A program made the position numbers and the translations under genes. A model generated the notes under the pieces. The model saw only the letters and a list, made by a program, of their open reading frames with translations. It had not been told where the DNA came from and ran no database searches. A stretch of DNA of 64,000 bases from Pseudomonas sp. R5-89-07 (GTDB taxonomy: Bacteria; Pseudomonadota; Gammaproteobacteria; Pseudomonadales; Pseudomonadaceae), in the NCBI RefSeq assembly GCF_003851685.1, contig NZ_CP027727.1:2480001-2544000 (forward strand), written 5' to 3'. Below, piece by piece: positions 1 to 64,000 of the stretch. Numbering within the stretch: position 1 is the stretch's first letter; each line of letters starts with the position of its first letter.

Positions 1-3000
1 GTCTGCGCACCTATTTGCGTCAAGACCACGCACGCACGGTGCAAGTGATCGAGCCGCAGGCGTCGTTGCAGATCGCTCACGCCGAGGTCGACGAAGCTGA
101 ACTCCAGGCACAGGTCGAGGCGCTGATCGCGCAGCCGTTCGACCTGGAGCGTGGTCCGTTACTGCGCGTGTCGCTGCTGCGCCTGGCCGCTGATGAACAT
201 GTGCTGGTGTTGGTGCAGCATCACATCGTCTCCGATGGCTGGTCGATGCAGTTGATGGTCGAGGAACTGGTGCAGCTGTACGCCGCGTTCAGCCAGGGCC
301 ACACGCCGAACCTGCCGGCGCTGCCGATCCAGTACGCCGACTACGCGGTGTGGCAGCGCAACTGGATGGAAGCGGGTGAGAAGGAACGCCAGTTGGCGTA
401 CTGGCGCGAGCGGCTGGGCGGCGAGCAAAGCGTACTGGAGCTGCCGTTCGACCACCCGCGCCCGGCCGTGCAAAGCCATCGTGGCGCACGCCTGGCCTTC
501 GAGCTGGCCCCCGAGCTGACTCAAGACCTCAAGGCCCTGGCTCGGCAACAGGGCGTGACCCTGTTCATGTTGCTGCTCGCGTCGTTCCAGACCTTGCTGC
601 ATCGCTACAGCGGCCAGGAGGAAGTGCGCGTCGGCGTGCCCATCGCCAACCGCAACCGCAGTGAAACCGAGCGTCTCATCGGTTTCTTCGTCAACACCCA
701 GGTGCTCAAGGCCGATCTGCATGGGCAGATGAGCGTCGAGCAGTTGCTGCAACACACCCGCCAACGCGCGTTGGAAGCCCAGGCCCACCAGGACCTGCCG
801 TTCGAACAATTGGTGGAAGCCCTGCAACCGGAGCGCAGCCTGAGCCACAACCCGTTGTTCCAAGTGATGTTCAACCACCAGACCGACGTCGGCCAGGCCC
901 AGGTCCAGCAGCAACTGCCGCACCTGCTGGTCGAAGGGCTGGAGTGGCAAAGCAAGACCGCGCATTTCGACCTGGACCTGGATATCCAGGAATCCACCGA
1001 AGGCATCTGGGCCACCCTCGGTTATGCCCAGGACCTGTTCGAAGCCAGCACCGTGCAACGCATGGCGCGCCACTGGCAGAACCTGCTGCAGGGCATGGTC
1101 GTCGACCCTCGGCAGCAGCTCGGCCAGTTGAGCCTGCTGGACGCCGCCGAGCAGCAACAGATCCTGGCGCTGTGGGACTGCAGCGCATCCGGCTTCTCGG
1201 CCCAGCGCCTGGTGCATGAGTTGGTGGCCGACCGTGCGCGGGAAACCCCGGAGGCGGTGGCGGTGAAGTTCGCCGACCAACAGCTCACTTATGGCGAACT
1301 GGAACGTCAGGCCAACCGCCTGGCCCACGCGCTGATCGCCCGTGGCGTCGGCCCGGAAGTGCGCGTGGCCATCGCCATGCCGCGCAGCGCCGAGATCATG
1401 GTGGCCTTCCTCGCGGTACTCAAAGCCGGTGGCGTGTACGTGCCGCTGGATATTGAGTACCCGCGTGATCGCCTGCTGTACATGATGCAGGACAGTCGCT
1501 CACGGTTACTGCTGACTCACTCGTCCGTCCAACAACGCTTGCCGATCCCGGACGGCCTGCAAGCCCTGGCGGTAGACCAGCTACAAGCTTGGTCCGACGA
1601 GCACGACGCGGCGCCGAATGTTGCATTGGACGGCGACAACCTCGCCTACGTGATCTACACCTCCGGTTCCACCGGCATGCCCAAGGGCGTGGCTGTATCC
1701 CACGGGCCGTTGGTGGCGCACATCATCGCCACCGGCGAGCGCTATGAAACCCGCCCGGCCGATTGCGAACTGCACTTCATGTCGTTCGCCTTCGACGGTG
1801 CCCACGAAGGCTGGATGCACCCGCTGATCAACGGCGCCAGCGTGCTGATCCGTGACGACAGCCTGTGGCTGCCGGAATACACCTATGAACAGATGCACCG
1901 TCACCAGGTGACCATGGCGGTGTTCCCGCCGGTGTACCTGCAGCAACTGGCCGAACACGCCGAACGCGACGGCAACCCACCCGCGGTGCGCGTGTACTGC
2001 TTCGGCGGCGATGCCGTGGCCCAGGCCAGCTATGACCTGGCCTGGCGCGCACTCAAGCCGACCTACCTGTTCAATGGCTACGGCCCCACCGAAACCGTGG
2101 TCACGCCGCTGTTGTGGAAAGCACGCCAGGGCGACCCGTGCGGCGCGGTGTACGCACCCATCGGCACCTTGCTCGGCAACCGCAGCGGCTATGTGCTCGA
2201 TGCCCAACTGAACCTGCAACCCATCGGCGTGGCCGGCGAGTTGTACCTGGGCGGCGAGGGCGTGGCGCGGGGTTACCTGGAGCGTCCTGCCCTGACCGCC
2301 GAACGTTTTGTGCCGGACCCATTCGGCAAGCCCGGCAGCCGCGTGTATCGCAGCGGCGACCTGACCCGTGGGCGCCCGGATGGGGTGGTGGACTACCTCG
2401 GCCGCGTCGACCATCAGGTGAAAATCCGCGGTTTCCGTATCGAACTGGGCGAAATCGAAGCGCGCCTGCGCGAGCAGGCCAGCGTCGGTGAAACCGTGGT
2501 GGTGGCCCAGGACGGCCCGACCGGCAAGCAGCTGGTGGCCTACGTGGTACCGCTGGACCCGGCCCTGCTCAACGATGCCGCCGCCCAAGCCGACGGCCGC
2601 GAAGCCCTGCGCCGCGCCCTGAAAACCCGCTTGCCGGACTACATGGTGCCCACGCACCTGATGTTTCTGGAACGCATGCCACTGACCCCCAACGGCAAGC
2701 TCGACCGCAAGGGCCTACCGCTGCCGGATGTGAGCCTGATGCAGCAGGTGTATGTGGCGCCGCAGAGCGAGCTGGAGCAGCAAGTGGCAACCATCTGGGC
2801 CGAAATCCTGGGTGTGGAGCGGGTAGGCCTGGCCGACCATTTCTTCGAATCTGGAGGCCACTCGTTGTTGGCGATGCAGGTGATTTCCCGCTTGCGTCAG
2901 CTGTTGGATCGGGAAGTCCCTCTGAGGACATTGTTTGAACAACCGCGGCTGCAGGGTTTTGTCGAGGTGCTGACCCACTTGCAAGCGTCTGCGGCGAGCG

Positions 3001-6000
3001 CACCGCCCATCCTGCCGGTCAGCCGTGAGCAGCCATTGGCGCTGTCCTATGCCCAGGAGCGGCAGTGGTTTCTCTGGCAATTGGACCCGAGCAGTGCGGC
3101 CTACCACCTACCCAGCACGTTGCGTCTGCGCGGCTGGCTGGACCGAACGGCTTTGCAGCGGGCCTTCGAGCGTCTGGTTGCCCGCCATGAAAGCCTGCGC
3201 ACTCAGGTGTATCAGGAGGCCGGGCGCGCCTTTCAAGTGATCCGCGAAGTCGGTGCAGTGGACATCGTGCAGGCGCCGGCCAATGAAAGCGATTTACAGC
3301 GTCTGGTAGAGGCGGAAATTGCACGCCCGTTCGACCTGCAACAAGGGCCGCTGCTGCGCGTAACCTTGTTGCGGATCGCCGAAGACGACCATGTATTGGT
3401 GCTGGTGCAGCACCACATCGTTTCCGATGGCTGGTCGATGCAGGTCATGGTCGATGAGCTGGTGCAGTTATACGCCGCTTACAGCCAAGGCCAGGATCTG
3501 CAACTGCCAGCATTGCCGATTCAATACGCCGATTACGCCCAGTGGCAGCGTGACTGGATGGAAGCGGGGGAGCGGGCGCGGCAACTCGCTTATTGGCAGG
3601 CGCTGCTGGGCGGCGAGCAACCGTTGCTGGAGCTACCGCTCGACCGGCCGCGGCCGTCGGTGCAGAGCTTTTGTGGCGCGAGCCTGGCGCTCAGCCTTGC
3701 CCCGGCGTTGCTGGCAGGGCTCAAGGGGCTGGCACAGCGTGAAAATGTCACGCTGTTCACGGTGCTGCTGGCCTCGTTCCAGACGCTGCTGCACCGTTAT
3801 ACCGGGCAACAGGACATTCGCGTCGGAGTGCCCATCGCCAATCGCAGCCGGGTCGAAACCGAACGCCTGGTGGGTTTTTTCGTCAACACGCAAGTGCTCA
3901 AGGGTGATATCGATCCTCAACTGACGGTCAGCCAATTGCTGCAGCAGGCCAGGCATCGCGCGCTCGACGCCCAGAGCCACCAGGACCTGCCGTTCGAGCA
4001 GTTGGTCGACGCCCTGCAGCCTGAGCGCAGCTTGAGCCATAACCCATTGTTCCAGGTGATGTTCAATCACCAGAGCGAAGCCCGCCTGGCCAGTAGCGGC
4101 CAGCAACTGCCCGACCTGAAAGTCGAGGGGCTGGATTGGGGCACGCAGACCGCGCAGTTCGATCTGAGTCTGGATACCCAGGAAACCGTCGATGGGCTGT
4201 CGGCTACGTTGACCTATGCCACCGACCTGTTCGACGCCGCTACGGCCAGGCGCATGGCGCGTCATTGGCAGAACCTGTTGCAGGCCATGTTGAGTGACCC
4301 GGATCAACGGGTCACTCAGTTACCGCTGCTGGAACCGCTGGAGCAGCAGGTCATGGTGGAGCAGTGGAACGACACGGCGCAGGCTTATCCGTTGCACTGC
4401 ACCGTGCAGCAGATGTTCGAAGCGCAAGTGCGGCGCACGCCGGATGCCCAGGCAGTGCTGTTTGCCGCGCAGGCGCTCAGTTATTCGCAGCTCAATGCTC
4501 GAGCCAATCGCCTGGCGCACCGCCTGATCCAGGCCGGTGTCGCGCCGGACATGCTGGTGGGTGTGGCGATGGAGCGTTCAATCGAAATGGTCGTCGCGCT
4601 GCTGGCGGTGCTCAAGGCGGGTGGTGCCTATGTGCCGCTGGACCCGGACTACCCGCGTGAACGCCTGGCCTACATGCTGCAGGACAGCAACGCACCGCTG
4701 CTGTTGACCCAGGCGCACCTGTTGCAGGCGCTGCCCGTCAGTGATCCCTCGCACTGCCTGGTGGTCGAGCCCGGTGATCTGTGGCTGAGCGAATACGCCG
4801 ATACCGATCCTGATGTTGCGGTGGACGCAGAAAACCTGGCTTACGTGATTTACACCTCCGGCTCTACCGGGCAGCCGAAGGGCGCAGGTAACCGCCACTG
4901 CGCGTTGACCAACCGATTGCTCTGGATGCAACAGGCTTATGCGCTGGACGCCGAAGATACGGTGCTGCAGAAAACACCGTTCAGTTTCGACGTGTCCGTA
5001 TGGGAGTTTTTCTGGCCCTTGATGACGGGGGCTCGACTGGTGGTGGCGGCGCCTGGGGATCATCGGGACCCATCACGGTTGGTGGAATTGATCAATCGCC
5101 AGCAGGTGACCACCCTGCATTTCGTGCCCTCGATGCTGCAAGCGTTCCTCCAGGACCCGAAGGCGGCCAGTTGTCAGGGGCTGCAACGCATCATGTGCAG
5201 TGGCGAAGCCCTGCCGGTGGACGCGCAGCAGCAAGTGTTCGCCAAGCTGCCAAACGCGGGCTTGTTCAACCTGTATGGACCCACTGAGGCTGCCATTGAT
5301 GTGACCCACTGGACATGCGTCGATGAACAGCGCGACAGCGTGCCGATTGGTCGACCGATTGCCAACTTGCGCACGCATGTGCTGGATGGGCAATTGCAGC
5401 CAGTCGCACCGGGTGTTGCCGGCGAGCTGTACCTGGGCGGCGTGGGGCTGGCACGCAGTTACCATCGGCGCCCCGGCCTTACCGCAGAGCGGTTCGTACC
5501 CTGTCCGTTCCAGCCGGGCTCGCGGTTGTATCGCACCGGGGATCGGGTGCGCCAGCGTATGGATGGCGTGATCGAATACATCGGTCGCCTGGACCATCAG
5601 GTAAAGCTGCGCGGCTTACGCATAGAACTGGGCGAAATTGAGGCACGGTTGCTGGAGCATCCGCAGGTGCGCGAGGCCTCGGTGCAAGTGCATGAAGGAA
5701 AGTACCTGGTCGGCTACCTGGTGCTGCAGGACTCGACGCAAGCGTGGCGTGATGCCTTGAGCCTTCACTTGTTGGCGCATGTGCCCGATTACATGGTGCC
5801 TGCGCAGTGGGTACTGCTGGACCGGATGCCGCTGAGCCCGAATGGCAAGCTGGACCGCAAGGCCTTGCCCGCGCCCGACGTCGGCGTGTATGAGCGCAAA
5901 TTCGTTGCAGCGCGCAGCCCACTGGAGCACACGCTCGTGGCGGTCTGGAGTGAGGTTCTGGAGCTTGAGCAGGTGGGCGTCGAAGACAACTTCTTCGAGT

Positions 6001-6998
6001 TGGGTGGGCATTCGTTGCTGGTGCTGATGCTCAAGGAGCGCATCCGCAAGGCCGTCGGCGTGGAGTTGTCGGTGAGTCAGTTGATGCTCAATCCGACCGT
6101 GGCCGGGCAGGCGCTGTGCCTGGAGGGACGCGCCGAGACGTCGTTGATCGTGAGGCTCAATAGTCAAATCCGAGGCACACCTTTGTACCTCTTCCATCCC
6201 AGCTATGGCTCGGTGCATTGCTACAAGGCAATTGCCCTGGCGTTGCGCGAGCAGCGGCCGGTGATGGGGGTGATGTGTCGCGCGCTGGCCGAGCAGGGCA
6301 GTGAGGTTCCCGCCTGGTCTGAAATGGTCGAAGACTACACGTCGCAATTATTGAAGGCACAGCCTGAAGGGCCGTTCCGTCTGGCCGGCTGGTCCCTGGG
6401 GGGCAACCTGGCGATGGAAGTTGCCTATGGCCTGGAGCAGGCGGGCCGGCAGGTTGAGTGTGTCGGCTGGATCGATGCATCACCGCCCCAGTGGGTCAAG
6501 CCATTCTGGGATAGCGCGGTGATGGTCGATGAGCGGGACATATCTGCCAATGAGCGACGTGTGGAGCTGCTGGGGGTAATGTTCGCGGATTTTTCCGAGC
6601 AGATTCACGCCCACTGGTCGGGGCTGCAACGTTCAGAGGCGGAGGACGGCGAGCGGTGGGCCGCCTTCAGCCGCTGGGCCGAACAGACCCTGGGCGAGCG
6701 CTTTCTCGAGCTCAAGGAGGAGTTGCTCAATGGTGAGGAGGCGCAGATTTCCTGGGAGGTCGACCGCCTTTTGGGCGAGCGCCTGCGCGATGCCGACTTC
6801 AAGGCAATCAAGGCACCGATCAGTTGCTGGTGGGCAACCTTGAGCCGTACCGGGGTGCATCATCAGTTGATCGAGGCAAGCATGCTGGAGGTGGCTGGAC
6901 AATCGCAGGTCGAGCGTTCAGTGCTGATCGAGACCAGCCATGACCGGTTGATCGATAACGCGCAATTCATCCGCAGCTTCGCCGCAGCGATGGCCTGA
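1..6998 (+). CDS. pvdD: Pyoverdine NRPS, terminal subunit (5' partial): C-A-T-C-A-T-TE
   Basis: This is the last non-ribosomal peptide synthetase of the pyoverdine assembly line; it adds the final two residues and releases the peptide. The reading frame is open from the window edge, so the N-terminus lies outside. Domain order is: partial condensation domain (HHIVSDGWS), adenylation 1 (YTSGSTG, GYGPTE), carrier 1 (GGHSLL near residue 950), a second LCL-type condensation domain, adenylation 2, carrier 2 (near residue 2000), and a C-terminal thioesterase with GWSLGG (Ser near residue 2127) and a late SHDRL histidine. No epimerase domain is present. By motif alignment the A2 code reads DVWHMSLIDK, close to the serine code. 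A1 reads about DGEVCGGVTK, whose acidic third position suggests a basic residue such as lysine; this is inference. The name rests on TE-terminal architecture and the fpvA-pvdE-pvdF neighbours. Confidence 0.93.
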   Translation, partial: LRTYLRQDHARTVQVIEPQASLQIAHAEVDEAELQAQVEALIAQPFDLERGPLLRVSLLRLAADEHVLVLVQHHIVSDGWSMQLMVEELVQLYAAFSQGHTPNLPALPIQYADYAVWQRNWMEAGEKERQLAYWRERLGGEQSVLELPFDHPRPAVQSHRGARLAFELAPELTQDLKALARQQGVTLFMLLLASFQTLLHRYSGQEEVRVGVPIANRNRSETERLIGFFVNTQVLKADLHGQMSVEQLLQHTRQRALEAQAHQDLPFEQLVEALQPERSLSHNPLFQVMFNHQTDVGQAQVQQQLPHLLVEGLEWQSKTAHFDLDLDIQESTEGIWATLGYAQDLFEASTVQRMARHWQNLLQGMVVDPRQQLGQLSLLDAAEQQQILALWDCSASGFSAQRLVHELVADRARETPEAVAVKFADQQLTYGELERQANRLAHALIARGVGPEVRVAIAMPRSAEIMVAFLAVLKAGGVYVPLDIEYPRDRLLYMMQDSRSRLLLTHSSVQQRLPIPDGLQALAVDQLQAWSDEHDAAPNVALDGDNLAYVIYTSGSTGMPKGVAVSHGPLVAHIIATGERYETRPADCELHFMSFAFDGAHEGWMHPLINGASVLIRDDSLWLPEYTYEQMHRHQVTMAVFPPVYLQQLAEHAERDGNPPAVRVYCFGGDAVAQASYDLAWRALKPTYLFNGYGPTETVVTPLLWKARQGDPCGAVYAPIGTLLGNRSGYVLDAQLNLQPIGVAGELYLGGEGVARGYLERPALTAERFVPDPFGKPGSRVYRSGDLTRGRPDGVVDYLGRVDHQVKIRGFRIELGEIEARLREQASVGETVVVAQDGPTGKQLVAYVVPLDPALLNDAAAQADGREALRRALKTRLPDYMVPTHLMFLERMPLTPNGKLDRKGLPLPDVSLMQQVYVAPQSELEQQVATIWAEILGVERVGLADHFFESGGHSLLAMQVISRLRQLLDREVPLRTLFEQPRLQGFVEVLTHLQASAASAPPILPVSREQPLALSYAQERQWFLWQLDPSSAAYHLPSTLRLRGWLDRTALQRAFERLVARHESLRTQVYQEAGRAFQVIREVGAVDIVQAPANESDLQRLVEAEIARPFDLQQGPLLRVTLLRIAEDDHVLVLVQHHIVSDGWSMQVMVDELVQLYAAYSQGQDLQLPALPIQYADYAQWQRDWMEAGERARQLAYWQALLGGEQPLLELPLDRPRPSVQSFCGASLALSLAPALLAGLKGLAQRENVTLFTVLLASFQTLLHRYTGQQDIRVGVPIANRSRVETERLVGFFVNTQVLKGDIDPQLTVSQLLQQARHRALDAQSHQDLPFEQLVDALQPERSLSHNPLFQVMFNHQSEARLASSGQQLPDLKVEGLDWGTQTAQFDLSLDTQETVDGLSATLTYATDLFDAATARRMARHWQNLLQAMLSDPDQRVTQLPLLEPLEQQVMVEQWNDTAQAYPLHCTVQQMFEAQVRRTPDAQAVLFAAQALSYSQLNARANRLAHRLIQAGVAPDMLVGVAMERSIEMVVALLAVLKAGGAYVPLDPDYPRERLAYMLQDSNAPLLLTQAHLLQALPVSDPSHCLVVEPGDLWLSEYADTDPDVAVDAENLAYVIYTSGSTGQPKGAGNRHCALTNRLLWMQQAYALDAEDTVLQKTPFSFDVSVWEFFWPLMTGARLVVAAPGDHRDPSRLVELINRQQVTTLHFVPSMLQAFLQDPKAASCQGLQRIMCSGEALPVDAQQQVFAKLPNAGLFNLYGPTEAAIDVTHWTCVDEQRDSVPIGRPIANLRTHVLDGQLQPVAPGVAGELYLGGVGLARSYHRRPGLTAERFVPCPFQPGSRLYRTGDRVRQRMDGVIEYIGRLDHQVKLRGLRIELGEIEARLLEHPQVREASVQVHEGKYLVGYLVLQDSTQAWRDALSLHLLAHVPDYMVPAQWVLLDRMPLSPNGKLDRKALPAPDVGVYERKFVAARSPLEHTLVAVWSEVLELEQVGVEDNFFELGGHSLLVLMLKERIRKAVGVELSVSQLMLNPTVAGQALCLEGRAETSLIVRLNSQIRGTPLYLFHPSYGSVHCYKAIALALREQRPVMGVMCRALAEQGSEVPAWSEMVEDYTSQLLKAQPEGPFRLAGWSLGGNLAMEVAYGLEQAGRQVECVGWIDASPPQWVKPFWDSAVMVDERDISANERRVELLGVMFADFSEQIHAHWSGLQRSEAEDGERWAAFSRWAEQTLGERFLELKEELLNGEEAQISWEVDRLLGERLRDADFKAIKAPISCWWATLSRTGVHHQLIEASMLEVAGQSQVERSVLIETSHDRLIDNAQFIRSFAAAMA

Positions 6999-7019
6999 GT
7001 CCAGGCCTGCGCGAAGGAG

Positions 7020-7080
7020 CCCCCGGTCACCTCGCGTGACTGGGGGCCGATCGTTCCCACGCCGGAGAGTGGGAATGATC
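7020..7080. terminator. Two consecutive hairpins after pvdD
   Basis: Just after the pvdD stop, an 11-bp stem (7020-7030 with 7036-7046, one wobble) is followed by a 12-bp stem (7049-7060 with 7069-7080, one wobble). Neither has a strong T tract. They may help end pvdD transcription or may be REP-like palindromes. Confidence 0.45.
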
Positions 7081-7091
7081 TTCACACACTA

Positions 7092-7125
7092 AAACGCCCC
7101 GGGCAGTGGATGCCCCGGGGCGTTT
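7092..7125. terminator. Bidirectional GC-rich terminator between pvdD and fpvA
   Basis: A long GC-rich inverted repeat (AAACGCCCCGGG arm at 7092-7103, complementary arm ending GGGGCGTTT at 7125) lies midway between two convergent genes. The A and T flanks let it act on both strands, so it is a likely shared rho-independent terminator for pvdD and fpvA. Confidence 0.7.
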
Positions 7126-7168
7126 GGCGTGCAACCGTCAGCCGCGACGGGACGGCTGATAACGCGAC

Positions 7169-9601
7169 TTAAAAGTCCCAGCGCGTGCTGAGCATGAAGT
7201 TGCGCGGTTCGCCATAGGCAGCAGAGTTGTAGAAGCCGATGTTGGTGTAGTAGGACTTGTCGAAAATGTTGTTGATGTTCAGCGTAGTCGACACGTTTTT
7301 AGTGAATTGGTAGCGGGCCATCGCGTCTACCAGCCAGTACGACTCCTGGGAGAATTCTTCGTAGCCGCCACGGGGAGAGTTGTAGATGTCCTGCCAGGCC
7401 ACGCTCTGCCAGCGAGCACCGCCGCCGACGGTCAACTTGTCGAGGTTGCCCTTGAGTTTGTAGGTGGTGTAGAGGCTGACCTGATCTTCGGGTTCGAAGG
7501 TGGAAATTTTCACGTCTTTGTCGTCGCGCACGATCTTGTGGGTATAGCCGGCCTGGAGCTGCCATCCCGGAGCCAGTTCGCCGGACATCTCCACTTCATA
7601 ACCCTTGGTCACCGCCTTGGTACCTTTGAACGCATAGTTCGAAGGGGTGGGCTTGAGGTTGTTGTAATCGTCGTCCGAAACGGAACGGTTGTCTTCATGG
7701 ATCTCAAAGTAGGCTGCGCTGGCATTTACACGACCGTCCAGGAAATCTGCCTTCAGGCCCAGCTCCCAGTTCTGGCCTTCGTCCGGTTCAAGCAGCTTGT
7801 TATCCCTGTCGCGGTTGTAGCTTTCCTGCGGCATGAAGATATCGGTGTAACTGGCGTAGACCGAGTAGGTATCGTTCAGGTCGTACACCGCACCCACATA
7901 GGGTACGAAGCGCCCCGACTCGCGATAGCTCGGGTTGTTGCCGGTGACCGTGTAGTTGACTACCCGGCCACCCAGCAGCAGCTTGAGGTCGTCGGCAAGG
8001 CTCAGGCGGGTCGTCATGTACATGCCGGTCTGGCGCACGGTGTCGTCGATTTTCGATTGCGGCGTGCCCCAATCCGGTTGCGGGGCGTTGCCGTGCCAGT
8101 TGTGGAAGTCCACCAGGTTAGGGGCGAGGTTCCAGTAACCGTTGCCATTCCATTCCGACGAGCTGATAGAGCCACCGAGAACCAGCTCATGCTCGCGGCC
8201 ACCCAGGCTGAAAGGGCCGCTCACATACAGATCGGCGGAATCGCTGACGGTCTCTCCGGTGTATTTACCCGAAGTGAGCTGTGACGTGCCATCCAATGCT
8301 GGCGTATCGCCCTGAATTGACCCCATCAACGCGTGGTAACCGTTGATCTTGTGGTCCAGTTGCAGCTTGGTGATCCAGCCATCCCCCAGGTCGTGCTCCA
8401 CCATGGCGAAGACGGTGCGGGTGTACTGCTCCCAGCTGCTCCAGTCGGCGGCGTTGTTGAACGAGCGCTTGACGTTGTTGCGATTACCCTGGGCATCGAT
8501 CAGTGGGAAGCTGCCCGACCACGACGAACCTTTCGGCAGGCTGTCCTGATAATCACCGCCCACAGTCAGCATGGTGTCGGGGGACAGGTCGAACTCCATG
8601 ATGCCGTAGTAGGTCGGGCTTTTGCGCTCGTAGCGGTCCATGAACGAGTGCTTGTCCTGGTAGGCGGCGACGGCCCGGCCACGGATATTGCCGGTTTCAG
8701 TCAGGGGGCCGCTCACATCCAGCTCGCTGCGGTAATTGTCCCAAGAGCCAGCACCCAGCGTGGCATGACCCTGGAACTCGGCGGTCGGTTTCTTGCGTAC
8801 GAGGTTGATGGTTGCGCCCAGCGAACCTGCACCGGTCAGCAGGCCGGTCGCGCCCTTGAGCACTTCGACACGGTCGTAGATCGCCATGTCGCTCAGGGTA
8901 TTGCCCGCGGAGTAGGCCACGTTGCGTGCGGTGGACGGGATGCCGTCATACTGGAAGTTGTTGATGGAGAAGCCACGGGCGTAGTAATTGCTGCGCTCGG
9001 TATCGAACGCGGAAACGGTGATGCCCGGGGTGTGGCGCATCACGTCGTCCACACTGTTCAAGCCGAAATCGTCCATATGTTGGCGCGTGACGACGGTCAC
9101 CGACTGCGGGGTTTCCTTAGGTGTCAGAACCAGGCGCGTTGCGGTGGCGATGGAGCCCGGCGTATAGGAACCGGTATTTTCGGTCACGTTACCCAGCATG
9201 TTGCCGGTTACCTGAGTCGGACTCAGCTCCAGCCCGCCACCAGTACCGGCAGCGGCCACGGTCAGGGTATTGCCGTTGAGGCTGTAGGTGGTCTGGCTGC
9301 CGTTGAGCAATGCATCGATGGCTTGCTGCGGCTGCATCTTGCCGTTGACGGCACGACTGTTCTTGCCCTGCACATCGCCCGGGCTGTACAGCACTTGCAC
9401 GTTGGCCTGGCGGCCAAATTCCTGCAGCGCGCTCCCCAGCGGCTGCGCAGGAATGTTCAACTCGATCTCCTGGGCCTGCACGTAGCCTGCAATCGGCAGT
9501 GACACCGCCAGTGCCAGGGCACTCGGGAGAAGGTTCATGTTCAGGGCCCTGCGCATGGATAACGCTTTGCTCAGGGGGCTGAGACCGAGTCGTGCTGGCA
9601 T
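7169..9601 (-). CDS. fpvA: Ferripyoverdine TonB-dependent receptor with signalling domain
   Basis: Outer-membrane receptor that imports ferric pyoverdine using TonB energy. The 810-residue length is near that of P. aeruginosa FpvA. A signal peptide ends around AGYVQAQ. An STN (secretin/TonB N-terminal) signalling domain spans roughly residues 45-120, which in this family contacts an anti-sigma factor of the FpvR type. The plug follows (VTVVTRQHMDDFG onward), then the beta-barrel, ending in the typical aromatic C-terminus RWDF. The ATG at 9601 is preceded by a purine-rich AGAAGAGAAAGC. It converges on pvdD and lies upstream of nothing obviously co-transcribed. No fpvR- or fpvI-like gene lies beside it, unlike the P. 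aeruginosa layout. Siderophore choice is inferred from context. Confidence 0.95.
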   Translation of the reverse strand: MPARLGLSPLSKALSMRRALNMNLLPSALALAVSLPIAGYVQAQEIELNIPAQPLGSALQEFGRQANVQVLYSPGDVQGKNSRAVNGKMQPQQAIDALLNGSQTTYSLNGNTLTVAAAGTGGGLELSPTQVTGNMLGNVTENTGSYTPGSIATATRLVLTPKETPQSVTVVTRQHMDDFGLNSVDDVMRHTPGITVSAFDTERSNYYARGFSINNFQYDGIPSTARNVAYSAGNTLSDMAIYDRVEVLKGATGLLTGAGSLGATINLVRKKPTAEFQGHATLGAGSWDNYRSELDVSGPLTETGNIRGRAVAAYQDKHSFMDRYERKSPTYYGIMEFDLSPDTMLTVGGDYQDSLPKGSSWSGSFPLIDAQGNRNNVKRSFNNAADWSSWEQYTRTVFAMVEHDLGDGWITKLQLDHKINGYHALMGSIQGDTPALDGTSQLTSGKYTGETVSDSADLYVSGPFSLGGREHELVLGGSISSSEWNGNGYWNLAPNLVDFHNWHGNAPQPDWGTPQSKIDDTVRQTGMYMTTRLSLADDLKLLLGGRVVNYTVTGNNPSYRESGRFVPYVGAVYDLNDTYSVYASYTDIFMPQESYNRDRDNKLLEPDEGQNWELGLKADFLDGRVNASAAYFEIHEDNRSVSDDDYNNLKPTPSNYAFKGTKAVTKGYEVEMSGELAPGWQLQAGYTHKIVRDDKDVKISTFEPEDQVSLYTTYKLKGNLDKLTVGGGARWQSVAWQDIYNSPRGGYEEFSQESYWLVDAMARYQFTKNVSTTLNINNIFDKSYYTNIGFYNSAAYGEPRNFMLSTRWDF

Positions 9602-9649
9602 GGATGCTTTCTCTTCTAGGTGTTAAGTGGGCAGTTATTAGTATCTATT

Positions 9650-9668
9650 GAGGTTAATTCTCATTACC
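9650..9668 (-). promoter_or_regulatory. Fur-like site upstream of fpvA
   Basis: On the minus strand the 19 bases GGTAATGAGAATTAACCTC match the classical Fur consensus (GATAATGATAATCATTATC) at about 13 of 19 positions, 49-67 bp before the fpvA start. Iron repression of fpvA is established in fluorescent pseudomonads; this exact site is inferred. Confidence 0.5.
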
Positions 9669-9710
9669 ACTAGTGAGACGTTCTTACTCCGCAAAACCGG
9701 AAAATAAATT

Positions 9711-11363
9711 TCACGCCGGCTCCATTTCGTGCACCACCTGGCCGGCGCGCAGCCGCACCAGCTGGTCGGCAATGTCGAAATAACGGTCGTCGTGGCTGAT
9801 CACGATGATGGTCTTGCCCAGGCGCTTGAGGTCCGGCAGTAGCTCGGTGTAGAAAATCCGGCGGAAGGCCGGGTCCTGGTCGGCGGCCCATTCGTCGAAC
9901 ACCAGCACTGGGCGTTCTTCGAGCCAGGCGTTGACCAGTGCCAGGCGCTTGCGCTGGCCGGTAGAAAGGTCGGTGGTGCTGAACACGCCGTCCTTGACGC
10001 TGACCTTGTGCGCGATCTCCAGGCGTTCCAGGTATTGAGTGGCGCTGTCCAGGGACTGGGTGGCGCTGCCTTGCACCAGGTCGTCGAACAGGTAGTAGTC
10101 GGAAAACACCGTGGTGAACAGCTGGCGATAGTCGTCGCGCTCAGGGTCGGTGACCGCTTCGCCGTTCAGGCGAATCTCGCCGGCCTGGGGCGAGTACAGG
10201 CCCAGCAGCAGTTTGATCAGGGTGGTCTTGCCGCTGCCGTTCTCCCCGACGATGAACACGATGTCGCCTTGCTTGATGCTCAGGTTGATCGGCCCCAGAT
10301 GGAACGGCTCGCTGCCCTCGACCGCGGGCGGGCTGTAGCTCACGCCGCGCAGTTCGAGGCTTGTGACCACCGGTTTCGGCGCTTCGCTGTCGTCCATCAA
10401 CAGGTGCGGTTCGGGCGATGAAAAGCGTTCCGACAGCTCGCTGATGCGGCCAAAGGCAATCTTCGCCTTGCCCACCACCGGCAGGTAGCCCAGCAGGTGC
10501 TCCAGCGGGCCTTTCATGTACAGCAGCACCAGCACGAAGCCGGTGATCACGGTGGGGTCCGGGTTGGGGTTATACGCCTGCATCGCCAGGGCCAGGCCAA
10601 TGACTACAAAGAACAGCATCGAGCCAAACGTCTTGGCGAGGATGTAGATGTTGACCGAGCGCACCTGGATATCGCTGATGCGGTCGGCGGTTTCCTGGAT
10701 GCGATGGGTGTTCATGCGAAACCGTCGCGGCCGGTGCATGCGCAGCTCCTTGGCGCCGGACGCGATCGCGTTGTAGTAACGCTGCAACTCATCCTCATGG
10801 CTGCGCGCCAGGTCGAAGCCTTGAATGCCTTTGCCGCCGGCGATGAATTGCACGGCGCTGCCGATAATGATCGCCACCACCATCATCAGGAACATCGGCA
10901 CCGACAGGTAGGCCAGGTAGCCCAGGCAACCGAGGGTGACCGTGGCCGCGATGGCCAGGGGGGTGAACGCGAAGGAGAAGTCGCTGATGGTGTCGACGTC
11001 GTGGGTCAGCACCGGGATCAGGCGGTGGGAGCGATACCGTTCGATCTGCCCGATGGGCGCCGACAGCACCTTCTCGCCCAGGTCCTTGCGCAGCGCGGCG
11101 ATGATTCGTTGCCCGACGTAGTTGGTGCCGATGTCGGAAATGATCGAACTGAGCAGCGCCACCACGCATAACGCGGCAAAGGTCAGCACCACGCCCTGGG
11201 TCATGCCGTTGGCCGAATGCAGCGCATTATTGATCGTGGCCAGCAGCAAGGTAATGGCCAGGCCGCCCACCATGCCGAGGGCGACGGAGACCGTCACGAT
11301 GGTGCGAAACGGCCGGAGCAGGGCGAGCAAGCCTTTGAAGGCGCCGCGTTTGGGGTCGGTCAT
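9711..11363 (-). CDS. pvdE: Pyoverdine precursor ABC exporter PvdE
   Basis: Fused permease-ATPase (550 residues) of the cyclic-peptide/siderophore exporter family. In pseudomonads PvdE moves the acylated ferribactin precursor from cytoplasm to periplasm. About six membrane segments fill the first 300 residues. The C-terminal nucleotide-binding domain shows Walker A GENGSGKTT, signature LSTGQRKRL, Walker B VLVFDEWAADQDP and the switch histidine in VISHDD. It is read away from pvdF, and a PvdS box lies about 60 bp upstream of the ATG at 11363. The gene ends 110 bp before the fpvA start on the same strand, but fpvA has its own regulatory site. Family and neighbours agree, so confidence is high. 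Confidence 0.96.
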   Translation of the reverse strand: MTDPKRGAFKGLLALLRPFRTIVTVSVALGMVGGLAITLLLATINNALHSANGMTQGVVLTFAALCVVALLSSIISDIGTNYVGQRIIAALRKDLGEKVLSAPIGQIERYRSHRLIPVLTHDVDTISDFSFAFTPLAIAATVTLGCLGYLAYLSVPMFLMMVVAIIIGSAVQFIAGGKGIQGFDLARSHEDELQRYYNAIASGAKELRMHRPRRFRMNTHRIQETADRISDIQVRSVNIYILAKTFGSMLFFVVIGLALAMQAYNPNPDPTVITGFVLVLLYMKGPLEHLLGYLPVVGKAKIAFGRISELSERFSSPEPHLLMDDSEAPKPVVTSLELRGVSYSPPAVEGSEPFHLGPINLSIKQGDIVFIVGENGSGKTTLIKLLLGLYSPQAGEIRLNGEAVTDPERDDYRQLFTTVFSDYYLFDDLVQGSATQSLDSATQYLERLEIAHKVSVKDGVFSTTDLSTGQRKRLALVNAWLEERPVLVFDEWAADQDPAFRRIFYTELLPDLKRLGKTIIVISHDDRYFDIADQLVRLRAGQVVHEMEPA

Positions 11364-11421
11364 AAATACATCCCGGAGAGTGAAAAGAGGGGCTGGGCAC
11401 GCAGACCCTTACCCATGACAA

Positions 11422-11445
11422 ACGAAGCATCGGCGCGACTATTTA
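11422..11445 (-). promoter_or_regulatory. PvdS iron-starvation box for pvdE
   Basis: Read on the minus strand: TAAAT at 11445-11441, exactly 16 bases, then CGT at 11424-11422. This is the IS-box geometry recognised by the PvdS sigma factor, about 60 bp upstream of pvdE. Confidence 0.88.
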
Positions 11446-11476
11446 GCGCGGTGCGCCCGGCGGCGCCGACGCGGGA

Positions 11477-11500
11477 TAAATCGCGCGAGGGCTGGTTCGT
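11477..11500 (+). promoter_or_regulatory. PvdS iron-starvation box for pvdF
   Basis: TAAAT at 11477-11481, a 16-base spacer, then CGT at 11498-11500 (continuing TT). It lies 62 bp before the pvdF ATG and is back to back with the pvdE box 31 bp to its left. Confidence 0.9.
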
Positions 11501-11561
11501 TCTTGTTGTGTAGGCGCACGGGTATTCACGCCGTGCGTATTCCTTGTGCGAGAGCGAACCA

Positions 11562-12389
11562 ATGACGAAAAAGAACCTGGTGTATGTGTGGTCCCTGAGA
11601 AATGCCGCCGCCGACAAGGCCGGGCAGCCGGTGGCCTACAAGGACCATGAGCGCTACATGAAGTCGGTACTGGAATTTCTGGTGGGCTCGCTCAACGACA
11701 CTTCGCTGGGCGATGCCTACAACCTGGTCGGGGTGGTGTATGACGACGATGAGCAAAACCCACGGGATCAGGCGCTGGTCGCCGATTACGGTTTCGCTTA
11801 CGCGCCTGGCCGCCAATGGCTGTACCCGGCCGATTTGCGCGTACAGGGCACGCTGGTCAATGACCTGTTGCTGAGCGTGCCGTCGACCTATCGCCGCCTG
11901 CCACGGGGCAGCGCCGAACATGTCGCCGGCAAACAGGATTTCGAACGGCGCCTGCACGACACCCTGGTGGAGTTGAAAGCCGACATCGTGGTGCTCGATG
12001 GCTTGCTGGTGATCCTCGATGAACTGGTGCGCCCAGGCGCGCCGTTTGCGCGGCGCATCATGAACATCCATCCGGGTATCACACGCATCGAATCGCCTTA
12101 CGAACGCCGTGGTGCCTATGCCACCTGGAACGCGCTCTACGGTGCGCGTGGGCAGACAGTGGTGGATTGGGCAACCAAGGCCACCAAGCCTTCGGCGCCG
12201 CTGTACCTTACCGGCGCGTCGTTCCACTACGTGGACAACGGTATCGACTCCGGCGAAGTGTTCCACGACGTGTTGAGGACCGAGATTTCACCGCAGGACA
12301 CAATCCTCGAACTGCGCTGGAACAACTTCAACAACAGCCTGTTCCCGGCGTTGCATGAAGGCCTGGAACTGTTGGCTCAGAAGAACTGA
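11562..12389 (+). CDS. pvdF: N5-hydroxyornithine formyltransferase PvdF
   Basis: Cytoplasmic enzyme that formylates N5-hydroxyornithine, giving the hydroxamate iron ligand built into pyoverdine; the donor is N10-formyltetrahydrofolate. The product is 275 residues from the chosen ATG at 11562, matching P. aeruginosa PvdF in length. A formyltransferase-type motif MNIHPGITR is visible near residue 168, with the catalytic-region histidine. An in-frame ATG 18 bases upstream is less likely, because the shorter start fits the family (MTKKNLVYVWSLRN). A PvdS box lies just upstream. The gene is monocistronic, ending before a REP doublet and the convergent pvdO. Its presence predicts formyl-hydroxyornithine in the pyoverdine peptide, which must be loaded by an NRPS module outside this window. 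Confidence 0.95.
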   Translation: MTKKNLVYVWSLRNAAADKAGQPVAYKDHERYMKSVLEFLVGSLNDTSLGDAYNLVGVVYDDDEQNPRDQALVADYGFAYAPGRQWLYPADLRVQGTLVNDLLLSVPSTYRRLPRGSAEHVAGKQDFERRLHDTLVELKADIVVLDGLLVILDELVRPGAPFARRIMNIHPGITRIESPYERRGAYATWNALYGARGQTVVDWATKATKPSAPLYLTGASFHYVDNGIDSGEVFHDVLRTEISPQDTILELRWNNFNNSLFPALHEGLELLAQKN

Positions 12390-12401
12390 ATGCAGTTCAA
12401 A

Positions 12402-12491
12402 TGTGGGAGGGGGCTTGCCCCCGATGAGGGCGTGTCAGTGCATGCATCGTTGTCTGACACACCGCCATCGGGAGCAAGCCCCCTCCCACAT
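12402..12491. repeat. REP doublet (REPIN-like), family A
   Basis: Two inverted REP arms (TGTGGGAGGGGGCTTGCCCC and its complement) separated by about 50 bp. It sits between the convergent genes pvdF and pvdO. The same family recurs at nine other gaps in this window. Confidence 0.9.
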
Positions 12492-12508
12492 TTGGATCTA
12501 TTGCGCTA

Positions 12509-13381
12509 TCAGAGATCGCGCACTACCCGGAAGCCAATCCAGTCACCCCGCGTCTGCGGGTAGATGTTGTTGCGGTTGCCTGAGCGGGAAAATACCGGCG
12601 CCTCGCCCCAGTCATTGCCACGAATCTGGTAGGCCTCACAGTTGGGCTCCACCCAGGCGCTGCCTTCGGTCGGCGCGCCGATGTAGTTCGGGTGCTCGCA
12701 ATCGGCAACCCGCTCGTACACGTTGCCATGCATGTCATACAAGCCAAAGGCGTTCGGCGGGTAGCTGCCCACCGGCGACGAATAGCTGTAGCCGTCCGCC
12801 GGGCCGTAGGTGTTGGCGTGTTCGGCAATGCTGTAGCCCTTGCCTTCGTCGAACGGGAAGGGGAACGGCCCGCGGGTGCCGGCGCGGGCCGCGTATTCAC
12901 GTTGGGCCTCGCTGACCATGTGGTAGTTCTGCCCGGTCTTCTTCGACAGCCAGCTCACGTAGCGCTTGATGTCGTCCATGTCCATGCACACGGCTGGCTG
13001 GCGTGGCCCCTGGGGGTAGCGTGGCTTGCTGGCGATGCATTCGCGGCCGGGGCGGTCATCGCCGTTGGCGATGGTGACGCCGGTCTGGCGCACGTAGCTG
13101 TCCCACTCGCCGGCGGTGATCTGGAAGCGGCTCATGGCGAAGGGCTTGGCAAAGGTGACTTCATGCATCGGGCCTTCGTCGGGCTCGCGGCCGACTTCGT
13201 CTTCCGGGGTGCCCATGGTGAACGTACCGGCGGGCAGCACCACCATTTCCGGGCAATCCTTGCAGTCCTTGAAGACTTTGCCCGGTTGCGTCGCGGCCGC
13301 CTGGGCCAGGCCGGGGAGCAGGGCGCTGCACAGCGCGGTCAGCGCCAGGGCGGGCAGGGGGTTGAGTCGAAATGGCGTCAT
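12509..13381 (-). CDS. pvdO: PvdO, periplasmic pyoverdine maturation protein (FGE-sulfatase fold)
   Basis: Formylglycine-generating-enzyme/sulfatase-modifying fold protein. In pseudomonads PvdO performs the final oxidation of dihydropyoverdine to pyoverdine in the periplasm. The product is about 290 residues from the ATG at 13381. A Sec-type signal peptide (ALALTALCSALLPGLAQA) follows a short basic N-terminus, which is why this start is preferred over an upstream GTG at 13414. Fold hallmarks include MVVLPAGTFTMGTPEDEVG at the start of the mature protein, a central AMSRFQITAGEWDSYV, and the C-terminal GFRVVRD. It lies 29 bp after pvdN on the same strand, so it is the last gene of a pvdM-pvdN-pvdO operon. 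Confidence 0.94.
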   Translation of the reverse strand: MTPFRLNPLPALALTALCSALLPGLAQAAATQPGKVFKDCKDCPEMVVLPAGTFTMGTPEDEVGREPDEGPMHEVTFAKPFAMSRFQITAGEWDSYVRQTGVTIANGDDRPGRECIASKPRYPQGPRQPAVCMDMDDIKRYVSWLSKKTGQNYHMVSEAQREYAARAGTRGPFPFPFDEGKGYSIAEHANTYGPADGYSYSSPVGSYPPNAFGLYDMHGNVYERVADCEHPNYIGAPTEGSAWVEPNCEAYQIRGNDWGEAPVFSRSGNRNNIYPQTRGDWIGFRVVRDL

Positions 13382-13410
13382 GCGAGCGTCTCGTTCAAAG
13401 AAAAAAGGGT

Positions 13411-14679
13411 TCACAACCGCGGGCTCAGCAGCGCCATGAAGCGCTGGATTTCATCCGAATTGTTGAGCAGGCCGGGGGAGGTACGGATTACCGGGCCGAC
13501 ATCGCGGTCCACCGCGTCGATGACCACGCGGTTTTGCAGCATGTGCGCCGCAATCGCGTCGCTGTCCTGGCCCTTGACCCGGAAGAAGGTGAAGCCCGCC
13601 GACAGTTCAGGGCTGCGCGGGGTGACCAGTTCTACCTGCGGATGCGCCAGCAGTTGCTCTTTAAGTTCGGTATTGAGCGCATGGATACGCGCCTGCACCG
13701 CGGCCTTGCCCAATTGCAGGTGCAACTTGAAGGCTTCGTCGGCGGCCCAGCGATGTTCGAAGGCGTGGTAGCCGCCGGGGGTCATGGTGGTGGCGAAATT
13801 CGTGTCTTCGGAAAAGGTCGGCACCATTGGCGTGACGTACCTGTTTTCGGCATCGCGCGCGCACACCAGGCCGGTGCCGCGCGGCCCGAACATCCACTTG
13901 TGGGTGCCGGCGATAAAGAAGTCGCAGTGCATGCCCGGAAAGTCGAGGTTTTCCACGCCGAAGCCGTGCACACCGTCGACCACGTAGAGGATGCGGTCGT
14001 TGTCGTCGCGGTGGCGATTGTGTTCATCCACCAGTCGGCCGATCTCGCCGATGGGCAATTTGACGCCACTGCCCGACTGCACCCAGGTCATGCCCAGCAC
14101 CCGCGTGTTGGGGCGGATAGTGCGCTGGATGTTGCCGATAATTTCATCGGCCGACACGCGGCTTGCGCTGTCGAACAGGCGGATGCGGCGCACCTGGGTG
14201 CCTTCCCTGCGCACGCGAAAATCCAGCACGTTCTGGGTCGCGTAATGCTCGTGCTCGGTGGTGAGGATTTCCTGGTCGGCGCGCACCTTGATCCCGCCGT
14301 AGATCATCGCCAGTCCCTCGGAGGTGCTGCCGGTGAGGGCGATCTGTGGCGGCGTGGCGTTCAGGTAGCGCCCGGCCCACTCGCGCACCTGGCCCTCGCG
14401 TTTCCAGGTTTCCTGCAGGTCCCAGTCCATCGCCAGGCCGGGGTTGCGGTCGATCTGCGCGCGGTAGCGTTCGATGGCCTCGCGCACCGGCCTTGGGTGC
14501 GAGGCCACCAGGAAGTTGGAGAAGTGCAGGTAATCCGGGTCCTGGTTGAACAGCTGTTTCAGTCCTGCCCATGGGTCGTTCGGGTTGGCTGCCAGCACCT
14601 GGGGCATCAGCGCCGTGCCCAGCGGCAGGCTGGCGGCAAAGACCCCGGCCAGCTTGAGGAATGTGCGGCGGTCGCTCAT
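13411..14679 (-). CDS. pvdN: PvdN, Tat-exported PLP-dependent pyoverdine-tailoring enzyme
   Basis: Class V aminotransferase-fold protein of 422 residues. In P. fluorescens PvdN converts the glutamate side chain on the chromophore to succinamide, in the periplasm. The N-terminus carries a twin-arginine signal (SDRRTFLKLAG, then a hydrophobic stretch ending around VLAAN). PLP-family landmarks are GSTSEGLAMI, the aspartate of VVDGVHGFGV, and AGTHKWMFGPRGTG with the probable Schiff-base lysine. Its ATG overlaps the pvdM stop by four bases, so the two are translationally coupled. Presence of pvdN predicts a succinamide rather than alpha-ketoglutarate side chain. Confidence 0.95.
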   Translation of the reverse strand: MSDRRTFLKLAGVFAASLPLGTALMPQVLAANPNDPWAGLKQLFNQDPDYLHFSNFLVASHPRPVREAIERYRAQIDRNPGLAMDWDLQETWKREGQVREWAGRYLNATPPQIALTGSTSEGLAMIYGGIKVRADQEILTTEHEHYATQNVLDFRVRREGTQVRRIRLFDSASRVSADEIIGNIQRTIRPNTRVLGMTWVQSGSGVKLPIGEIGRLVDEHNRHRDDNDRILYVVDGVHGFGVENLDFPGMHCDFFIAGTHKWMFGPRGTGLVCARDAENRYVTPMVPTFSEDTNFATTMTPGGYHAFEHRWAADEAFKLHLQLGKAAVQARIHALNTELKEQLLAHPQVELVTPRSPELSAGFTFFRVKGQDSDAIAAHMLQNRVVIDAVDRDVGPVIRTSPGLLNNSDEIQRFMALLSPRL

Positions 14680-16043
14680 GGCGCTACCTCATGGTTGGCC
14701 GAGGGTTTGGCTGCTTTCTGCACCTGGTCCCACACCCGCAGAAAGTTACCGCCCCATAGCTTGGCGATATCGGCTTCGGAGTAGCCGCGCTGGATCAGTT
14801 CGGCGGTGACATTGCGCACCTCACCGACGTTCTCCCAACCCTGGAGACCGCCGCCGTCATTGAAGTCCGAGGCGATGCCGACGTGGTCGATGCCGATCTT
14901 GCGCACGGTGTAGTCGATGGCATCGCCCCAGTCCTTGAGGGTCGCCTTGGGTTCTTCCTCGAGAATCGCGTACAACTCGCTGGCGTACTGGCCGAAGCGC
15001 TGTTCGGACCACGCGGCGATGATCGCGTCGCCCGGCATCAAGGCCATCGCCAGGTTCGGCAGCGGCGGCAAGTCGAAGCGCGCGCGCAGGGCGTTGAGCT
15101 TGTCCTGGGTCGGCTGGCTCAGCGGGCGCAGGTAGGCAGGGAAGCCCACCACCTGCACCACGCCGCCACTGCGCTTGATCAGTTGCAGTTCCTTGTCACT
15201 GAGGTTGCGCGGGATGTCCACTGACGCCCGTGGTGCCGAGTGGGAGGCCACCATGGGCGTACGGCTCAATTGCGCGACCTGTTCCAGCGCCTTGGTCGAC
15301 ATCTGCGACACATCGATGATCACTCCGAGGTCATTGAGGCGCGCAACCGCTTGCTGGCCGATGGGCGACAGGCCCTCGAGGGCGTCGGCAGTGTCATTGA
15401 AGAACGGCAGCGGGCGCGATGAATCCGCCCAGGCGTTGTTGCCGATGTAGCTGAAGCCGAACATGCGCATGCCGCGTGCCGCCCACAGGTCCAGCTGGTT
15501 CAGGTCGTTGCCCAGCGGGTAGGCGTTGAGCATGCTGATGAAAATCGCGAACTTGCCTTCGCCGTGCAGGCGGCGCATGTCGTCCGGGGTATAGGCGATG
15601 CCCACTTGGTTGGGAAAGTCGCGGACCATGCCGGAGATGATTTTGTAGCGCACCTCTTGCTCGTGGCGGGCCTCTTCGACGAAACCGTCGGTGGGTTTGT
15701 GCGGGGCGTTGGCGCCGTTCCAGATTTCCGGCCAGCCGAAGATAGTCAAAGCCGCAGCGGACAAGCGGCCACGCGACGCTTTGGCCAGGTCGAACTGGCC
15801 GTTGCCATCCTTGTCGGCTTCATTGCCGGCGGTGCCGAAATCCATGGGCACGGTGATATGGCTGTCGAAGGACAACAGGCGTTCCTGCATGTCATTGGCT
15901 TGCTTGATCACCTCCAGCGGGTAGCCGGCGTTGCCCTTGAACCAGTGATCCCAGGCCAGGAAACCGGCCCCGGCAGCGACGGCCAGTGCCAGCGGCAGGC
16001 CCAGATACAGCGCCTTTTTCGAACGTGGTTTTGTCATTGCCAT
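14676..16043 (-). CDS. pvdM: PvdM, membrane-anchored dipeptidase-like maturation protein
   Basis: Member of the renal dipeptidase (peptidase M19) family, 455 residues, with an N-terminal membrane anchor or signal (LGLPLALAVAAGAGFLAW). In fluorescent pseudomonads PvdM is required for ferribactin oxidation by PvdP in the periplasm. The usual metal motif HxD near the N-terminus reads SHIT here, so the aspartate ligand is replaced by threonine. The later VASHS and ASDFNDGGG motifs remain. This suggests the protein is not an ordinary dipeptidase. A second ATG two codons downstream is an equally possible start. It is the first gene of the pvdM-N-O operon, with a PvdS box 35-58 bp upstream. Confidence 0.93.
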   Translation of the reverse strand: MAMTKPRSKKALYLGLPLALAVAAGAGFLAWDHWFKGNAGYPLEVIKQANDMQERLLSFDSHITVPMDFGTAGNEADKDGNGQFDLAKASRGRLSAAALTIFGWPEIWNGANAPHKPTDGFVEEARHEQEVRYKIISGMVRDFPNQVGIAYTPDDMRRLHGEGKFAIFISMLNAYPLGNDLNQLDLWAARGMRMFGFSYIGNNAWADSSRPLPFFNDTADALEGLSPIGQQAVARLNDLGVIIDVSQMSTKALEQVAQLSRTPMVASHSAPRASVDIPRNLSDKELQLIKRSGGVVQVVGFPAYLRPLSQPTQDKLNALRARFDLPPLPNLAMALMPGDAIIAAWSEQRFGQYASELYAILEEEPKATLKDWGDAIDYTVRKIGIDHVGIASDFNDGGGLQGWENVGEVRNVTAELIQRGYSEADIAKLWGGNFLRVWDQVQKAAKPSANHEVAP

Positions 16044-16077
16044 CTCAGTCAGTTGAGGCCCGTGCTATCAGGGAAGA

Positions 16078-16101
16078 ACGAGCGATGGCCGGAGAAATTT
16101 A
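16078..16101 (-). promoter_or_regulatory. PvdS iron-starvation box for pvdM-pvdN-pvdO
   Basis: On the minus strand TAAAT (16101-16097), a 16-base spacer, then CGT (16080-16078). It is placed to transcribe pvdM and lies back to back with the pvdP box. Confidence 0.88.
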
Positions 16102-16120
16102 GCGGGCGGCGCAGGGCGGT

Positions 16121-16144
16121 TAAATTTCCCCAGGCGGCAAACGT
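16121..16144 (+). promoter_or_regulatory. PvdS iron-starvation box for pvdP
   Basis: TAAAT at 16121-16125, a 16-base spacer and CGT at 16142-16144, 35 bp before the pvdP ATG. Its geometry is identical to the other three boxes in this locus. Confidence 0.9.
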
Positions 16145-16179
16145 TCTAGCTCTGATTAAGCCGTTTCCCAAGGTAGACA

Positions 16180-17808
16180 ATGACGATCTCTCGACGTGGG
16201 TTCATCGCAGGCCTGGCGCTGACCGGCGCTGCTGTGCCCGCGGCCTTTTATGCCCATCGCGAGCTGACGCGGGAAGAAGAATTCCCGATCACCCCCGGCG
16301 AAGCCACGGTCGACCTGGCCGACACCCAGGGCCAGCACCTGGCCAATACCTTGCGCGGCGTGTGGAGCCTGCGCCTGGAAGGCCGCGATGCCGGCCTCAA
16401 GGGCCTGCCGTTGCAAGGCCTTGAGCTGCTGCTGGATATCGCTCCCCGAGGGCGTGGCTTGCGCGGTTACCTGGACACCGCCGAGCACCTGCGTGCCGAC
16501 GGCGAGCCGCGCTACCGCGTATTGGGCGACCTGTTGACGGGCGAGGGCGCCTTGCTCTATTGGCGGCTGATCGACCGCGATTCGGCGGCGGGCATACCGG
16601 CCTATGAATTCAAGATGAGCCTGGATGAAGTCTGGGCCGACTTCGGCAATGCCGGCAGCGGCACCTTCAGCGGGCAGATCCTCGACCTCGAGCGGCCCCT
16701 GGCATTGACCGAGCGCGACAACCGTTTTATCGCGCACAAACAGCTGTTCCCCGAGGCCCGCCAGCGTATCGGCCTCAACCCGGCCCTGCTGGCGTGGCTG
16801 ATTTCCCCCGAGCACCGCCTGTTTCACCAACTGTGGCACGCCACCCGTGACCAATGGCACAAACTGTCCGAGGAAAAACGCGAGGCCCTGCGCGGGATTG
16901 GCTGGCAACCCGGGCCGCGTGGCCAGGAGCGTGATGCGCGGGGCAAGCGCAAGGACCGTAACGGCTCGGGCATCGACTTCTTCTTCATGCACCGCCATAT
17001 GCTCGGCACAGCCCGTTCCATGCAGGACTTGCCGTCATGGCCGCATTTTCCCGAGCCGCAACCGGCGCTGGAGCGTGATCGCCTGGGCTTTGTGCGTTAC
17101 TTCGATAACCATGACGGCTTTGCGCTGCCGCCGTGCTGGTCGGCCCCGGATGACACCGACTACACTCAGTGGGTGAGCGACATCAAGGCCGCCGAGACCT
17201 ACCACAGCAATTTCCAGGTGTGGGAATCCCAATACCGCGACCCGCGCTACCTGGCCCGATTGACCCTGGGCCAGTTGGGCTCGGAGATGGAACTGGGCCT
17301 GCATGACTGGCTGCACATGCGCTGGGCCTCGGTGCCGCGCGACCCGTCCAACGGCGCCCCGGTGCCGTTTGCCCGCGACCCTGCGGACTTTGCGGCGCGC
17401 TGGTACGCACCGGAGAATGACTTTCTCGGTGATCCATTTTCATCCCATGTCAATCCGGTGTTCTGGCACTTTCATGGCTGGATCGACGACCGTATCGAAG
17501 ACTGGTTTCGCGCCCACGAACGGTTCAATCCCGGCGAGGTGACCCGGCTCGAGGTCAATGGCGTGGCCTGGTTCGCGCCGGGGCGCTGGGTTGAAATCAG
17601 CGACCCCTGGTTGGGCCCGGACACCCACGGCTGCAGCACCACGCCGGGGTTGCAGCAGGGGCGCTCACTGGAAATGGACCCGGAAATCATGAAGCTGGCC
17701 CTGCGCATCACCTTCAACGACGATGAAGAACGGCTCAAGGGCCTGTTCAAGCGCGTGCCGCAGCGACCCTGGTATGCGCGGCACCTCAAGGTCAACGGCA
17801 AAGCATAA
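16180..17808 (+). CDS. pvdP: PvdP, Tat-exported copper tyrosinase of the pyoverdine chromophore
   Basis: Periplasmic tyrosinase that oxidises the D-tyrosine of ferribactin to build the fluorescent dihydroxyquinoline chromophore. The product is 542 residues, close to P. aeruginosa PvdP. A twin-arginine signal (TISRRGFIAGLAL) starts the protein. Histidine-rich segments that fit binuclear copper sites are HQLWHATRDQWH (about residues 212-223), FFMHRHML, DWLHMRW and VFWHFHGWIDDRIEDW. Transcription is divergent from pvdM from its own PvdS box. It is the last pyoverdine gene visible on this side; no pvdRT-opmQ efflux genes follow. Confidence 0.95.
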   Translation: MTISRRGFIAGLALTGAAVPAAFYAHRELTREEEFPITPGEATVDLADTQGQHLANTLRGVWSLRLEGRDAGLKGLPLQGLELLLDIAPRGRGLRGYLDTAEHLRADGEPRYRVLGDLLTGEGALLYWRLIDRDSAAGIPAYEFKMSLDEVWADFGNAGSGTFSGQILDLERPLALTERDNRFIAHKQLFPEARQRIGLNPALLAWLISPEHRLFHQLWHATRDQWHKLSEEKREALRGIGWQPGPRGQERDARGKRKDRNGSGIDFFFMHRHMLGTARSMQDLPSWPHFPEPQPALERDRLGFVRYFDNHDGFALPPCWSAPDDTDYTQWVSDIKAAETYHSNFQVWESQYRDPRYLARLTLGQLGSEMELGLHDWLHMRWASVPRDPSNGAPVPFARDPADFAARWYAPENDFLGDPFSSHVNPVFWHFHGWIDDRIEDWFRAHERFNPGEVTRLEVNGVAWFAPGRWVEISDPWLGPDTHGCSTTPGLQQGRSLEMDPEIMKLALRITFNDDEERLKGLFKRVPQRPWYARHLKVNGKA

Positions 17809-17825
17809 GGAACGGCGCATTACCT

Positions 17826-17933
17826 GTGGCGAGGGAGCTTGCTCCCGCGACGGCCTGCCAATCGCCACAAAATATAGAGTGGGGCAGCTTCAGGACTGCT
17901 GCGCAGTCCAACGGGAGCAAGCTTCCTCGCCAC
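17826..17933. repeat. REP doublet, family B
   Basis: Inverted arms GTGGCGAGGGAGCTTGCTCC and its near-complement GGGAGCAAGCTTCCTCGCCAC flank about 65 bp. It lies between the convergent pvdP and the thioesterase gene. A second copy of this family is at 52675-52766. Confidence 0.85.
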
Positions 17934-17946
17934 AGAGTGGACGCTT

Positions 17947-18489
17947 TCAGGTCTGTTCGTCGTCCCGCAACTGTGCGCTCATCGCATCACAACTGCGCGC
18001 CCAGTCGCTCATCCATTGCGGCATCGGTGGCGAAGTCTCATCCAGGCCCAGCGCTCGCACGAACTCCGCTGGGGGCAGGGTGCCCTTGGTGGAGCGAAAC
18101 AGCCCGCGTATCACCACCACACCGATAACCCGGCCATTGCTGAAAAACCGGTGCTCCATCAGGCTCCACTTGTGGTCCCAGCCGAGCATGCGGGTGTGCA
18201 CTTCGAATACCTCAAACAGCTTCAGCTCGCGGCGAAACTTGCCCCAGGTGTCGCCCACGATCGGCACGGCTTTGTGGCGCAAGGCCACGCGAAAGGCGCC
18301 CGTGCGCAGGACGAAATCCATGCGTGCCACATCCGCCAGGGAGAAATACCGGCCATTGGTAACATGTCGGTTGAGGTCCAGGTCCAGCGGCCACACGCGC
18401 ATGCGCACCACGGTGGTGGCCAGGCCATGGGCCGGTGTGCGCCAGGGGCGACGCAGCAGCATGCGTAACAGTCGAAACCATAAATTCAT
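17947..18489 (-). CDS. Hotdog-fold thioesterase-like protein
   Basis: A 180-residue protein of the 4HBT/acyl-CoA thioesterase-like superfamily. The telling segment is PLDLDLNRHVTNGRYFSLADVARMDF (about residues 33-58): the xDxNxHxTNxxY pattern is the active-site region of the hotdog thioesterase helix. An N-terminal arginine-rich, partly hydrophobic stretch resembles that of THEM6-like members. Substrate is unknown. It stands alone, converging on pvdP and diverging from a GlxA-type regulator with about 108 bp between starts. Nothing links it firmly to pyoverdine, although acyl hydrolysis does occur in that pathway. Confidence 0.75.
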   Translation of the reverse strand: MNLWFRLLRMLLRRPWRTPAHGLATTVVRMRVWPLDLDLNRHVTNGRYFSLADVARMDFVLRTGAFRVALRHKAVPIVGDTWGKFRRELKLFEVFEVHTRMLGWDHKWSLMEHRFFSNGRVIGVVVIRGLFRSTKGTLPPAEFVRALGLDETSPPMPQWMSDWARSCDAMSAQLRDDEQT

Positions 18490-18597
18490 AAGAACGCCAA
18501 TCAGTTGGTCGATGGCGGCACTGTACGGAGGTGAAATCGACTAAGGTAGGTGCGCAAATGACTTATTTCATGCGAAAAGCGCAAGCAGGCTTCTTAA

Positions 18598-19557
18598 ATG
18601 CACATTACCTTGCTTCTGGCTGACCAATGCTCCGCGGCCAACGCCACACTGGCCGTGGAAATGCTCAGCGCAGCCAACCTGTTCGCCGACAAACCGGCCT
18701 TCGAGGTGGTGCTGGCTTCCCTGGACGGCCAGGCGGTCGCGACTTGGGGCGGGCAGCGCCTGCAGGTGCAGTATTCCCTGGCGCAGGTCGTGCGCACCGA
18801 CCTGGTGCTGATCCCCGGTTTTCTGTTTACGTTGAAACAAGCCCTGCCGACGTTTGCTGCTTACGGCCCGTGGCTGCGCGAGCAACACGGGCAAGGCGCG
18901 GTGCTGGCCTCGATGTGCACGGCTGCGTTTTTGCTGGCCGAGTCGGGTCTGTTGCACGGTGCGCGCGCCACCACCCATTGGGCATTTGCCGCGTTGTTCC
19001 GGCGCCGCTATGCCCAGGTCAGCCTGGATGACGCACAGATTCTCTGTGAAGAAAACCGCTTGATCACCTGCGGCGGCGCGACGGCGGCGATGGACCTGAT
19101 GCTGCACCTGATCCGCCGTTTCGGCTCACCGGAGCTGGCGCATACCTGCAGCAAATACTTGCTGATTGATAACGTGCGCACCGAGCAATCGGTGTATGCC
19201 CTGTGGTCGCTACCCAAGAGTCACGGCGACGGCGAAATACTGCGGGTGCAGCATTGGCTGGAGCAGCACTTCGCCCAGCCGGTATTGATCGATGACGTGG
19301 CGCAGCGCTTCGGCTTTGGCGTGCGCAATTTCAAGCGAAGGTTCAAGGAAGCCACCGGCTATACGCCTATCGGTTATCTGCAAACCCTGCGCCTTGAGCG
19401 GGCCAAGCAGATGCTTGAGTCGACCCGTATGACCCTCGACAGCATCACCTACGCTGTCGGTTATGAAGACAGCAACTCGTTTCGGCGCCTGTTCCAGCAA
19501 CGTGTGGGCATGTTGCCCGCGGCGTATCGAAAGAGATTTTTGAGTGCGCTGCCTTGA
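18598..19557 (+). CDS. GlxA-type AraC transcriptional regulator
   Basis: Regulator of 319 residues. An N-terminal DJ-1/PfpI-like domain (about residues 1-170; nucleophile-elbow region SMCTAAFLLAESGLL, then THWAF and TCGGATAAMDL) is joined to a C-terminal AraC pair of helix-turn-helix motifs (VDDVAQRFGFGVRNFKRRFKE-like and ITYAVGYEDSNSFRRLFQQRVG). The start ATG at 18598 has only a weak ribosome site. Target unknown; it could act on the divergent thioesterase gene or on itself. It is a distant paralogue of the regulator at 20984. A terminator follows. Confidence 0.87.
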   Translation: MHITLLLADQCSAANATLAVEMLSAANLFADKPAFEVVLASLDGQAVATWGGQRLQVQYSLAQVVRTDLVLIPGFLFTLKQALPTFAAYGPWLREQHGQGAVLASMCTAAFLLAESGLLHGARATTHWAFAALFRRRYAQVSLDDAQILCEENRLITCGGATAAMDLMLHLIRRFGSPELAHTCSKYLLIDNVRTEQSVYALWSLPKSHGDGEILRVQHWLEQHFAQPVLIDDVAQRFGFGVRNFKRRFKEATGYTPIGYLQTLRLERAKQMLESTRMTLDSITYAVGYEDSNSFRRLFQQRVGMLPAAYRKRFLSALP

Positions 19558-19576
19558 GCGACCTAAATCGAAGACG

Positions 19577-19604
19577 AAAAAAAACCGGCTGATCAGGCCG
19601 GTTT
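19577..19604 (-). terminator. Rho-independent terminator
   Basis: An 8-bp stem (AAACCGGC at 19582-19589 with GCCGGTTT at 19597-19604, 7-base loop). On the minus strand it is followed by eight T, so it ends transcription of the small repeat protein; it may also serve the converging regulator gene. Confidence 0.85.
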
Positions 19605-19628
19605 GGGGTGCCCCTTCAACAGCAGGGG

Positions 19629-19937
19629 TTATACGTGGTTGCTCAGCAGACGATCCGAACCACCTTCAGCCAGGCCACGTTCCTGCAGGCGATCCGCACC
19701 ACCTTCAGCCAGGCCACGTTCCTGCAGACGATCCGCACCGCCTTCAGCCAGGCCACGTTCCTGCAAGCGATCCGCACCGCCTTCAGCCAGGCCGCGTTCC
19801 TGCAGGCGATCCGCACCGCCTTCGGCAACGCGGGTTTCAATCAAACGGTCGGCACCGCCTTCAGCGACTACCGGGTGAGCGAAAGCGTTTGCAGCGAGTA
19901 CCGAGAAAGCAAGGCTAAGCAAGAGTTGGCGTTTCAT
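19629..19937 (-). CDS. Small secreted protein of six 13-residue tandem repeats
   Basis: A 102-residue protein starting at the ATG at 19937. A clear signal peptide (KRQLLLSLAFSVLAANAFA) is followed by six back-to-back copies of a 13-residue unit, consensus AEGGADRLQERGL. The four central copies are identical; the first (AEGGADRLIETRV) and last (AEGGSDRLLSNHV) diverge. The mature protein is about 80 residues of hydrophilic, glycine- and charge-rich sequence with no cysteine. I recognise no domain and assign no function. It has its own strong terminator. A longer in-frame extension to 20135 exists, but it would put the signal peptide in the middle of the protein, so it is rejected. Confidence 0.85.
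   Translation of the reverse strand: MKRQLLLSLAFSVLAANAFAHPVVAEGGADRLIETRVAEGGADRLQERGLAEGGADRLQERGLAEGGADRLQERGLAEGGADRLQERGLAEGGSDRLLSNHV
19632..19865. repeat. Six tandem 39-bp coding repeats
   Basis: The DNA behind the 13-residue protein repeats: 234 bp, period 39 bp, with very high identity in the central copies (for example CCTTCAGCCAGGCCACGTTC recurring every 39 bp). Such an array can expand or contract by slippage or recombination while staying in frame. Confidence 0.92.
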
Positions 19938-20079
19938 GAGAGTGTGCTCCGAGTGTCTTGGTTGGGTGCCGTTTGGCATGGGTTTGATGTTACGCGCCGC
20001 ATTTTTTAAGAGAACTTCATTGCGCTGATGGTGACTATCGATGCCAGCGATGATCCTGTGCGGACCATCACTGCGAGCG

Positions 20080-20802
20080 TCATGGCATCTGCGGCAGATC
20101 ATTGGGGCGCAGGTCAAACACCAGCACCTCGGCATCCTCGCCCTGGCTCAGGCGAAGCTGGCGCTCGTCCCGTACCCGTACGCCGTCGCCTTCCTGCAAG
20201 CGCTGGCCATTGAGTTCAACGCTGCCACGCGCCACATGGACGTAGGCGTAGCGATTCGGCGGCAAGTCCAGTTGCGCGCTTTCGTCGCCGTCGAACAGTC
20301 CGGCATACACCCGCGCATCCTGGCGCACATTCAACGAACCATTGGCTCCGTCCGGCGAGATGATCAACTGCAAGCGCCCGCGTTTCTGGGCCTCGCTGAA
20401 GTGCTCCTGCTGATAGCGCGGCTTGGCCCCGGCTTCGTTGGGCACGATCCAGATTTGCAGGAAGTGCACGCCAAGGCGTTGGCTGTGGTTGAACTCGCTG
20501 TGGGCCACGCCGCTGCCGGCGCTCATCAGTTGTACATCGCCGGGGCGGATCACCGAGCCGGTGCCCAGGGTGTCCTTGTGTTCCAGGGCACCCTCGAGTA
20601 CATACGAGAAGATTTCCATGTCGCGGTGCGGGTGCTGGCCGAAGCCTTTACCGGCGGCGACGCGGTCATCGTTGATCACCAGCAGGTCGGAAAAACCCTG
20701 CTCCTTGGGGTTCCAGTAGTTGGCGAAGGAAAAGGTATGGAATGACTTCAACCAACCGTGATTGGCGGCGCCGCGTTCGGAAGCTTTGCGAAGGGTCAGC
20801 AT
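20080..20802 (-). CDS. Pirin family protein (YhhW-like)
   Basis: Bicupin protein of 240 residues in the pirin/quercetin-2,3-dioxygenase-like family. The metal-site region GFGQHPHRDMEIFSYVLEG (about residues 54-72) and later SGVAHSEFNHS provide the conserved histidines and glutamate; family landmarks SFHTFSFANYW and MSAGSG are intact. Members bind iron or other metals, and some degrade quercetin, but most have no proven substrate. It is divergent from a GlxA-type regulator whose start is about 180 bp away, with an inverted repeat in between, so regulation by that neighbour is plausible. Confidence 0.92.
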   Translation of the reverse strand: MLTLRKASERGAANHGWLKSFHTFSFANYWNPKEQGFSDLLVINDDRVAAGKGFGQHPHRDMEIFSYVLEGALEHKDTLGTGSVIRPGDVQLMSAGSGVAHSEFNHSQRLGVHFLQIWIVPNEAGAKPRYQQEHFSEAQKRGRLQLIISPDGANGSLNVRQDARVYAGLFDGDESAQLDLPPNRYAYVHVARGSVELNGQRLQEGDGVRVRDERQLRLSQGEDAEVLVFDLRPNDLPQMP

Positions 20803-20906
20803 GGTCCAGTCCTCAAGTGAGCGCGGGCTGCGAAATGCAGAGCGCTTGCGTTGAGAAGAAGGTTAATGGTTAACCGATAATTCATTAAGAAGATCAAATT
20901 TGAATA

Positions 20907-20929
20907 ACTGTCACCTGTAGGTTGACAGT
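20907..20929. promoter_or_regulatory. Inverted repeat between pirin and GlxA-type regulator
   Basis: A perfect 7-bp dyad ACTGTCA-N9-TGACAGT with an inner ACCTGTAGGT palindrome. It lies 54 bp before the regulator's ATG at 20984 and about 105 bp from the pirin start. This looks like an operator; the binding protein is not known. Confidence 0.5.
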
Positions 20930-20983
20930 AGCAGGCATGCCATAATGCCCGACGCATTCCTTCCCGATGGACGTTTCCCGCCT

Positions 20984-21934
20984 ATGAAAACCGTGGCCAT
21001 GGCGCTGTTTCCGGACTTCCTGCTGCTCGACATGGCCGGGCCGCTCGAAGTGTTTTCGATTGCCAACCGCTACCTGCCGGCGGCCGACCACTACCGCATC
21101 CTGACCCTCGGCACTGAGCCCGGGCCGTTGCGTGCGTCCAATGGTGTGATGGTCCAGACCGACCTGCTGCTGGACCAGGCCCACACGGCGTACGACTTGC
21201 TACTGGTGCCCGGCGGGCCGGGTGCCTATAACGAATGCCATCCCGCGCTGTTGCCGTGGCTCAATGCAACGGCGCCACTGGCCCGGCGTTTCGGCTCCAT
21301 CTGCACCGGCGCCTTTGTGCTCGGGCATGCCGGCTTGCTGGATGGTCACCGCGTGACCACCCATTGGCATTACACCGAGCGTCTGATCAAGGCGTTCCCC
21401 AACGCCATCGTCGAGACCGATCGCATTTACTTGCAGGACCGGCGCCTGATTACCTCGGGTGGCGTCACGGCCGGTATCGACCTGGCCCTGTCGGTTGTTG
21501 CCCAGGACCATGGCAAGCAAGTGGCGGTGGACGTCGCCAAGGTGCTGTTGGTGGTGATGAAACGCCAGGGTGGCCAGGCCCAGTTCAGCCCGATGACCGC
21601 CGCCGTGGCGCCCCAGGAAACCGCGATCACGCGGGTGCAGCACCATGTGCTGGCCCATCTGGATCAACCCTTTACCATCGAGTCCATGGCCGAGCTGGCC
21701 GGCATGAGTGCGCGCCACTTTGCGCGATTGTTCGCCAAGGAGGTGCAGATGACGCCCATGGCGTTCCTGCAAGGCGCGCGCATCGACCGGGCCCGGCAGT
21801 TGCTGGAAACCACCGACCTGCCGCTCAAGACCGTGGCCTTTCACGCAGGCTTTGGCAGCGTGCGGCATATGCGCTTTCTGTTCAGTGAAAAGCTCGGCCT
21901 GAACCCTACCCAATACCGACAACAGTTCAGTTAA
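20984..21934 (+). CDS. GlxA-type AraC transcriptional regulator
   Basis: Regulator of 316 residues from the ATG at 20984 (MKTVAMALFPDFLLLDMAGP), preferred to an ATG 39 bases upstream because the DJ-1/PfpI fold begins directly there. The N-terminal DJ-1/PfpI-like domain (residues about 1-180) shows GSICTGAFVLGHAGLLDG with the elbow cysteine and VTTHWHYTERL. The AraC HTH pair (about residues 215-310: SMAELAGMSARHFARLFAKE, VAFHAGFGSVRHMRFLFSEK) ends the protein. It is divergent from the pirin gene and is the most likely regulator of it. Confidence 0.88.
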   Translation: MKTVAMALFPDFLLLDMAGPLEVFSIANRYLPAADHYRILTLGTEPGPLRASNGVMVQTDLLLDQAHTAYDLLLVPGGPGAYNECHPALLPWLNATAPLARRFGSICTGAFVLGHAGLLDGHRVTTHWHYTERLIKAFPNAIVETDRIYLQDRRLITSGGVTAGIDLALSVVAQDHGKQVAVDVAKVLLVVMKRQGGQAQFSPMTAAVAPQETAITRVQHHVLAHLDQPFTIESMAELAGMSARHFARLFAKEVQMTPMAFLQGARIDRARQLLETTDLPLKTVAFHAGFGSVRHMRFLFSEKLGLNPTQYRQQFS

Positions 21935-22082
21935 CGACACAATGTCCGTCTGAGGCACCCGATTGTCCGTATCGCTCCCCGTGCCGGTATTGTCCTGTCA
22001 TTGCGAGCTGGCAAGATAACGTCGAGCCCACGGAAAAGGAGCGCAGGCACTCAAGCACGGGTGTTTCAGCGCGGTTACGGAC

Positions 22083-23534
22083 ATGAATGATTCTGCGGCG
22101 GTGAGCTTTGGCCCCTACACCTTTCATCGGCACCAGCGACTGGTCAGCAAGTCAGGCTGGCCGGTGCCGCTGGGGGGGCGTGCGCTGGATATTCTCGCGG
22201 TGCTGCTGGAAGCACCGGGCCAATTCATCAGCAAGGCGACTTTGATCGAGCGGGTCTGGCCCAACAGCATTGTCGAAGATAATAACCTGCGCGTGCACAT
22301 TGCCGCCCTGCGTCGTGCCCTGGACGGGCAACGCTTTATCCTCAATCACCCGCAGCGTGGCTACTGCTTCGCCGCGCCCGAGCAAGACACGTTGCCGACG
22401 TTGCTGCCAGCGCACAACCTGGCTGCGCGGCTCAGCCCGGTGCTCGGTCGCGAAGAGCTGGTCGGCGTGCTGGTGCGGCGCATGGCCGGGCAGCGGCTGC
22501 TGACCCTTACCGGTGTGGCCGGCATCGGCAAGAGTACCCTGGCCCTGGCCCTGGCCGAGCGCCTGTTGCCACGCTATCGCGACGGGGTCTGGTGGGTCGA
22601 CATGACCGGTCTGCAAGGCTTGAGCGAACTGCTCGGCCATCTGGCCACGCTGTTGCAACTGGACCCCGTCGACAGCCTCGATGCGCTGTGCCGCCGATTG
22701 GCCTCGCGCCAGTTGCTGCTGGTACTGGACGGGGCCGATCTGCTGCTCGGTGCCTGCCGCAAGCTGCTGCGCGTCCTGGGTGAACGAGCGCCCGAGATCA
22801 GCGTGTTGATCAGCAGTCGCGAGGCCTTGCTGACCCCTGGCGAATGGCTGGTACGCGTGCCCCGGCTGGGGGTGCCGTCACCGTCGGCATTGGTCGATAT
22901 CCAGCAGGCCATGGCCTGTCCCGCGGTGCAACTGTTCGTGGCAAGGGTGCGCGCCAGCCAGCAAGGGTTTGCGTTGCGGCCCCAGGACCTGGCGCCATTG
23001 CGCGATATCTGTCGGCGCCTGGACGGTATCCCCTTGGCCCTTGAACTGGCGGCCGCCCAGGTCGACGCGCTGGGCATCGGCGGTGTGCACAAGCAACTGC
23101 GCACCGGCTTGCAAGGGCTTACCCGTGGCCGGCGCACGGCGGTGGAACGTCACCGCTCGCTGATCGCCGCGCTGGACTTCAGCTACACACGCCTGAGCCT
23201 GCCGGAGTGCTGGCTGTTTCTGCAGTTGAGCTTGTTCAAAACGGCGGTGACCTTGCCCACCTTGAGCGAAATGGTAGCGGGTACCGAGCTGGAACACGCC
23301 GACCTGTCTTACCTGCTGGCGCGCCTGGTCAACACCTCGCTGCTCGCCATCGAGCCCGGCCTGGGCCCGGTGCGCTATCGCCTGCTCAATTGCGTGCGCA
23401 GCTACGCCCTGGGGCAATTGCGTGACCCGCTTCAAGTCGAACGTTTGCAGCAGGGCTACGAGGATTGCGTGGGGGGTTCTTCAGGCCGGCCGTTTGTCCT
23501 GCAGCTCGTCGAGCAGGCAGCGTGCGCGCAATAG
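22083..23534 (+). CDS. wHTH/NB-ARC ATPase regulator, short paralogue
   Basis: Protein of 483 residues. An OmpR-type winged helix (about 8-100: VPLGGRALDILAVLLEAPGQ, NNLRVHIAALRRALDG, RGYCFAAP) precedes an NB-ARC-like ATPase (Walker A GVAGIGKST near 143; LLLVLDGADLL; GIPLALELAAAQ) and part of the following helical region. It lacks the long TPR-like tail of its neighbour. Its last 18 codons are read through the antisense strand of that neighbour's 3' end, a 54-bp overlap. This suggests a paralogue that lost its sensor tail. Proteins of this type are signal-dependent transcription factors; the signal is unknown. Confidence 0.82.
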   Translation: MNDSAAVSFGPYTFHRHQRLVSKSGWPVPLGGRALDILAVLLEAPGQFISKATLIERVWPNSIVEDNNLRVHIAALRRALDGQRFILNHPQRGYCFAAPEQDTLPTLLPAHNLAARLSPVLGREELVGVLVRRMAGQRLLTLTGVAGIGKSTLALALAERLLPRYRDGVWWVDMTGLQGLSELLGHLATLLQLDPVDSLDALCRRLASRQLLLVLDGADLLLGACRKLLRVLGERAPEISVLISSREALLTPGEWLVRVPRLGVPSPSALVDIQQAMACPAVQLFVARVRASQQGFALRPQDLAPLRDICRRLDGIPLALELAAAQVDALGIGGVHKQLRTGLQGLTRGRRTAVERHRSLIAALDFSYTRLSLPECWLFLQLSLFKTAVTLPTLSEMVAGTELEHADLSYLLARLVNTSLLAIEPGLGPVRYRLLNCVRSYALGQLRDPLQVERLQQGYEDCVGGSSGRPFVLQLVEQAACAQ

Positions 23535-26252
23535 ATCACGGGTGGCGAAGCCTTCGGTGAACTGCGCGTAGACTGCGCCGAGCAACTCCCTGGCCGCCTG
23601 CGGGTGCCCGCGCTGCTGCCACAATTGCGCCAGGTCGCCCGCACAGCGCAGCTCCCAGGCCAGCGCACCTTGCCGGCGCGCCAGGTCAAGGGCTTCGAGC
23701 AGCAGCGTTTCAGCGCCGTGAGCATCACCCTGGAGCATCGCTTGCCCGGCGTACACCCGCAGGATTTCCGGCGCGCACCAGCCCGCCGCGCCACTGCGTG
23801 CCCGTTCGATACCCGGTGCATCGACTTGCTTCATGCCGAAGGTGACCAGGGTGTCCTCGATCAGTCCCAGGCCCTGTAGATCCTTGTCGTCCATGATGCC
23901 GGCGTAGTGCCCGGCCCAGGTCTGGAACAGTTGCACCGAGTGCTTGTGCGATTGCTCCAGCAGCAGGCGTTGCATGGCCTGTGCGTCGTCTTCGGCACCG
24001 TTGTAGCGGGCGATCACCGCACCGGCCAGGGCCAGGGTGTAGCAGATCGATGTGCCGTGGTTGATCTGCAGCGCCAGTTCCAGCGCCTGGCTGGCGGTGC
24101 GCCAGGCGCGTTCAGGAAAACCCTGCAGCCAGAGGATGCGCGCCAGCACGGTCAAGGACGCCACGCTCTGGTCGTATTGCACGCCGACGCCATGGGCGAA
24201 GCGGTTCACGTGGCCGCTGTGACTCATGCGCTGCAGCACCTGCTCGGCCTGCTGTCGGGCCAGGGCCTGATTGCCGGTGTAATGCTGCACCAGGGCGCGC
24301 AAGCGTTGGGCGCTCAGGTCCAGCAGCGGCTCGGTGCGTGGGTCGAGGCGATCGAACTGCAGGCTCTGTTCCAGCGCTTGGCCATAGCGCCCGGCACACA
24401 GGTTCACCGCCATATGCCCGGAGACCGCACGCAACTGGCCGGCCAGGTCCTGGCGCTCTTCGGCCAGGCGTGCGGCACCGACGAATGCGGCAATGGTTTG
24501 GGGCGCAGGGCCCAGGGCGTGGTAAGAGAGGCTGCCCAGGGCCAATTGCAGTTGCAGGGTCAATTGCGCGCAGGGCGCTTCGACCTGGTCGATCAGCGCC
24601 AGCGCCTTGTCCACATAGCCGCCGTGCTCGCGCAGCAACGACAGTTCTTGCCACAGGGGCATCGCACTGACCGTCAGGCGAATCGCCAACAAGTGCCCCG
24701 TGGCGTCGGCAAACCCCCAGTCGAGGGCCGCGCGCACATCTTCGCGCAGCGGTGCGTAGCGCTCGATCCAGGGCAGCGTGGCGATCAGTTCCCAATCGTC
24801 CTCGGCCTGTTCCATCAGGGCCAGGCAGCGTGCCGCGTGCCGTTCGCGCGTGACCTGCAGCTCGCCCGCAAGGCTGAGCTTTTCCAGGGCGTAGGTACGG
24901 GTGATGTCGTGCAGGCGATAGACCATCTCGTCATCGCTGGCATCCACATTCAGCAGCGACTTGGCCACCAGTTGCGTGATCGAGCCGAGCACTTCGGCCG
25001 GGGCGATGTGCTCGCCGGCGATCACGGCCGCCGCGCTGACCAGGCTGAAGCCGCCACGAAACACCGCCAACCTGCGCAGGCAGATCTTTTCGCATTCGGT
25101 AAGCAGGTCAAAACTCCAGTCCAGCGTGGCCCGCAGGGTTTGCTGGCGGGGCAGGGCGCTGCGCCGGCCGCGGGTCAGCAGGCGGAAGTTATCTTCCATT
25201 TGCACCAGCAGCCCGGACAAGCCAAAGCGTTCGATCTGCGCGGCCACCAGCTCGATCGCCAGGGGAATGCCGTCCAGGCGCTGGCAGATATCGATCGCCA
25301 GCGGCAGTTCGGCGTCGTTGAGGGCAAAGCTGTCCTGGTGGGACATGGCTCGCTCGATCAGCAATTGCATGGCCGGGTAGCCCAGGGCCTGGGCGCGGTT
25401 GCCGGTGGCGGGCGGGCAGCTCAGCGGCTCCAGGCGTTGCACCGATTCGCCTTCGGCGCGCAGCGCTTCGCGGCTGGTGGTGAGGATGTGCAGCTGCGGC
25501 GCATGGCGCAGCAGGGTTTCGCTGATCAGGGCGATGTCGTCGAGCAGGTGCTCGCAGTTGTCGATCACCAGCAGCAGCTGGCGTGCCTGCAAGCTGCGGG
25601 CGAAGCTGACCAGGGGCGCGTTCTCGCCAGGGGCCACGCCAAGCAGGGTGGCGAGGTTGGGCAGGATCATCGAGGCGGCACTGAGCGGCGCCAGGTCCAG
25701 CAGGTGAATGCCGTCGCGGTAGTGCCCGATCAGCAGCTCGGCCACGCGCAGGGCGACGGTGGTCTTGCCGATGCCACCGGCACCGGTCAGGGTGATGAAG
25801 CGTTGCTGCGGCAGTTGTTGCACCAGGGCGTCGATCAGTGCCTGGCGGCCGATCATTCGTGTGCGCCGCAGGGGCAGGTTATGGCTCGGCCGTTGTGGAG
25901 CGCCGTCGGTGGGTAGCGTCATCGGTTCGATGCTCAGTGGCGCGACAAAACTGTAGCCGCGCTGGGCGACCGTGACGATATAGCGCTGCCCGGCCTGGCC
26001 GTCGCCCAGGGCCTTGCGCAACGCGGCCATGTGCACCCGCAAGTTGCCGTCTTCCACTACGCTTTTGGGCCACACCCGCGCGATCAGTTCCTGCTTGCTC
26101 ACCACATTGCCGGCGTGCTCGAGCAGGATCAGCAGAATGTCCACCGCGCGTCGCCCCAGGCGCAGCGGGCGACCGGCCTCCAGCACCAGGCGCTCGCGCG
26201 GATGGATGCGGTAGGGGCCGAAGTGCACGGCCTGGTCGCTCAAATCATTCAT
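23481..26252 (-). CDS. wHTH/NB-ARC ATPase regulator with TPR-like C-terminus
   Basis: Large regulator of 923 residues. Order: OmpR-type winged helix (about 10-105: RLGRRAVDILLILLEHAG, GNLRVHMAALRKALGDG, RGYSFVAP), NB-ARC-type ATPase (Walker A GAGGIGKTT near 157, LLLVIDNCEHLLDD, GIPLAIELVAAQ), winged-helix-like linker, then about 450 residues of alanine/leucine-rich helical repeats that look TPR-like. Architecture matches MalT/LuxR-like STAND regulators but with the DNA-binding domain at the front. It converges on its shorter paralogue at 22083. Target genes and ligand unknown. Confidence 0.85.
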   Translation of the reverse strand: MNDLSDQAVHFGPYRIHPRERLVLEAGRPLRLGRRAVDILLILLEHAGNVVSKQELIARVWPKSVVEDGNLRVHMAALRKALGDGQAGQRYIVTVAQRGYSFVAPLSIEPMTLPTDGAPQRPSHNLPLRRTRMIGRQALIDALVQQLPQQRFITLTGAGGIGKTTVALRVAELLIGHYRDGIHLLDLAPLSAASMILPNLATLLGVAPGENAPLVSFARSLQARQLLLVIDNCEHLLDDIALISETLLRHAPQLHILTTSREALRAEGESVQRLEPLSCPPATGNRAQALGYPAMQLLIERAMSHQDSFALNDAELPLAIDICQRLDGIPLAIELVAAQIERFGLSGLLVQMEDNFRLLTRGRRSALPRQQTLRATLDWSFDLLTECEKICLRRLAVFRGGFSLVSAAAVIAGEHIAPAEVLGSITQLVAKSLLNVDASDDEMVYRLHDITRTYALEKLSLAGELQVTRERHAARCLALMEQAEDDWELIATLPWIERYAPLREDVRAALDWGFADATGHLLAIRLTVSAMPLWQELSLLREHGGYVDKALALIDQVEAPCAQLTLQLQLALGSLSYHALGPAPQTIAAFVGAARLAEERQDLAGQLRAVSGHMAVNLCAGRYGQALEQSLQFDRLDPRTEPLLDLSAQRLRALVQHYTGNQALARQQAEQVLQRMSHSGHVNRFAHGVGVQYDQSVASLTVLARILWLQGFPERAWRTASQALELALQINHGTSICYTLALAGAVIARYNGAEDDAQAMQRLLLEQSHKHSVQLFQTWAGHYAGIMDDKDLQGLGLIEDTLVTFGMKQVDAPGIERARSGAAGWCAPEILRVYAGQAMLQGDAHGAETLLLEALDLARRQGALAWELRCAGDLAQLWQQRGHPQAARELLGAVYAQFTEGFATRDLLRARCLLDELQDKRPA

Positions 26253-26310
26253 GGCTGCCCAGGTTCAGGAATAAAGAGTGGGCCAGCATATTCCAGGTGC
26301 GTCCAGACCA

Positions 26311-26709
26311 CTAGGCTGCGATCACCTCGGGTTTGGAGCGCGAGTGGTGGTTTCGCCAGGTCATCGGGTTCACCCCCTCGCTGCGGGTGAACATGTGACA
26401 GAAGTGCGCCTGGTCGCAAAAACCGCACTCCAGACTGATCTGCGTAAGGCTCAGGGACGAGCTGGTGATCAGTTCCTTGGCGCGCAGGATGCGCTGCTGG
26501 CGAATCCATTCCTGGGGCGAGGCTCCGGTGGAACACTTGAAGGCTCGGGAAAAATGGCTGCGCGACAAGGCGCAGGCCTGGGCCAGCTCGGCGATGCTCA
26601 GGCTTTCGCCGAGGTTGGCCAGGATCAGCTGCTTGGCGATACGCTCGCGCCGGGGGCATAGGCCTCCGGTGGCGGATAAACGAGGGGCATATTGCTCGAG
26701 TCGGGCCAT
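26311..26709 (-). CDS. Short AraC-family regulator
   Basis: A 132-residue protein consisting almost only of the AraC DNA-binding domain: first HTH SIAELAQACALSRSHFSRAF, second HTH LTQISLECGFCDQAHFCHMF, and the family end NPMTWR. The ATG at 26709 is the first plausible start; the open frame extends further upstream but shows no sensible domain. No ligand domain is present, so it may act constitutively or with partners. It diverges from the LysR gene at 26914, with about 200 bp between them. Confidence 0.8.
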   Translation of the reverse strand: MARLEQYAPRLSATGGLCPRRERIAKQLILANLGESLSIAELAQACALSRSHFSRAFKCSTGASPQEWIRQQRILRAKELITSSSLSLTQISLECGFCDQAHFCHMFTRSEGVNPMTWRNHHSRSKPEVIAA

Positions 26710-26913
26710 GACAAATATCCGCAGTCGATGGGAGCGTTCCCGGTGAATGGATGCAGTGTAGACGCCGCTTATCTTGTTGCCGGGCCGCCTGGCTGACGAG
26801 TTAATCGTTGTTAATTTCGCCAGGTGAGGGCGCGGAAAAGACAGCACAGGTATGCAATCCCCTGCGTTGCGGGCATGCTTCCCTGACCCCCTGCATACCG
26901 TTTGGATACCGCC

Positions 26914-27822
26914 ATGAACCGCAACGACCTGCGCCGCGTCGACATGAACCTGCTGGTGATTTTCGAAGCCCTGATGTTCGAGAAAAACCTGACCCGGGTC
27001 GCCGAGAAACTCTTCATGGGCCAGCCGGCGGTGAGTGCGGCACTGGGCCGCCTGCGCGACCTGTTCGACGATCCGCTGCTGCTGCGCAATGGGCGCGGCA
27101 TGGAACCCACGCCACGGGCGCTGGCGATACTCAACGAGTTGCAACCGGCCATGGACACCATTTCAGGCGCCGTCAGCCGCGCCAAGGATTTCGACCCCTC
27201 CACCAGTTGCGCGGTGTTTCGCATCGGGCTGTCCGACGATGCGGAGTTCGGCCTGTTCCCGCCGCTCCTCAGCCGCCTGCGCGAAGAAGCGCCAGGCATT
27301 ATCGTGGTGGTGCGCCGGGCCAACTTCCTGTTGATGTCGTCGCTGCTGGCCAGTGGCGAAATCTCGGTGGGGGTGAGCTACACCACCGAACTGCCGGCCA
27401 ATGCCAAGCGCAAGAAGCTGCGCGATATTCCCTGCAAGGTGCTGCGCGGTGATGATGGCGAGGCGCCATTAACGCTTGACGATTATTGCGCCAGGCCCCA
27501 TGCGATGGTGTCGTTCTCCGGCGACCTGAGCGGCAATATCGACCTGGACCTGGCGCGCATCGGCCGCTCGCGGCGGGTGGTGCTGGCGGTGCCACAGTTC
27601 AGCGGCTTGCGCGCATTGCTGGCCGGCACGCAGATCATCGCGACCGTGCCCGATTACGCCGCGTGCGCATTGACCGAGGGCACCCGCCTGCGCGCCGAAG
27701 ACCCGCCGTTTGCAATTGACGCAGCCGAACTGTCGATGGTGTGGAGCGGGGTGCATGACAACGACCCGGCCGAGCGCTGGCTGCGCGGGCGGATTGCGGA
27801 GCATATGGCGGCGGGGGGCTGA
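26914..27822 (+). CDS. LysR-family transcriptional regulator
   Basis: LysR-type regulator of 302 residues. The N-terminal winged HTH covers about residues 5-65 (MNLLVIFEALMFEKNLTRVAEKLFMGQPAVSAALGRLRDLF-like, shown here in part), and the substrate-binding domain follows. The ATG at 26914 is preferred to an in-frame TTG 12 bases upstream. It is divergent from the short AraC gene and followed by a REP doublet. No obvious metabolic partner sits directly beside it; the ABM-amidohydrolase operon starts 200 bp downstream on the same strand and is a possible target. Confidence 0.85.
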   Translation: MNRNDLRRVDMNLLVIFEALMFEKNLTRVAEKLFMGQPAVSAALGRLRDLFDDPLLLRNGRGMEPTPRALAILNELQPAMDTISGAVSRAKDFDPSTSCAVFRIGLSDDAEFGLFPPLLSRLREEAPGIIVVVRRANFLLMSSLLASGEISVGVSYTTELPANAKRKKLRDIPCKVLRGDDGEAPLTLDDYCARPHAMVSFSGDLSGNIDLDLARIGRSRRVVLAVPQFSGLRALLAGTQIIATVPDYAACALTEGTRLRAEDPPFAIDAAELSMVWSGVHDNDPAERWLRGRIAEHMAAGG

Positions 27823-27837
27823 CTGCAGATCAAAAAA

Positions 27838-27927
27838 TGTGGGAGGGGGCTTGCCCCCGATTGCGGTGTGCCAGTGTCCATGTCCTTGACTGATCCACCG
27901 CTATCGGGGGCGAGCCCCCTCCCACAT
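27838..27927. repeat. REP doublet, family A
   Basis: Inverted arms TGTGGGAGGGGGCTTGCCCC and GGGGCGAGCCCCCTCCCACA, about 50 bp apart, between a LysR gene and the ABM operon. Confidence 0.9.
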
Positions 27928-28034
27928 AAAGCCAAACAGCACATAAAAGCCAAACAGCACATACATCCAATTTCGCCCAGCCCCAACCCGCCAAACTCCT
28001 CCTATCGCTCAATGCCCCGGGGGAGACACCCAAC

Positions 28035-28625
28035 ATGGACCCAACAGCCACCACCAGCCCGGACGAAGTCGTCACCCTGGTCGTCAAACACCGGGTCAAG
28101 CCCGGCCGAGAAACCGAGTACGAAGCCTGGCTACGGCGCATCGTGCGCATCGCGGGCGAGCGCCCCGGCCACCTTGGGGTCGACGTGGTGCGCAGCCAGC
28201 AGGGCGGCATGGCGCTGTTCACCTGCGTCTTGCGCTACCGCTCCACCGCAGCCCTGGAGTTGTGGCTTGAATCGCCGCAACGCCAAACGCTGATCGACGA
28301 AGCTGCACCGATGCTGGCGGACGGCGACCAGACGGAAGTCGGCGGCGCCAATGAGTTCTGGTTCGCGCCCCAGGCTGACGGCGCCGCCAAGCCGCCGCGC
28401 TGGAAGCAGGCAGTGGTCAGCCTGTTCGTGATCCTGCCGCAAACCCTGCTCCTACCGTTCATCTGGGGGCCGATCCTGCGGTTGCACCCGTTTCTGTCCA
28501 ACTACGTGGTCTCCACCTTCCTGGTCACCCTGACCATCGTGCTGCTGGTGGTGTACGTGCTGATGCCGGCCGCCACCCGCCTGTTCGCTCCCTGGCTTGA
28601 AGCCTCTGTAAAGGAAACCCTATGA
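28035..28625 (+). CDS. Antibiotic-biosynthesis-monooxygenase (ABM) domain protein with two TM helices
   Basis: Protein of 196 residues. The first about 110 residues form a dimeric alpha/beta-barrel ABM domain (TLVVKHRVKPGRETEYEAWLRRI, then GHLGVDVVRSQQ). The C-terminal third has two strong hydrophobic helices (AVVSLFVILPQTLLLPFIW and VSTFLVTLTIVLLVVYVLM), which anchor it in the inner membrane. A good ribosome site (GGGGGAG) precedes the ATG at 28035. Its stop overlaps the start of the amidohydrolase by four bases (ATGA), so they form an operon. The family includes small oxygenases and heme-degradation-like proteins; activity here is unknown. Confidence 0.85.
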   Translation: MDPTATTSPDEVVTLVVKHRVKPGRETEYEAWLRRIVRIAGERPGHLGVDVVRSQQGGMALFTCVLRYRSTAALELWLESPQRQTLIDEAAPMLADGDQTEVGGANEFWFAPQADGAAKPPRWKQAVVSLFVILPQTLLLPFIWGPILRLHPFLSNYVVSTFLVTLTIVLLVVYVLMPAATRLFAPWLEASVKETL

Positions 28626-30460
28626 ACGCCGACCTGATTCTGTTCAATGGCCAGTTCCACACCGTGGACCGGGAAAACCCACGCGCCAGCGCCGTCGCCA
28701 TCCGTGACGGGCGTTTCGTCGCGGTAGGCACTGACGGTGAGGCCATGGCCCTGCGCGGCAGCGGCACCCAGGTCATCGACCTCAAGGGCCGTACGGTGAT
28801 CCCCGGCCTCAACGACTCGCACCTGCACCTGATCCGCGGCGGGCTGAACTACAACCTTGAGTTGCGCTGGGAAGGCGTGCCGTCCCTGGCCGATGCCTTG
28901 CGCATGCTCAAGGACCAGGCCGACCGTACCCCTACGCCGCAATGGGTGCGGGTGGTGGGCGGCTGGAACGAATTCCAGTTTGCCGAAAAACGCATGCCCA
29001 CCCTGGAAGAACTCAACCAGGCCGCGCCGGATACTCCGGTGTTCGTGCTGCACCTGTACGACCGCGCCTTGCTCAACCGTGCGGCGTTGCGCGTGGCCGG
29101 CTACACCAAGGACACACCGAACCCACCGGGTGGCGAGATCGTGCGTGACAGCAACGGCAACCCCACCGGCATGCTGGTGGCGCGGCCTAACGCGATGATC
29201 CTGTACTCGACCCTGGCCAAAGGCCCCAAACTGCCGCTTGAATACCAAGTCAACTCCACACGCCAGTTCATGCGTGAACTCAATCGCCTGGGCCTGACCA
29301 GCGCTATCGATGCCGGCGGCGGTTTCCAGAACTATCCCGACGACTACGCGGTGATCGAGCAACTGGCCAAGGACCAGCAGTTGACGGTGCGCATTGCCTA
29401 CAACCTGTTCACCCAGAAGCCCAAGGAAGAGCTCAGCGACTTCAAGAACTGGACCGGCAGCGTCACCCTGCATCAGGGCGATGACTACCTGCGCCACAAC
29501 GGCGCCGGCGAGATGCTGGTGTTTTCGGCCGCCGACTTCGAAGACTTCCTCGAGCCGCGTCCCGACCTGCCGCTGACCATGGAGCAGGAGCTGGAACCGG
29601 TGGTACGCCACCTGGTGGAGCAGCGCTGGCCGTTCCGCCTGCACGCCACCTATGACGAGTCGATCTCGCGCATGCTGGATGTGTTCGAGAAGGTCAACCG
29701 CGACATCCCGTTCAATGGCCTTCCATGGTTCTTCGACCATGCCGAAACCATCACCCCGAAAAACATCGAACGCGTGCGCGCCCTCGGCGGCGGTATCGCG
29801 ATCCAGGACCGCATGGCGTTCCAGGGCGAATACTTCGTCGAGCGCTACGGTGCCAAGGCCGCCGAAGCCACGCCGCCGATCAAGCGCATGCTCGCCGAAG
29901 GCGTACCGGTCGGCGCGGGCACCGATGCCACGCGGGTCTCGAGCTACAACCCGTGGACGTCGCTGTACTGGATGGTCAGCGGCCGCACCGTCGGTGGCCT
30001 GGAATTGCACGCCGAGGGCCTGCCGCGCCTCACCGCGCTGGAACTGTTCACCCACGGCAGCGCCTGGTTCTCGTCCGAACAGGGCAAAAAGGGCCAGATC
30101 AAGGTCGGCCAATTGGCGGACGTCGCGGCACTCTCGGCGGACTTTTTCAGTGTCGATGAAGAAGCCATCAAGTGGATCGAATCGGTGCTCACCGTGGTCG
30201 GCGGCAAGGTGGTCTACGGCGCCGGCGATTTCGAAGATTTCGCACCGCCGCGTGTGCCGGTACTGCCGGACTGGTCGCCGGTGGTCAAGGTGCCGGGGCA
30301 CTGGCGTCCGAACTCGCCCCTGCAAGCCCAGGTTCACCAGTGCAGCGGCCCGTGCGGCGTGCACTCCCACAGCCATGAAAAAGCGCGTCTTTCCAGTGCG
30401 CCGGTCAGCGACTTCCAGGGGTTCTGGGGTGCGTTTGGCTGCTCTTGCTTTGCCTTCTGA
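28622..30460 (+). CDS. Amidohydrolase, YtcJ-like (amidohydrolase 3 family)
   Basis: Metal-dependent hydrolase of 612 residues. An N-terminal beta-sandwich strand (ADLILFNGQFHTVDRENP) leads to the barrel metal motif PGLNDSHLHL (HxH near residue 66). A later aspartate sits in VGAGTDATRVSSYNPW (about residue 437), and the C-terminal GQLADVAALSADFF segment closes the sandwich. The C-terminal tail contains CSGPCGVHSHSHEK and a cysteine pair near the end, unusual for the family. It is co-translated with the ABM protein and followed 26 bp later by a YcaC-like hydrolase. Substrate unknown; an N-substituted amide or formamide would fit the family. Confidence 0.87.
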   Translation: MNADLILFNGQFHTVDRENPRASAVAIRDGRFVAVGTDGEAMALRGSGTQVIDLKGRTVIPGLNDSHLHLIRGGLNYNLELRWEGVPSLADALRMLKDQADRTPTPQWVRVVGGWNEFQFAEKRMPTLEELNQAAPDTPVFVLHLYDRALLNRAALRVAGYTKDTPNPPGGEIVRDSNGNPTGMLVARPNAMILYSTLAKGPKLPLEYQVNSTRQFMRELNRLGLTSAIDAGGGFQNYPDDYAVIEQLAKDQQLTVRIAYNLFTQKPKEELSDFKNWTGSVTLHQGDDYLRHNGAGEMLVFSAADFEDFLEPRPDLPLTMEQELEPVVRHLVEQRWPFRLHATYDESISRMLDVFEKVNRDIPFNGLPWFFDHAETITPKNIERVRALGGGIAIQDRMAFQGEYFVERYGAKAAEATPPIKRMLAEGVPVGAGTDATRVSSYNPWTSLYWMVSGRTVGGLELHAEGLPRLTALELFTHGSAWFSSEQGKKGQIKVGQLADVAALSADFFSVDEEAIKWIESVLTVVGGKVVYGAGDFEDFAPPRVPVLPDWSPVVKVPGHWRPNSPLQAQVHQCSGPCGVHSHSHEKARLSSAPVSDFQGFWGAFGCSCFAF

Positions 30461-30486
30461 TTCAACACCCACCAAGGAGTTAACCC

Positions 30487-31104
30487 ATGACTTACTCGCG
30501 TTTGAACAAAGATGATGCTGTTGTACTGATGGTCGATCACCAGACCGGCCTGATCTCGCTGGTGCAGGATTTCTCCCCCAACGAATTCAAGAACAACGTG
30601 CTGGCCCTGGCCGACGTGGCCAAGTTCTTCAACCTGCCGACCATCCTGACCACCAGTTTTGAAGCCGGCCCCAACGGCCCTCTGGTTCCGGAACTCAAGG
30701 CCCTGTTCCCGGACGCGCCGTACATTGCCCGCCCTGGCCAGATCAACGCCTGGGACAACGAAGACTTCGTCAAGGCCGTCAAGGCGACCGGTCGCAAGCA
30801 GATCATCATTGCCGGTGTGGTGACGGATGTGTGCGTGGCCTTCCCAACGCTGTGCGCCCTGGCCGAAGGCTTCGAGGTGTTCGTGGTCACCGACGCCTCC
30901 GGTACCTTCAACGAGACCGTACAGCAAGCCGCGTGGGCGCGTATGACCGCTGCGGGTGCGCAACTGGTGAACTGGTTCGCCGTGGCCTGCGAGCTGCAGG
31001 TGGACTGGCGCAATGACATGGAAGGCCTGGCCAACCTGCTGTCGCCGCGCATCCCCAACTACCGCAACCTGATGAACAGCTACTCGGCGTTCACCGCCAA
31101 GTAA
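30487..31104 (+). CDS. Isochorismatase-family hydrolase, YcaC-like
   Basis: Cysteine hydrolase of 205 residues. The catalytic triad is recognisable: aspartate in LMVDHQTGL (about residue 19), lysine in KATGRKQIIIAG (about 100), and cysteine in GVVTDVCVAFPT (about 118). Full-length similarity of pattern to YcaC is strong (SFEAGPNGPLVPELKALFPD). YcaC enzymes have no proven physiological substrate. It is the third gene of the ABM-amidohydrolase operon, preceded by AAGGAG. A REP doublet and a LysR regulator follow. Confidence 0.9.
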   Translation: MTYSRLNKDDAVVLMVDHQTGLISLVQDFSPNEFKNNVLALADVAKFFNLPTILTTSFEAGPNGPLVPELKALFPDAPYIARPGQINAWDNEDFVKAVKATGRKQIIIAGVVTDVCVAFPTLCALAEGFEVFVVTDASGTFNETVQQAAWARMTAAGAQLVNWFAVACELQVDWRNDMEGLANLLSPRIPNYRNLMNSYSAFTAK

Positions 31105-31122
31105 AAGGTATAGGTAATCCCC

Positions 31123-31212
31123 TGTGGGAGGGGGCTTGCCCCCGATAGCGGTGTATCAGTCAGCTTATTCAGAACTGACCCACCGCCATCGGGGGCAAGC
31201 CCCCTCCCACAT
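31123..31212. repeat. REP doublet, family A
   Basis: Inverted TGTGGGAGGGGGCTTGCCCC arms about 50 bp apart, between the YcaC-like gene and a LysR gene. Confidence 0.9.
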
Positions 31213-31290
31213 TTGGCTGTGTTCACATTGGGTTTGTGGTGTTGCGACTATCCAGTTATAAAACAGCCTAATGTCCACCGAGAAGTGACA

Positions 31291-32172
31291 ATGAACCCCT
31301 TCGAAGACATGCGCCTGTTCTGTCAGGTCATGGAATCCGGCAGCTTCACTGCCGCCGCCGAGCAACTGGGCCTGTCCAAACAGTTCGTCAGCCGCCGCCT
31401 GATCCAGCTGGAAGAGCGCCTCGGCGTGCGCCTGCTCAACCGCTCCACGCGCCGCCTGGATGTCACGCCGCTGGGCCAGAGCTACTACGAATCGGCCTTG
31501 CGCCTGCTCGGTGATGTGGAGCAAGTGGAGCAGGGCATCGCCGGGCAGAACAGCGAACCGCGCGGCACCATTCGTCTCAGCGCGCCATTGTCGTTTGCCA
31601 TGGCGCATCTGGGTTGCCTGTTGCCGCTGTTTCTGCAGCGCTATCCCGAGGTGGCGGTGGAAGTCGACCTCAGCGACCGCCCGGTGGACCTGATCGGCGA
31701 AGGCTATGACCTGGTGCTGCGGATCGGCACCCTGGAAGATTCCACCCTGATCGCCCGGCGTATTGCCAGCATCCCGAGGGTGTACTGCGCCAGCCCCGGC
31801 TACCTGGCCCTGCGCGGCACGCCGCAAAAACCCGATGACCTCGCCGGGCACGATTGCCTGCCGTACGGCCACGGGCGCCACGTGCAATGGCGCTTCAAGG
31901 GCAAGCTGCAAGCGTTGAACGTGAGCGGGCGCATGCGCGTCAATAACGGCGACCTGCTGCGTGACACCGCGATTGCCGGCCTGGGCGTGACCTACCTGCC
32001 GACCTTTATCGTCGGCGAGGCGTTGAAGGACGGCCGCCTGGTCAGCGTACTCGACGAATTCGCCCCCGAAGCCCTGACGCTCTCGGCGGTGTACCCCCAG
32101 CATCGGCAGAGTTCGCGGCCGGTGCAGGCGCTGGTCGAGTTCCTGCGCGAACGCCTGGCTAGCGGCTGCTGA
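31291..32172 (+). CDS. LysR-family transcriptional regulator
   Basis: LysR regulator of 293 residues from the ATG at 31291 (MNPFEDMRLFCQVMESGSF), with GAGAAG upstream. The HTH (residues about 1-60: FTAAAEQLGLSKQFVSRRLIQLEERLGVRL-type pattern) belongs to the large subgroup of LysR repressors acting on nearby oxidoreductases. The co-inducer domain follows (RGTIRLSAPLSFAMAHL). Its 3' end overlaps the convergent AraC gene by 14 bases. It is the nearest regulator downstream of the ABM-amidohydrolase-YcaC operon and a candidate controller. Confidence 0.88.
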   Translation: MNPFEDMRLFCQVMESGSFTAAAEQLGLSKQFVSRRLIQLEERLGVRLLNRSTRRLDVTPLGQSYYESALRLLGDVEQVEQGIAGQNSEPRGTIRLSAPLSFAMAHLGCLLPLFLQRYPEVAVEVDLSDRPVDLIGEGYDLVLRIGTLEDSTLIARRIASIPRVYCASPGYLALRGTPQKPDDLAGHDCLPYGHGRHVQWRFKGKLQALNVSGRMRVNNGDLLRDTAIAGLGVTYLPTFIVGEALKDGRLVSVLDEFAPEALTLSAVYPQHRQSSRPVQALVEFLRERLASGC

Positions 32173-33214
32173 ACAACTGCCGGATCAGGCTGGGGGTGCT
32201 GCCGGTCCAGCGCTTGAACGCGCGCCGAAAGTTCGCGGCGTCGCTGAAGTTCAGGTAAGCGGCTACTTCTTCGTTACTGAACCCTTTGGCCTGGTACAGG
32301 TGCAATGCCATGTGCTTGCGCACCCGGTCCACCTGTTGCTGAAAACCGGTGTCGTGCTTGTGCAGCTTGCGCTTGAGGGTGGCCGGGCTCATGGCGAAGG
32401 CCTGCGCGGCCTGTTCCAGGCTCGGTGGCTGGCGCACGTGGTCGCGCAGGTAGTCGTAGAGGCCGTCCAGAAAGCTCGCGGCAAAGCCCAACTGGTCGAT
32501 CTGTTCGCGGGCTTGCTGGCGCGCCACTTGCCCCGCCGTGGCCGAGGCACCAGGCCAGGCGCGGGTGAGGTATTGGCGGGGGAGGCACATCATGTCCAGC
32601 GGGCGTTCGAAGCGTGTTTGCTCGCCCAGGTGCACCCAGTACTGTTCGACATAGCGCGGCTCGGCATGGCTGAAACTGCACACCCAGGGCAGGCGTTCGC
32701 CGCTGAGCCATTGGCTCATGGCAACCAGCGAGGTCATGCTCGCTTCCAGCAGAAAGCGCCAGTGCTCGCCGGCGCCGCAGCTGTCCCGCCAGTACAGGTA
32801 AGCGTGCTGCTCATCCAACTCCAGGCGCAGCGTGGCCAGCGGGCTGAGCAGCACCTGTTGCTGGATAACAATCTCCAGGGCCTGATGCAGATTCTGTGCA
32901 TGCCCCAGGGCATGGCTGGCCGCGCCGTAGTAGCCGGGCAGCAGGCGTTGGCCAAACAGGAAGCTGCTGTCGTCGGCGTCCAGCAGCTTGCGGCTGTTGC
33001 CGATCAAGCCGAGGAACTGCTGCGGGCTCAAGCGTGCGTTGCCGGCCAGGATGTCTTCGTGGAACAGCCCGGTGCCGCGCAGCAGGCGATGGCTGTCGAT
33101 GTCCCGGGACAAGGCCAGGTCGATCAGTGTGGCGGGTTGGTAATGGCCGGGGATGAAGCGGCTGTCGTTTTCATACCCGCTGGTTTTCACGGCCACCTCA
33201 GGCGCTTTTCGCAA
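32159..33214 (-). CDS. AraC-family regulator with arabinose-operon-type sensor domain
   Basis: Regulator of 351 residues. The N-terminal about 220 residues match the HTH-associated sensor domain of OruR/ArgR-like AraC proteins (TLIDLALSRDIDSHRLLRGTGL; YYGAASHALGHAQNLHQAL). The C-terminal HTH pair (SLEQAAQAFAMSPATLKRKL and SNEEVAAYLNFSDAANFRRA) ends with the WTGSTPS signature. The start at 33214 overlaps the 3' end of the GGDEF gene by 17 bases, so the two are probably co-transcribed. It converges on a LysR gene with a 14-base overlap. Confidence 0.88.
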   Translation of the reverse strand: MRKAPEVAVKTSGYENDSRFIPGHYQPATLIDLALSRDIDSHRLLRGTGLFHEDILAGNARLSPQQFLGLIGNSRKLLDADDSSFLFGQRLLPGYYGAASHALGHAQNLHQALEIVIQQQVLLSPLATLRLELDEQHAYLYWRDSCGAGEHWRFLLEASMTSLVAMSQWLSGERLPWVCSFSHAEPRYVEQYWVHLGEQTRFERPLDMMCLPRQYLTRAWPGASATAGQVARQQAREQIDQLGFAASFLDGLYDYLRDHVRQPPSLEQAAQAFAMSPATLKRKLHKHDTGFQQQVDRVRKHMALHLYQAKGFSNEEVAAYLNFSDAANFRRAFKRWTGSTPSLIRQLFSSR

Positions 33215-34112
33215 GGGGTTGCTTGGCCCGCGCCAGCGCCAGGTTCAGGCGCTTGAGCAGCTCCTGGGGCGCCTCGTCCAGGGCCATTACCACCGCCGTG
33301 GTCGCCGCCAGTTGCAGGCGCTCCCCTTGCAGCCGGGTTTTGTGCGACAGGCTCTGCACCGCCTGCTGCAACTCCAGCGCCAGCTCCTTGGCCTGGCGCT
33401 CGCCGGTGTTGGGCAGCAGCACCACAAAACGGTCACCGGCCAGTCGGCATAGCAGGTCCTGGCGGCGCAGGTTGAGCAGCAGCACATGGCTGACCGCCTG
33501 CAGCACCGCATCGCCCTCGGCATGCCCGTAGGCCTGGTTGATGGCGGCAAAGTTGTCCAGGTCCACGGCCAGCAGCGACAGCGGTTGCTGCTGGTTGCGG
33601 CTGTCGTGCAAGCTGCCTTCGAGTTGGCGCTTGAGGTAATCGGCACCGGCCAGGGGCGTGAGTTTGTCGAACAGCCGATGCTCGCGGAACAGGCGCTCGC
33701 GCTTTTCCATCTGCGCGCTGATTGCCAGTTGCTCGCGGTGCCAGTGGTAGATGCCGATCGTCAGCAGGATCATGCCCACCGGCATCGGCCCCGACTCCAG
33801 CCAATGGTCCCAGGTGATGCTGTCGGGCAGGCGGATGAACTCGTCGAGGCTGTCGATCCACCAGGAAAAAAATATGCACGACAGGCCCAGTGCCAGGTAG
33901 TTGGTGACCCGTCCGGCGGGTCGGCTTTTCAGTACCAGGCCCAGCCAGATCAACGCGAGCAGCGCCGAACCGCCTTCGCCGACGATGTCCAGCCACTCCC
34001 ATTCGCTGATGCTTTTAAGCTCGCCGCAAGCCAGGTGCAGGATCAACCCGAGGTTGGCGGCGACCAGCAGCGCGGCGAGTTTCCAGCGATGGGGTGTGAG
34101 CACGGAAAACAT
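33198..34112 (-). CDS. Membrane GGDEF protein with degenerate active site
   Basis: Protein of 304 residues with four predicted membrane helices in the first about 130 residues and a C-terminal GGDEF-like domain. The signature reads AGDRF instead of GGDEF (in CRLAGDRFVVLLP), which should abolish diguanylate cyclase activity. The upstream DLDNFAAINQAYGHAEGD is conserved. An RxxD inhibitory-site motif (RRQD) lies five residues before the signature, so c-di-GMP binding is still possible. It lies upstream of, and overlaps, the AraC gene on the same strand. I infer a receptor or scaffold role. Confidence 0.82.
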   Translation of the reverse strand: MFSVLTPHRWKLAALLVAANLGLILHLACGELKSISEWEWLDIVGEGGSALLALIWLGLVLKSRPAGRVTNYLALGLSCIFFSWWIDSLDEFIRLPDSITWDHWLESGPMPVGMILLTIGIYHWHREQLAISAQMEKRERLFREHRLFDKLTPLAGADYLKRQLEGSLHDSRNQQQPLSLLAVDLDNFAAINQAYGHAEGDAVLQAVSHVLLLNLRRQDLLCRLAGDRFVVLLPNTGERQAKELALELQQAVQSLSHKTRLQGERLQLAATTAVVMALDEAPQELLKRLNLALARAKQPLAKSA

Positions 34113-34232
34113 GGCTGCGCGTCCTTGGATGATTCAATCGTGGGCGCCAGCACAGCAGATGAATATGACGGTTGCGTGACAGCGGGGGGAGGGTCGGATT
34201 AGCTCATGCCAAACACACGGGAGGTCAAAAAA

Positions 34233-34321
34233 TGTGGGAGGGGGCTTGCCCCCGATAGCGGTGCATCAGTCAATGGATATGCAGCTGACCCAACACCATC
34301 GGGGGCAAGCCCCCTCCCACA
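34233..34321. repeat. REP doublet, family A
   Basis: Inverted TGTGGGAGGGGGCTTGCCCC arms in the 380-bp gap between the divergent GGDEF and receptor genes. The rest of the gap holds the Pho-box-like promoter and about 120 bp before the doublet in which I see nothing else. Confidence 0.9.
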
Positions 34322-34403
34322 GGGGATCTTCAGCGGTCATATCAGCTCATTTTCATCAGCAGCACCGCTCTAAACCCCGGTTTTCCTGGCTTTGCAGCCC
34401 TGG

Positions 34404-34437
34404 CTGTCACAGAACCGTCATCCCCCATCCCTAGCTT
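34404..34437 (+). promoter_or_regulatory. Pho-box-like site with -10 hexamer, receptor promoter
   Basis: CTGTCAC (34404-34410), AGAA, CCGTCAT (34415-34421): two 7-bp PhoB half-sites with the correct 4-bp spacer. Ten bases downstream lies TAGCTT (34432-34437), the expected place for the -10 element. The receptor ATG is at 34493. Confidence 0.75.
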
Positions 34438-34492
34438 GCCCTCCCAGTTGCCGGGCCTCTTGCCTGGCGCCAACGGATTTGGGGAGGGTTTC

Positions 34493-37006
34493 ATGTACAA
34501 GCGCACCGGGCTCGTCAGCTTCACGCTTAGCGCCTTGGCCCTGGCGATCATCTGCGAACGGCTCGACGCCGCCGAAGCGGCGACCACCGAGCACGTCGAC
34601 GTGGTGGGGCAGGCTGCCGCCATCGGCAGTGCCCTCAAGGAGCAGCGCAGCTCCGACAGCATCAAGAGCGTGGTGCATGCCGACGGCGTGGCGCAGTTGC
34701 CCGATGAAAACGTCGCCGAGGCGGTGCAGCGCCTGCCGGGGATCAGCGTCGAGCGTGACCAGGGCGAAGGCCGCTTTGTCAGCGTGCGCGGCCTGGGCCC
34801 GGACCTCAACAGCGTGACCATCAACGGCACCCTGGTACCGTCGCCCGAGAGCGAACGCCGCGCCGTGGCCCTCGACGTACTGCCTTCGGAACTGGTGCAG
34901 TCGCTGTCGGTGATCAAGACGCTCACGCCGGACATGGACGCCAACTCCCTCGGCGGTACCGTCGACGTGAAAAGCCTGTCGGCGTTCGACCACAAGGGCT
35001 TGTTCTACACCGGCAGCACCGAGGCCAGCTACGACAAGAACACGCGCCAGACCAGCCCGAAATTCTCCGGTGCCGCCAGCAACCGTTTCAGCCTGGGCGA
35101 CGGTATCGACAACTTCGGCGTAGCTGCCGCCCTCAGTTGGCAGAAGCGTGATTTTGGCTCGGACAACGTCGAAACCGGCGGCGCCTGGGATTTCAACAAC
35201 GGCGCCCGGCTCAATGAGTTCGAACAGCGCGACTACGACATCAGCCGCGAACGCGCCGGTGGCGGCCTGAACTTCGACTACAAGCCCGATGACCTGAGCA
35301 GCTACTATCTGCGCACCCTCTACAGCCGTTACAAGGACACCGAAACCCGCAACGCTGCCAGCCTCGAGTTTGCCGATCCCCAGGCGCCCGGCGAGTTGGG
35401 CGAGGCCGAGGGCAAGCGCAAGCTCAAGAACCGCGAGGAAACCCAGCAGATCCAGTCCTACGTGTTCGGCGGCGAACGCATGCTTGGCCTGTGGACCTTG
35501 AGCGGCCAGGCCGGCTACAGCCGCTCCAGTGAAGACAGCCCGGCGCATATCGCCGGCGCCACCTTCGACGGCGGGGATTTCGCCGACAGCGGCTTCTACG
35601 ACACGGCCAAGCCACGCCCGATCATCGGTAACGGCTTCTACGACGCCAGCAACTTCACCCTCGATAAAGTCGACTGGGAGAAACAGCACACCCAGGACAC
35701 CGAGAAAAACCTGCGCCTGGACCTGGCCCGCGACTACGACCTGGGTGGCTACGCGTCCCAGTTCAAGTTCGGCGGCAAGGTCAGCCGACGTCACAAGGAC
35801 AACGACCTGGAAGCCTGGGCCTACAAGGACCTGGATGAGCAGGGCTTCACTGACGAACAGCTCAACCTCACCCAGTTTCAGAAAGGCAACCTCGACTACC
35901 GCCTTGGCCGCTTCGGGCCGGGCATCAGCGCGGGCAATATTCGCCAACTGATTGGCGGCCTGAACCGCGACGACTTCTATGACCCGACCGAATCCCGGGT
36001 CAACGACTTCACCATCCGCGAAGACATCAACGCCGGTTACCTGATGAACACCCTCGATATCGACGACTGGCGCTTCATTGCCGGGATGCGCTACGAGGGC
36101 ACCGAGTTCGAAGCCAAGGGCACCGGCGCCACGGACGGCCAGTTCAGCGCCACCGAGACCAAGCGCCGCTATCACCACTGGCTGCCGGGCCTGCATGCGC
36201 GCTACCAGATCGACAAGAACACCCAAGTGCGCGCGGCCTGGACCAAATCCGTGGTGCGCCCGACCTTCGGCCAGCTGGCGCCCGGTTTCGTGATCGACGA
36301 TGACGAAGCCACCTTCGGCAACCCGGACCTCAAGCCCCTGGAGTCGAGCAACCTGGACCTGGGCATCGAACACTTCATGGGCCGTGCCGGCACCGTGTCG
36401 GCGTTCGTGTTCTACAAGGACATTCAGAACTTCGTCTACAACACCGACGTCGCCGGCACCGGCGCGTGGGCCAACTTCGCCGAGGCGCACACCTTCGCCA
36501 ACGGCGACAGCGCCAAGCTGTATGGGCTGGAGCTGGCCTATTCGCAAAAATTCGACTGGCTGCCGGCGCCGTGGAACGGCCTGCTGATCGGTGCCAACAG
36601 CACCTTCAGCCGCTCAAGCGCGGATATCGAAGGCTTTGACAACGCCAGCGGCCGCAACCGCAAGCGCAATATCAGCCTGCCCAACCAGTCGGACACCGTC
36701 GGCAACCTGATGCTGGGCTGGGAAGACGACAAGCTCAGCCTGCGCCTTTCGGCCAACTACAAGTCGGCCTACCTGTACGAGCTGGCCTCGATCAACGACA
36801 AGGCCCATGACCTGCACGTGGACGCGCAAACCTTCGTCGATTTCAGCGCGCGCTACTCGCTGACCAAGCAACTGCAAGTCAGCTTCGAAGCGCAGAACCT
36901 CACGGACGAGTCGTACTTCGTCTACACCGGCCACCGCAGCTACAACGGCCAGTACGAGGAGTACGGGCCTACTTACAAGCTGGGCCTGACTTTCACTCAT
37001 TTCTAA
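34493..37006 (+). CDS. TonB-dependent receptor, phytate module
   Basis: Outer-membrane receptor of 837 residues from the ATG at 34493, which has GGGGAGGG upstream; an in-frame TTG 57 bases earlier is rejected. There is a signal peptide (LVSFTLSALALAIICERLDAA), a plug (LPDENVAEAVQRLPGISVERDQGEG, SVRGLGPDLNSVTING), and a barrel ending in KLGLTFTHF. No STN signalling domain is present. The sequence type resembles receptors for non-siderophore ligands (IroN/CirA-like class with VRGLGPDLN). It is followed by a phytase and its own ExbB/ExbD/TonB, with Pho-box promoters, so phytate or an inositol-phosphate/metal complex is the inferred ligand. Confidence 0.85.
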   Translation: MYKRTGLVSFTLSALALAIICERLDAAEAATTEHVDVVGQAAAIGSALKEQRSSDSIKSVVHADGVAQLPDENVAEAVQRLPGISVERDQGEGRFVSVRGLGPDLNSVTINGTLVPSPESERRAVALDVLPSELVQSLSVIKTLTPDMDANSLGGTVDVKSLSAFDHKGLFYTGSTEASYDKNTRQTSPKFSGAASNRFSLGDGIDNFGVAAALSWQKRDFGSDNVETGGAWDFNNGARLNEFEQRDYDISRERAGGGLNFDYKPDDLSSYYLRTLYSRYKDTETRNAASLEFADPQAPGELGEAEGKRKLKNREETQQIQSYVFGGERMLGLWTLSGQAGYSRSSEDSPAHIAGATFDGGDFADSGFYDTAKPRPIIGNGFYDASNFTLDKVDWEKQHTQDTEKNLRLDLARDYDLGGYASQFKFGGKVSRRHKDNDLEAWAYKDLDEQGFTDEQLNLTQFQKGNLDYRLGRFGPGISAGNIRQLIGGLNRDDFYDPTESRVNDFTIREDINAGYLMNTLDIDDWRFIAGMRYEGTEFEAKGTGATDGQFSATETKRRYHHWLPGLHARYQIDKNTQVRAAWTKSVVRPTFGQLAPGFVIDDDEATFGNPDLKPLESSNLDLGIEHFMGRAGTVSAFVFYKDIQNFVYNTDVAGTGAWANFAEAHTFANGDSAKLYGLELAYSQKFDWLPAPWNGLLIGANSTFSRSSADIEGFDNASGRNRKRNISLPNQSDTVGNLMLGWEDDKLSLRLSANYKSAYLYELASINDKAHDLHVDAQTFVDFSARYSLTKQLQVSFEAQNLTDESYFVYTGHRSYNGQYEEYGPTYKLGLTFTHF

Positions 37007-37024
37007 CCCACACCTGGCTCCAAC

Positions 37025-37113
37025 TGTGGGAGGGGGCTTGCCCCCGATTAGGGGGTGTCAGTGATGCATCTATGACTGACCCACTGCTATCGGGGGCAAG
37101 CCCCCTCCCACAT
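37025..37113. repeat. REP doublet, family A
   Basis: Inverted REP arms between the receptor and phytase genes on the same strand. In this position it may affect mRNA stability and relative expression of the two genes. Confidence 0.88.
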
Positions 37114-37148
37114 TGGATCTTCATCGTATCTAAAGGATTTGTTTGTCC

Positions 37149-39008
37149 ATGAGAATTTGTAAGCTGTTGCTGTTGATGGCTCTTTCAGGCCAGGTGTTCG
37201 CAGTTGACCTGGCCTTGACCCCGTGGGCACCCGGCCTGAAGGTCGAAGCGGTCGCCTTCCTGCCCAACGCCACCCAGCGCCTGGCCGCCAGTGTCCGCGA
37301 TGGCCTGTTGCTGCTTGACGATAAAGGCACCGAACTGGCCCGCTTCAAAGGCAGCTTCAGCAGCCTCGATATCCGCGCTACAGATACCGGGGTGCTGGTC
37401 GCCAGCCTCGACAACGACCGCCAGCAGGTGGCGCTGATCAACCTCGAGGTCGCCAGCAAAACCTGGGGCACGCCGCTGTACCTGCCTGCCCGCGATTACC
37501 CGGTAAACGGTGTGTGCCTGTACCGCGATTCGGCGGCCAACCTGTTTGTGTTCCTGGTGGGCGAGGAGGGCAAGGGCGAGCAGTGGCTGGTGGGCAACGG
37601 CGCGACGCTGCTGGCCCAGGCGCAGCGCGTACGCGGCCTGCCGCTGCCGCCTTCGGCGCAGTTCTGCCAGGTGGACGATGCGGCCGAGCGCCTGGTGGTC
37701 AACGAAGAGAACGTTGGCTGGTGGGCCTACCCGGCGCACCCGGAAGCCGAGGTGAAACGCACACCCGTGGCGCTGTTCGACAGCCCCAGGCGCGAAGCCG
37801 GCGCCATCGCGCTGATGCCGGGCGGGATGCTGGCGCTGGACCCGAAAACCGCACAGTTGCATCTGTTCCAGCACACCGGCGAACGTTGGGCCGAGCAATC
37901 AAGCCTGAGCTTGCCGGGCCTCAAGGAGCCTGAGCAACTGGCGATCAACGGTCGGCAGCTGCTGGTGCGCGATGACGACAGCGGCCAGCTCTATCAGGGC
38001 CAACTCGACTGGCAGCCCACGCCGGTGCCGCCGGCTCCGGTGCTGCCCCAGGTCGCCGCGCTGCGCCAGACCGAACCGGTGAGTCGCCAGGGCGATGCGG
38101 CGGATGATCCTGCGATCTGGGTTCACCCGCACACACCCGCGAAAAGCCGGGTGCTGGGCACCAACAAGAAACAGGGCCTGCTGGCCTACGACCTCGACGG
38201 CAAGCTGCTGCAGGAACTGGCCGTGGGGCGCCTGAACAACGTCGACATACGCCCCAACTTCAAGCTTGGAACGCAGACCGTCGACCTCGCCGTCGCCAGC
38301 AATCGCGACCGCAACAGCCTGAGCCTGTTCAGCATCGACCGCCAGAGCGGCGAGCTGCAGGAAGCCGGCGAAGTGCCGACGCCGCTCAAGGAAATCTACG
38401 GTATGTGCCTGTTCCAGCCCGCCAGCGGGGAAATCTATGCAATCGCCAATGGCAAGGACGGCACCTTCCTGCAATACCGCTTGAGTGCGCCAGGCGGGCG
38501 TGTGCAGGGCGAGCTGGTGCGCCAGTTCAAGGTCGACAGCCAGCCGGAAGGCTGCGTGGCCGACGATCAGCGCCAGCGCTTGTTTCTGGGTGAGGAAGAC
38601 GTCGGTGTGTGGACCGTGGATGCCCGCGCCGACCAACCGGCCACGCTGACCAGTGTGATCAAGGTCGGCGCCCAGTTGCATGCCGACGTCGAGGGCCTGG
38701 CGCTGTACCAGAGCCCGGCGCGGGATTACCTGGTGGTCTCAAGCCAGGGCAATGACAGCTACCTGGTGCTCGACGCCGAACCGCCGTTCGCCGTGCGCGG
38801 GGCCTTTCGCGTCGGCTTGAACGCTGCCGCCGGCATCGATGGCGCCTCGGAAACCGATGGCCTCGAAGTCACCGCCATCAACCTCGGAGGGCCTTGGAGC
38901 CAGGGCATGCTGGTGGTGCAGGACGGGCGCAAGCGCATGCCCGAGCAAACCCAGAACTTCAAGTTCGTGCCCTGGGCCGAGGTGACCCGCGCCTTGGAAT
39001 TGCCCTGA
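37149..39008 (+). CDS. Two-domain beta-propeller phytase
   Basis: Secreted 3-phytase-like phosphatase of 619 residues that releases phosphate from phytate with calcium. A signal peptide (MRICKLLLLMALSGQVFA) starts at the ATG at 37149. The C-terminal half (about residues 300-619) holds the beta-propeller phytase hallmarks GDAADDPAIWVHP, TNKKQGLLAYDLDGK, LNNVDIRPNF, QPEGCVADD and DVEGLALY. The N-terminal about 290 residues form an incomplete, diverged propeller, as in known dual-domain phytases. It follows the TonB-dependent receptor and precedes ExbB/ExbD/TonB. The substrate is inferred from family and from the phosphate-type promoters. Confidence 0.93.
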   Translation: MRICKLLLLMALSGQVFAVDLALTPWAPGLKVEAVAFLPNATQRLAASVRDGLLLLDDKGTELARFKGSFSSLDIRATDTGVLVASLDNDRQQVALINLEVASKTWGTPLYLPARDYPVNGVCLYRDSAANLFVFLVGEEGKGEQWLVGNGATLLAQAQRVRGLPLPPSAQFCQVDDAAERLVVNEENVGWWAYPAHPEAEVKRTPVALFDSPRREAGAIALMPGGMLALDPKTAQLHLFQHTGERWAEQSSLSLPGLKEPEQLAINGRQLLVRDDDSGQLYQGQLDWQPTPVPPAPVLPQVAALRQTEPVSRQGDAADDPAIWVHPHTPAKSRVLGTNKKQGLLAYDLDGKLLQELAVGRLNNVDIRPNFKLGTQTVDLAVASNRDRNSLSLFSIDRQSGELQEAGEVPTPLKEIYGMCLFQPASGEIYAIANGKDGTFLQYRLSAPGGRVQGELVRQFKVDSQPEGCVADDQRQRLFLGEEDVGVWTVDARADQPATLTSVIKVGAQLHADVEGLALYQSPARDYLVVSSQGNDSYLVLDAEPPFAVRGAFRVGLNAAAGIDGASETDGLEVTAINLGGPWSQGMLVVQDGRKRMPEQTQNFKFVPWAEVTRALELP

Positions 39009-39009
39009 G

Positions 39010-39027
39010 CTGTCATCACCCGGTCAT
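39010..39027 (+). promoter_or_regulatory. Second Pho-box-like site, before exbB
   Basis: CTGTCAT (39010-39016), CACC, CGGTCAT (39021-39027): a perfect half-site, a 4-bp spacer and a one-mismatch half-site. T-rich TTTAAT follows at about the -10 spacing (39033-39038). The site starts two bases after the phytase stop. Confidence 0.72.
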
Positions 39028-39055
39028 CCGTTTTTAATCGAATAGGAGCTTCACC

Positions 39056-39748
39056 ATGCACGCGACGATGGAACATATGACGATCTGGAGTTTGATCAGC
39101 GACGCCAGCCTGTTGGTCAAGGCGGTGATGGTCACGTTGTTGCTGGCCTCCTTGACCAGTTGGTACTTGATCATCCGGCGCGGCAGCGTGCTGCGGCGCC
39201 TGGAGCGGCAGTTGCACGATTTTCTGGTGCGCTTTCGCGCCGCCACGGATTTGCAACCCTTGTACCGCCAGGCCGTGCAGGCGGGCGAGGGCGGGGTGGC
39301 GCCGATCTTTATCGCCGGCCTGCAGGAATACCAGCACCTGCACAACCATGACCCCGCCGTGCTCGAAGGCGTAGAGCGCGCCTTGCAGGTGGCGATCACC
39401 GAGCAGGAGATGGAACTGGAAAAGGGCCTGCAATTTCTCGCGACGGTGGGCTCGGTCAGCCCCTATATCGGTCTGTTCGGCACGGTGTGGGGCATCATGA
39501 ATTCCTTCCTCGGCTTGTCCCAGGTGCAGCAGGCCACGCTGTCGACGGTGGCGCCGGGCATCGCCGAGGCCCTGATTGCCACGGCCATCGGCCTGTTTGC
39601 GGCGATCCCGGCGGTGATTGCCTACAACCGCTTCGCCGCGCGTAGCCAGACCCTGCTCACTCGCTACTACGCCTTCGGCAACGAACTGCAAGTGCGCTTG
39701 CACCGTGCCCTGCGGGGCACCCCGATCAACCTGGCCGTGGCCGCCTGA
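39056..39748 (+). CDS. ExbB/TolQ-type proton channel subunit
   Basis: Inner-membrane protein of 230 residues, MotA/TolQ/ExbB family, which with ExbD uses the proton gradient to energise TonB. Three membrane helices are visible: SLLVKAVMVTLLLASLTSWYLI, FLATVGSVSPYIGLFGTVWGIM with the family GLFGTVWG motif, and IAEALIATAIGLFAAIPAVIAYN. TAGGAG precedes the ATG at 39056. It starts a tight exbB-exbD-tonB cluster (15-bp gap, then a 4-base overlap) that follows the phytase gene and has its own Pho-box-like site. Confidence 0.92.
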   Translation: MHATMEHMTIWSLISDASLLVKAVMVTLLLASLTSWYLIIRRGSVLRRLERQLHDFLVRFRAATDLQPLYRQAVQAGEGGVAPIFIAGLQEYQHLHNHDPAVLEGVERALQVAITEQEMELEKGLQFLATVGSVSPYIGLFGTVWGIMNSFLGLSQVQQATLSTVAPGIAEALIATAIGLFAAIPAVIAYNRFAARSQTLLTRYYAFGNELQVRLHRALRGTPINLAVAA

Positions 39749-39763
39749 ACAAGGAGCGAACCG

Positions 39764-40210
39764 ATGTTGACCAGGCCGCAACGCAAGCACGGGCCCAAGG
39801 CCGAAATGAACGTGGTGCCCTACATCGACGTGATGCTGGTGCTGCTGGTGATCTTCATGGTCACCGCGCCCATGCTCACCCAGGGCGTGAAGATCGAGTT
39901 GCCCAAGGTCGCCGCCGAGGCGCTGGCCAGCGACACCCGCCAGCAGATCCTGACCTTGTCGGTGAAGGCGGACGGCGGCTACTACTGGAACCTGGGCGGC
40001 GAGCTCGACACCCGCAACCAGACCGACAGCGCGGTGAGCCTGGAGGAAATGGGCGCCAAGGTGACGCAAGTGGTGGCGGCGCGCAGCGACACCCAGGTGT
40101 ATATCCGCGCTGACGACAACGCCGGGTACGGCCGCGTGGTGGCGGCCATGGCGGTGTTGCAAAAGGGCGGGGTCAGCAACCTGGGGCTGGTGACCGAGGC
40201 CCCGCAATGA
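39764..40210 (+). CDS. ExbD/TolR-type subunit
   Basis: Protein of 148 residues with a single N-terminal membrane helix carrying the family aspartate (MNVVPYIDVMLVLLVIFMVT) and a periplasmic domain beginning GVKIELPKV. It pairs with the upstream ExbB to energise TonB. The TGA overlaps the tonB ATG by four bases, indicating coupled translation. Confidence 0.92.
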   Translation: MLTRPQRKHGPKAEMNVVPYIDVMLVLLVIFMVTAPMLTQGVKIELPKVAAEALASDTRQQILTLSVKADGGYYWNLGGELDTRNQTDSAVSLEEMGAKVTQVVAARSDTQVYIRADDNAGYGRVVAAMAVLQKGGVSNLGLVTEAPQ

Positions 40211-40956
40211 CCGCGATGATCATGCACGGCCCGACGCGGGCGCCAGACAGCGACGCGATGTGGCGCCACGGCCTGGCCGCCAGCCTGGCCGTGGCGCTGC
40301 ATGTGGGGGTGGTGGCGGCATTGATGCTGGGCTGGTCCACCGAGAAACCGCAGGTGGACGCGCCACGGGTGATGCACACGCAACTGGTGGTGATGCCCGC
40401 GCCGACGCCTGCGCCTGCGCCGGTAGCGCCCGCATTGCCAGAGCCTGTTGCGGTCCCGGTATCGGTGCCAGTCAAACCGACGGTTGACCCACAAATCCAG
40501 GCGCAAAAACTCGAGAAAGCCGCCCTGGCGCGCAAGCGGGTCGAAGAGAAAAAAGCCGAGCAGCAACAGCAGCGCCTGGCCACCGAGCAGCGTAATCGAG
40601 AGCTGGAGCAGCAACGTCAGAACCAGCAGCGTGTGGCTTCCGAGAAAGCCCAAGCCGCCGTGCCGGCACCCGCTCCGGCGTTCGACAGTCGTCAATACCA
40701 GCCGTTGAGCAAGGAAGCACCGGACTACCCTGAGCGCGCGCTGGACAAGAACATCGAAGGCGACTGCTCGGTGGAATACACCGTCAATACCCAGGGCCGC
40801 GTGGAAAACCCCAAGGTGTTGGACGGCTGTCACCCGTTGTTCATTCGGCCTTCATTGGCGGCGGCGAATACCTTTCGCTACCAACCGAGGATGGTCGACG
40901 GCCAGGCCGTGGCGGTACCGGCGGTGCGCAACACCTTCCACTACCGCATCAAATAA
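40207..40956 (+). CDS. TonB-family energy transducer
   Basis: Protein of 249 residues. One N-terminal membrane helix (HGLAASLAVALHVGVVAALMLGW) is followed by a proline-rich spacer, a glutamine/lysine-rich coiled-coil-like stretch (about residues 98-145), and a C-terminal TonB/TolA-like domain (YPERALDKNIEGDCSVEYTVN to the NTFHYRI end). A cysteine pair in the C-terminal domain (GDCSVEY, LDGCHPL) could form a disulphide. Being encoded with its own ExbB/ExbD and next to one receptor suggests a dedicated TonB. Confidence 0.88.
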   Translation: MTAMIMHGPTRAPDSDAMWRHGLAASLAVALHVGVVAALMLGWSTEKPQVDAPRVMHTQLVVMPAPTPAPAPVAPALPEPVAVPVSVPVKPTVDPQIQAQKLEKAALARKRVEEKKAEQQQQRLATEQRNRELEQQRQNQQRVASEKAQAAVPAPAPAFDSRQYQPLSKEAPDYPERALDKNIEGDCSVEYTVNTQGRVENPKVLDGCHPLFIRPSLAAANTFRYQPRMVDGQAVAVPAVRNTFHYRIK

Positions 40957-40974
40957 TGGTTAACACCGAACCAG

Positions 40975-41064
40975 TGTGGGAGGGGGCTTGCCCCCGATAG
41001 CAGTGTGTCAGTCTCTACATCCATGGCTGATCCACCGCTGTCGGGGGCAAGCCCCCTCCCACAT
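40975..41064. repeat. REP doublet, family A
   Basis: Inverted TGTGGGAGGGGGCTTGCCCC arms between the convergent tonB-like and dehydrogenase genes. Confidence 0.9.
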
Positions 41065-41074
41065 TTGAACCGCA

Positions 41075-42019
41075 TCAGGCGTTAGCGGGATTCGCCAGTT
41101 CGATACCCGAAACATAGCGCTCCAGATTGGCCAGGAACGTATCGGCAATCTCCTCCTTGCTGTTGGTCGAAATCGCCGAGGTATGCGGCGACAACCGCAC
41201 CCGTGGATGGCTGTACAACGGATGCCCGTCCGGCAACGGCTCCGGCTCGGTCACGTCCAGTGACGCCAGGCCGATCTGGCCATTGTCCAGTGCCTCCAGC
41301 AATGCCTCCTGATCCAGCAACCCACCGCGCGCGATGTTGATCAGGTGCAGCCCCGGCTTGGCGCTGCCCAGCACGTCACGGTTGATGATGTGCCGCGTGG
41401 CTTCGGTCAGCGGTGCCGCCACCACCAGGTGGTCGGCCCGGGCGAACAAGTCGTGAATGTCCTTGGCGGCTTCTACACCCACGTCAAACGGTGCCTGGCT
41501 CTGACGCAGTGCGAGTACATTGATACCCAGGGCCAGGGCTTTTTGCGCCAGGCTTTGACCAATCGCGCCGAAGCCGAGGATGCCCAGGGTGGTGCCCTTG
41601 AGCGGGCGCAACGCGGTGAACTGCCACTGCGAATCCTGCACCCAGATGTCCGGCAAATGCTTGGCCGCGGCAAAGATCGCCGCCAGGGCGAACTCGGCGA
41701 GGTTGTCGGCCGCGCTGCCCCGTGACGTAGTGACGGGCGGGCCGTTGAACAGCCAGCGCGGGTAAAAGTCGATGCCCGATGACACCAGGTGCACCCATTG
41801 CGCACCGTAGGGCCAGCCGGGTGGCGGTGTATCGGGTGCGGTGTAGCCGCGCACGTTGATGGGGCGCAGCAGCAGGATGTTCGCCTGGGGCGGCAGGTCG
41901 CTCGGTACGCCGGCGGGCACGCCGATCACCTGGGCGTGAGGGTGCTGCGTGGCGAGACGTGCGCGGATCACGTCGTTGTAGTCTTCGTCCAGCTGGCTGG
42001 CAATGATCACCTGACTCAT
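41075..42019 (-). CDS. D-2-hydroxyacid dehydrogenase family protein
   Basis: NAD(P)-dependent dehydrogenase of 314 residues. The Rossmann motif LGILGFGAIGQSLAQ is near residue 145. Catalytic residues of the family appear as arginine in INIARGGLLDQEAL (about 228), glutamate in DVTEPEPLPDGHPLY, and histidine in LSPHTSA (about 280). It is the last gene of a minus-strand run; its ATG overlaps the stop of the acyl-CoA-dehydrogenase-like gene by four bases. The substrate is unknown; reduction of a 2-oxo acid formed by the upstream oxygenases is a reasonable guess. Confidence 0.9.
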   Translation of the reverse strand: MSQVIIASQLDEDYNDVIRARLATQHPHAQVIGVPAGVPSDLPPQANILLLRPINVRGYTAPDTPPPGWPYGAQWVHLVSSGIDFYPRWLFNGPPVTTSRGSAADNLAEFALAAIFAAAKHLPDIWVQDSQWQFTALRPLKGTTLGILGFGAIGQSLAQKALALGINVLALRQSQAPFDVGVEAAKDIHDLFARADHLVVAAPLTEATRHIINRDVLGSAKPGLHLINIARGGLLDQEALLEALDNGQIGLASLDVTEPEPLPDGHPLYSHPRVRLSPHTSAISTNSKEEIADTFLANLERYVSGIELANPANA

Positions 42020-43185
42020 GTGCGTGCCTTCTGGCGTTGGGCGAACGCCGCTTTACCGACGCCCTGCAGCACGGCATCGTTCTGGGGGGTATGCACGCGG
42101 CTGCACAGCACGTCGCGGTAATGCCGTTGCAGTGGGCTGTGCCGTGACAGGCCAGGGTTGCCCGAGGCTTCGATGGCCAGCTCGACCGCGCGAATGGCGT
42201 TGCCGGTCACCAGATACTTCAATTGCGCAGCGTTGGCCGCTGGGGTGTGGCCTTCGGCGGCGGCATCGAGCAGGCTGCGGTTGGCAAACAGCAGGGTGTC
42301 GATATGGCCGACGGTCTCCTGGAAACGCGGCAAGGTCGACAGCGCCGCACCGAGATTCGACGGCTGGCGCTCCTCCAGCCAGTTTACCAGCCAGTCCCGT
42401 GCGGCCTGGGCCACGGCGTCGTACACCGAGGACAGCAGCACCGACATCCACAAAAAGCCCTCGCCATCCAACTCCGGCTGCGGCGCGCTCCAGGGGCTGA
42501 CGCTGACGGCGTGGTCCAGCGGCACCAGCACATTGTCGAGCACCACTTCATGGCTGCAGGTGGCGCGCATGCCCAGGTGATCCCAGGTGTCGATGATGCT
42601 CACGCCGGGGCTGTGCCTGGGCACCAGCCAGGCGCCCACCAGCGGGTCGGCGTCGTCACTGCGCGCCCATACGCTGAACCAGCTCAGGCCGTGGCTGCCG
42701 GTGGAGTAGATCTTGCGCCCGCTGATGCGCCAGCCTTCGGCGGTGCGTACCGCGGTGGTCGCCGGCAAGCCACCACGGGCCGGGGTGCCCAGATCCGGCT
42801 CGACGCGCAGGGCATTGATCAGCGCGCCATGGCGCACCGCGTCCTCGGCCACTTGCACGCGCAGGTGCTGGGGCCAGGTTTTACTGTCTTGCAAACGAGT
42901 GTGTTGCAGGTACTGCATCACCAGGATCAGTGCGGTGGAGGGCTCGCCCTTGGCAACTGCGCTGATGGCTTTGCGCGCCAGGGGCAGGCTGGCACCGCCG
43001 CCGCCGAGAGCCCTGGGCACGGTGAGGGCGACCAGACCGTGGGCTTGCAGCCGCTTGAAATTATCGTGGGGAAAGGCGCCGCTTTCATCATAAAGGTGAG
43101 CGGTACTGGCCAGCTCGGCGCTGAGGCGTTCGAGCGTCGTGTCGAAATTGACCGCTTCCACAGCACGTAAGGACAATTGAGTCAT
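42016..43185 (-). CDS. Acyl-CoA-dehydrogenase-fold flavoprotein (SfnC/DszC-like)
   Basis: Protein of 389 residues from the ATG at 43185 (MTQLSLRAVEAVNFD). The N-terminal helical domain (HDNFKRLQAHGLVALTVPRALGG), flavin-binding strand region (GGLPATTAVRTAEGWRISGRKIYSTGSHGLSWFSVWAR) and C-terminal bundle follow the acyl-CoA dehydrogenase fold. Such proteins next to LLM monooxygenases and sulfonate-type binding proteins are usually reduced-flavin-dependent oxygenases (DszC, SfnC) rather than true dehydrogenases. It lies between the LLM monooxygenase and the hydroxyacid dehydrogenase on the same strand. Confidence 0.8.
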   Translation of the reverse strand: MTQLSLRAVEAVNFDTTLERLSAELASTAHLYDESGAFPHDNFKRLQAHGLVALTVPRALGGGGASLPLARKAISAVAKGEPSTALILVMQYLQHTRLQDSKTWPQHLRVQVAEDAVRHGALINALRVEPDLGTPARGGLPATTAVRTAEGWRISGRKIYSTGSHGLSWFSVWARSDDADPLVGAWLVPRHSPGVSIIDTWDHLGMRATCSHEVVLDNVLVPLDHAVSVSPWSAPQPELDGEGFLWMSVLLSSVYDAVAQAARDWLVNWLEERQPSNLGAALSTLPRFQETVGHIDTLLFANRSLLDAAAEGHTPAANAAQLKYLVTGNAIRAVELAIEASGNPGLSRHSPLQRHYRDVLCSRVHTPQNDAVLQGVGKAAFAQRQKART

Positions 43186-43206
43186 GAGGATGTACTCGGT
43201 CAAAAA

Positions 43207-43311
43207 TGTGGGAGGGGCGGTGCGACGATTCGACTTGCCCCCGATGGCGGTGTGTCAGGAAGCAGATTTATTGGCTGAACCACCGCTATCGGGGGCAAGC
43301 CCCCTCCCACA
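43207..43311. repeat. REP doublet, family A, with altered left arm
   Basis: The right arm is canonical (GGGGGCAAGCCCCCTCCCAC). The left arm begins TGTGGGAGGGGC but is interrupted by about 16 extra bases before CTTGCCCCCGAT. It lies inside the minus-strand sulfur cluster, between the LLM monooxygenase and the acyl-CoA-dehydrogenase-like gene. Confidence 0.8.
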
Positions 43312-43322
43312 GGGGATGGTGG

Positions 43323-44663
43323 TCAGGCCAGGGCCTTTTCTGTGGTTTCGATCAGGCTGTAGCGGTTGGCCGGCACCTCCAGTCCGAGGTTGTCGCGCAA
43401 CGTCTGTCCGCTGTACTCGGTACGGAACAAGCCCCGCTGCTGCAGCACCGGCACCACCAGCTCAGTGAAGTACTGCAAGCCATCGGGCAGCACCGAGTTG
43501 ATGATGAAACCATCACTGGCGCCTGCTTCGAACCAGCGCTGGATGGCATCGGCGACCTGCTCCGGCGTGCCGACGAAATCGCGCTTGGGCCGCGAGAACC
43601 GCAGCGCCACTTCGCGCAAGCTCAGGCCTTCGTCCCGGGCCAATTGCTTGATGCGCTCGGAGCCGCCTCTCTGGCTGTTGGCGCCCAGATCGCCCAGTTC
43701 CGGGAACGGCGCATCAAGCGGGTACTGGCTGAAATCATGGTCATTGAACGGACGGCCCAGGGCGACAATCGCATCTTCCACGGTGACCAGCTCCACCGCC
43801 TGCTGGTAACGGCTTTCCACCTCGGCGGCGTCGCGCCCGACAATCGGCCGGATACCCGGCAGGATCGACAGGTTGCCGGGGTCACGCCCAAAGCCCTTGG
43901 CACGGCGTTTCAAGTCGGCCGTATAGGCTTTGCCTTCCTCGATCGTCTCCACGTGCACAAAGATGGCGTCGGCATGTTGCGCGGCAAAGTTGCGCCCGTC
44001 TTCCGAGGTTCCGGCCTGGAAGATCACTGGCTGGCCCTGGCGCGAACGCGCGATATTCAGCGGGCCCTTGACCGAGAAGAACTCGCCCTTGTGGTTGAGC
44101 GCATGCAGCTTGTGCGGGGTGAAGAACTCGCCGCTGTGCTTGTTGTAGGCAAAGGCATCGTCCTCCCAGGAGTCCCACAGGCCCTTGACCACATCCAGGT
44201 GTTCCTTGGCGATGCGGTAACGCACGGCGTGAGGCGGGTGTTCGGCTTTGCCGAAATTATCGGCGGTGCCGCTCAGCCACGAGGTGACCACGTTCCAGCC
44301 GGCGCGCCCACCGCTGATATGGTCCAGCGAAGCGAACTGGCGCGCCACCTGGTAGGGCTCGGTGTAACTGACGGTCACGGTGGCGACCAGGCCGATGTGC
44401 GTAGTCAGCGCGGCCAGCGCCGAAAGAATCGTCAGCGGTTCGAAACGGTTGAGGTAGTGCGGGCTGGACTTGGCATGGATATGCAGGCTGTCGGCGATGA
44501 ACACGAAGTCGAACCGCGCGGCTTCGGCCAGTTCGGTCTGCTGTTTGTAAAAGCCGAAATTCGTGCTGGCGTCGGGCTGCGCCTTTGGGTGGCGCCATTC
44601 GCCCCAGCCGTGGCCGACACCGTGAACCATGGCACCGAGTTTCAATTGACGTGGCTTGCTCAT
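43323..44663 (-). CDS. LLM-class flavin-dependent monooxygenase (NtaA/SnaA/DszA-like)
   Basis: Bacterial-luciferase-like monooxygenase of 446 residues, start ATG at 44663 with AAGGAG upstream. Family landmarks: FDFVFIADSLH (about 52-62), LSALAALTTHIGLVATVTVSYTEPYQVARQFASLD-type barrel region, SGGRAGWNVVTSW (about 119-131), and GQPVIFQAGTSEDGR. The length and the NVVTSW motif point to the NtaA/SnaA/DszA subgroup, which uses FMNH2 from a separate reductase. No reductase gene is nearby. It starts 10 bp after the binding-protein gene, so it is in the same operon. An organosulfur compound is the likely substrate class. Confidence 0.9.
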   Translation of the reverse strand: MSKPRQLKLGAMVHGVGHGWGEWRHPKAQPDASTNFGFYKQQTELAEAARFDFVFIADSLHIHAKSSPHYLNRFEPLTILSALAALTTHIGLVATVTVSYTEPYQVARQFASLDHISGGRAGWNVVTSWLSGTADNFGKAEHPPHAVRYRIAKEHLDVVKGLWDSWEDDAFAYNKHSGEFFTPHKLHALNHKGEFFSVKGPLNIARSRQGQPVIFQAGTSEDGRNFAAQHADAIFVHVETIEEGKAYTADLKRRAKGFGRDPGNLSILPGIRPIVGRDAAEVESRYQQAVELVTVEDAIVALGRPFNDHDFSQYPLDAPFPELGDLGANSQRGGSERIKQLARDEGLSLREVALRFSRPKRDFVGTPEQVADAIQRWFEAGASDGFIINSVLPDGLQYFTELVVPVLQQRGLFRTEYSGQTLRDNLGLEVPANRYSLIETTEKALA

Positions 44664-44673
44664 GTTCTGCTCC

Positions 44674-45648
44674 TTAGCGCGATGCTTGGGAATTGGGGGC
44701 ACGTTGGGCGTTGAAGCGCTTGTCGAAGCCTTGCGACACATCGATGTGCCGGCTCAACAGGCCTTCCTTCTGGTAAGTGTCGGCGGTGGCCTGGAGGCCG
44801 CTGATCACCGCGTCGTCAATCAGCACCGGGGACAGGCGAGTGTCCTTGGCCACTTCGATGTGCACGGCCAACGGCAGGCCGGTGATTTTGGCCTGGGCGG
44901 CGGCATATTCCTCGGGATGCGCGTTGGCCCAGGCGTAGGCGCGGTCCACGCGGGCGACAAAGTCGTCCAGTTGCACGCGCTTGTCGGCGATGGCCTGGCT
45001 GGTGGCGGCGAAGTACAGGTGATTGCTCAGCAGGTTTTTGCCGCTGACCAGCACACGGGCGTTGCTTTGGGAGGTGACCACGGTGGTGTACGGGTCCCAG
45101 GTCGCCCAGGCATCGGCGGTGCCATTGTCCAGTACCAGTCGGGATTCGGCGGGCAGCAGGAAGATGAATTGCACGTCCTGCGAGGTCAGGCCCGCACTGG
45201 CCAGTGCCTTGATCGCCAGGTAATGCCCGATGGAGCCACGCCCGGTGACGATTTTCTTGCCCTTGAGGTCGGCTGCGGTCTTGATCGGCGAATCCTGGGG
45301 CACCAGCAGCGCGGTGGTGTTACGCCCTTCGGCGTGGATGATGCTGATCACCTTGAGCGACGCCCCGGCGCCGAGCGCGAACACATAGGGCGCATCGCCC
45401 AGCGCGCCGACGTCCACCGCGCCGGCATTCAGGGCTTCGCCCAGGGGCGAGGCCGAGGGGAATTCCGACCATTTGATCTCGTATGGCACGTTTTGGGTTT
45501 CGCCAGAGGCTTCCAGCAGCGCTTTGATCGTCGACTTCTGGTTGGCCACGCGCAGGGGTTGCAGGTCGGCGGCGTGGGCGTTGCCGAGCAGGCCGAGGGC
45601 GAGGGCGCCGCCCAGCAGCAAGCGCTTGAAGGGGGTAGTGAACAGCAT
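44674..45648 (-). CDS. Aliphatic-sulfonate-type ABC substrate-binding protein
   Basis: Periplasmic binding protein of 324 residues (SsuA-like). A signal peptide (RLLLGGALALGLLGNAHA) is followed by LRVANQKSTIKALLEAS, FPSASPLGEALNAGAVDVGALGDAPYVFALGAG and LKGKKIVTGRGSIGHYL, the usual pattern for sulfonate/taurine-binding proteins. No permease or ATPase gene is adjacent, so it must share a transporter encoded elsewhere. It is placed between the rhodanese gene and the LLM monooxygenase in one minus-strand run. Confidence 0.88.
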   Translation of the reverse strand: MLFTTPFKRLLLGGALALGLLGNAHAADLQPLRVANQKSTIKALLEASGETQNVPYEIKWSEFPSASPLGEALNAGAVDVGALGDAPYVFALGAGASLKVISIIHAEGRNTTALLVPQDSPIKTAADLKGKKIVTGRGSIGHYLAIKALASAGLTSQDVQFIFLLPAESRLVLDNGTADAWATWDPYTTVVTSQSNARVLVSGKNLLSNHLYFAATSQAIADKRVQLDDFVARVDRAYAWANAHPEEYAAAQAKITGLPLAVHIEVAKDTRLSPVLIDDAVISGLQATADTYQKEGLLSRHIDVSQGFDKRFNAQRAPNSQASR

Positions 45649-45731
45649 GGGACAGACTCCAGGCGTTGGATAAAGGAAGGTACCTCCGCCTGGAGAAGGG
45701 GTCGGATTTCCGGGAACGGTGTTGCGGTGGA

Positions 45732-47315
45732 TCAGATGACGTAGAAACCGTGGGTGGCGTCGCGCGCCAGTTGCTCGACCAGGCCGAATTCCCAGTCCAG
45801 GTAGGCCTGCATGGCTTCCCGTGGGTTATCGGTGCCTTCATAGGGGCGGCGATAGCGGTCGATGCGCGGTGAGGCCAAGTGAGTTTCACCTTCTTCGAGC
45901 GGCAGTTGCGCGGCGATCCAGGCGGCGGTACCACCCTGCAGCAGGAACACTTGGCTGCCGGTCAGGGCTTCGACTTCGGCCACCGCCAGGCGCGCCAATT
46001 GGCTGCTGCCGCAGGTCAATACGTAGCGCTGCTCGCGGGGCACCTTGGCCAGCGCCTCGGGCAGTTGCGCGCGCAACACCCACCAGGCACCGGGGATATG
46101 GCGCTTGACGTAATTGGCGCTGGCGGTGAAGTCCAGCACCACCGTGTCGCCATGCTCGAGCCAGTCGGCCAGGGTGTGCGGGCTGATCAGTTCGGCCTGG
46201 GGCGGCGGGGGCACCGGCGCGCCCCAGGCACCCTGTTCACTGAAGTGCGCGGCTTGCAGCTCGTCGAGCACATAGACTTCCCAACCCAGTTGGGCAAGCC
46301 AGGACGCCGACATGTTTGCGCGCACGCCGTCATCGTCCACCAGCACCAGGCGCGCACCGCGCACGCTGGCGACGTGGTCGGTTTCCTGCACCAGCTGCCC
46401 GCCCGGTGTGGAACGGGCGCCGGGCAGGTGGCCGGCCTCGAATTCTTCCGGGGTGCGCACGTCGAACAGGTAGGTGGTGCGGGCCGCGTCCTGCTGCCAG
46501 CGTTGCAGATCAGCCAGGCTGGCACGGCCGACGCGGGCCTTGTCGGCCACGCCGCGTGCGGCCTGGGCGGCGGTTAGGCGGTGTTCCTCGCTGGTCGGTG
46601 CAAAGCGGCGCGCCTGGCCATGGGCTAGTTTTTGCCCGGCCAGGGTCCAGCCGATGGTGCCGTTACGCAGCGCCGACACCGGGTTGGCCACGCCAGCGTT
46701 GATCAGCGACTGGGTGCCGATAATGCTGCGGGTGCGCCCGGCGCAGTTGACGATAATGCGCGTGGCCGGGTCCGGGGCCAGTTCACGGGCGCGCAGCACC
46801 AGTTCGGCACCCGGCACGCTGATGCCGGTGGGGATGCTCATGGTCTGGTATTCATCGAAGCGCCGGGCGTCGAGCACCACCACATCGGCCTGATTGTCGA
46901 GCAGCGCCTGGACCTCTTCGGCGGCCAGGGACGGCGTGTGGCGCTGGCTTTCCACCAATTCGCCAAAGGCCTTGCTCGGCACGTTGACGTCGATAAACAG
47001 CTCGCCACCGGCCTGGCGCCAGCCCTCAAGCCCGCCTTCCAGCAGGCTGACTTGGGTGTAGCCCAGCGCAAGCAGGCGATCGGCGGCGCGCTCGGCCAAC
47101 CCTTCACCGTTGTCGTACAGCGTGACCTGAGTGTCGCGGCGTGGAATGCGCGAATACACCTCCAGTTCCAGCTTGGACAGGGCAATGTTCGCGGCAAACA
47201 GCGGGTGGCCTTCGGCAAACGGCGCTTCCTCACGCACGTCTACCAGGGCGACTTCTTCATGGTCCAACAGGGCCTGGCGAATCTGGGCGTAGCTGCGGGT
47301 CGATACGGTGCTCAT
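45732..47315 (-). CDS. Four-domain rhodanese-like sulfurtransferase
   Basis: Protein of 527 residues made of four consecutive rhodanese modules. Domains 2 and 4 keep the catalytic cysteine (IIVNCAGRTRS near residue 191; YVLTCGSSQLA near residue 433). Domains 1 and 3 have an aspartate at the matching place (TLYDNGEGLA, LVLVDDDGVRA) and are probably structural or regulatory. Rhodaneses move sulfane sulfur between thiols. The start overlaps the stop of the upstream thiol-dioxygenase gene by four bases, so the two products are made together. The pairing suggests handling of persulfide or sulfur from a thiol substrate. Four-module rhodaneses are much less common than one- or two-module forms. Confidence 0.9.
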   Translation of the reverse strand: MSTVSTRSYAQIRQALLDHEEVALVDVREEAPFAEGHPLFAANIALSKLELEVYSRIPRRDTQVTLYDNGEGLAERAADRLLALGYTQVSLLEGGLEGWRQAGGELFIDVNVPSKAFGELVESQRHTPSLAAEEVQALLDNQADVVVLDARRFDEYQTMSIPTGISVPGAELVLRARELAPDPATRIIVNCAGRTRSIIGTQSLINAGVANPVSALRNGTIGWTLAGQKLAHGQARRFAPTSEEHRLTAAQAARGVADKARVGRASLADLQRWQQDAARTTYLFDVRTPEEFEAGHLPGARSTPGGQLVQETDHVASVRGARLVLVDDDGVRANMSASWLAQLGWEVYVLDELQAAHFSEQGAWGAPVPPPPQAELISPHTLADWLEHGDTVVLDFTASANYVKRHIPGAWWVLRAQLPEALAKVPREQRYVLTCGSSQLARLAVAEVEALTGSQVFLLQGGTAAWIAAQLPLEEGETHLASPRIDRYRRPYEGTDNPREAMQAYLDWEFGLVEQLARDATHGFYVI

Positions 47316-47929
47316 AAGGCAGGGCTCTTTTCTTTGGACAGGTCCCAGATATTGGGGAGGTAGGCGTTGGAATAACCGGAGATAAACAGTTTCTCGCTGC
47401 CATCGGGCTGATACACCGCTCGGCGCACCGCGCCGATGTTGGCGCCGTACACGTGAATGCTGATGGACACCTGATCGGCGTGGGCATTGCTCACCTGATG
47501 GATATCACCGATCTTCGGCGACACCGCTTCGACCTGGCCCGGCAACAGTTGCACCGGCTTGCCCTCGGCAACCAGCGTGCCATCGGGCGCCCGGGCAAAG
47601 CCTTGGGAAAACTCTGCACCGCGCAACATGCCGATCAGGCCCCACACGCGATGGTCATGAATTGGCGTGCGTTGCCCCGGCCCCCACACAAAGCTGACGA
47701 TGCTGAAACGCTGGCGCGAATCGGCATGCAGCAGAAATTGCTGGTAACGCTCGGGGTCGGGTTGGGCGAAGTCGTCGGGGAGCCAGTCATCATGGCTGAC
47801 CAGTTGCGCCAGCAGCTTGCCGCCACGGTGCAGCAGGTCGCCCTCACGCGGGTTGCCGTCGATCAGCTCAGCCAAGGCGCCGATGAAGGCGCGCAGTCTC
47901 TCGGGGTGTCGGGCCTGGCTCATGAACAT
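47312..47929 (-). CDS. Cysteine/3-mercaptopropionate dioxygenase family protein
   Basis: Cupin-fold thiol dioxygenase of 205 residues, using non-heme iron and oxygen to turn a thiol into a sulfinate. The iron-binding motif TPIHDHRVWG is near residue 93, and a third histidine lies in IGDIHQVSNAHADQVSISIHVYG. An ATG two codons downstream (MSQARHPERL) is an alternative start. It is the first gene of the minus-strand sulfur run and is divergent from a LysR regulator about 205 bp away. Cysteine and 3-mercaptopropionate are both possible substrates; the sequence alone does not decide. Confidence 0.9.
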   Translation of the reverse strand: MFMSQARHPERLRAFIGALAELIDGNPREGDLLHRGGKLLAQLVSHDDWLPDDFAQPDPERYQQFLLHADSRQRFSIVSFVWGPGQRTPIHDHRVWGLIGMLRGAEFSQGFARAPDGTLVAEGKPVQLLPGQVEAVSPKIGDIHQVSNAHADQVSISIHVYGANIGAVRRAVYQPDGSEKLFISGYSNAYLPNIWDLSKEKSPAL

Positions 47930-47949
47930 TCCATTAGCGGTTTTGATAG

Positions 47950-48009
47950 GCTTATCTAAGCATAATGTTAATGGTTAATATGCTATTTTTTAATGATTAG
48001 CTTATAGCT
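47950..48009. promoter_or_regulatory. AT-rich divergent promoter with GCTTA dyads
   Basis: Contains the near-perfect dyad GCTTATCTAAGC (47950-47961) and TAATGATTAGCTTATA (47991-48006), within the gap between the thiol-dioxygenase operon and the LysR gene. A near copy of the second motif lies at 49257-49272 before the class II aldolase gene. Likely LysR binding sites, by inference. Confidence 0.45.
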
Positions 48010-48135
48010 CAAGGTAATTTAGAACCGGCCTGTATAGCGTTAGACGTTATCGATCACAGCGCGGGCTATCCAGACCGTGTTGCGCGAACTATGCTTCGCG
48101 CACATCTTAATGACTGATCTCTATGTGCGGCCCAA

Positions 48136-49041
48136 ATGAAAATTGACGATATCGATGCCTTTGTCGAAGTGATTCGTTGCCAGTCCATCAGCCATGCCGC
48201 CGAGTCGTTGCAACTGACCCAGCCGGCCATCACCCGCCGCGTGCAGAACTTCGAGCAGGCGCTGGGGGTGGAGCTGTTCGACCGCAACACCAAACCCCTC
48301 AAGCCGACACTGATCGGCACCCGGGTGTATGAGCAATGCCGGCTGATCCTGCGGGAGATGGACGCGCTGCGCGAATTGGTCGCCACCGACGCACCGCCCA
48401 CCGGCGTGCTGCGCCTGGGCGTGCCGCAGACCATTGGCGATGTGGTGCTGCTGGATGCGCTCAAGCAGTTGCGCACCGACTACGCCGACCTGCGCGCCCA
48501 GGTCGCCACTGGCTGGGGCAGCCAACTGGTGGGCAAGATCGAGCGCGGCGAGCTGGATGCGGCGGTGGCGTTGTTTCCGGCGGGCAAGATTTTTCCGGAC
48601 AATATCGTCGGTGAGTCCATCGGCAAGATGGAGCTGGTGGTGGTGTGCGCCAAGGCGCAACTGCCGAAAAAGCCGTGCAAGCTGGCCGACGTGTACCAGG
48701 GCGGCTGGATTCTCAACCCGGACGGGTGTGGCTTCCGGGCCGGTTTGCAGCGCACCTTGTCCGACCAGGGCCTGGCCTTGCGGGTCAACCTGGAAACCTT
48801 CGGCACCGAGTTGCAATTGGGGTTGGTCGCCGATGGGCTGGGCCTTGGCCTGGTGCCGCGCCCGCTGCTCGAGCGCAGTGCCCATCGAGAGCAACTGGCG
48901 GTGATGCCGCTGAAAGACTTCAAGCCGGTGATGGATCTGTGGCTGATCTATCCGCATTTCCTTGGCAACCTGCAAGGGCCGGTGGATGCGTTTGGCCGGT
49001 GGGTGGCGAACTCCCTGCACAAGATCCGCAACGCTGCCTGA
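48136..49041 (+). CDS. LysR-family regulator of the adjacent sulfur cluster (inferred)
   Basis: LysR regulator of 301 residues. The HTH lies at residues about 1-60 (FVEVIRCQSISHAAESLQLTQPAITRRVQNF, abridged here as the ISHAAESLQLTQPAITRRVQ helix pair). The co-inducer domain begins about residue 90 (GVLRLGVPQTIGDVVLL). It starts about 205 bp from the divergent thiol dioxygenase gene, the standard layout for a LysR protein controlling its neighbour. The class II aldolase gene downstream shares a promoter motif with this divergent region and may be a second target. Confidence 0.87.
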   Translation: MKIDDIDAFVEVIRCQSISHAAESLQLTQPAITRRVQNFEQALGVELFDRNTKPLKPTLIGTRVYEQCRLILREMDALRELVATDAPPTGVLRLGVPQTIGDVVLLDALKQLRTDYADLRAQVATGWGSQLVGKIERGELDAAVALFPAGKIFPDNIVGESIGKMELVVVCAKAQLPKKPCKLADVYQGGWILNPDGCGFRAGLQRTLSDQGLALRVNLETFGTELQLGLVADGLGLGLVPRPLLERSAHREQLAVMPLKDFKPVMDLWLIYPHFLGNLQGPVDAFGRWVANSLHKIRNAA

Positions 49042-49046
49042 GTCCT

Positions 49047-49243
49047 TGTGGGAGGGGGCTTGCTCCAATGCCGGCCAGTTAAGCGAAAGTGGTTCACTGT
49101 AGGAGCGAGCTTGCTCGCGAAAAACGCCCAGGCAACGCGTTCATTCTGGATAAACGAGGGGGCCCTGAGTTCTTCGCGAGCAAGCTCGCTCCTACAAAAA
49201 AGCCTTACTGACTGGCATTAGGGCTTGCCCCCCTCCCAGGGCT
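49047..49243. repeat. REP composite: family C doublet inside a decayed family A context
   Basis: A family A left arm (TGTGGGAGGGGGCTTGCTCC) starts at 49047. A complete family C doublet (TGTAGGAGCGAGCTTGCTCG and its complement) spans 49098-49195. A degenerate GGGCTTGCCCCCCTCCCA follows at 49221-49238. It fills most of the 310-bp gap before the aldolase gene; the rest is the AT-rich promoter. Confidence 0.7.
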
Positions 49244-49256
49244 TTATAAAAATTAA

Positions 49257-49272
49257 TAATAATTAGCTTAGA
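49257..49272. promoter_or_regulatory. AT-rich motif shared with the sulfur-cluster promoter
   Basis: TAATAATTAGCTTAGA matches TAATGATTAGCTTATA at 47991 in 14 of 16 positions. It lies 80-95 bp before the class II aldolase ATG, within a strongly AT-rich stretch that is unlike the surrounding DNA. Confidence 0.45.
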
Positions 49273-49351
49273 TTAAAATGTGATTTTTATTATTTCTGGG
49301 CATCCCCTAGGCTGGCCTGCAAGCTATTAAGGCCATCCAGGAAGTTTTGCC

Positions 49352-50146
49352 ATGAGCAGCGTCACCTCGCTACCGAGCGTTTCCAGTACCGTCCGCCAAC
49401 GCGTCACGCCAGAGGAGTGGGAAGTGCGCGTCAAACTGGCCGCCGCCTATCGGCTGGCGGCGTTGTACAAGTGGACCGATCATATCTATACGCACTTCTC
49501 CGCCCGTGTACCCGGCCCGGAGGAGCATTTCCTGATCAACGCGTTCGGCCTGTTGTTCGATGAAATCAACGCCTCCAACCTGGTCAAGGTGGACCTCGAC
49601 GGCACCCTGGTCGATGACCCCACTGGCCTCGGTATCAACTACGCCGGCTACGTGATCCACAGCGCCATCCACGGCGCGCGCCACGACTTGCAAGCGGTGC
49701 TGCACACCCACACCCGCGACGGTATTGCGGTGTCCGCGCAGAAGGACGGGTTGTTGCCGATTTCCCAACATTCCATCGCATTCTCCGGTCGCGTGGCGTA
49801 CCACGGCTATGAAGGCGTGGCGCTGGACCTGGACGAACGCCAGCGGCTGGTGGCGGACCTGGGCGACAAGAGTGTGATGATCTTGCGCAACCATGGGCTG
49901 CTGACCGCAGGAATTAGTGTGGAGCATGCATTCCAGCAACTGCAGGGCCTGGAGCGCGCGTGCAATATCCAGATTGCGGCGCAGGCGGCAGGGAACGCGG
50001 AGTTGGTGTTTCCGCCGGCTGAAGTGGTGGCCAGGGTCGAGGAGCAGGCCAAGGTATTCAGCAGCGGCGACGGGCCTGGTGTGGCGCGGCATTGGAATGC
50101 GTTGATTCGGCAGCTGGAGCGTACCGACACCGACTACAAGAACTGA
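49352..50146 (+). CDS. Class II aldolase/adducin family protein
   Basis: Protein of 264 residues in the fuculose-aldolase/adducin fold. Zinc-site histidines are visible in LQAVLHTHTRDG (about residues 115-126) and ILRNHGLLTAG (about residue 185); the N-terminal WTDHIYTHFSARVPG segment is typical of the subgroup found across proteobacteria. The Asp in HTHTRDG and the length fit the non-sugar-phosphate branch, whose members have poorly known substrates. It is preceded by an AT-rich promoter sharing a motif with the thiol-dioxygenase/LysR region. It converges on the transketolase gene. Confidence 0.85.
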   Translation: MSSVTSLPSVSSTVRQRVTPEEWEVRVKLAAAYRLAALYKWTDHIYTHFSARVPGPEEHFLINAFGLLFDEINASNLVKVDLDGTLVDDPTGLGINYAGYVIHSAIHGARHDLQAVLHTHTRDGIAVSAQKDGLLPISQHSIAFSGRVAYHGYEGVALDLDERQRLVADLGDKSVMILRNHGLLTAGISVEHAFQQLQGLERACNIQIAAQAAGNAELVFPPAEVVARVEEQAKVFSSGDGPGVARHWNALIRQLERTDTDYKN

Positions 50147-50200
50147 GTCGTCGCAGGTTCCGATGCAGCAGGGAGCAAGCCCCCTGCGCATCGAAGCCGG

Positions 50201-52258
50201 TTATTGGGCCAGGTTGTGCTGGATTTGCTGCTTGGCCAAGGTCACCACGTTGTCCACGGTGAACCCGAACTTTTCCTGCAACTTCGCCAGCGGCGCCGAC
50301 GCGCCAAAGCTGTTCATCACCACTTTGGCGCCGCTCTGCCCGACGTAGCGGTCCCAGCCGAGGGGGCCAGCCTGTTCCACCACCACGCGCGCCTTCACCG
50401 CTGGCGGCAACACGCTGTCGCGGTAGGCCTGGTCCTGGTCTTCAAACAGCTCCCAGCTAGGCATCGACACCACTTGCGCGGCAACCCCTTCGCCGACCAG
50501 TTGTTCATAGGCCTCGACCGCCAGGCCGACTTCACTGCCCGTGGCGATCAGGATGACCTCAGGTTTATCCGCGCCGGCCAGTATGTACGCACCTTTGGCT
50601 GCACCGGAGGCGGGCGCATAGCGGCTCCGGTCCAGCGTCGGCAGTGGCTGGCGCGACAGCACCACACAGCTTGGCCGATGGGTTTGCGCCAGCGCCACCT
50701 TCCACAAGTGCGCCGTTTCATTTGCGTCGCCTGGGCGCAGGGTCAACAGGCCTGGGGTGGCACGCAGTTGGGTCAGGTGCTCGATGGGCTGATGCGTCGG
50801 GCCGTCTTCGCCCACACCGATGGAGTCATGGGTAAACACGAAGATCACCGGCAACTCCATGATCGCCGCCAGGCGGATCGGCGGTTTCATGTAGTCGCTG
50901 AACACCAGGAACGTCGAGGTGTACGGCCGCAGGTAGGACAGCGCCATGCCGTTGGCAATCGCGCCCATGGCGTGCTCACGAATACCGAAGTGCAGGTTGC
51001 GCCCGCTGTAGTCGTCGGCACTGAAACGGCCGGCGCCGTCGAAGGTGAGGTTGGTCTTGGTCGAGGGCGACAAATCCGCCGACCCACCCAGCAACCAGGG
51101 GATCTGTTGGGCGAAGGCGTTCAGCACCTGGCCGCCCGATGCGCGGCTGGCGACACCCTTGGCATCGGCCGCAAAATCGGGCAAGTCAGCCTGCCAGTGT
51201 TCGGGCATTTCCCCGGCGCGCATGCGTTGCAGTTCATCGGCGCGTTGCGGGTCGAGGGACGACAAGGTCTGGTTCCACTGCGCAAACAGCGGCTCGGCGC
51301 GCTCGTGCAGGGCGTCGCGCAATGCCGTGCGCGCCTCGTCGGGCACCAGGAAGCTTGCGTCCTGCGGCCAGCCGTACGCGGCTTTGGTCAGGCGAATTTC
51401 TTCGTCGCCCAACGGCTCGCCATGGGCGGCGGCGGTGTTGTGTTTGTGCGGCGAGCCATAGCCGATCACGCTGTCGACCACAATCAGGGTCGGTGCGCCG
51501 GTATTGGCCTTGAAGGTTTCCAGCGCCACGCAAATGGCCTGCAGGTCATTGGCATCGGTGACATGCACGGTGTGCCAGCCGTAGGCCTGGAAGCGCTTGA
51601 TTACATTTTCACTGAAGGCCAGCTCGGTGTGGCCCTCGATGCTGATGGTGTTGTTGTCGTAGATCCAGCACAGGTTATCCAGGCGCAGATGCCCGGCCAT
51701 CGACGCCGCTTCACTGCTGATGCCTTCCATCATGTCGCCGTCACCGCACAGGGTGTAGACGTCATAGTCGAACAGCACCTGGCCGTCGCGATTGAAACGC
51801 TGGCCCAGCCACTGCCCGGCCATGGCCATGCCCACGCTGTTGGCGCAGCCCTGGCCCAGAGGACCGGTGGTGGTTTCCACGCCGGTGGTCATGCGGTATT
51901 CGGGGTGCCCTGGGGTTTTGGAACTCATCTGGCGGAACTGCTTGATGTCGTCCAGGCTGACCGCCGGCTGCCCGGAACGCTTGCCGTGGGCGTCGATCTC
52001 CACCACACCGGCCAGGTGCAGCAGCGAATACAGCAGCATCGACGCATGCCCCACCGACAACACGAAGCGGTCACGGTTGGGCCAATCTGGATGCTCCGGA
52101 TAGTAGCGCAGAAAGCGACTCCACAGCGTATAGCCCACCGGCGCCAGGCCCATGGGCGTGCCCGGATGGCCCGAATTGGCCTTCTGCACGGCATCCATGG
52201 CCAGCGTGCGGATAGTGTTGATGCATTGGGTGTCGGCGGCGGTGGCGGTGTGATTCAT
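50201..52258 (-). CDS. tkt: Transketolase
   Basis: Thiamine-diphosphate enzyme of 685 residues that moves two-carbon ketol units between sugar phosphates. The start ATG at 52258 (MNHTATAADTQCINTIRTLAMDAVQKANSGHPG) is set by the family N-terminus; the open frame upstream to 52942 is not coding. Landmarks are the ThDP motif CGDGDMMEGISSEAASMAG, the active-site HxxGxGEDGPTHQPIE segment (THDSIGVGEDGPTHQP) and TGSEVGLAVEA near the end. No metK, epd or pgk gene is near, so this may be a second transketolase copy in the genome. Neighbours are a convergent class II aldolase and a divergent YdcH gene. Confidence 0.95.
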   Translation of the reverse strand: MNHTATAADTQCINTIRTLAMDAVQKANSGHPGTPMGLAPVGYTLWSRFLRYYPEHPDWPNRDRFVLSVGHASMLLYSLLHLAGVVEIDAHGKRSGQPAVSLDDIKQFRQMSSKTPGHPEYRMTTGVETTTGPLGQGCANSVGMAMAGQWLGQRFNRDGQVLFDYDVYTLCGDGDMMEGISSEAASMAGHLRLDNLCWIYDNNTISIEGHTELAFSENVIKRFQAYGWHTVHVTDANDLQAICVALETFKANTGAPTLIVVDSVIGYGSPHKHNTAAAHGEPLGDEEIRLTKAAYGWPQDASFLVPDEARTALRDALHERAEPLFAQWNQTLSSLDPQRADELQRMRAGEMPEHWQADLPDFAADAKGVASRASGGQVLNAFAQQIPWLLGGSADLSPSTKTNLTFDGAGRFSADDYSGRNLHFGIREHAMGAIANGMALSYLRPYTSTFLVFSDYMKPPIRLAAIMELPVIFVFTHDSIGVGEDGPTHQPIEHLTQLRATPGLLTLRPGDANETAHLWKVALAQTHRPSCVVLSRQPLPTLDRSRYAPASGAAKGAYILAGADKPEVILIATGSEVGLAVEAYEQLVGEGVAAQVVSMPSWELFEDQDQAYRDSVLPPAVKARVVVEQAGPLGWDRYVGQSGAKVVMNSFGASAPLAKLQEKFGFTVDNVVTLAKQQIQHNLAQ

Positions 52259-52432
52259 GAAACCGGTCTCCCTCGAGTGGCGATCTACAGTGGAGGGCAG
52301 GGCAGCGCAAAGGTTTGATCCCATCGCCGGGGTTGCGACGAACGGGGCGTATTGACCTCGGACATGACAAGACCCTCGGGAATGGGCTAGTTTCAAGGGG
52401 TAGGCCCATTGATCAACTAGTGGAGGTACGCC

Positions 52433-52657
52433 ATGCCAGTGAAACACGACCTGTATCAGGACTTGGGGATGAGCAAGGAAGTTGTTCACGAACGCAGGGC
52501 GAGTGACAAGCGTCTGGACTCGTTGCTCACTCAATACGACGCCGCCGATGGAGAGGTGCTGAAGGCGGAGTCGGCCAGTGCCAGCGATGACGAGGTGGAA
52601 AGGCTGAAGAAGAAACGGTTGTTGATCAAAGATGACATTGTTGCGAAGTTGGCTTAA
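52433..52657 (+). CDS. YdcH-family (DUF465) small protein
   Basis: Protein of 74 residues, highly charged and predicted to be helical. The pattern LDSLLTQYDAADGEV followed by DDEVERLKKKRLLIKDDI (about residues 29-72) is the DUF465/YdcH helical hairpin. GGAGGT is well placed before the ATG at 52433. The function of the family is unknown. It is divergent from transketolase and followed by a family B REP doublet. Confidence 0.88.
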   Translation: MPVKHDLYQDLGMSKEVVHERRASDKRLDSLLTQYDAADGEVLKAESASASDDEVERLKKKRLLIKDDIVAKLA

Positions 52658-52674
52658 ACAAAAAACTCCAACCC

Positions 52675-52766
52675 GTGGCGAGGGAGCTTGCTCCCGCAGG
52701 GGTGCGGAGCGCCCCCAGGGCAGTGCGACTGCTGCGCAGCCGAGCGGGAGCAAGCTCCCTCGCCAC
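52675..52766. repeat. REP doublet, family B
   Basis: Arms GTGGCGAGGGAGCTTGCTCC and GGGAGCAAGCTCCCTCGCCAC in inverted orientation, with an inner GC-rich inverted segment. Matches the copy at 17826-17933. Confidence 0.88.
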
Positions 52767-52845
52767 AACCGGTGTGTTTCAGTCGAATGTGCACATTTGT
52801 TCAGAATTGTTTGAGGGACAAGCTCAGCCTCACTCCTTATGATGC

Positions 52846-52906
52846 GCCCCGTCCACCCGGCTCTGGGGCTTTTTGCGGCGCAAGGATTGCGTTGTTGAGC
52901 CGGGCG
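52846..52906. other. Two overlapping hairpins downstream of hglS
   Basis: Stem 1: GCCCC (52846-52850) with GGGGC (52865-52869) then five T on the plus strand, a terminator-like form. Stem 2: 13 bp (52851-52863 with 52894-52906), perfect on the minus-strand RNA if one G-U pair is allowed, but with an A-C mismatch on the plus strand. The left arm of stem 2 lies in the loop of stem 1. Confidence 0.5.
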
Positions 52907-52917
52907 GACATCCTTTT

Positions 52918-54294
52918 TTAAACCAGCAACGTCTTCATGCACTCGTCCATGGAACGTTGTTGCGTCTCGCCATACAGCTGCAACTCATCGATTGTTCCCC
53001 GGCCCAGTGCCTGCTCGAATTCGGCACGGTTCGAATTGGCCGCGTAGTGACTCTGCGCGGCATCGCCCAGGTTCGACTGAAAGATCCCCGCCGCGCTCAC
53101 GGGCAGGAAGTCCTCGTACACCAGCGGTTCCACCTGCACGTGCCCCGCGCTGATCAGTGCTTCCAGTGTGCGCGGTTGGTCGGCCTTGCCGCGGGCCGCC
53201 AGGCCTATCTCGCTGGGGAAGTAGCGGAAGTACGCCAAGCCTTGCTCACGCATTTGCGCATGGTTATCCGGGAATGCCTGGAAGTGTTGCGCCATCAATT
53301 GCTCATAACGTGCGGCGTTGGATTCGTTGGGGAAGGCGCCGAGTTCATCGCGGGCGGCATTCAGCAATTGGTCGTACAGGGCGCGTCCCTTGGGCGTGAG
53401 CGCGACCCCGCGCTGTTCGATTTCGCCGAAGCGTGCGCTGTGGCTGCCCTGGGCATCGGTGAACGCAATGGGCTCGTCGAGGGCCTTGAAGCTGGTCTGG
53501 CGCAGCAGGATCGGGCAGTTACGCCGAGGCGGGCCTTCGATCACGGCCTTGGGGGTGATGCCGTTGGCGGGCATGGCAGCCTGCACCTGGTCGATGTCCA
53601 GGGTGCGCGGGGTGAGGTGGTTGATGTGCGGGCCCTTGAAGGCCACCACGTCGGCGATCAGGCGATGTTGGTCGCTGAGTTGCCGATACTGCGCCGCCGT
53701 CACGGTGGCGGTGTGGTGCCAGCGAAAGGTCTCCAGGGCCTGTCGGATAAATGCTTCGGCGTCTTCGGCGTCGAGGCCGCCGTCTTGTTCGGCCTGTTCG
53801 ATCAGTGCCAGGGCGCCGGGGGTGAAGATCGAGCGCTTGGCCAGGGCGGTTTCAGCGAAGCTGCGCAGCGCGGGGCTTTCGATCAGTTCCAGGCGCAACA
53901 GCGAAGTGAACACGCGAAACGGGCTGGTTTGCAGGGACTGTTCGTGGACGGCGCGAAAGGCGGTGGAATGCACCGGCACGCCGGCCGGTGTCAGGTCGTA
54001 ATAGCCCACCGGTTGCATGCCCATCACCGCGAACAGGCGGCAGATGGTCGCCAGCTCTGCAGCGGTGCCCAGGCGAATCGCGCCGTGGCGTTCCATGTCC
54101 AGGCGCTGGATTTCGCCGGTACGTTGCAGGTGCTCGGCCAGGCCTTGGTTGCTCTCCAGCACCCGTGCATTGGTCTGGGCCACCAGCGCCATCAGCGCGC
54201 CGTACAACGGCACTTCATCCCTATACATATCGGACATCGCCCGGGAAAAGCCCTTACGGATCTCGTCGGGGCTGACATGTGCGGTACCTGGCAT
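52918..54294 (-). CDS. hglS: 2-oxoadipate dioxygenase/decarboxylase (HglS, DUF1338)
   Basis: Iron(II)-dependent enzyme of 458 residues (DUF1338/YdcJ family) that converts 2-oxoadipate to D-2-hydroxyglutarate in lysine catabolism of pseudomonads. The ATG at 54294 (MPGTAHVSPDEIRKGF) is chosen; an upstream open stretch to 54426 lacks family similarity. Metal-site candidates are His70 (MERHGAIRLGT), His226 (FKGPHINHLTPR) and the glutamates of ARFGEIEQRG near residue 291. His70 and His226 agree in number with the residues I recall for P. putida HglS. It stands alone between a structured 3' region and a divergent porin gene. Confidence 0.9.
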   Translation of the reverse strand: MPGTAHVSPDEIRKGFSRAMSDMYRDEVPLYGALMALVAQTNARVLESNQGLAEHLQRTGEIQRLDMERHGAIRLGTAAELATICRLFAVMGMQPVGYYDLTPAGVPVHSTAFRAVHEQSLQTSPFRVFTSLLRLELIESPALRSFAETALAKRSIFTPGALALIEQAEQDGGLDAEDAEAFIRQALETFRWHHTATVTAAQYRQLSDQHRLIADVVAFKGPHINHLTPRTLDIDQVQAAMPANGITPKAVIEGPPRRNCPILLRQTSFKALDEPIAFTDAQGSHSARFGEIEQRGVALTPKGRALYDQLLNAARDELGAFPNESNAARYEQLMAQHFQAFPDNHAQMREQGLAYFRYFPSEIGLAARGKADQPRTLEALISAGHVQVEPLVYEDFLPVSAAGIFQSNLGDAAQSHYAANSNRAEFEQALGRGTIDELQLYGETQQRSMDECMKTLLV

Positions 54295-54582
54295 AGAAAA
54301 ATTCCTGAAGGCGTGGGCGAGGGGGTGTGGCTTTCTGCGGATTTTGTTGGGCGACAGCGGTGGGTGCAAACGAAGTTTCCTCTGGACTTCATTCTGCAAA
54401 CGAATGAGGTGACGAAAATATGACAACGCTCAGCCTCGGCGAAATTTCATTTTCCAGCGGTTTTCCTAACTAATTCTTCACGGAGTTCGTCGGGGGCGGC
54501 ATGAAACAATCGTCACGTTTGTAGGGATGAAACGCCGTTTTGCACACAACACTCATAAAAAAATGTTCAGGGGCCATCGTTA

Positions 54583-55992
54583 ATGAAAATTTCTACACTG
54601 GCGTTATCCATCACCGCCGCGGTGCTTGCACAACAGGCGTGCGCTGATGACTTCGGGCTCGGCGCCCTGGGCACGGGCAACGGTCACAGCGGCTTTGTTG
54701 AAGACAGCCATGCGTCCGTCAGCTCGCGCAGCATGTACTACAGCGCAGACAACCGTTCGGGCAGCAACAACGATCTGCGCGAAGCCGCGACAGCGCTGCG
54801 CCTGGATTACAAATCCGGCTATACCCAGGGCACCCTTGGCGTGGGGTTTGACGTAATGGCCTTCGGCGCCTTGCGCCTGGATGGCGGCGACGGTCATACC
54901 GCAGGCCCCGGCCTGTCCGGCAACGGCAACAGTTTTTTCCCGACCAAGAACAACGGCACCGAGCCCGCCGATTCTTTCGGCCGCGCTGCGGGTAATGTCA
55001 AATTCCGTATTTCCCAGACCGAGTTGCACGTTGGCGGCGGTCTGGCTCCGGTACTGCCGATCCTGGTCTCGAACGACAGCCGCGTGGCGCCGCAGACCTT
55101 CGATGGTGGCATCCTCACGTCCAGCGACATTCCCAACGTTACCTTCACGGGCGGTGAACTGAACCGCGCCGAAGGCCGCGCTTCAAGCAACTCGACAGGC
55201 TTGAGCGTGGCCGGCGGCACGCGGGACAGCGACAGCTTCAAGTTTGGTGGGGTGGACTACAAACCCTTCGGCTCTTCCGACAACGCCGTCGCGAAAAACC
55301 TGACGTTGCAGTACTACTACGCCCAATTGCAGGACTTCTACAAACAGAACTACTTCGGCCTGGTGCATGTGCTGCCGCTGGGCAACGACCAGTCGTTCAA
55401 GACCGACCTGCGCTATTTCGACAGCAGCAGCGATGGCAAGAATGGTGAGAGCGGTTACCAGTTCAATAACAACGGTGGCTACGCCAGGCACGCCAATGAA
55501 GTGGACAACAAAACCTACAGTGCTGCCTTCACCTACCAACTGGGCGGCAGCAGCCTGATGCTCGGCCATATCGGCGTGGGTGACGACGGCGGCTTTGTGT
55601 GGGTCAACCAGGGTAGCTTGGCCGATCCCCACGCCCAGGGCGCCGGTGGCAGCGACTTCTACCTGTTTACCGATGCGGTGGTGGGCCAGTTTTCCCGCGC
55701 GGGTGAGCAGGTCAACTTCGGCCAGTATGCGTATGACTTCAAGGCTTACGTGCCGGGCCTGAAAGCCTCCGTGGCCTACCTCAACGGCAGCGATATCAAG
55801 GCCAAGGTGGCCGGTGGCCCTGACCAGAAAGAAAACGAAACCGATTTTCGCCTGGACTACGTGGTGCAGGCCGGCCCTCTGAAAGGCTTCGGTACCACCT
55901 TTCGCACCGGGACCTATCACGGTAAAAACACCGGCACCGCCGACCAGGACCAAACCCGCCTGATCTTCAACTACACCTACGCGCTGTTCTAA
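54583..55992 (+). CDS. OprD-family outer-membrane porin
   Basis: Substrate-selective porin of 469 residues. A signal peptide (KISTLALSITAAVLAQQACA) precedes a mature start DDFGLGALG. The OprD features are LREAATALRLDYKSGYTQGTLGVGFDVMAFGALRLD near the N-terminus, FGGVDYKPFGSSDN, and a final strand RLIFNYTYALF with the terminal phenylalanine. OprD members carry amino acids, peptides or aromatic acids; the substrate cannot be read from the sequence. The gene is divergent from hglS across 288 bp and is followed by a glucosidase-like gene 69 bp downstream. Confidence 0.93.
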   Translation: MKISTLALSITAAVLAQQACADDFGLGALGTGNGHSGFVEDSHASVSSRSMYYSADNRSGSNNDLREAATALRLDYKSGYTQGTLGVGFDVMAFGALRLDGGDGHTAGPGLSGNGNSFFPTKNNGTEPADSFGRAAGNVKFRISQTELHVGGGLAPVLPILVSNDSRVAPQTFDGGILTSSDIPNVTFTGGELNRAEGRASSNSTGLSVAGGTRDSDSFKFGGVDYKPFGSSDNAVAKNLTLQYYYAQLQDFYKQNYFGLVHVLPLGNDQSFKTDLRYFDSSSDGKNGESGYQFNNNGGYARHANEVDNKTYSAAFTYQLGGSSLMLGHIGVGDDGGFVWVNQGSLADPHAQGAGGSDFYLFTDAVVGQFSRAGEQVNFGQYAYDFKAYVPGLKASVAYLNGSDIKAKVAGGPDQKENETDFRLDYVVQAGPLKGFGTTFRTGTYHGKNTGTADQDQTRLIFNYTYALF

Positions 55993-56061
55993 GTCTTCAT
56001 GTGCACCCGGGCGTCATTGGGTTCTACACTGCTGCTCACCCGGCAGGCGATGGAGGACTCA

Positions 56062-58698
56062 ATGACGGCCACACCCACACACCCAATGCTCGACACCCTC
56101 GAAGGTCAGCGCCTGACGGCACAGGATGCAGAGTGCTGGCGCGAGTGGGGGCCGTACCTGAGTGAACGCCAATGGGGCACCGTGCGCGAGGACTACAGCG
56201 CCGACGGCGATGCCTGGGCCTATTTCCCACATGAACATGCCCGCAGCCGCGCCTACCGTTGGGGCGAGGATGGCCTGGCCGGTTTCAGCGACAAGGCGCA
56301 ACGCTGGTGCCTGGGCCTGGCGCTGTGGAACGAGCGCGACGCGATCCTCAAGGAGCGCCTGTTCGGCCTCGATAACGCCGAGGGCAACCATGGCGAGGAC
56401 GTCAAGGAACTGTACTTTTTCGTCGATGGCGTGCCGAGCCATGCCTACATGCGCATGCTCTACAAATATCCCCATGCGGCGTTTCCCTACACCGACTTGA
56501 TCGCTGAGAACGCCCGTCGCGGACTGGCTGACACCGAATATGAAATCCTTGATACCGGTGTGTTTGACGACAGCCGCTACTGTGACGTCAGCGTCGAGTA
56601 CGCCAAGCATCAACCCGACGATATCTTCATGCGCATCACCGTGCACAACCGTTCCGAGCAACCCACGCGCCTGCAGGTGTTGCCCCAGCTGTGGGCGCGT
56701 AATGACTGGAGCTGGACGTTCGACGCACCCAAGCCTGATTTGACGCTGGACGCTGACCGCGTGCGGGCCCGTCATCATGAGCTGGAGGATCGGTATCTCA
56801 GCGCCTGGGGCCAGGACGGCGTGGAATGGCTGTTTTGCGAAAACCAGACCAACTTTCCCAAGCTGGGTGGGCCATCGGCGCCGGGGCCGTTCAAGGACGG
56901 TATTAACGATTACGTGGTGAATGGCATTCAAGGCGCTATTCGCCGGGACGCGGGAACCAAGGTTGCCGCGCGGTTCTGCCTGGAACTGGCGGGTGATGAA
57001 CGCAAAATCCTGTACCTGCGCTTTGCCCCTGTGGACGCGCCCGAGGTCAACGCGCGCAAGTTGTTCGACCAACGCCGTCAGGAGGCCGACGATTTCTATG
57101 CGGCCCTGCAACAAGGAATCACCGACGAAGATGCACGCAACGTCCAGCGCCAGGCCCTGGCCGGGTTGTTGTGGTCCAAGCAGTTGTATTATTTCGACGT
57201 CAACCAGTGGCTGGACGGCGACCCGGCCCAGCCCGCGCCGCCGCCCGAGCGTCTGCACATCCGCAATAGCCATTGGCGGCACCTGTCCAATTTCGACATC
57301 CTGTCCATGCCCGACACCTGGGAGTACCCCTGGTACGCCTCGTGGGACCAGGGCTTCCAGGCGGTGGCGCTGGCGCTGATCGATCCGGGCTACGCCAAGC
57401 AACAGTTGCTGTTGCTGGTGAAGGACCGCTTCATGCACCCCAACGGGCAGCTGCCGGCCTATGAATGGCGCTTCGACGATGCCAACCCGCCCGTGCATGC
57501 CTGGGCCAGCTGGCGCGTGTATCAGCAGGACAAGGCGCTGACGGGCGTGGGTGACATGGACTTCCTGGAGCGGATTTTCCACAAGCTGCTGCTGAATTTT
57601 TCCTGGTGGGTCAACCGCAAGGACGCCGAGGGCCGCAACCTGTTCCAGGGCGGTTTTCTAGGGCTGGACAATATTGCCTTGTTCGACCGCTCGGCGCCGC
57701 TGCCGCCGGGCTATCAGCTGGACCAGGCCGACGGTACCGCCTGGGTGGCCGCCTATGCGCTGGACCTGATGCGCATCGCCCTGGAGCTGGCCAAGCGCAA
57801 TGGCGTCTACGTGGATATCGCGGTGAAGTTCTTCGAGCACTTCCTGTATATCGCCGGCGCCATCAACCGCGTCGACGACAGCGCCGAAGGCCTTTGGGAC
57901 GAGCAGGATCTGTTCTTTTACGACGTGCTGCATCGCCCCGATGGCGACAGCGAGCCGGTGCGCCTGCGTTCCATCGTCGGGCTGATGCCGCTGTTTGCGG
58001 TGCTGGTGCTGGAGCAGCGTGAACATGAAGGCCTGGAAGGCTTGCGCGAGCGGCTGTTGGGCTTCATGCATCACCGGCCGGACCTGGCCAGGCTGGTATC
58101 GCGCTGGAACGAACCGGGGCAGGGTAATCGACTGTTGCTGGCGTTGCTGCGCGGCGAGCGTACCAAGGACTTGCTGCGGCGCATGCTCGACGAGGATGAA
58201 TTCCTGTCGGCGTTTGGCGTGCGCTCCCTGTCCAAGGCGTTCGCCGAGCGGCCCCTGGCGCTCAAAATGAATGGCAACACCTTGTGCGCCAGTTACCAGC
58301 CCGGCGAATCAGATTCGCGTTTGTACGGCGGCAACTCGAATTGGCGCGGGCCGTTGTGGATGCCGGTCAACTACATGCTGATCGAGTCGCTGCGCGAATT
58401 TCATCGCTATTACGCGGATAACTTTTCGGTGGAGTACCCCAAGGGCAGTGGTTACCTGTCCTCCCTGGAGGAAGTGGCCGACAGCCTCAGCCAGCGCCTG
58501 ACCCGGCTGTTTCTGAGGGACGAGAACGGCTTGCGCCCGTCGATGGCGGCGTATGCGCAGTTGGAGGCGGACCCGCTCAGCCGCGACCTGGTGCTGTTCC
58601 ATGAGTATTTCCATGGAGAAACCGGGAGGGGGTTGGGGGCGTCGCACCAGACGGGGTGGAGTGCGTTGGTGGCGTTGTTGCTGCAACCTAAAAACTAA
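56062..58698 (+). CDS. MGH1-like glycoside hydrolase (GH63-type glucosidase)
   Basis: Cytoplasmic-looking protein of 878 residues, with no signal peptide. The start ATG at 56062 has GGAGG six bases upstream. The N-terminal part (GTVREDYSADGDAWAYFPHEHARSRAYRWGEDGL, abridged) is a beta domain; the C-terminal part is an (alpha/alpha)6 barrel with WDQGFQAVAL, GQLPAYEWRFDDANPPVHAWA and NSNWRGPLWMPVNY, which carry the acidic residues expected in GH63/MGH1 enzymes. Such genes in pseudomonads are often annotated as mannosyl-oligosaccharide glucosidases; the true substrate is probably a small glucoside. Its neighbour is an OprD porin. Confidence 0.87.
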   Translation: MTATPTHPMLDTLEGQRLTAQDAECWREWGPYLSERQWGTVREDYSADGDAWAYFPHEHARSRAYRWGEDGLAGFSDKAQRWCLGLALWNERDAILKERLFGLDNAEGNHGEDVKELYFFVDGVPSHAYMRMLYKYPHAAFPYTDLIAENARRGLADTEYEILDTGVFDDSRYCDVSVEYAKHQPDDIFMRITVHNRSEQPTRLQVLPQLWARNDWSWTFDAPKPDLTLDADRVRARHHELEDRYLSAWGQDGVEWLFCENQTNFPKLGGPSAPGPFKDGINDYVVNGIQGAIRRDAGTKVAARFCLELAGDERKILYLRFAPVDAPEVNARKLFDQRRQEADDFYAALQQGITDEDARNVQRQALAGLLWSKQLYYFDVNQWLDGDPAQPAPPPERLHIRNSHWRHLSNFDILSMPDTWEYPWYASWDQGFQAVALALIDPGYAKQQLLLLVKDRFMHPNGQLPAYEWRFDDANPPVHAWASWRVYQQDKALTGVGDMDFLERIFHKLLLNFSWWVNRKDAEGRNLFQGGFLGLDNIALFDRSAPLPPGYQLDQADGTAWVAAYALDLMRIALELAKRNGVYVDIAVKFFEHFLYIAGAINRVDDSAEGLWDEQDLFFYDVLHRPDGDSEPVRLRSIVGLMPLFAVLVLEQREHEGLEGLRERLLGFMHHRPDLARLVSRWNEPGQGNRLLLALLRGERTKDLLRRMLDEDEFLSAFGVRSLSKAFAERPLALKMNGNTLCASYQPGESDSRLYGGNSNWRGPLWMPVNYMLIESLREFHRYYADNFSVEYPKGSGYLSSLEEVADSLSQRLTRLFLRDENGLRPSMAAYAQLEADPLSRDLVLFHEYFHGETGRGLGASHQTGWSALVALLLQPKN

Positions 58699-58699
58699 A

Positions 58700-58787
58700 T
58701 GTGGGAGGGGGCTTGCTCCCGATGGCGGTGTGTCAGCCAGCTCACCTGTCACTGATACACCGCTATCGGGGGCAAGCCCCCTCCCAC
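58700..58787. repeat. REP doublet, family A
   Basis: Inverted TGTGGGAGGGGGCTTGCTCC and GGGGGCAAGCCCCCTCCCAC arms, starting one base after the glucosidase stop codon, in a convergent gap. Confidence 0.9.
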
Positions 58788-58822
58788 ACTGGATATTTAT
58801 CTGACTCAGGATTGCCCTTGAA

Positions 58823-59137
58823 TCAGGAAGGGAACAGCTCGCTCAGCTTCATCGCCAGCATCATGTCGCCTTCGGTGCGCAGCTTGCCGCCCATGAAGGC
58901 CTGCATGCCGTCGGTGGAACCGTCGACGATGCCTTCCAGGGTCTCGCTGTCCATGACCAGGGTCACTTGGGCGTCCGGGTTTTCGCCTTCCTGCAGTTCG
59001 CAGGTCTTGTCTTTGACCACCAGCGAGAAGTTCTTGGTGTCGTCGATGCGGAAACCGAATACCAGGTCCAGGCCTTCAGCAGCGCTTGGGTTGAATTTGG
59101 CTTTCATTGCTTCTACGGCTTTAGCTACGTCAGTCAT
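58823..59137 (-). CDS. SCP2 sterol-binding-domain protein
   Basis: Small protein of 104 residues made of one SCP2 lipid-binding fold (VVKDKTCELQEGENPDAQVTLVMDSETLEGIVDG, abridged; then MQAFMGGKLRTEGDMMLAMKL). Such single-domain proteins bind fatty acyl or other hydrophobic molecules, but their role in bacteria is unclear. It is 56 bp downstream of a histidine-phosphatase gene on the same strand, a common pairing in pseudomonads, so the two are likely co-transcribed. Confidence 0.93.
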   Translation of the reverse strand: MTDVAKAVEAMKAKFNPSAAEGLDLVFGFRIDDTKNFSLVVKDKTCELQEGENPDAQVTLVMDSETLEGIVDGSTDGMQAFMGGKLRTEGDMMLAMKLSELFPS

Positions 59138-59193
59138 GGTTTCGATCCTTTAGGGTAGAGTCCAGTGACCTTGGGGTCACGGTTGGCCGCACT

Positions 59194-59904
59194 TCATCGG
59201 AAGGTGATGAACTGCGGCGCCTTCAACAGCTGCAAGTGGGTATGAGTGTTGAAGGAAGCCAGCGCCACCTCGCGACCACGGAATTTCAACTGGTTGAGCG
59301 AGGTGTTAACAATTTGCCAGTTCAGTTCGAACGCCTGGGCCACCGGCATTCGGGTAATCAGGTGGAGCAGGGCGGTGATGGTGCCGCCGGAGGTAAATAC
59401 CGCAATCTTGTGCCCGTTGTCGGCGGCCTCAAGGATGCGCTGCAAGCCGCCGTTGACGCGCTCGACAAACCCCAGCCAGCTTTCCAGCCCCGGTGGGTCG
59501 TAGGTGCCGGCGAGCCAACGCTCGATGATCAGGGCAAAGATGCGCTGGAATTCGCTGCGGTTCTGCGCGCCATTGCGCAGGATATGCACGGCATCGGGTT
59601 CGGCGCCGAGCAGATCGGGAAGCAAGCCCCGGATGATTGCCTCGCCGTCGAATTCGTTGAACGCGCTGTCAATTTCCAAGGGAGGAACCGGCAGGCCGAG
59701 GGCGCTGTATTGATCGAACGCGGCGGTGGCGGTGTGCTGCTGGCGGCGGAGATCACCCGACAGGCAACGATCGAACTTAAGCCCAAGGTCTGCCAGGTGG
59801 CGACCGAGTACCTGGGCTTGTTCCACACCAACGGGCGACAGGACGTCATAGTCGTCTGCACCGAAGGAGGCCTGGCCATGTCGAATCAGATAGATGCTGC
59901 CCAC
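59194..59904 (-). CDS. Histidine phosphatase family protein
   Basis: Phosphoglycerate-mutase-like phosphatase of 236 residues. The catalytic motif IRHGQASFG with its nucleophile histidine is at residues 7-15; the second arginine lies in CLSGDLRRQQHTA, and the second histidine region appears as VFTSGGTITALLH. In the second motif the usual SHG/THG is SGG, so the second catalytic histidine seems to be missing or displaced. That may lower activity. The SCP2 gene follows on the same strand. It is divergent from sohB over about 190 bp in which I see no clear element. Confidence 0.9.
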   Translation of the reverse strand: MGSIYLIRHGQASFGADDYDVLSPVGVEQAQVLGRHLADLGLKFDRCLSGDLRRQQHTATAAFDQYSALGLPVPPLEIDSAFNEFDGEAIIRGLLPDLLGAEPDAVHILRNGAQNRSEFQRIFALIIERWLAGTYDPPGLESWLGFVERVNGGLQRILEAADNGHKIAVFTSGGTITALLHLITRMPVAQAFELNWQIVNTSLNQLKFRGREVALASFNTHTHLQLLKAPQFITFR

Positions 59905-60096
59905 GTCCGTTTTCCCGGTACGTTGAAAGTCTGGCGAGGTTATGAGGATGCCTGCGAGCTGTCAATGAAAAAACATACGCTTGTTTTAAAAGCCCGTTAG
60001 AGGTGCACTGCTGGCGGTTTGGGCACTGGTCCGCAGCCAGTGGCGCCGGTATGCTGGGCCATCCGCGCCTGGCGCAGTGCATTCTTAAGGAGACAT

Positions 60097-61122
60097 ATGG
60101 ATTTTTTGGCCGAATATGCGAGCTTTCTGGCGAAGACCGTCACCCTGGTGGTCGCTATTCTGGTGGTGCTGATCAGCTTCGCGGCCCTGCGCAGCAAAGG
60201 GCGTCGCAAGTCCGCCGGCCAGTTGCAGGTCAGCAAGCTGAACGACTTCTACAAAGGCTTGCGCGAGCGCCTGGAATCGAGCCTGCTCGACAAGGACCAG
60301 CTCAAGGCCCTGCGCAAATCCGAAAGCAAGGCCGAAAAGAAGCAGGGCAAGAAAAAGCCCGAGGCTAAGCCACGGGTATTCGTGCTGGACTTCGACGGTG
60401 ACATCAAGGCCTCGGCCACCGAAAGCCTGCGCCATGAAATCACCGCACTGCTGAGCCTGGCCACGCCCAAGGACGAAGTGGTACTGCGCCTGGAAAGCGG
60501 CGGCGGCATGGTGCATAGCTACGGGCTGGCCTCATCGCAGCTGGCGCGTATTCGCCAGGCGGGCGTGCCGTTGACCGTGTGCATCGACAAGGTTGCCGCC
60601 AGCGGCGGCTACATGATGGCGTGCATCGGCGAGAAGATCATCAGCGCTCCATTCGCCATCCTCGGTTCCATTGGCGTGGTTGCGCAGTTGCCCAACGTCA
60701 ACCGCCTGCTGAAAAAGCACGATATCGACTTCGAAGTACTGACCGCCGGCGAGTACAAACGCACACTGACGGTGTTTGGCGAAAACACCGAGAAGGGTCG
60801 CGAGAAGTTCCAGGAAGACCTGGACATCACTCACCAGCTGTTCAAAAACTTCGTCTCGCGTTATCGCCCGCAGTTGGCGATCGACGAGGTCGCCACCGGA
60901 GAAGTGTGGCTGGGTGTTGCCGCCCTCGACAAGCAATTGGTCGACGAACTGCAGACCAGCGATGAATACCTGGCGACCAAGGCCAAGACCGCCGAAGTGT
61001 TCCACCTGCACTATGCCGAGCGTAAGAGCCTGCAGGAGCGCGTGGGGCTGGCAGCCAGTGGTTCGGTGGATCGGGTGTTGCTGACCTGGTGGAGCCGTTT
61101 GACTCAGCAGCGTTTCTGGTAA
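60097..61122 (+). CDS. sohB: Inner-membrane serine protease SohB
   Basis: Signal-peptide-peptidase A-like protease (S49 family) of 341 residues, anchored by one N-terminal helix (TVTLVVAILVVLISFAAL) with the catalytic domain in the periplasm. A good ribosome site (AAGGAGA) precedes the ATG at 60097; an upstream in-frame ATG at 60019 is rejected. The catalytic serine is in VAASGGYMMACI (about residue 171) and the lysine in AGEYKRTLTVFG (about residue 223). A lysine-rich linker (KAEKKQGKKKPEAKPR) separates the anchor and protease domain. It degrades signal peptides and misfolded membrane proteins in related bacteria. Confidence 0.95.
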   Translation: MDFLAEYASFLAKTVTLVVAILVVLISFAALRSKGRRKSAGQLQVSKLNDFYKGLRERLESSLLDKDQLKALRKSESKAEKKQGKKKPEAKPRVFVLDFDGDIKASATESLRHEITALLSLATPKDEVVLRLESGGGMVHSYGLASSQLARIRQAGVPLTVCIDKVAASGGYMMACIGEKIISAPFAILGSIGVVAQLPNVNRLLKKHDIDFEVLTAGEYKRTLTVFGENTEKGREKFQEDLDITHQLFKNFVSRYRPQLAIDEVATGEVWLGVAALDKQLVDELQTSDEYLATKAKTAEVFHLHYAERKSLQERVGLAASGSVDRVLLTWWSRLTQQRFW

Positions 61123-61126
61123 CCCA

Positions 61127-61215
61127 TGTGGGAGGGGGCTTGCCCCCGATAGCAATCGGTCAGCTACATAAATGTTGGCTGAAACACCGCTATCGGGGGC
61201 AAGCCCCCTCCCACA
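61127..61215. repeat. REP doublet, family A
   Basis: Inverted TGTGGGAGGGGGCTTGCCCC arms four bases after the sohB stop, in the convergent gap with dhaL. Confidence 0.9.
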
Positions 61216-61228
61216 AGTGGAAACCCGG

Positions 61229-61873
61229 TCAGGTCAATCGCGGCTGGATGGAGTCTGCCAGCCGTGTGAGGATCAGGCAGCATGACACCGCTCCCGCATC
61301 CAACACCCCGAGCGAGCGCTCACCCAAACGACTGGCCCGGCCAATCTTTGCCACCAGGTCTTTGGTCGAATCACGCCCCCGGGAAGCAGCGCTTTTCATC
61401 GCCTCCAGCGCATCGTTGAACGAAGCCCCATCGGCATGCGCCCGCTCAAAGGCCTCCACCGCTGGAATCAACGTGTCCATCAGACACTTATCGCCTACAC
61501 CCGCCTCGGTGATGTCCTGCAACGAGGTCAGGCCGCCGCGCAGCAAGCGCGCGAAGGTGGCGGCGTCGATGTCTTCGCTGCCGCGTACTTCATCGGCCAT
61601 GCCGATAAACAGGCTGCCATACAACGGGCCCATTGAGCCGCCGATGCCTTCCATCAGGCTCAGGGTCAGTTCATCCAGGGCTTGGGCCAGGCTCAGTTGG
61701 CGGCCTTCGAGCGCGCGCCCGCAATGGGCGAAGCCCTTGGCCATGTTGATGCCGTGGTCACCGTCGCCAATTGCGCCGTCGATTTCGCTGAGATAGTCAC
61801 GGTTGGCCACGATTACGCTGACCAGGTCGGCGACGATGGTGCTGCCGTCGTGGGTAGAAAAATGCTCGCTCAT
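61229..61873 (-). CDS. dhaL: DhaL-type kinase subunit (ATP-binding)
   Basis: Nucleotide-binding subunit of 214 residues of a dihydroxyacetone-type kinase. The ADP/Mg site motif LSEIDGAIGDGDHGINM (about residues 28-44) has the conserved aspartates, and GIGGSMGPLYGSLF and GVGDKCLMDTLIPA complete the family pattern. The gene begins three bases after the dhaK-like stop. No DhaM-type phosphotransferase gene is visible, so phosphate may come from ATP or from a PTS protein encoded elsewhere. The partner dehydrogenase suggests a keto-tetrose or triose substrate. Confidence 0.9.
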   Translation of the reverse strand: MSEHFSTHDGSTIVADLVSVIVANRDYLSEIDGAIGDGDHGINMAKGFAHCGRALEGRQLSLAQALDELTLSLMEGIGGSMGPLYGSLFIGMADEVRGSEDIDAATFARLLRGGLTSLQDITEAGVGDKCLMDTLIPAVEAFERAHADGASFNDALEAMKSAASRGRDSTKDLVAKIGRASRLGERSLGVLDAGAVSCCLILTRLADSIQPRLT

Positions 61874-61876
61874 GGT

Positions 61877-62878
61877 TCACTCCGCCTGGGTCATGCCGAT
61901 GGAACGGCAGGGTTGGTCGATCAGTGTTTTCAGTTCCGCGTCCAGGCCGAGCAGGGTCAGGGTCACCCCCATCATTTCCAGGGAGGTGAAGTAGTTGCCG
62001 ACGTAGCAACGGTGGATTTTCAAACCCTTGGCCTTGAGCTGGCTTTCTACCTCGGCATAGAACACGTACAGCTCCATCACCGGCGTGGCGCCGAGGCCGG
62101 AGACCAGCACTACCACGCTGTCATCCTGGCTGAAATCGCGGTCTGCAAGGATAGGCGAGAGCATGCGCTCGGCCATCGCCGCGGCGGACTCGATAGGCAC
62201 CACTTCGATGCCCGGTTCGCCATGGTGGCCGATGCCCAGTTCCATCTGGCCGTCGGGGATCTGGAAGTTTGGCTTGCCCACGGCGGCGATGGTGCAGGGC
62301 GTAAGACCAATACCAATCGAACGACAGTTGTCGACGGCTTTCTGCGCGACGCGAATCACCCCGTCCAGGTCGTAATGCTGGGCAGCAGCGGCGCCGCCGA
62401 TCTTCCACATGAATATTTCCCCGGCCACCCCGCGACGCTTGGCGATCTCCGCCTTGGGGGCGGAGGCGACGTCATCATTGGCGACCACGGTGCGGATACG
62501 CATGTCTTTGCTGGCGGCCATTTTCATCGCCAGCTTCACATTCATGTTGTCACCGGCGTAGTTGCCGTACAGGCAGGCCACGCCCGCGCCTTGGTCGGCG
62601 GCGCGAAAGGCATCGAAAAAGCTTTTGGCGGTGGGCGAGGAGAAAATCTCGCCGACTGCCACCGCGTCCACCAAGCCGGGGCCGACGTAGCCGAGAAACG
62701 CCGGCTCGTGCCCGGAACCACCGCCGGTGACGATGCCGACACGGCCCTTGGCCGAAGGTTTGGCCTTGACGATAACCCGTGGGTTGGTTTCGTACTGGCG
62801 CAGTTCAGGGTGCGCGACCAGGATGCCGCGCAGCATGTCTTCGACCACTTGGTCCGGATCGTTGATGACTCGATTCAT
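61877..62878 (-). CDS. dhaK: DhaK-type kinase subunit (ketose-binding)
   Basis: Substrate-binding subunit of 333 residues, start ATG at 62878. Family motifs: RVGIVTGGGSGHEPAFLGYVG (about 47-67, abridged), GNYAGDNMNVKLA, and GIGHHGEPG (about residue 220), whose histidine forms the covalent hemiaminal with the ketose in known DhaK. It lies directly before dhaL and 145 bp after an alcohol dehydrogenase gene, all on the minus strand. The genes are named by family; the real substrate may be dihydroxyacetone or erythrulose. Confidence 0.9.
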   Translation of the reverse strand: MNRVINDPDQVVEDMLRGILVAHPELRQYETNPRVIVKAKPSAKGRVGIVTGGGSGHEPAFLGYVGPGLVDAVAVGEIFSSPTAKSFFDAFRAADQGAGVACLYGNYAGDNMNVKLAMKMAASKDMRIRTVVANDDVASAPKAEIAKRRGVAGEIFMWKIGGAAAAQHYDLDGVIRVAQKAVDNCRSIGIGLTPCTIAAVGKPNFQIPDGQMELGIGHHGEPGIEVVPIESAAAMAERMLSPILADRDFSQDDSVVVLVSGLGATPVMELYVFYAEVESQLKAKGLKIHRCYVGNYFTSLEMMGVTLTLLGLDAELKTLIDQPCRSIGMTQAE

Positions 62879-62917
62879 AACGCGGGTTCCTGTTTTTATT
62901 GGTTCACCGCTATCCAG

Positions 62918-63004
62918 TGTGGGGGGGCTTGCTCCCGATAGTGGTGTGTCAGCTAGCTGATTCAGCACTGGCGCAGCGCCATCGGGGGCAAGCCCCCTCC
63001 CACA
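62918..63004. repeat. REP doublet, family A
   Basis: Inverted arms (TGTGGGGGGGCTTGCTCC, one base different, and GGGGGCAAGCCCCCTCCCAC) between two co-oriented genes, the dehydrogenase and dhaK. Confidence 0.88.
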
Positions 63005-63023
63005 TTGGGAAGCTGTGGTGTGC

Positions 63024-64000
63024 TTATGGCTTGAGTACAACCTTCAGCGACTTGTCGCCTCGCTCCATTACCGCGAACGCTTCCTTGAAATCCGCCAACG
63101 CAAACGTGTGGGTCACCACATCGCGCATATCGATCTTGCGGTTGCCGATAAAGTCGATGGCGCGCGGGTACATGTATGGCCCCAGGTGCGAGCCGAGGAT
63201 GTCGAGTTCCTTGCGGTCGCCGATGATCGACCAATCCACCGTGGCCTCATCATTGAACACGCTGAATTCAACGAAGCGCCCCAGTTTGCGCAGCATCGCC
63301 AGACCCTGATTCACCGCCTTGTGGTGCCCGGTGGCTTCGATATAGATGTCGCAGCCGTAGCCGTCGGTGATCTCGCGGATTTTCGCCAGCACGTCGACCT
63401 GGGCCGGGTTCCATACTTCGTCGGCGCCCATGCGCAGGGCCAGGGCGGCGCGCTCGGGCTTCATGTCCAGCACGATGAGTCTTTTCGGGTTGCGCAACCG
63501 CACCGCGCCGATGATGCCCAGACCCAGGGTGCCGGCGCCGGCGACCACCACAATGTCGTCGTGGTCGACATTGGCGCGTTCTGCCGCGTGCAGCGAGCAG
63601 GCGAGCGGTTCGATCAGGATCGCTTCATCCGGGGCGATGGATTCCGGCACTTTATGGATGATGCCTTCCTTGGTGAAAATCATGTACTGGGCCATGGCGC
63701 CCTGCACGTTGTTCTGGAAGCCATAGAGGTCGTGCTTCTGGCACATCCAGTATTGGCCGTGGTTGCAGAACCGGCAGCCCCAGCACGGCACGATCTGCTC
63801 GGAAATCACCCGGTCACCCACCGCCACGCCGCGTTTTTCCGCGCCAGGGCCAAGGGCAACCACGCGGCACACGAACTCATGGCCGGGGATCATCGGCGGT
63901 TTCACATAGCGCGGTTGTTCGGCATCGCCCCAGAACGACGGCGCGCCGCGATAGGTCTTGATGTCGCCCATGCAGATGCCGCACAGCTCGACCTTGGTGA
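63024..64000 (-). CDS. Zinc-dependent alcohol dehydrogenase, polyol/threitol type (5' partial)
   Basis: Medium-chain zinc dehydrogenase cut by the window edge. The frame continues to the edge as VELCGICMGDIKT, so the visible ATG at 63971 is internal. Catalytic zinc ligands are the cysteine in CGICMGD, the histidine of IPGHEF, and the GLU-region; structural zinc cysteines appear in CWGCRFCNHGQYWMC. The NAD-binding motif is VVVAGAGTLGLGIIG. The cluster with DhaK/DhaL and the insert FWGDAEQPRYVKPPMIPGHEF recall dehydrogenases annotated as erythritol/L-threitol dehydrogenase, which would supply erythrulose to the kinase. This assignment is inference. Confidence 0.85.
   Translation of the reverse strand, partial: TKVELCGICMGDIKTYRGAPSFWGDAEQPRYVKPPMIPGHEFVCRVVALGPGAEKRGVAVGDRVISEQIVPCWGCRFCNHGQYWMCQKHDLYGFQNNVQGAMAQYMIFTKEGIIHKVPESIAPDEAILIEPLACSLHAAERANVDHDDIVVVAGAGTLGLGIIGAVRLRNPKRLIVLDMKPERAALALRMGADEVWNPAQVDVLAKIREITDGYGCDIYIEATGHHKAVNQGLAMLRKLGRFVEFSVFNDEATVDWSIIGDRKELDILGSHLGPYMYPRAIDFIGNRKIDMRDVVTHTFALADFKEAFAVMERGDKSLKVVLKP

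Follow-up and report, generated by a model that had tools for sequence, protein, structure and literature searches.

A locus in Pseudomonas sp. R5-89-07 that brings together a TonB-dependent receptor, a beta-propeller phytase, a linked TonB complex and a divergent pair of signalling genes is, in our judgement, rather likely to be a phosphate-starvation phytate acquisition system. The locus is real and conserved, and is a variant of an already known type; its genes, their linkage, the conserved boxes and their spacing, the phytase active site and the degenerate GGDEF site are established at sequence level. The phytate-acquisition reading is favoured by gene co-occurrence, gene order, promoter footprints assessed against shuffled controls, and a promoter geometry like that of pstS. 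Phytate is the phosphorus store of plants and a main form of organic phosphorus in soil, and a literature search found no described transporter of phytate across the Pseudomonas outer membrane. The locus thus names a receptor, a motor and likely switches for phytate uptake in 92 of 298 Pseudomonas species genomes.

Gene content and linkage

The following genes were assigned within the window, i.e., the whole stretch of 64,000 nucleotides that was analysed.

34493..37006, plus strand: TonB-dependent receptor, TIGR01782 type
37149..39008, plus strand: two-propeller phytase, the C-terminal domain being the predicted catalytic one
39056..39748, plus strand: TolQ-like ExbB, from its TIGR02796 (tolQ) score and paralogue identities
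39764..40210, plus strand: ExbD/TolR protein, from its TIGR02801 (tolR) score
40207..40956, plus strand: TonB (PF03544, E = 7.4e-15)
33198..34112, minus strand: membrane-type protein with a degenerate GGDEF domain (PF00990, 8.4e-34), divergent from the receptor gene
32159..33214, minus strand: AraC-family regulator (PF12625, 1.1e-22; PF12833, 2.1e-15), overlapping the 3′ end of the GGDEF gene

The receptor, the two-domain phytase and the ExbB/ExbD/TonB trio lie on one strand, as the first-pass annotation had described them. The receptor and phytase show one-to-one co-occurrence, with the same 92 Pseudomonas genomes holding both (G015 and G087, whose phytase hits had E about 5e-4, were removed from an initial set of 94). 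The receptor-phytase-exbB-exbD-tonB order, for which a search of other genomes had been proposed, was constant in all 88 relatives fetched. The module had also been called self-contained, which was too narrow in scope, as the divergent GGDEF-AraC pair, absent from that first reading, also belongs to the locus. An orthologue of the GGDEF gene is present in 90 of the 92 phytase genomes, and an AraC-type gene is adjacent to it on the same strand in all 74 named loci that carry it.

Among 78 copies of the GGDEF protein, 74 were readable, and their A-site motifs were AGDRF (72 copies), AGDRY (one) and SGQRF (one), outside the GGDEF or near-GGDEF motif by which an active diguanylate cyclase is predicted. 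The RxxD motif of a c-di-GMP I-site is present in all 74, and in the protein of this locus it reads RRQD, five residues before AGDRF. A degenerate A-site together with a retained I-site suggests that the GGDEF protein is probably a c-di-GMP sensor.

Pho-like boxes, promoters and the receptor leader

The control elements of the locus are as follows.

34404..34421, plus strand: Pho-like box of the receptor promoter
34432..34437, plus strand: -10 hexamer TAGCTT, 10 bp downstream of the receptor box
39010..39027, plus strand: Pho-like box upstream of exbB
39038..39043, plus strand: -10-like TCGAAT at N10 from the exbB box, inside the conserved block ATCGAATAG
34165..34182, minus strand: third Pho-like box (one mismatch), 52 bp upstream of the GGDEF gene ATG
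34438..34492, plus strand: receptor mRNA leader, with a hairpin (34449-34456/34462-34469)
34438-34445 with 34482-34489, plus strand: candidate pairing between the start of the leader and the ribosome-binding stretch

Both Pho-box-like sites reported in the first-pass annotation are present. The receptor box has at most three mismatches in 89 of 89 sequences, and the correctly spaced -10 hexamer claimed for it recurs as TAGC[GT]T at N10 in 82 of the 89. In the same genome, pstS and a pstC-like gene show this spacing too, and the arrangement is that predicted for a Pho-regulon promoter, a Pho box taking the place of the -35 region ahead of a -10 hexamer. The exbB box is weaker (at most two mismatches in 54/89, more than two in 35/89), its -10 is less typical and, in this genome, the promoter is very near the ATG. 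The box of the GGDEF gene has at most two mismatches in 52 of the 75 loci with that gene. Immediately upstream of the phytase a Pho box was found in 0/87 sequences at two mismatches or fewer and in 1/87 at three or fewer; the phytase, without its own Pho-like box, probably depends on read-through transcription that starts at the receptor promoter.

The count of Pho patterns within the 64-kb stretch alone was not significant, so the search was extended to the whole genome and to relatives. The best sites include that of a PhnR-like phosphonate regulator, and among distant relatives three of seven scanned (L277, L279 and L281) have a Pho-type box with TANNNT at N10 upstream of the receptor. Reversed-motif controls at one, two and three mismatches or fewer gave 4, 8 and 45 of 89 for the receptor, 0, 0 and 5 of 89 for exbB, 1, 11 and 33 of 75 for the GGDEF gene, and 0, 0 and 0 of 87 for the phytase. 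The reversed motif was thought to overlap the true repeat, and shuffles (20 per sequence) were therefore chosen as the main control.

A local AraC-type regulator offers an alternative controller of the locus. Short direct repeats can also be targets of proteins in this family, so the three boxes, all within this locus, might be sites of the AraC-type protein, or of another regulator answering phytate or plant signals, with little or no role for PhoB. The second half-site is frequently CCGTCAT or CGGTCAT, and the AraC-type gene that so constantly accompanies the GGDEF gene is also found in L276, L277 and L281. In the accessible part of the exoproteome study of strain SBW25, which covers the culture supernatant only, there is no indication that PhoBR regulates the putative counterpart phytase, and its authors propose phytate itself as the regulator (PMC5082522). 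Bean leaf extract is reported, in the part of that paper available, to raise the putative orthologue of P. syringae pv. phaseolicola 3.2-fold, an effect that apoplast fluid did not have (PMC2803797); this fits induction by substrate or plant. However, the half-sites and N10 spacing equal those of pstS and the pstC-like gene, and in L279 a Pho-type box is present in a stretch that yielded no AraC match. Control without PhoB is considered unlikely.

The leader hairpin is conserved, and its model (R1) matches no other place in the genome. With 41 of 80 leaders aligned, paired cells amount to 91.4%, compared with 32-49% when the structure is slid, and two pairs are altered on both sides, values that shuffles match in 1-19 of 500; one outer pair fails in 20 of the 41. 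A count of 80 hairpins in 80 leaders carries little weight, because a best-hairpin search always yields some result. For the candidate pairing with the ribosome site, the permutation test gave 43/5000 and an internal control piece 1675/2000, statistics that ignore kinship; the test took 80 of the 84 distinct leaders, the other four having no detectable G-run. RNAalifold on a MAFFT alignment of the 84 leaders returned no pairs. The mean stability z of the 84 was -1.12, with 51 below -1, and that of this locus's leader alone was not unusual (-0.83). Searches of Rfam with the leader gave miRNA matches alone, all below gathering scores.

Phytase, TonB motor and receptor

The phytase scores 295.4 bits against PF02333 (curated cut-off 21), and it carries the propeller fold and active-site residues with the ligand positions kept; judged by these residues the active site is intact and the C-terminal domain catalytic. 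A script flagged a lipobox in 21 of 89 phytases; in 17 of these the cysteine is followed by D, E or Q, which suggests a membrane-tethered enzyme. The other 68, including the phytase of this locus, have none, and this leaves room for secretion. The enzyme might then act outside the cell, with the receptor's role limited to uptake of lower inositol phosphates or some other product. PhyA from a rice-pathogenic Xanthomonas is described, in the portion of the source available, as secreted and possibly serving phytate use (PMC9403785). The 17 lipoprotein-like orthologues argue against this arrangement, and a receptor whose distribution across genomes coincides with that of the phytase is consistent with uptake of the substrate itself; we regard the arrangement as doubtful, if slightly less so than control without PhoB.

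The trio matches PF01618, PF02472 and PF03544 side by side, as in ExbB-ExbD-TonB systems. The locus 'ExbB' is nearer to TolQ by sequence: it scores 248.5 bits against TIGR02796 tolQ (cut-off 221) and 165.5 bits against the exbB equivalog model, below the cut-off of 206.2, and is 60.6% identical to the genome's own TolQ and 40% to the nearest ExbB. The ExbD protein scores 138.7 bits against TIGR02801 tolR (cut-off 127.3), and solved ExbD and TolR score equally well against it. In an ExbB tree the module proteins cluster with TolQ; most forks were weak and one of the genomes' own ExbB proteins was placed within the cluster at the tip of a very long branch, so identities and model scores were relied on instead.

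No close relative of the receptor was found among solved structures, and its conserved basic residues gave no pointer to the substrate. A predicted structure was dropped as too weak for reading function (pLDDT 65.8). The nearest solved receptors by sequence are those for colicin I, iron and haem, at E-values of only 6e-11 to 1e-6, and iron is strongly bound by phytate, so that the receptor could import iron-phytate or another metal chelate and the cluster serve iron supply. Fur rather than phosphate control had been named earlier as an outcome that would count against the phytate reading, but across 71 nonredundant loci no Fur-box-like sequence exceeded the level seen in shuffled sequence. Pho-like boxes are present instead, and in L276, a relative outside Pseudomonas, the receptor, phytase and PhoX genes are consecutive. 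An iron-supply role is very improbable.

Under the favoured reading of phytate acquisition, phosphorylated PhoB would, when Pi is scarce, bind the boxes upstream of the receptor, exbB and the GGDEF-AraC pair. The receptor, drawing its energy from TonB and the neighbouring TolQ-like ExbB/ExbD motor, would move phytate, metal-phytate or a lower inositol phosphate across the outer membrane, and the phytase, cell-associated in the periplasm, would release Pi in that compartment to supply the Pst system. Substrate-specific control is most likely the task of the AraC-type protein, and the GGDEF protein most likely binds c-di-GMP via its I-site, coupling the response to the surface or biofilm state. 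A fully multi-level gating of Pseudomonas phytate uptake is a speculative extension that we think unlikely to hold in every part: PhoB would turn on the receptor, TolQ-type TonB motor and GGDEF-AraC pair together, the AraC protein would give the substrate signal, the cyclase-dead GGDEF protein would read c-di-GMP and tune uptake or attachment to surface state, and the receptor leader would mask its own ribosome site. The linkage of a c-di-GMP-type protein and an AraC-type regulator to these genes allows one to ask directly why nutrient uptake is associated with surface signalling.

Comparison with known systems

A beta-propeller phytase beside a TonB-dependent receptor was reportedly noted by Lim et al. 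in 2007. Ten other genomes of the class carry PF02333, of which nine were examined, the fragmentary G506 being set aside; a receptor-phytase pairing occurs in seven of the nine loci, in keeping with the first-pass statement that the two often adjoin, but all nine are without a match to this ExbB, ExbD or TonB.

That annotation also held a Pho-controlled TonB to be unusual, a view contradicted by the exbB2-exbD2-tonB4 operon in the PUMA3/Vre locus of P. aeruginosa, which, in the sections available, is transcribed at low Pi and requires PhoB and sigma-VreI (PMC4971064, PMC7035377). Both are TonB systems with a Pho-type link, PhoB-dependent expression there and putative Pho boxes here. The P. aeruginosa genes are, however, described as co-transcribed with a two-partner secretion gene and dependent on sigma-VreI, whereas the present trio adjoins receptor and phytase genes, and a scan of neighbouring genes found none for an ECF sigma factor. 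The PhoB regulon of Caulobacter likewise includes TonB-dependent receptors and a phytase, but no dedicated TonB complex or GGDEF partner is described in the available part of that report (PMC11208175). The RapA/LapD circuit of P. fluorescens, as far as the source was available, joins phosphate control to c-di-GMP signalling through RapA, a phosphodiesterase (PMC3032545); in the present locus the corresponding protein has a GGDEF domain alone, its site is degenerate, and its gene is linked to those for nutrient uptake.

Conservation of the locus

The module consists of five genes, with a divergent pair upstream:
34493..37006 (+), TonB-dependent receptor
37149..39008 (+), phytase
39056..39748 (+), exbB
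39764..40210 (+), exbD
40207..40956 (+), tonB
33198..34112 (-), GGDEF gene
32159..33214 (-), AraC-type gene

Among 298 Pseudomonas genomes, the window's own included, there were 94 phytase matches. Two were dropped as spurious (E about 5e-4), and the remaining 92 genomes are exactly the 92 that carry the receptor at E ≤1e-150. Three of these (G038, G076 and G286), with a cut or broken phytase match, were left out of the fetched loci; on contig 137 of G286 the phytase and receptor matches are split into two pieces. The order receptor-phytase-exbB-exbD-tonB, for which the first-pass annotation had proposed a search across genomes, was found on one strand in all 88 other relatives fetched; the locus is real and widely conserved.

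The module's ExbB (>280 bits) occurs in 88 of the 92 phytase genomes and one phytase-less genome (G209), and two of the four without it (G028, G161) have a more distant ExbB at the same place. Elsewhere in the survey the best ExbB match has an E-value of 4e-79 to 5e-57 (none in one genome); among the matches listed these show 61–63% identity, and we take them to be TolQ. Phytase and receptor matches are absent from G209, and also from G056 and G094, which carry the GGDEF gene; all three are possible remnants of loss.

Across the class, PF02333 was matched in 11 of 369 genomes, the window's genome counted in. A receptor match adjoins the phytase in seven of the nine non-Pseudomonas loci read, and the module's ExbB, ExbD and TonB had no match in any of the nine. 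In one (L276:3228-12128), the row extends from receptor and phytase to PhoX, with AraC-type and GGDEF genes divergent from it. The GGDEF gene, divergent from the receptor and followed by the AraC-type gene, is found in three of the nine (L276, L277 and L281), so that, judging from gene content, the pair is an older member of the partnership than the TonB trio, unmatched in all nine.

Pho-like boxes and the divergent regulator

Three Pho-like boxes were located:
34404..34421 (+), before the receptor
39010..39027 (+), before exbB
34165..34182 (-), before the GGDEF gene

In this genome, CTGTCAYNNNNCTGTCAY gives 98 sites at ≤2 mismatches, against 53 with the reversed pattern, and 11 at ≤1 mismatch, three of them at the phytate locus. 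With TAGNNT added at N10 there are 15 sites against 2 reversed. Scored this way the receptor box (1 mismatch) is among the four best of the 15, the exbB box has 2 mismatches, the same as pstS, and the GGDEF-gene box has 3. Protein models identified genes beside Pho-type sites as pstS (TIGR02136) and phoB (TIGR02154), both over cut-off, a pstC-like frame that runs off the end of its locus (TIGR02138, under cut-off at E 8e-7) and a regulator resembling PhnR (286 bits against a cut-off of 296.75). Besides those of the phytate locus, two top-scoring Pho-type promoters were seen at genome positions 2035957 (L284) and 1747389 (L283), one preceding a PhnR-like phosphonate regulator and the other a frame without a Pfam match.

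Sequences with a box at ≤1/2/3 mismatches, and frequency in shuffles; counts across relatives are inflated by relatedness
Receptor: 63/84/89 of 89; shuffles 0/0.17/1.5%
exbB: 21/54/72 of 89; shuffles 0/0.11/0.67%
GGDEF gene: 24/52/64 of 75; shuffles 0/0.07/2.4%
Phytase: 0/0/1 of 87

For exbB, the 57 of 71 nonredundant loci with a box at ≤3 mismatches were aligned, anchored on the box. The box columns, chosen by motif, and the following block ATCGAATAG, not so chosen, are mostly 70–99% identical (a few columns 40–60%), against 30–60% outside. Of the 54 exbB boxes at ≤2 mismatches, 18 lie 68–73 bp and 14 lie 27–28 bp before the ATG; in the window the spacer is 47 bp, placing the predicted start at the ribosome site. 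Outside Pseudomonas, the 450 bp before each of seven receptor matches were scanned, and three of them showed a Pho-type box followed at N10 by TANNNT (L277, with 2 mismatches and some 81 bp ahead of the frame start; L279 and L281, 3 mismatches each), which was absent from the other four.

The GGDEF gene is present in 90 of the 92 phytase genomes (absent from G240 and G273); in 74 of the 88 relatives the fetched stretch contains it, and it runs opposite to the module. With the AraC-type gene and its Pho-like box it occupies 32159-34182 (-). Among 78 copies examined, 74 were readable at the active-site motif, which is AGDRF in 72, AGDRY in L276 and SGQRF in L281; RxxD is retained in all 74. The E-to-R change would be expected to abolish synthesis. 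The AraC-type gene (Arabinose_bd and HTH domains) follows the GGDEF gene immediately and in the same orientation, the two matches ranging from a 13 bp overlap to a 31 bp gap, with 58–92% identity (74 loci). The GGDEF gene was found in 74 of 80 named loci; in the other six, the sequence upstream of the phytase is cut short within about 3.2 kb. As the main rival to PhoB, the AraC-type regulator might own the boxes, and its presence beside the GGDEF gene in 74 of 74 named loci speaks for this; it may also bring substrate control. The proposed Pho control, as first annotated, is supported by the sequence comparisons and shares the field with this local regulator. Most likely, PhoB would drive import, hydrolysis would then take place in the periplasm, and local control would be added on top of PhoB. 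Lipoboxes in some phytase orthologues speak for a cell-bound enzyme.

Motor proteins, receptor leader and repeats

The exbB product scores over the tolQ model cut-off and under that of exbB, is 60.6% identical to the genome's own TolQ against 40% for its nearest ExbB, and ranks TolQ ahead of ExbB among solved structures. The exbD product is over the tolR cut-off, and scores alike against solved ExbD and TolR. The module thus seems to have a motor of Tol type that was recruited to TonB. Counting the local TonB, there are six TonB-C-type matches in the genome, so the receptor could in principle be served by another TonB.

The receptor leader (34438-34492) is well conserved, the nonredundant-locus alignment covering its first part, and can fold into a hairpin and a helix covering the ribosome site. 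The case for a conserved hairpin is fair and that for a masking helix suggestive; RNAalifold predicted no structure on the receptor leaders, and a search of the genome with a leader-derived model gave no second site. Three inverted pairs of GTGGGAGGGGGCTTGCCCCC, which we take to be a REP-type repeat, were also seen and may affect mRNA ends:
34233-34321, upstream of the receptor promoter
37025-37112, between receptor and phytase
40975-41063, downstream of tonB

Relation to known systems

In the literature searched, judged by title and start of abstract and including few subscription papers, no article treats the locus as a unit. Three features are new: a motor resembling TolQ, a degenerate GGDEF protein linked to the locus and accompanied by the AraC-type regulator, and a structured receptor leader. 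The Caulobacter PhoB regulon (PMC11208175) counts in favour of PhoB-driven working, an exoproteome study including the SBW25 phytase (PMC5082522) counts against it, and a study of the P. syringae pv. phaseolicola phytase (PMC2803797) is ambiguous. Also in favour is TonB4 of P. aeruginosa, a low-Pi TonB (PMC4971064, PMC7035377); a Pho-controlled TonB, initially regarded as unusual, has its precedent there.
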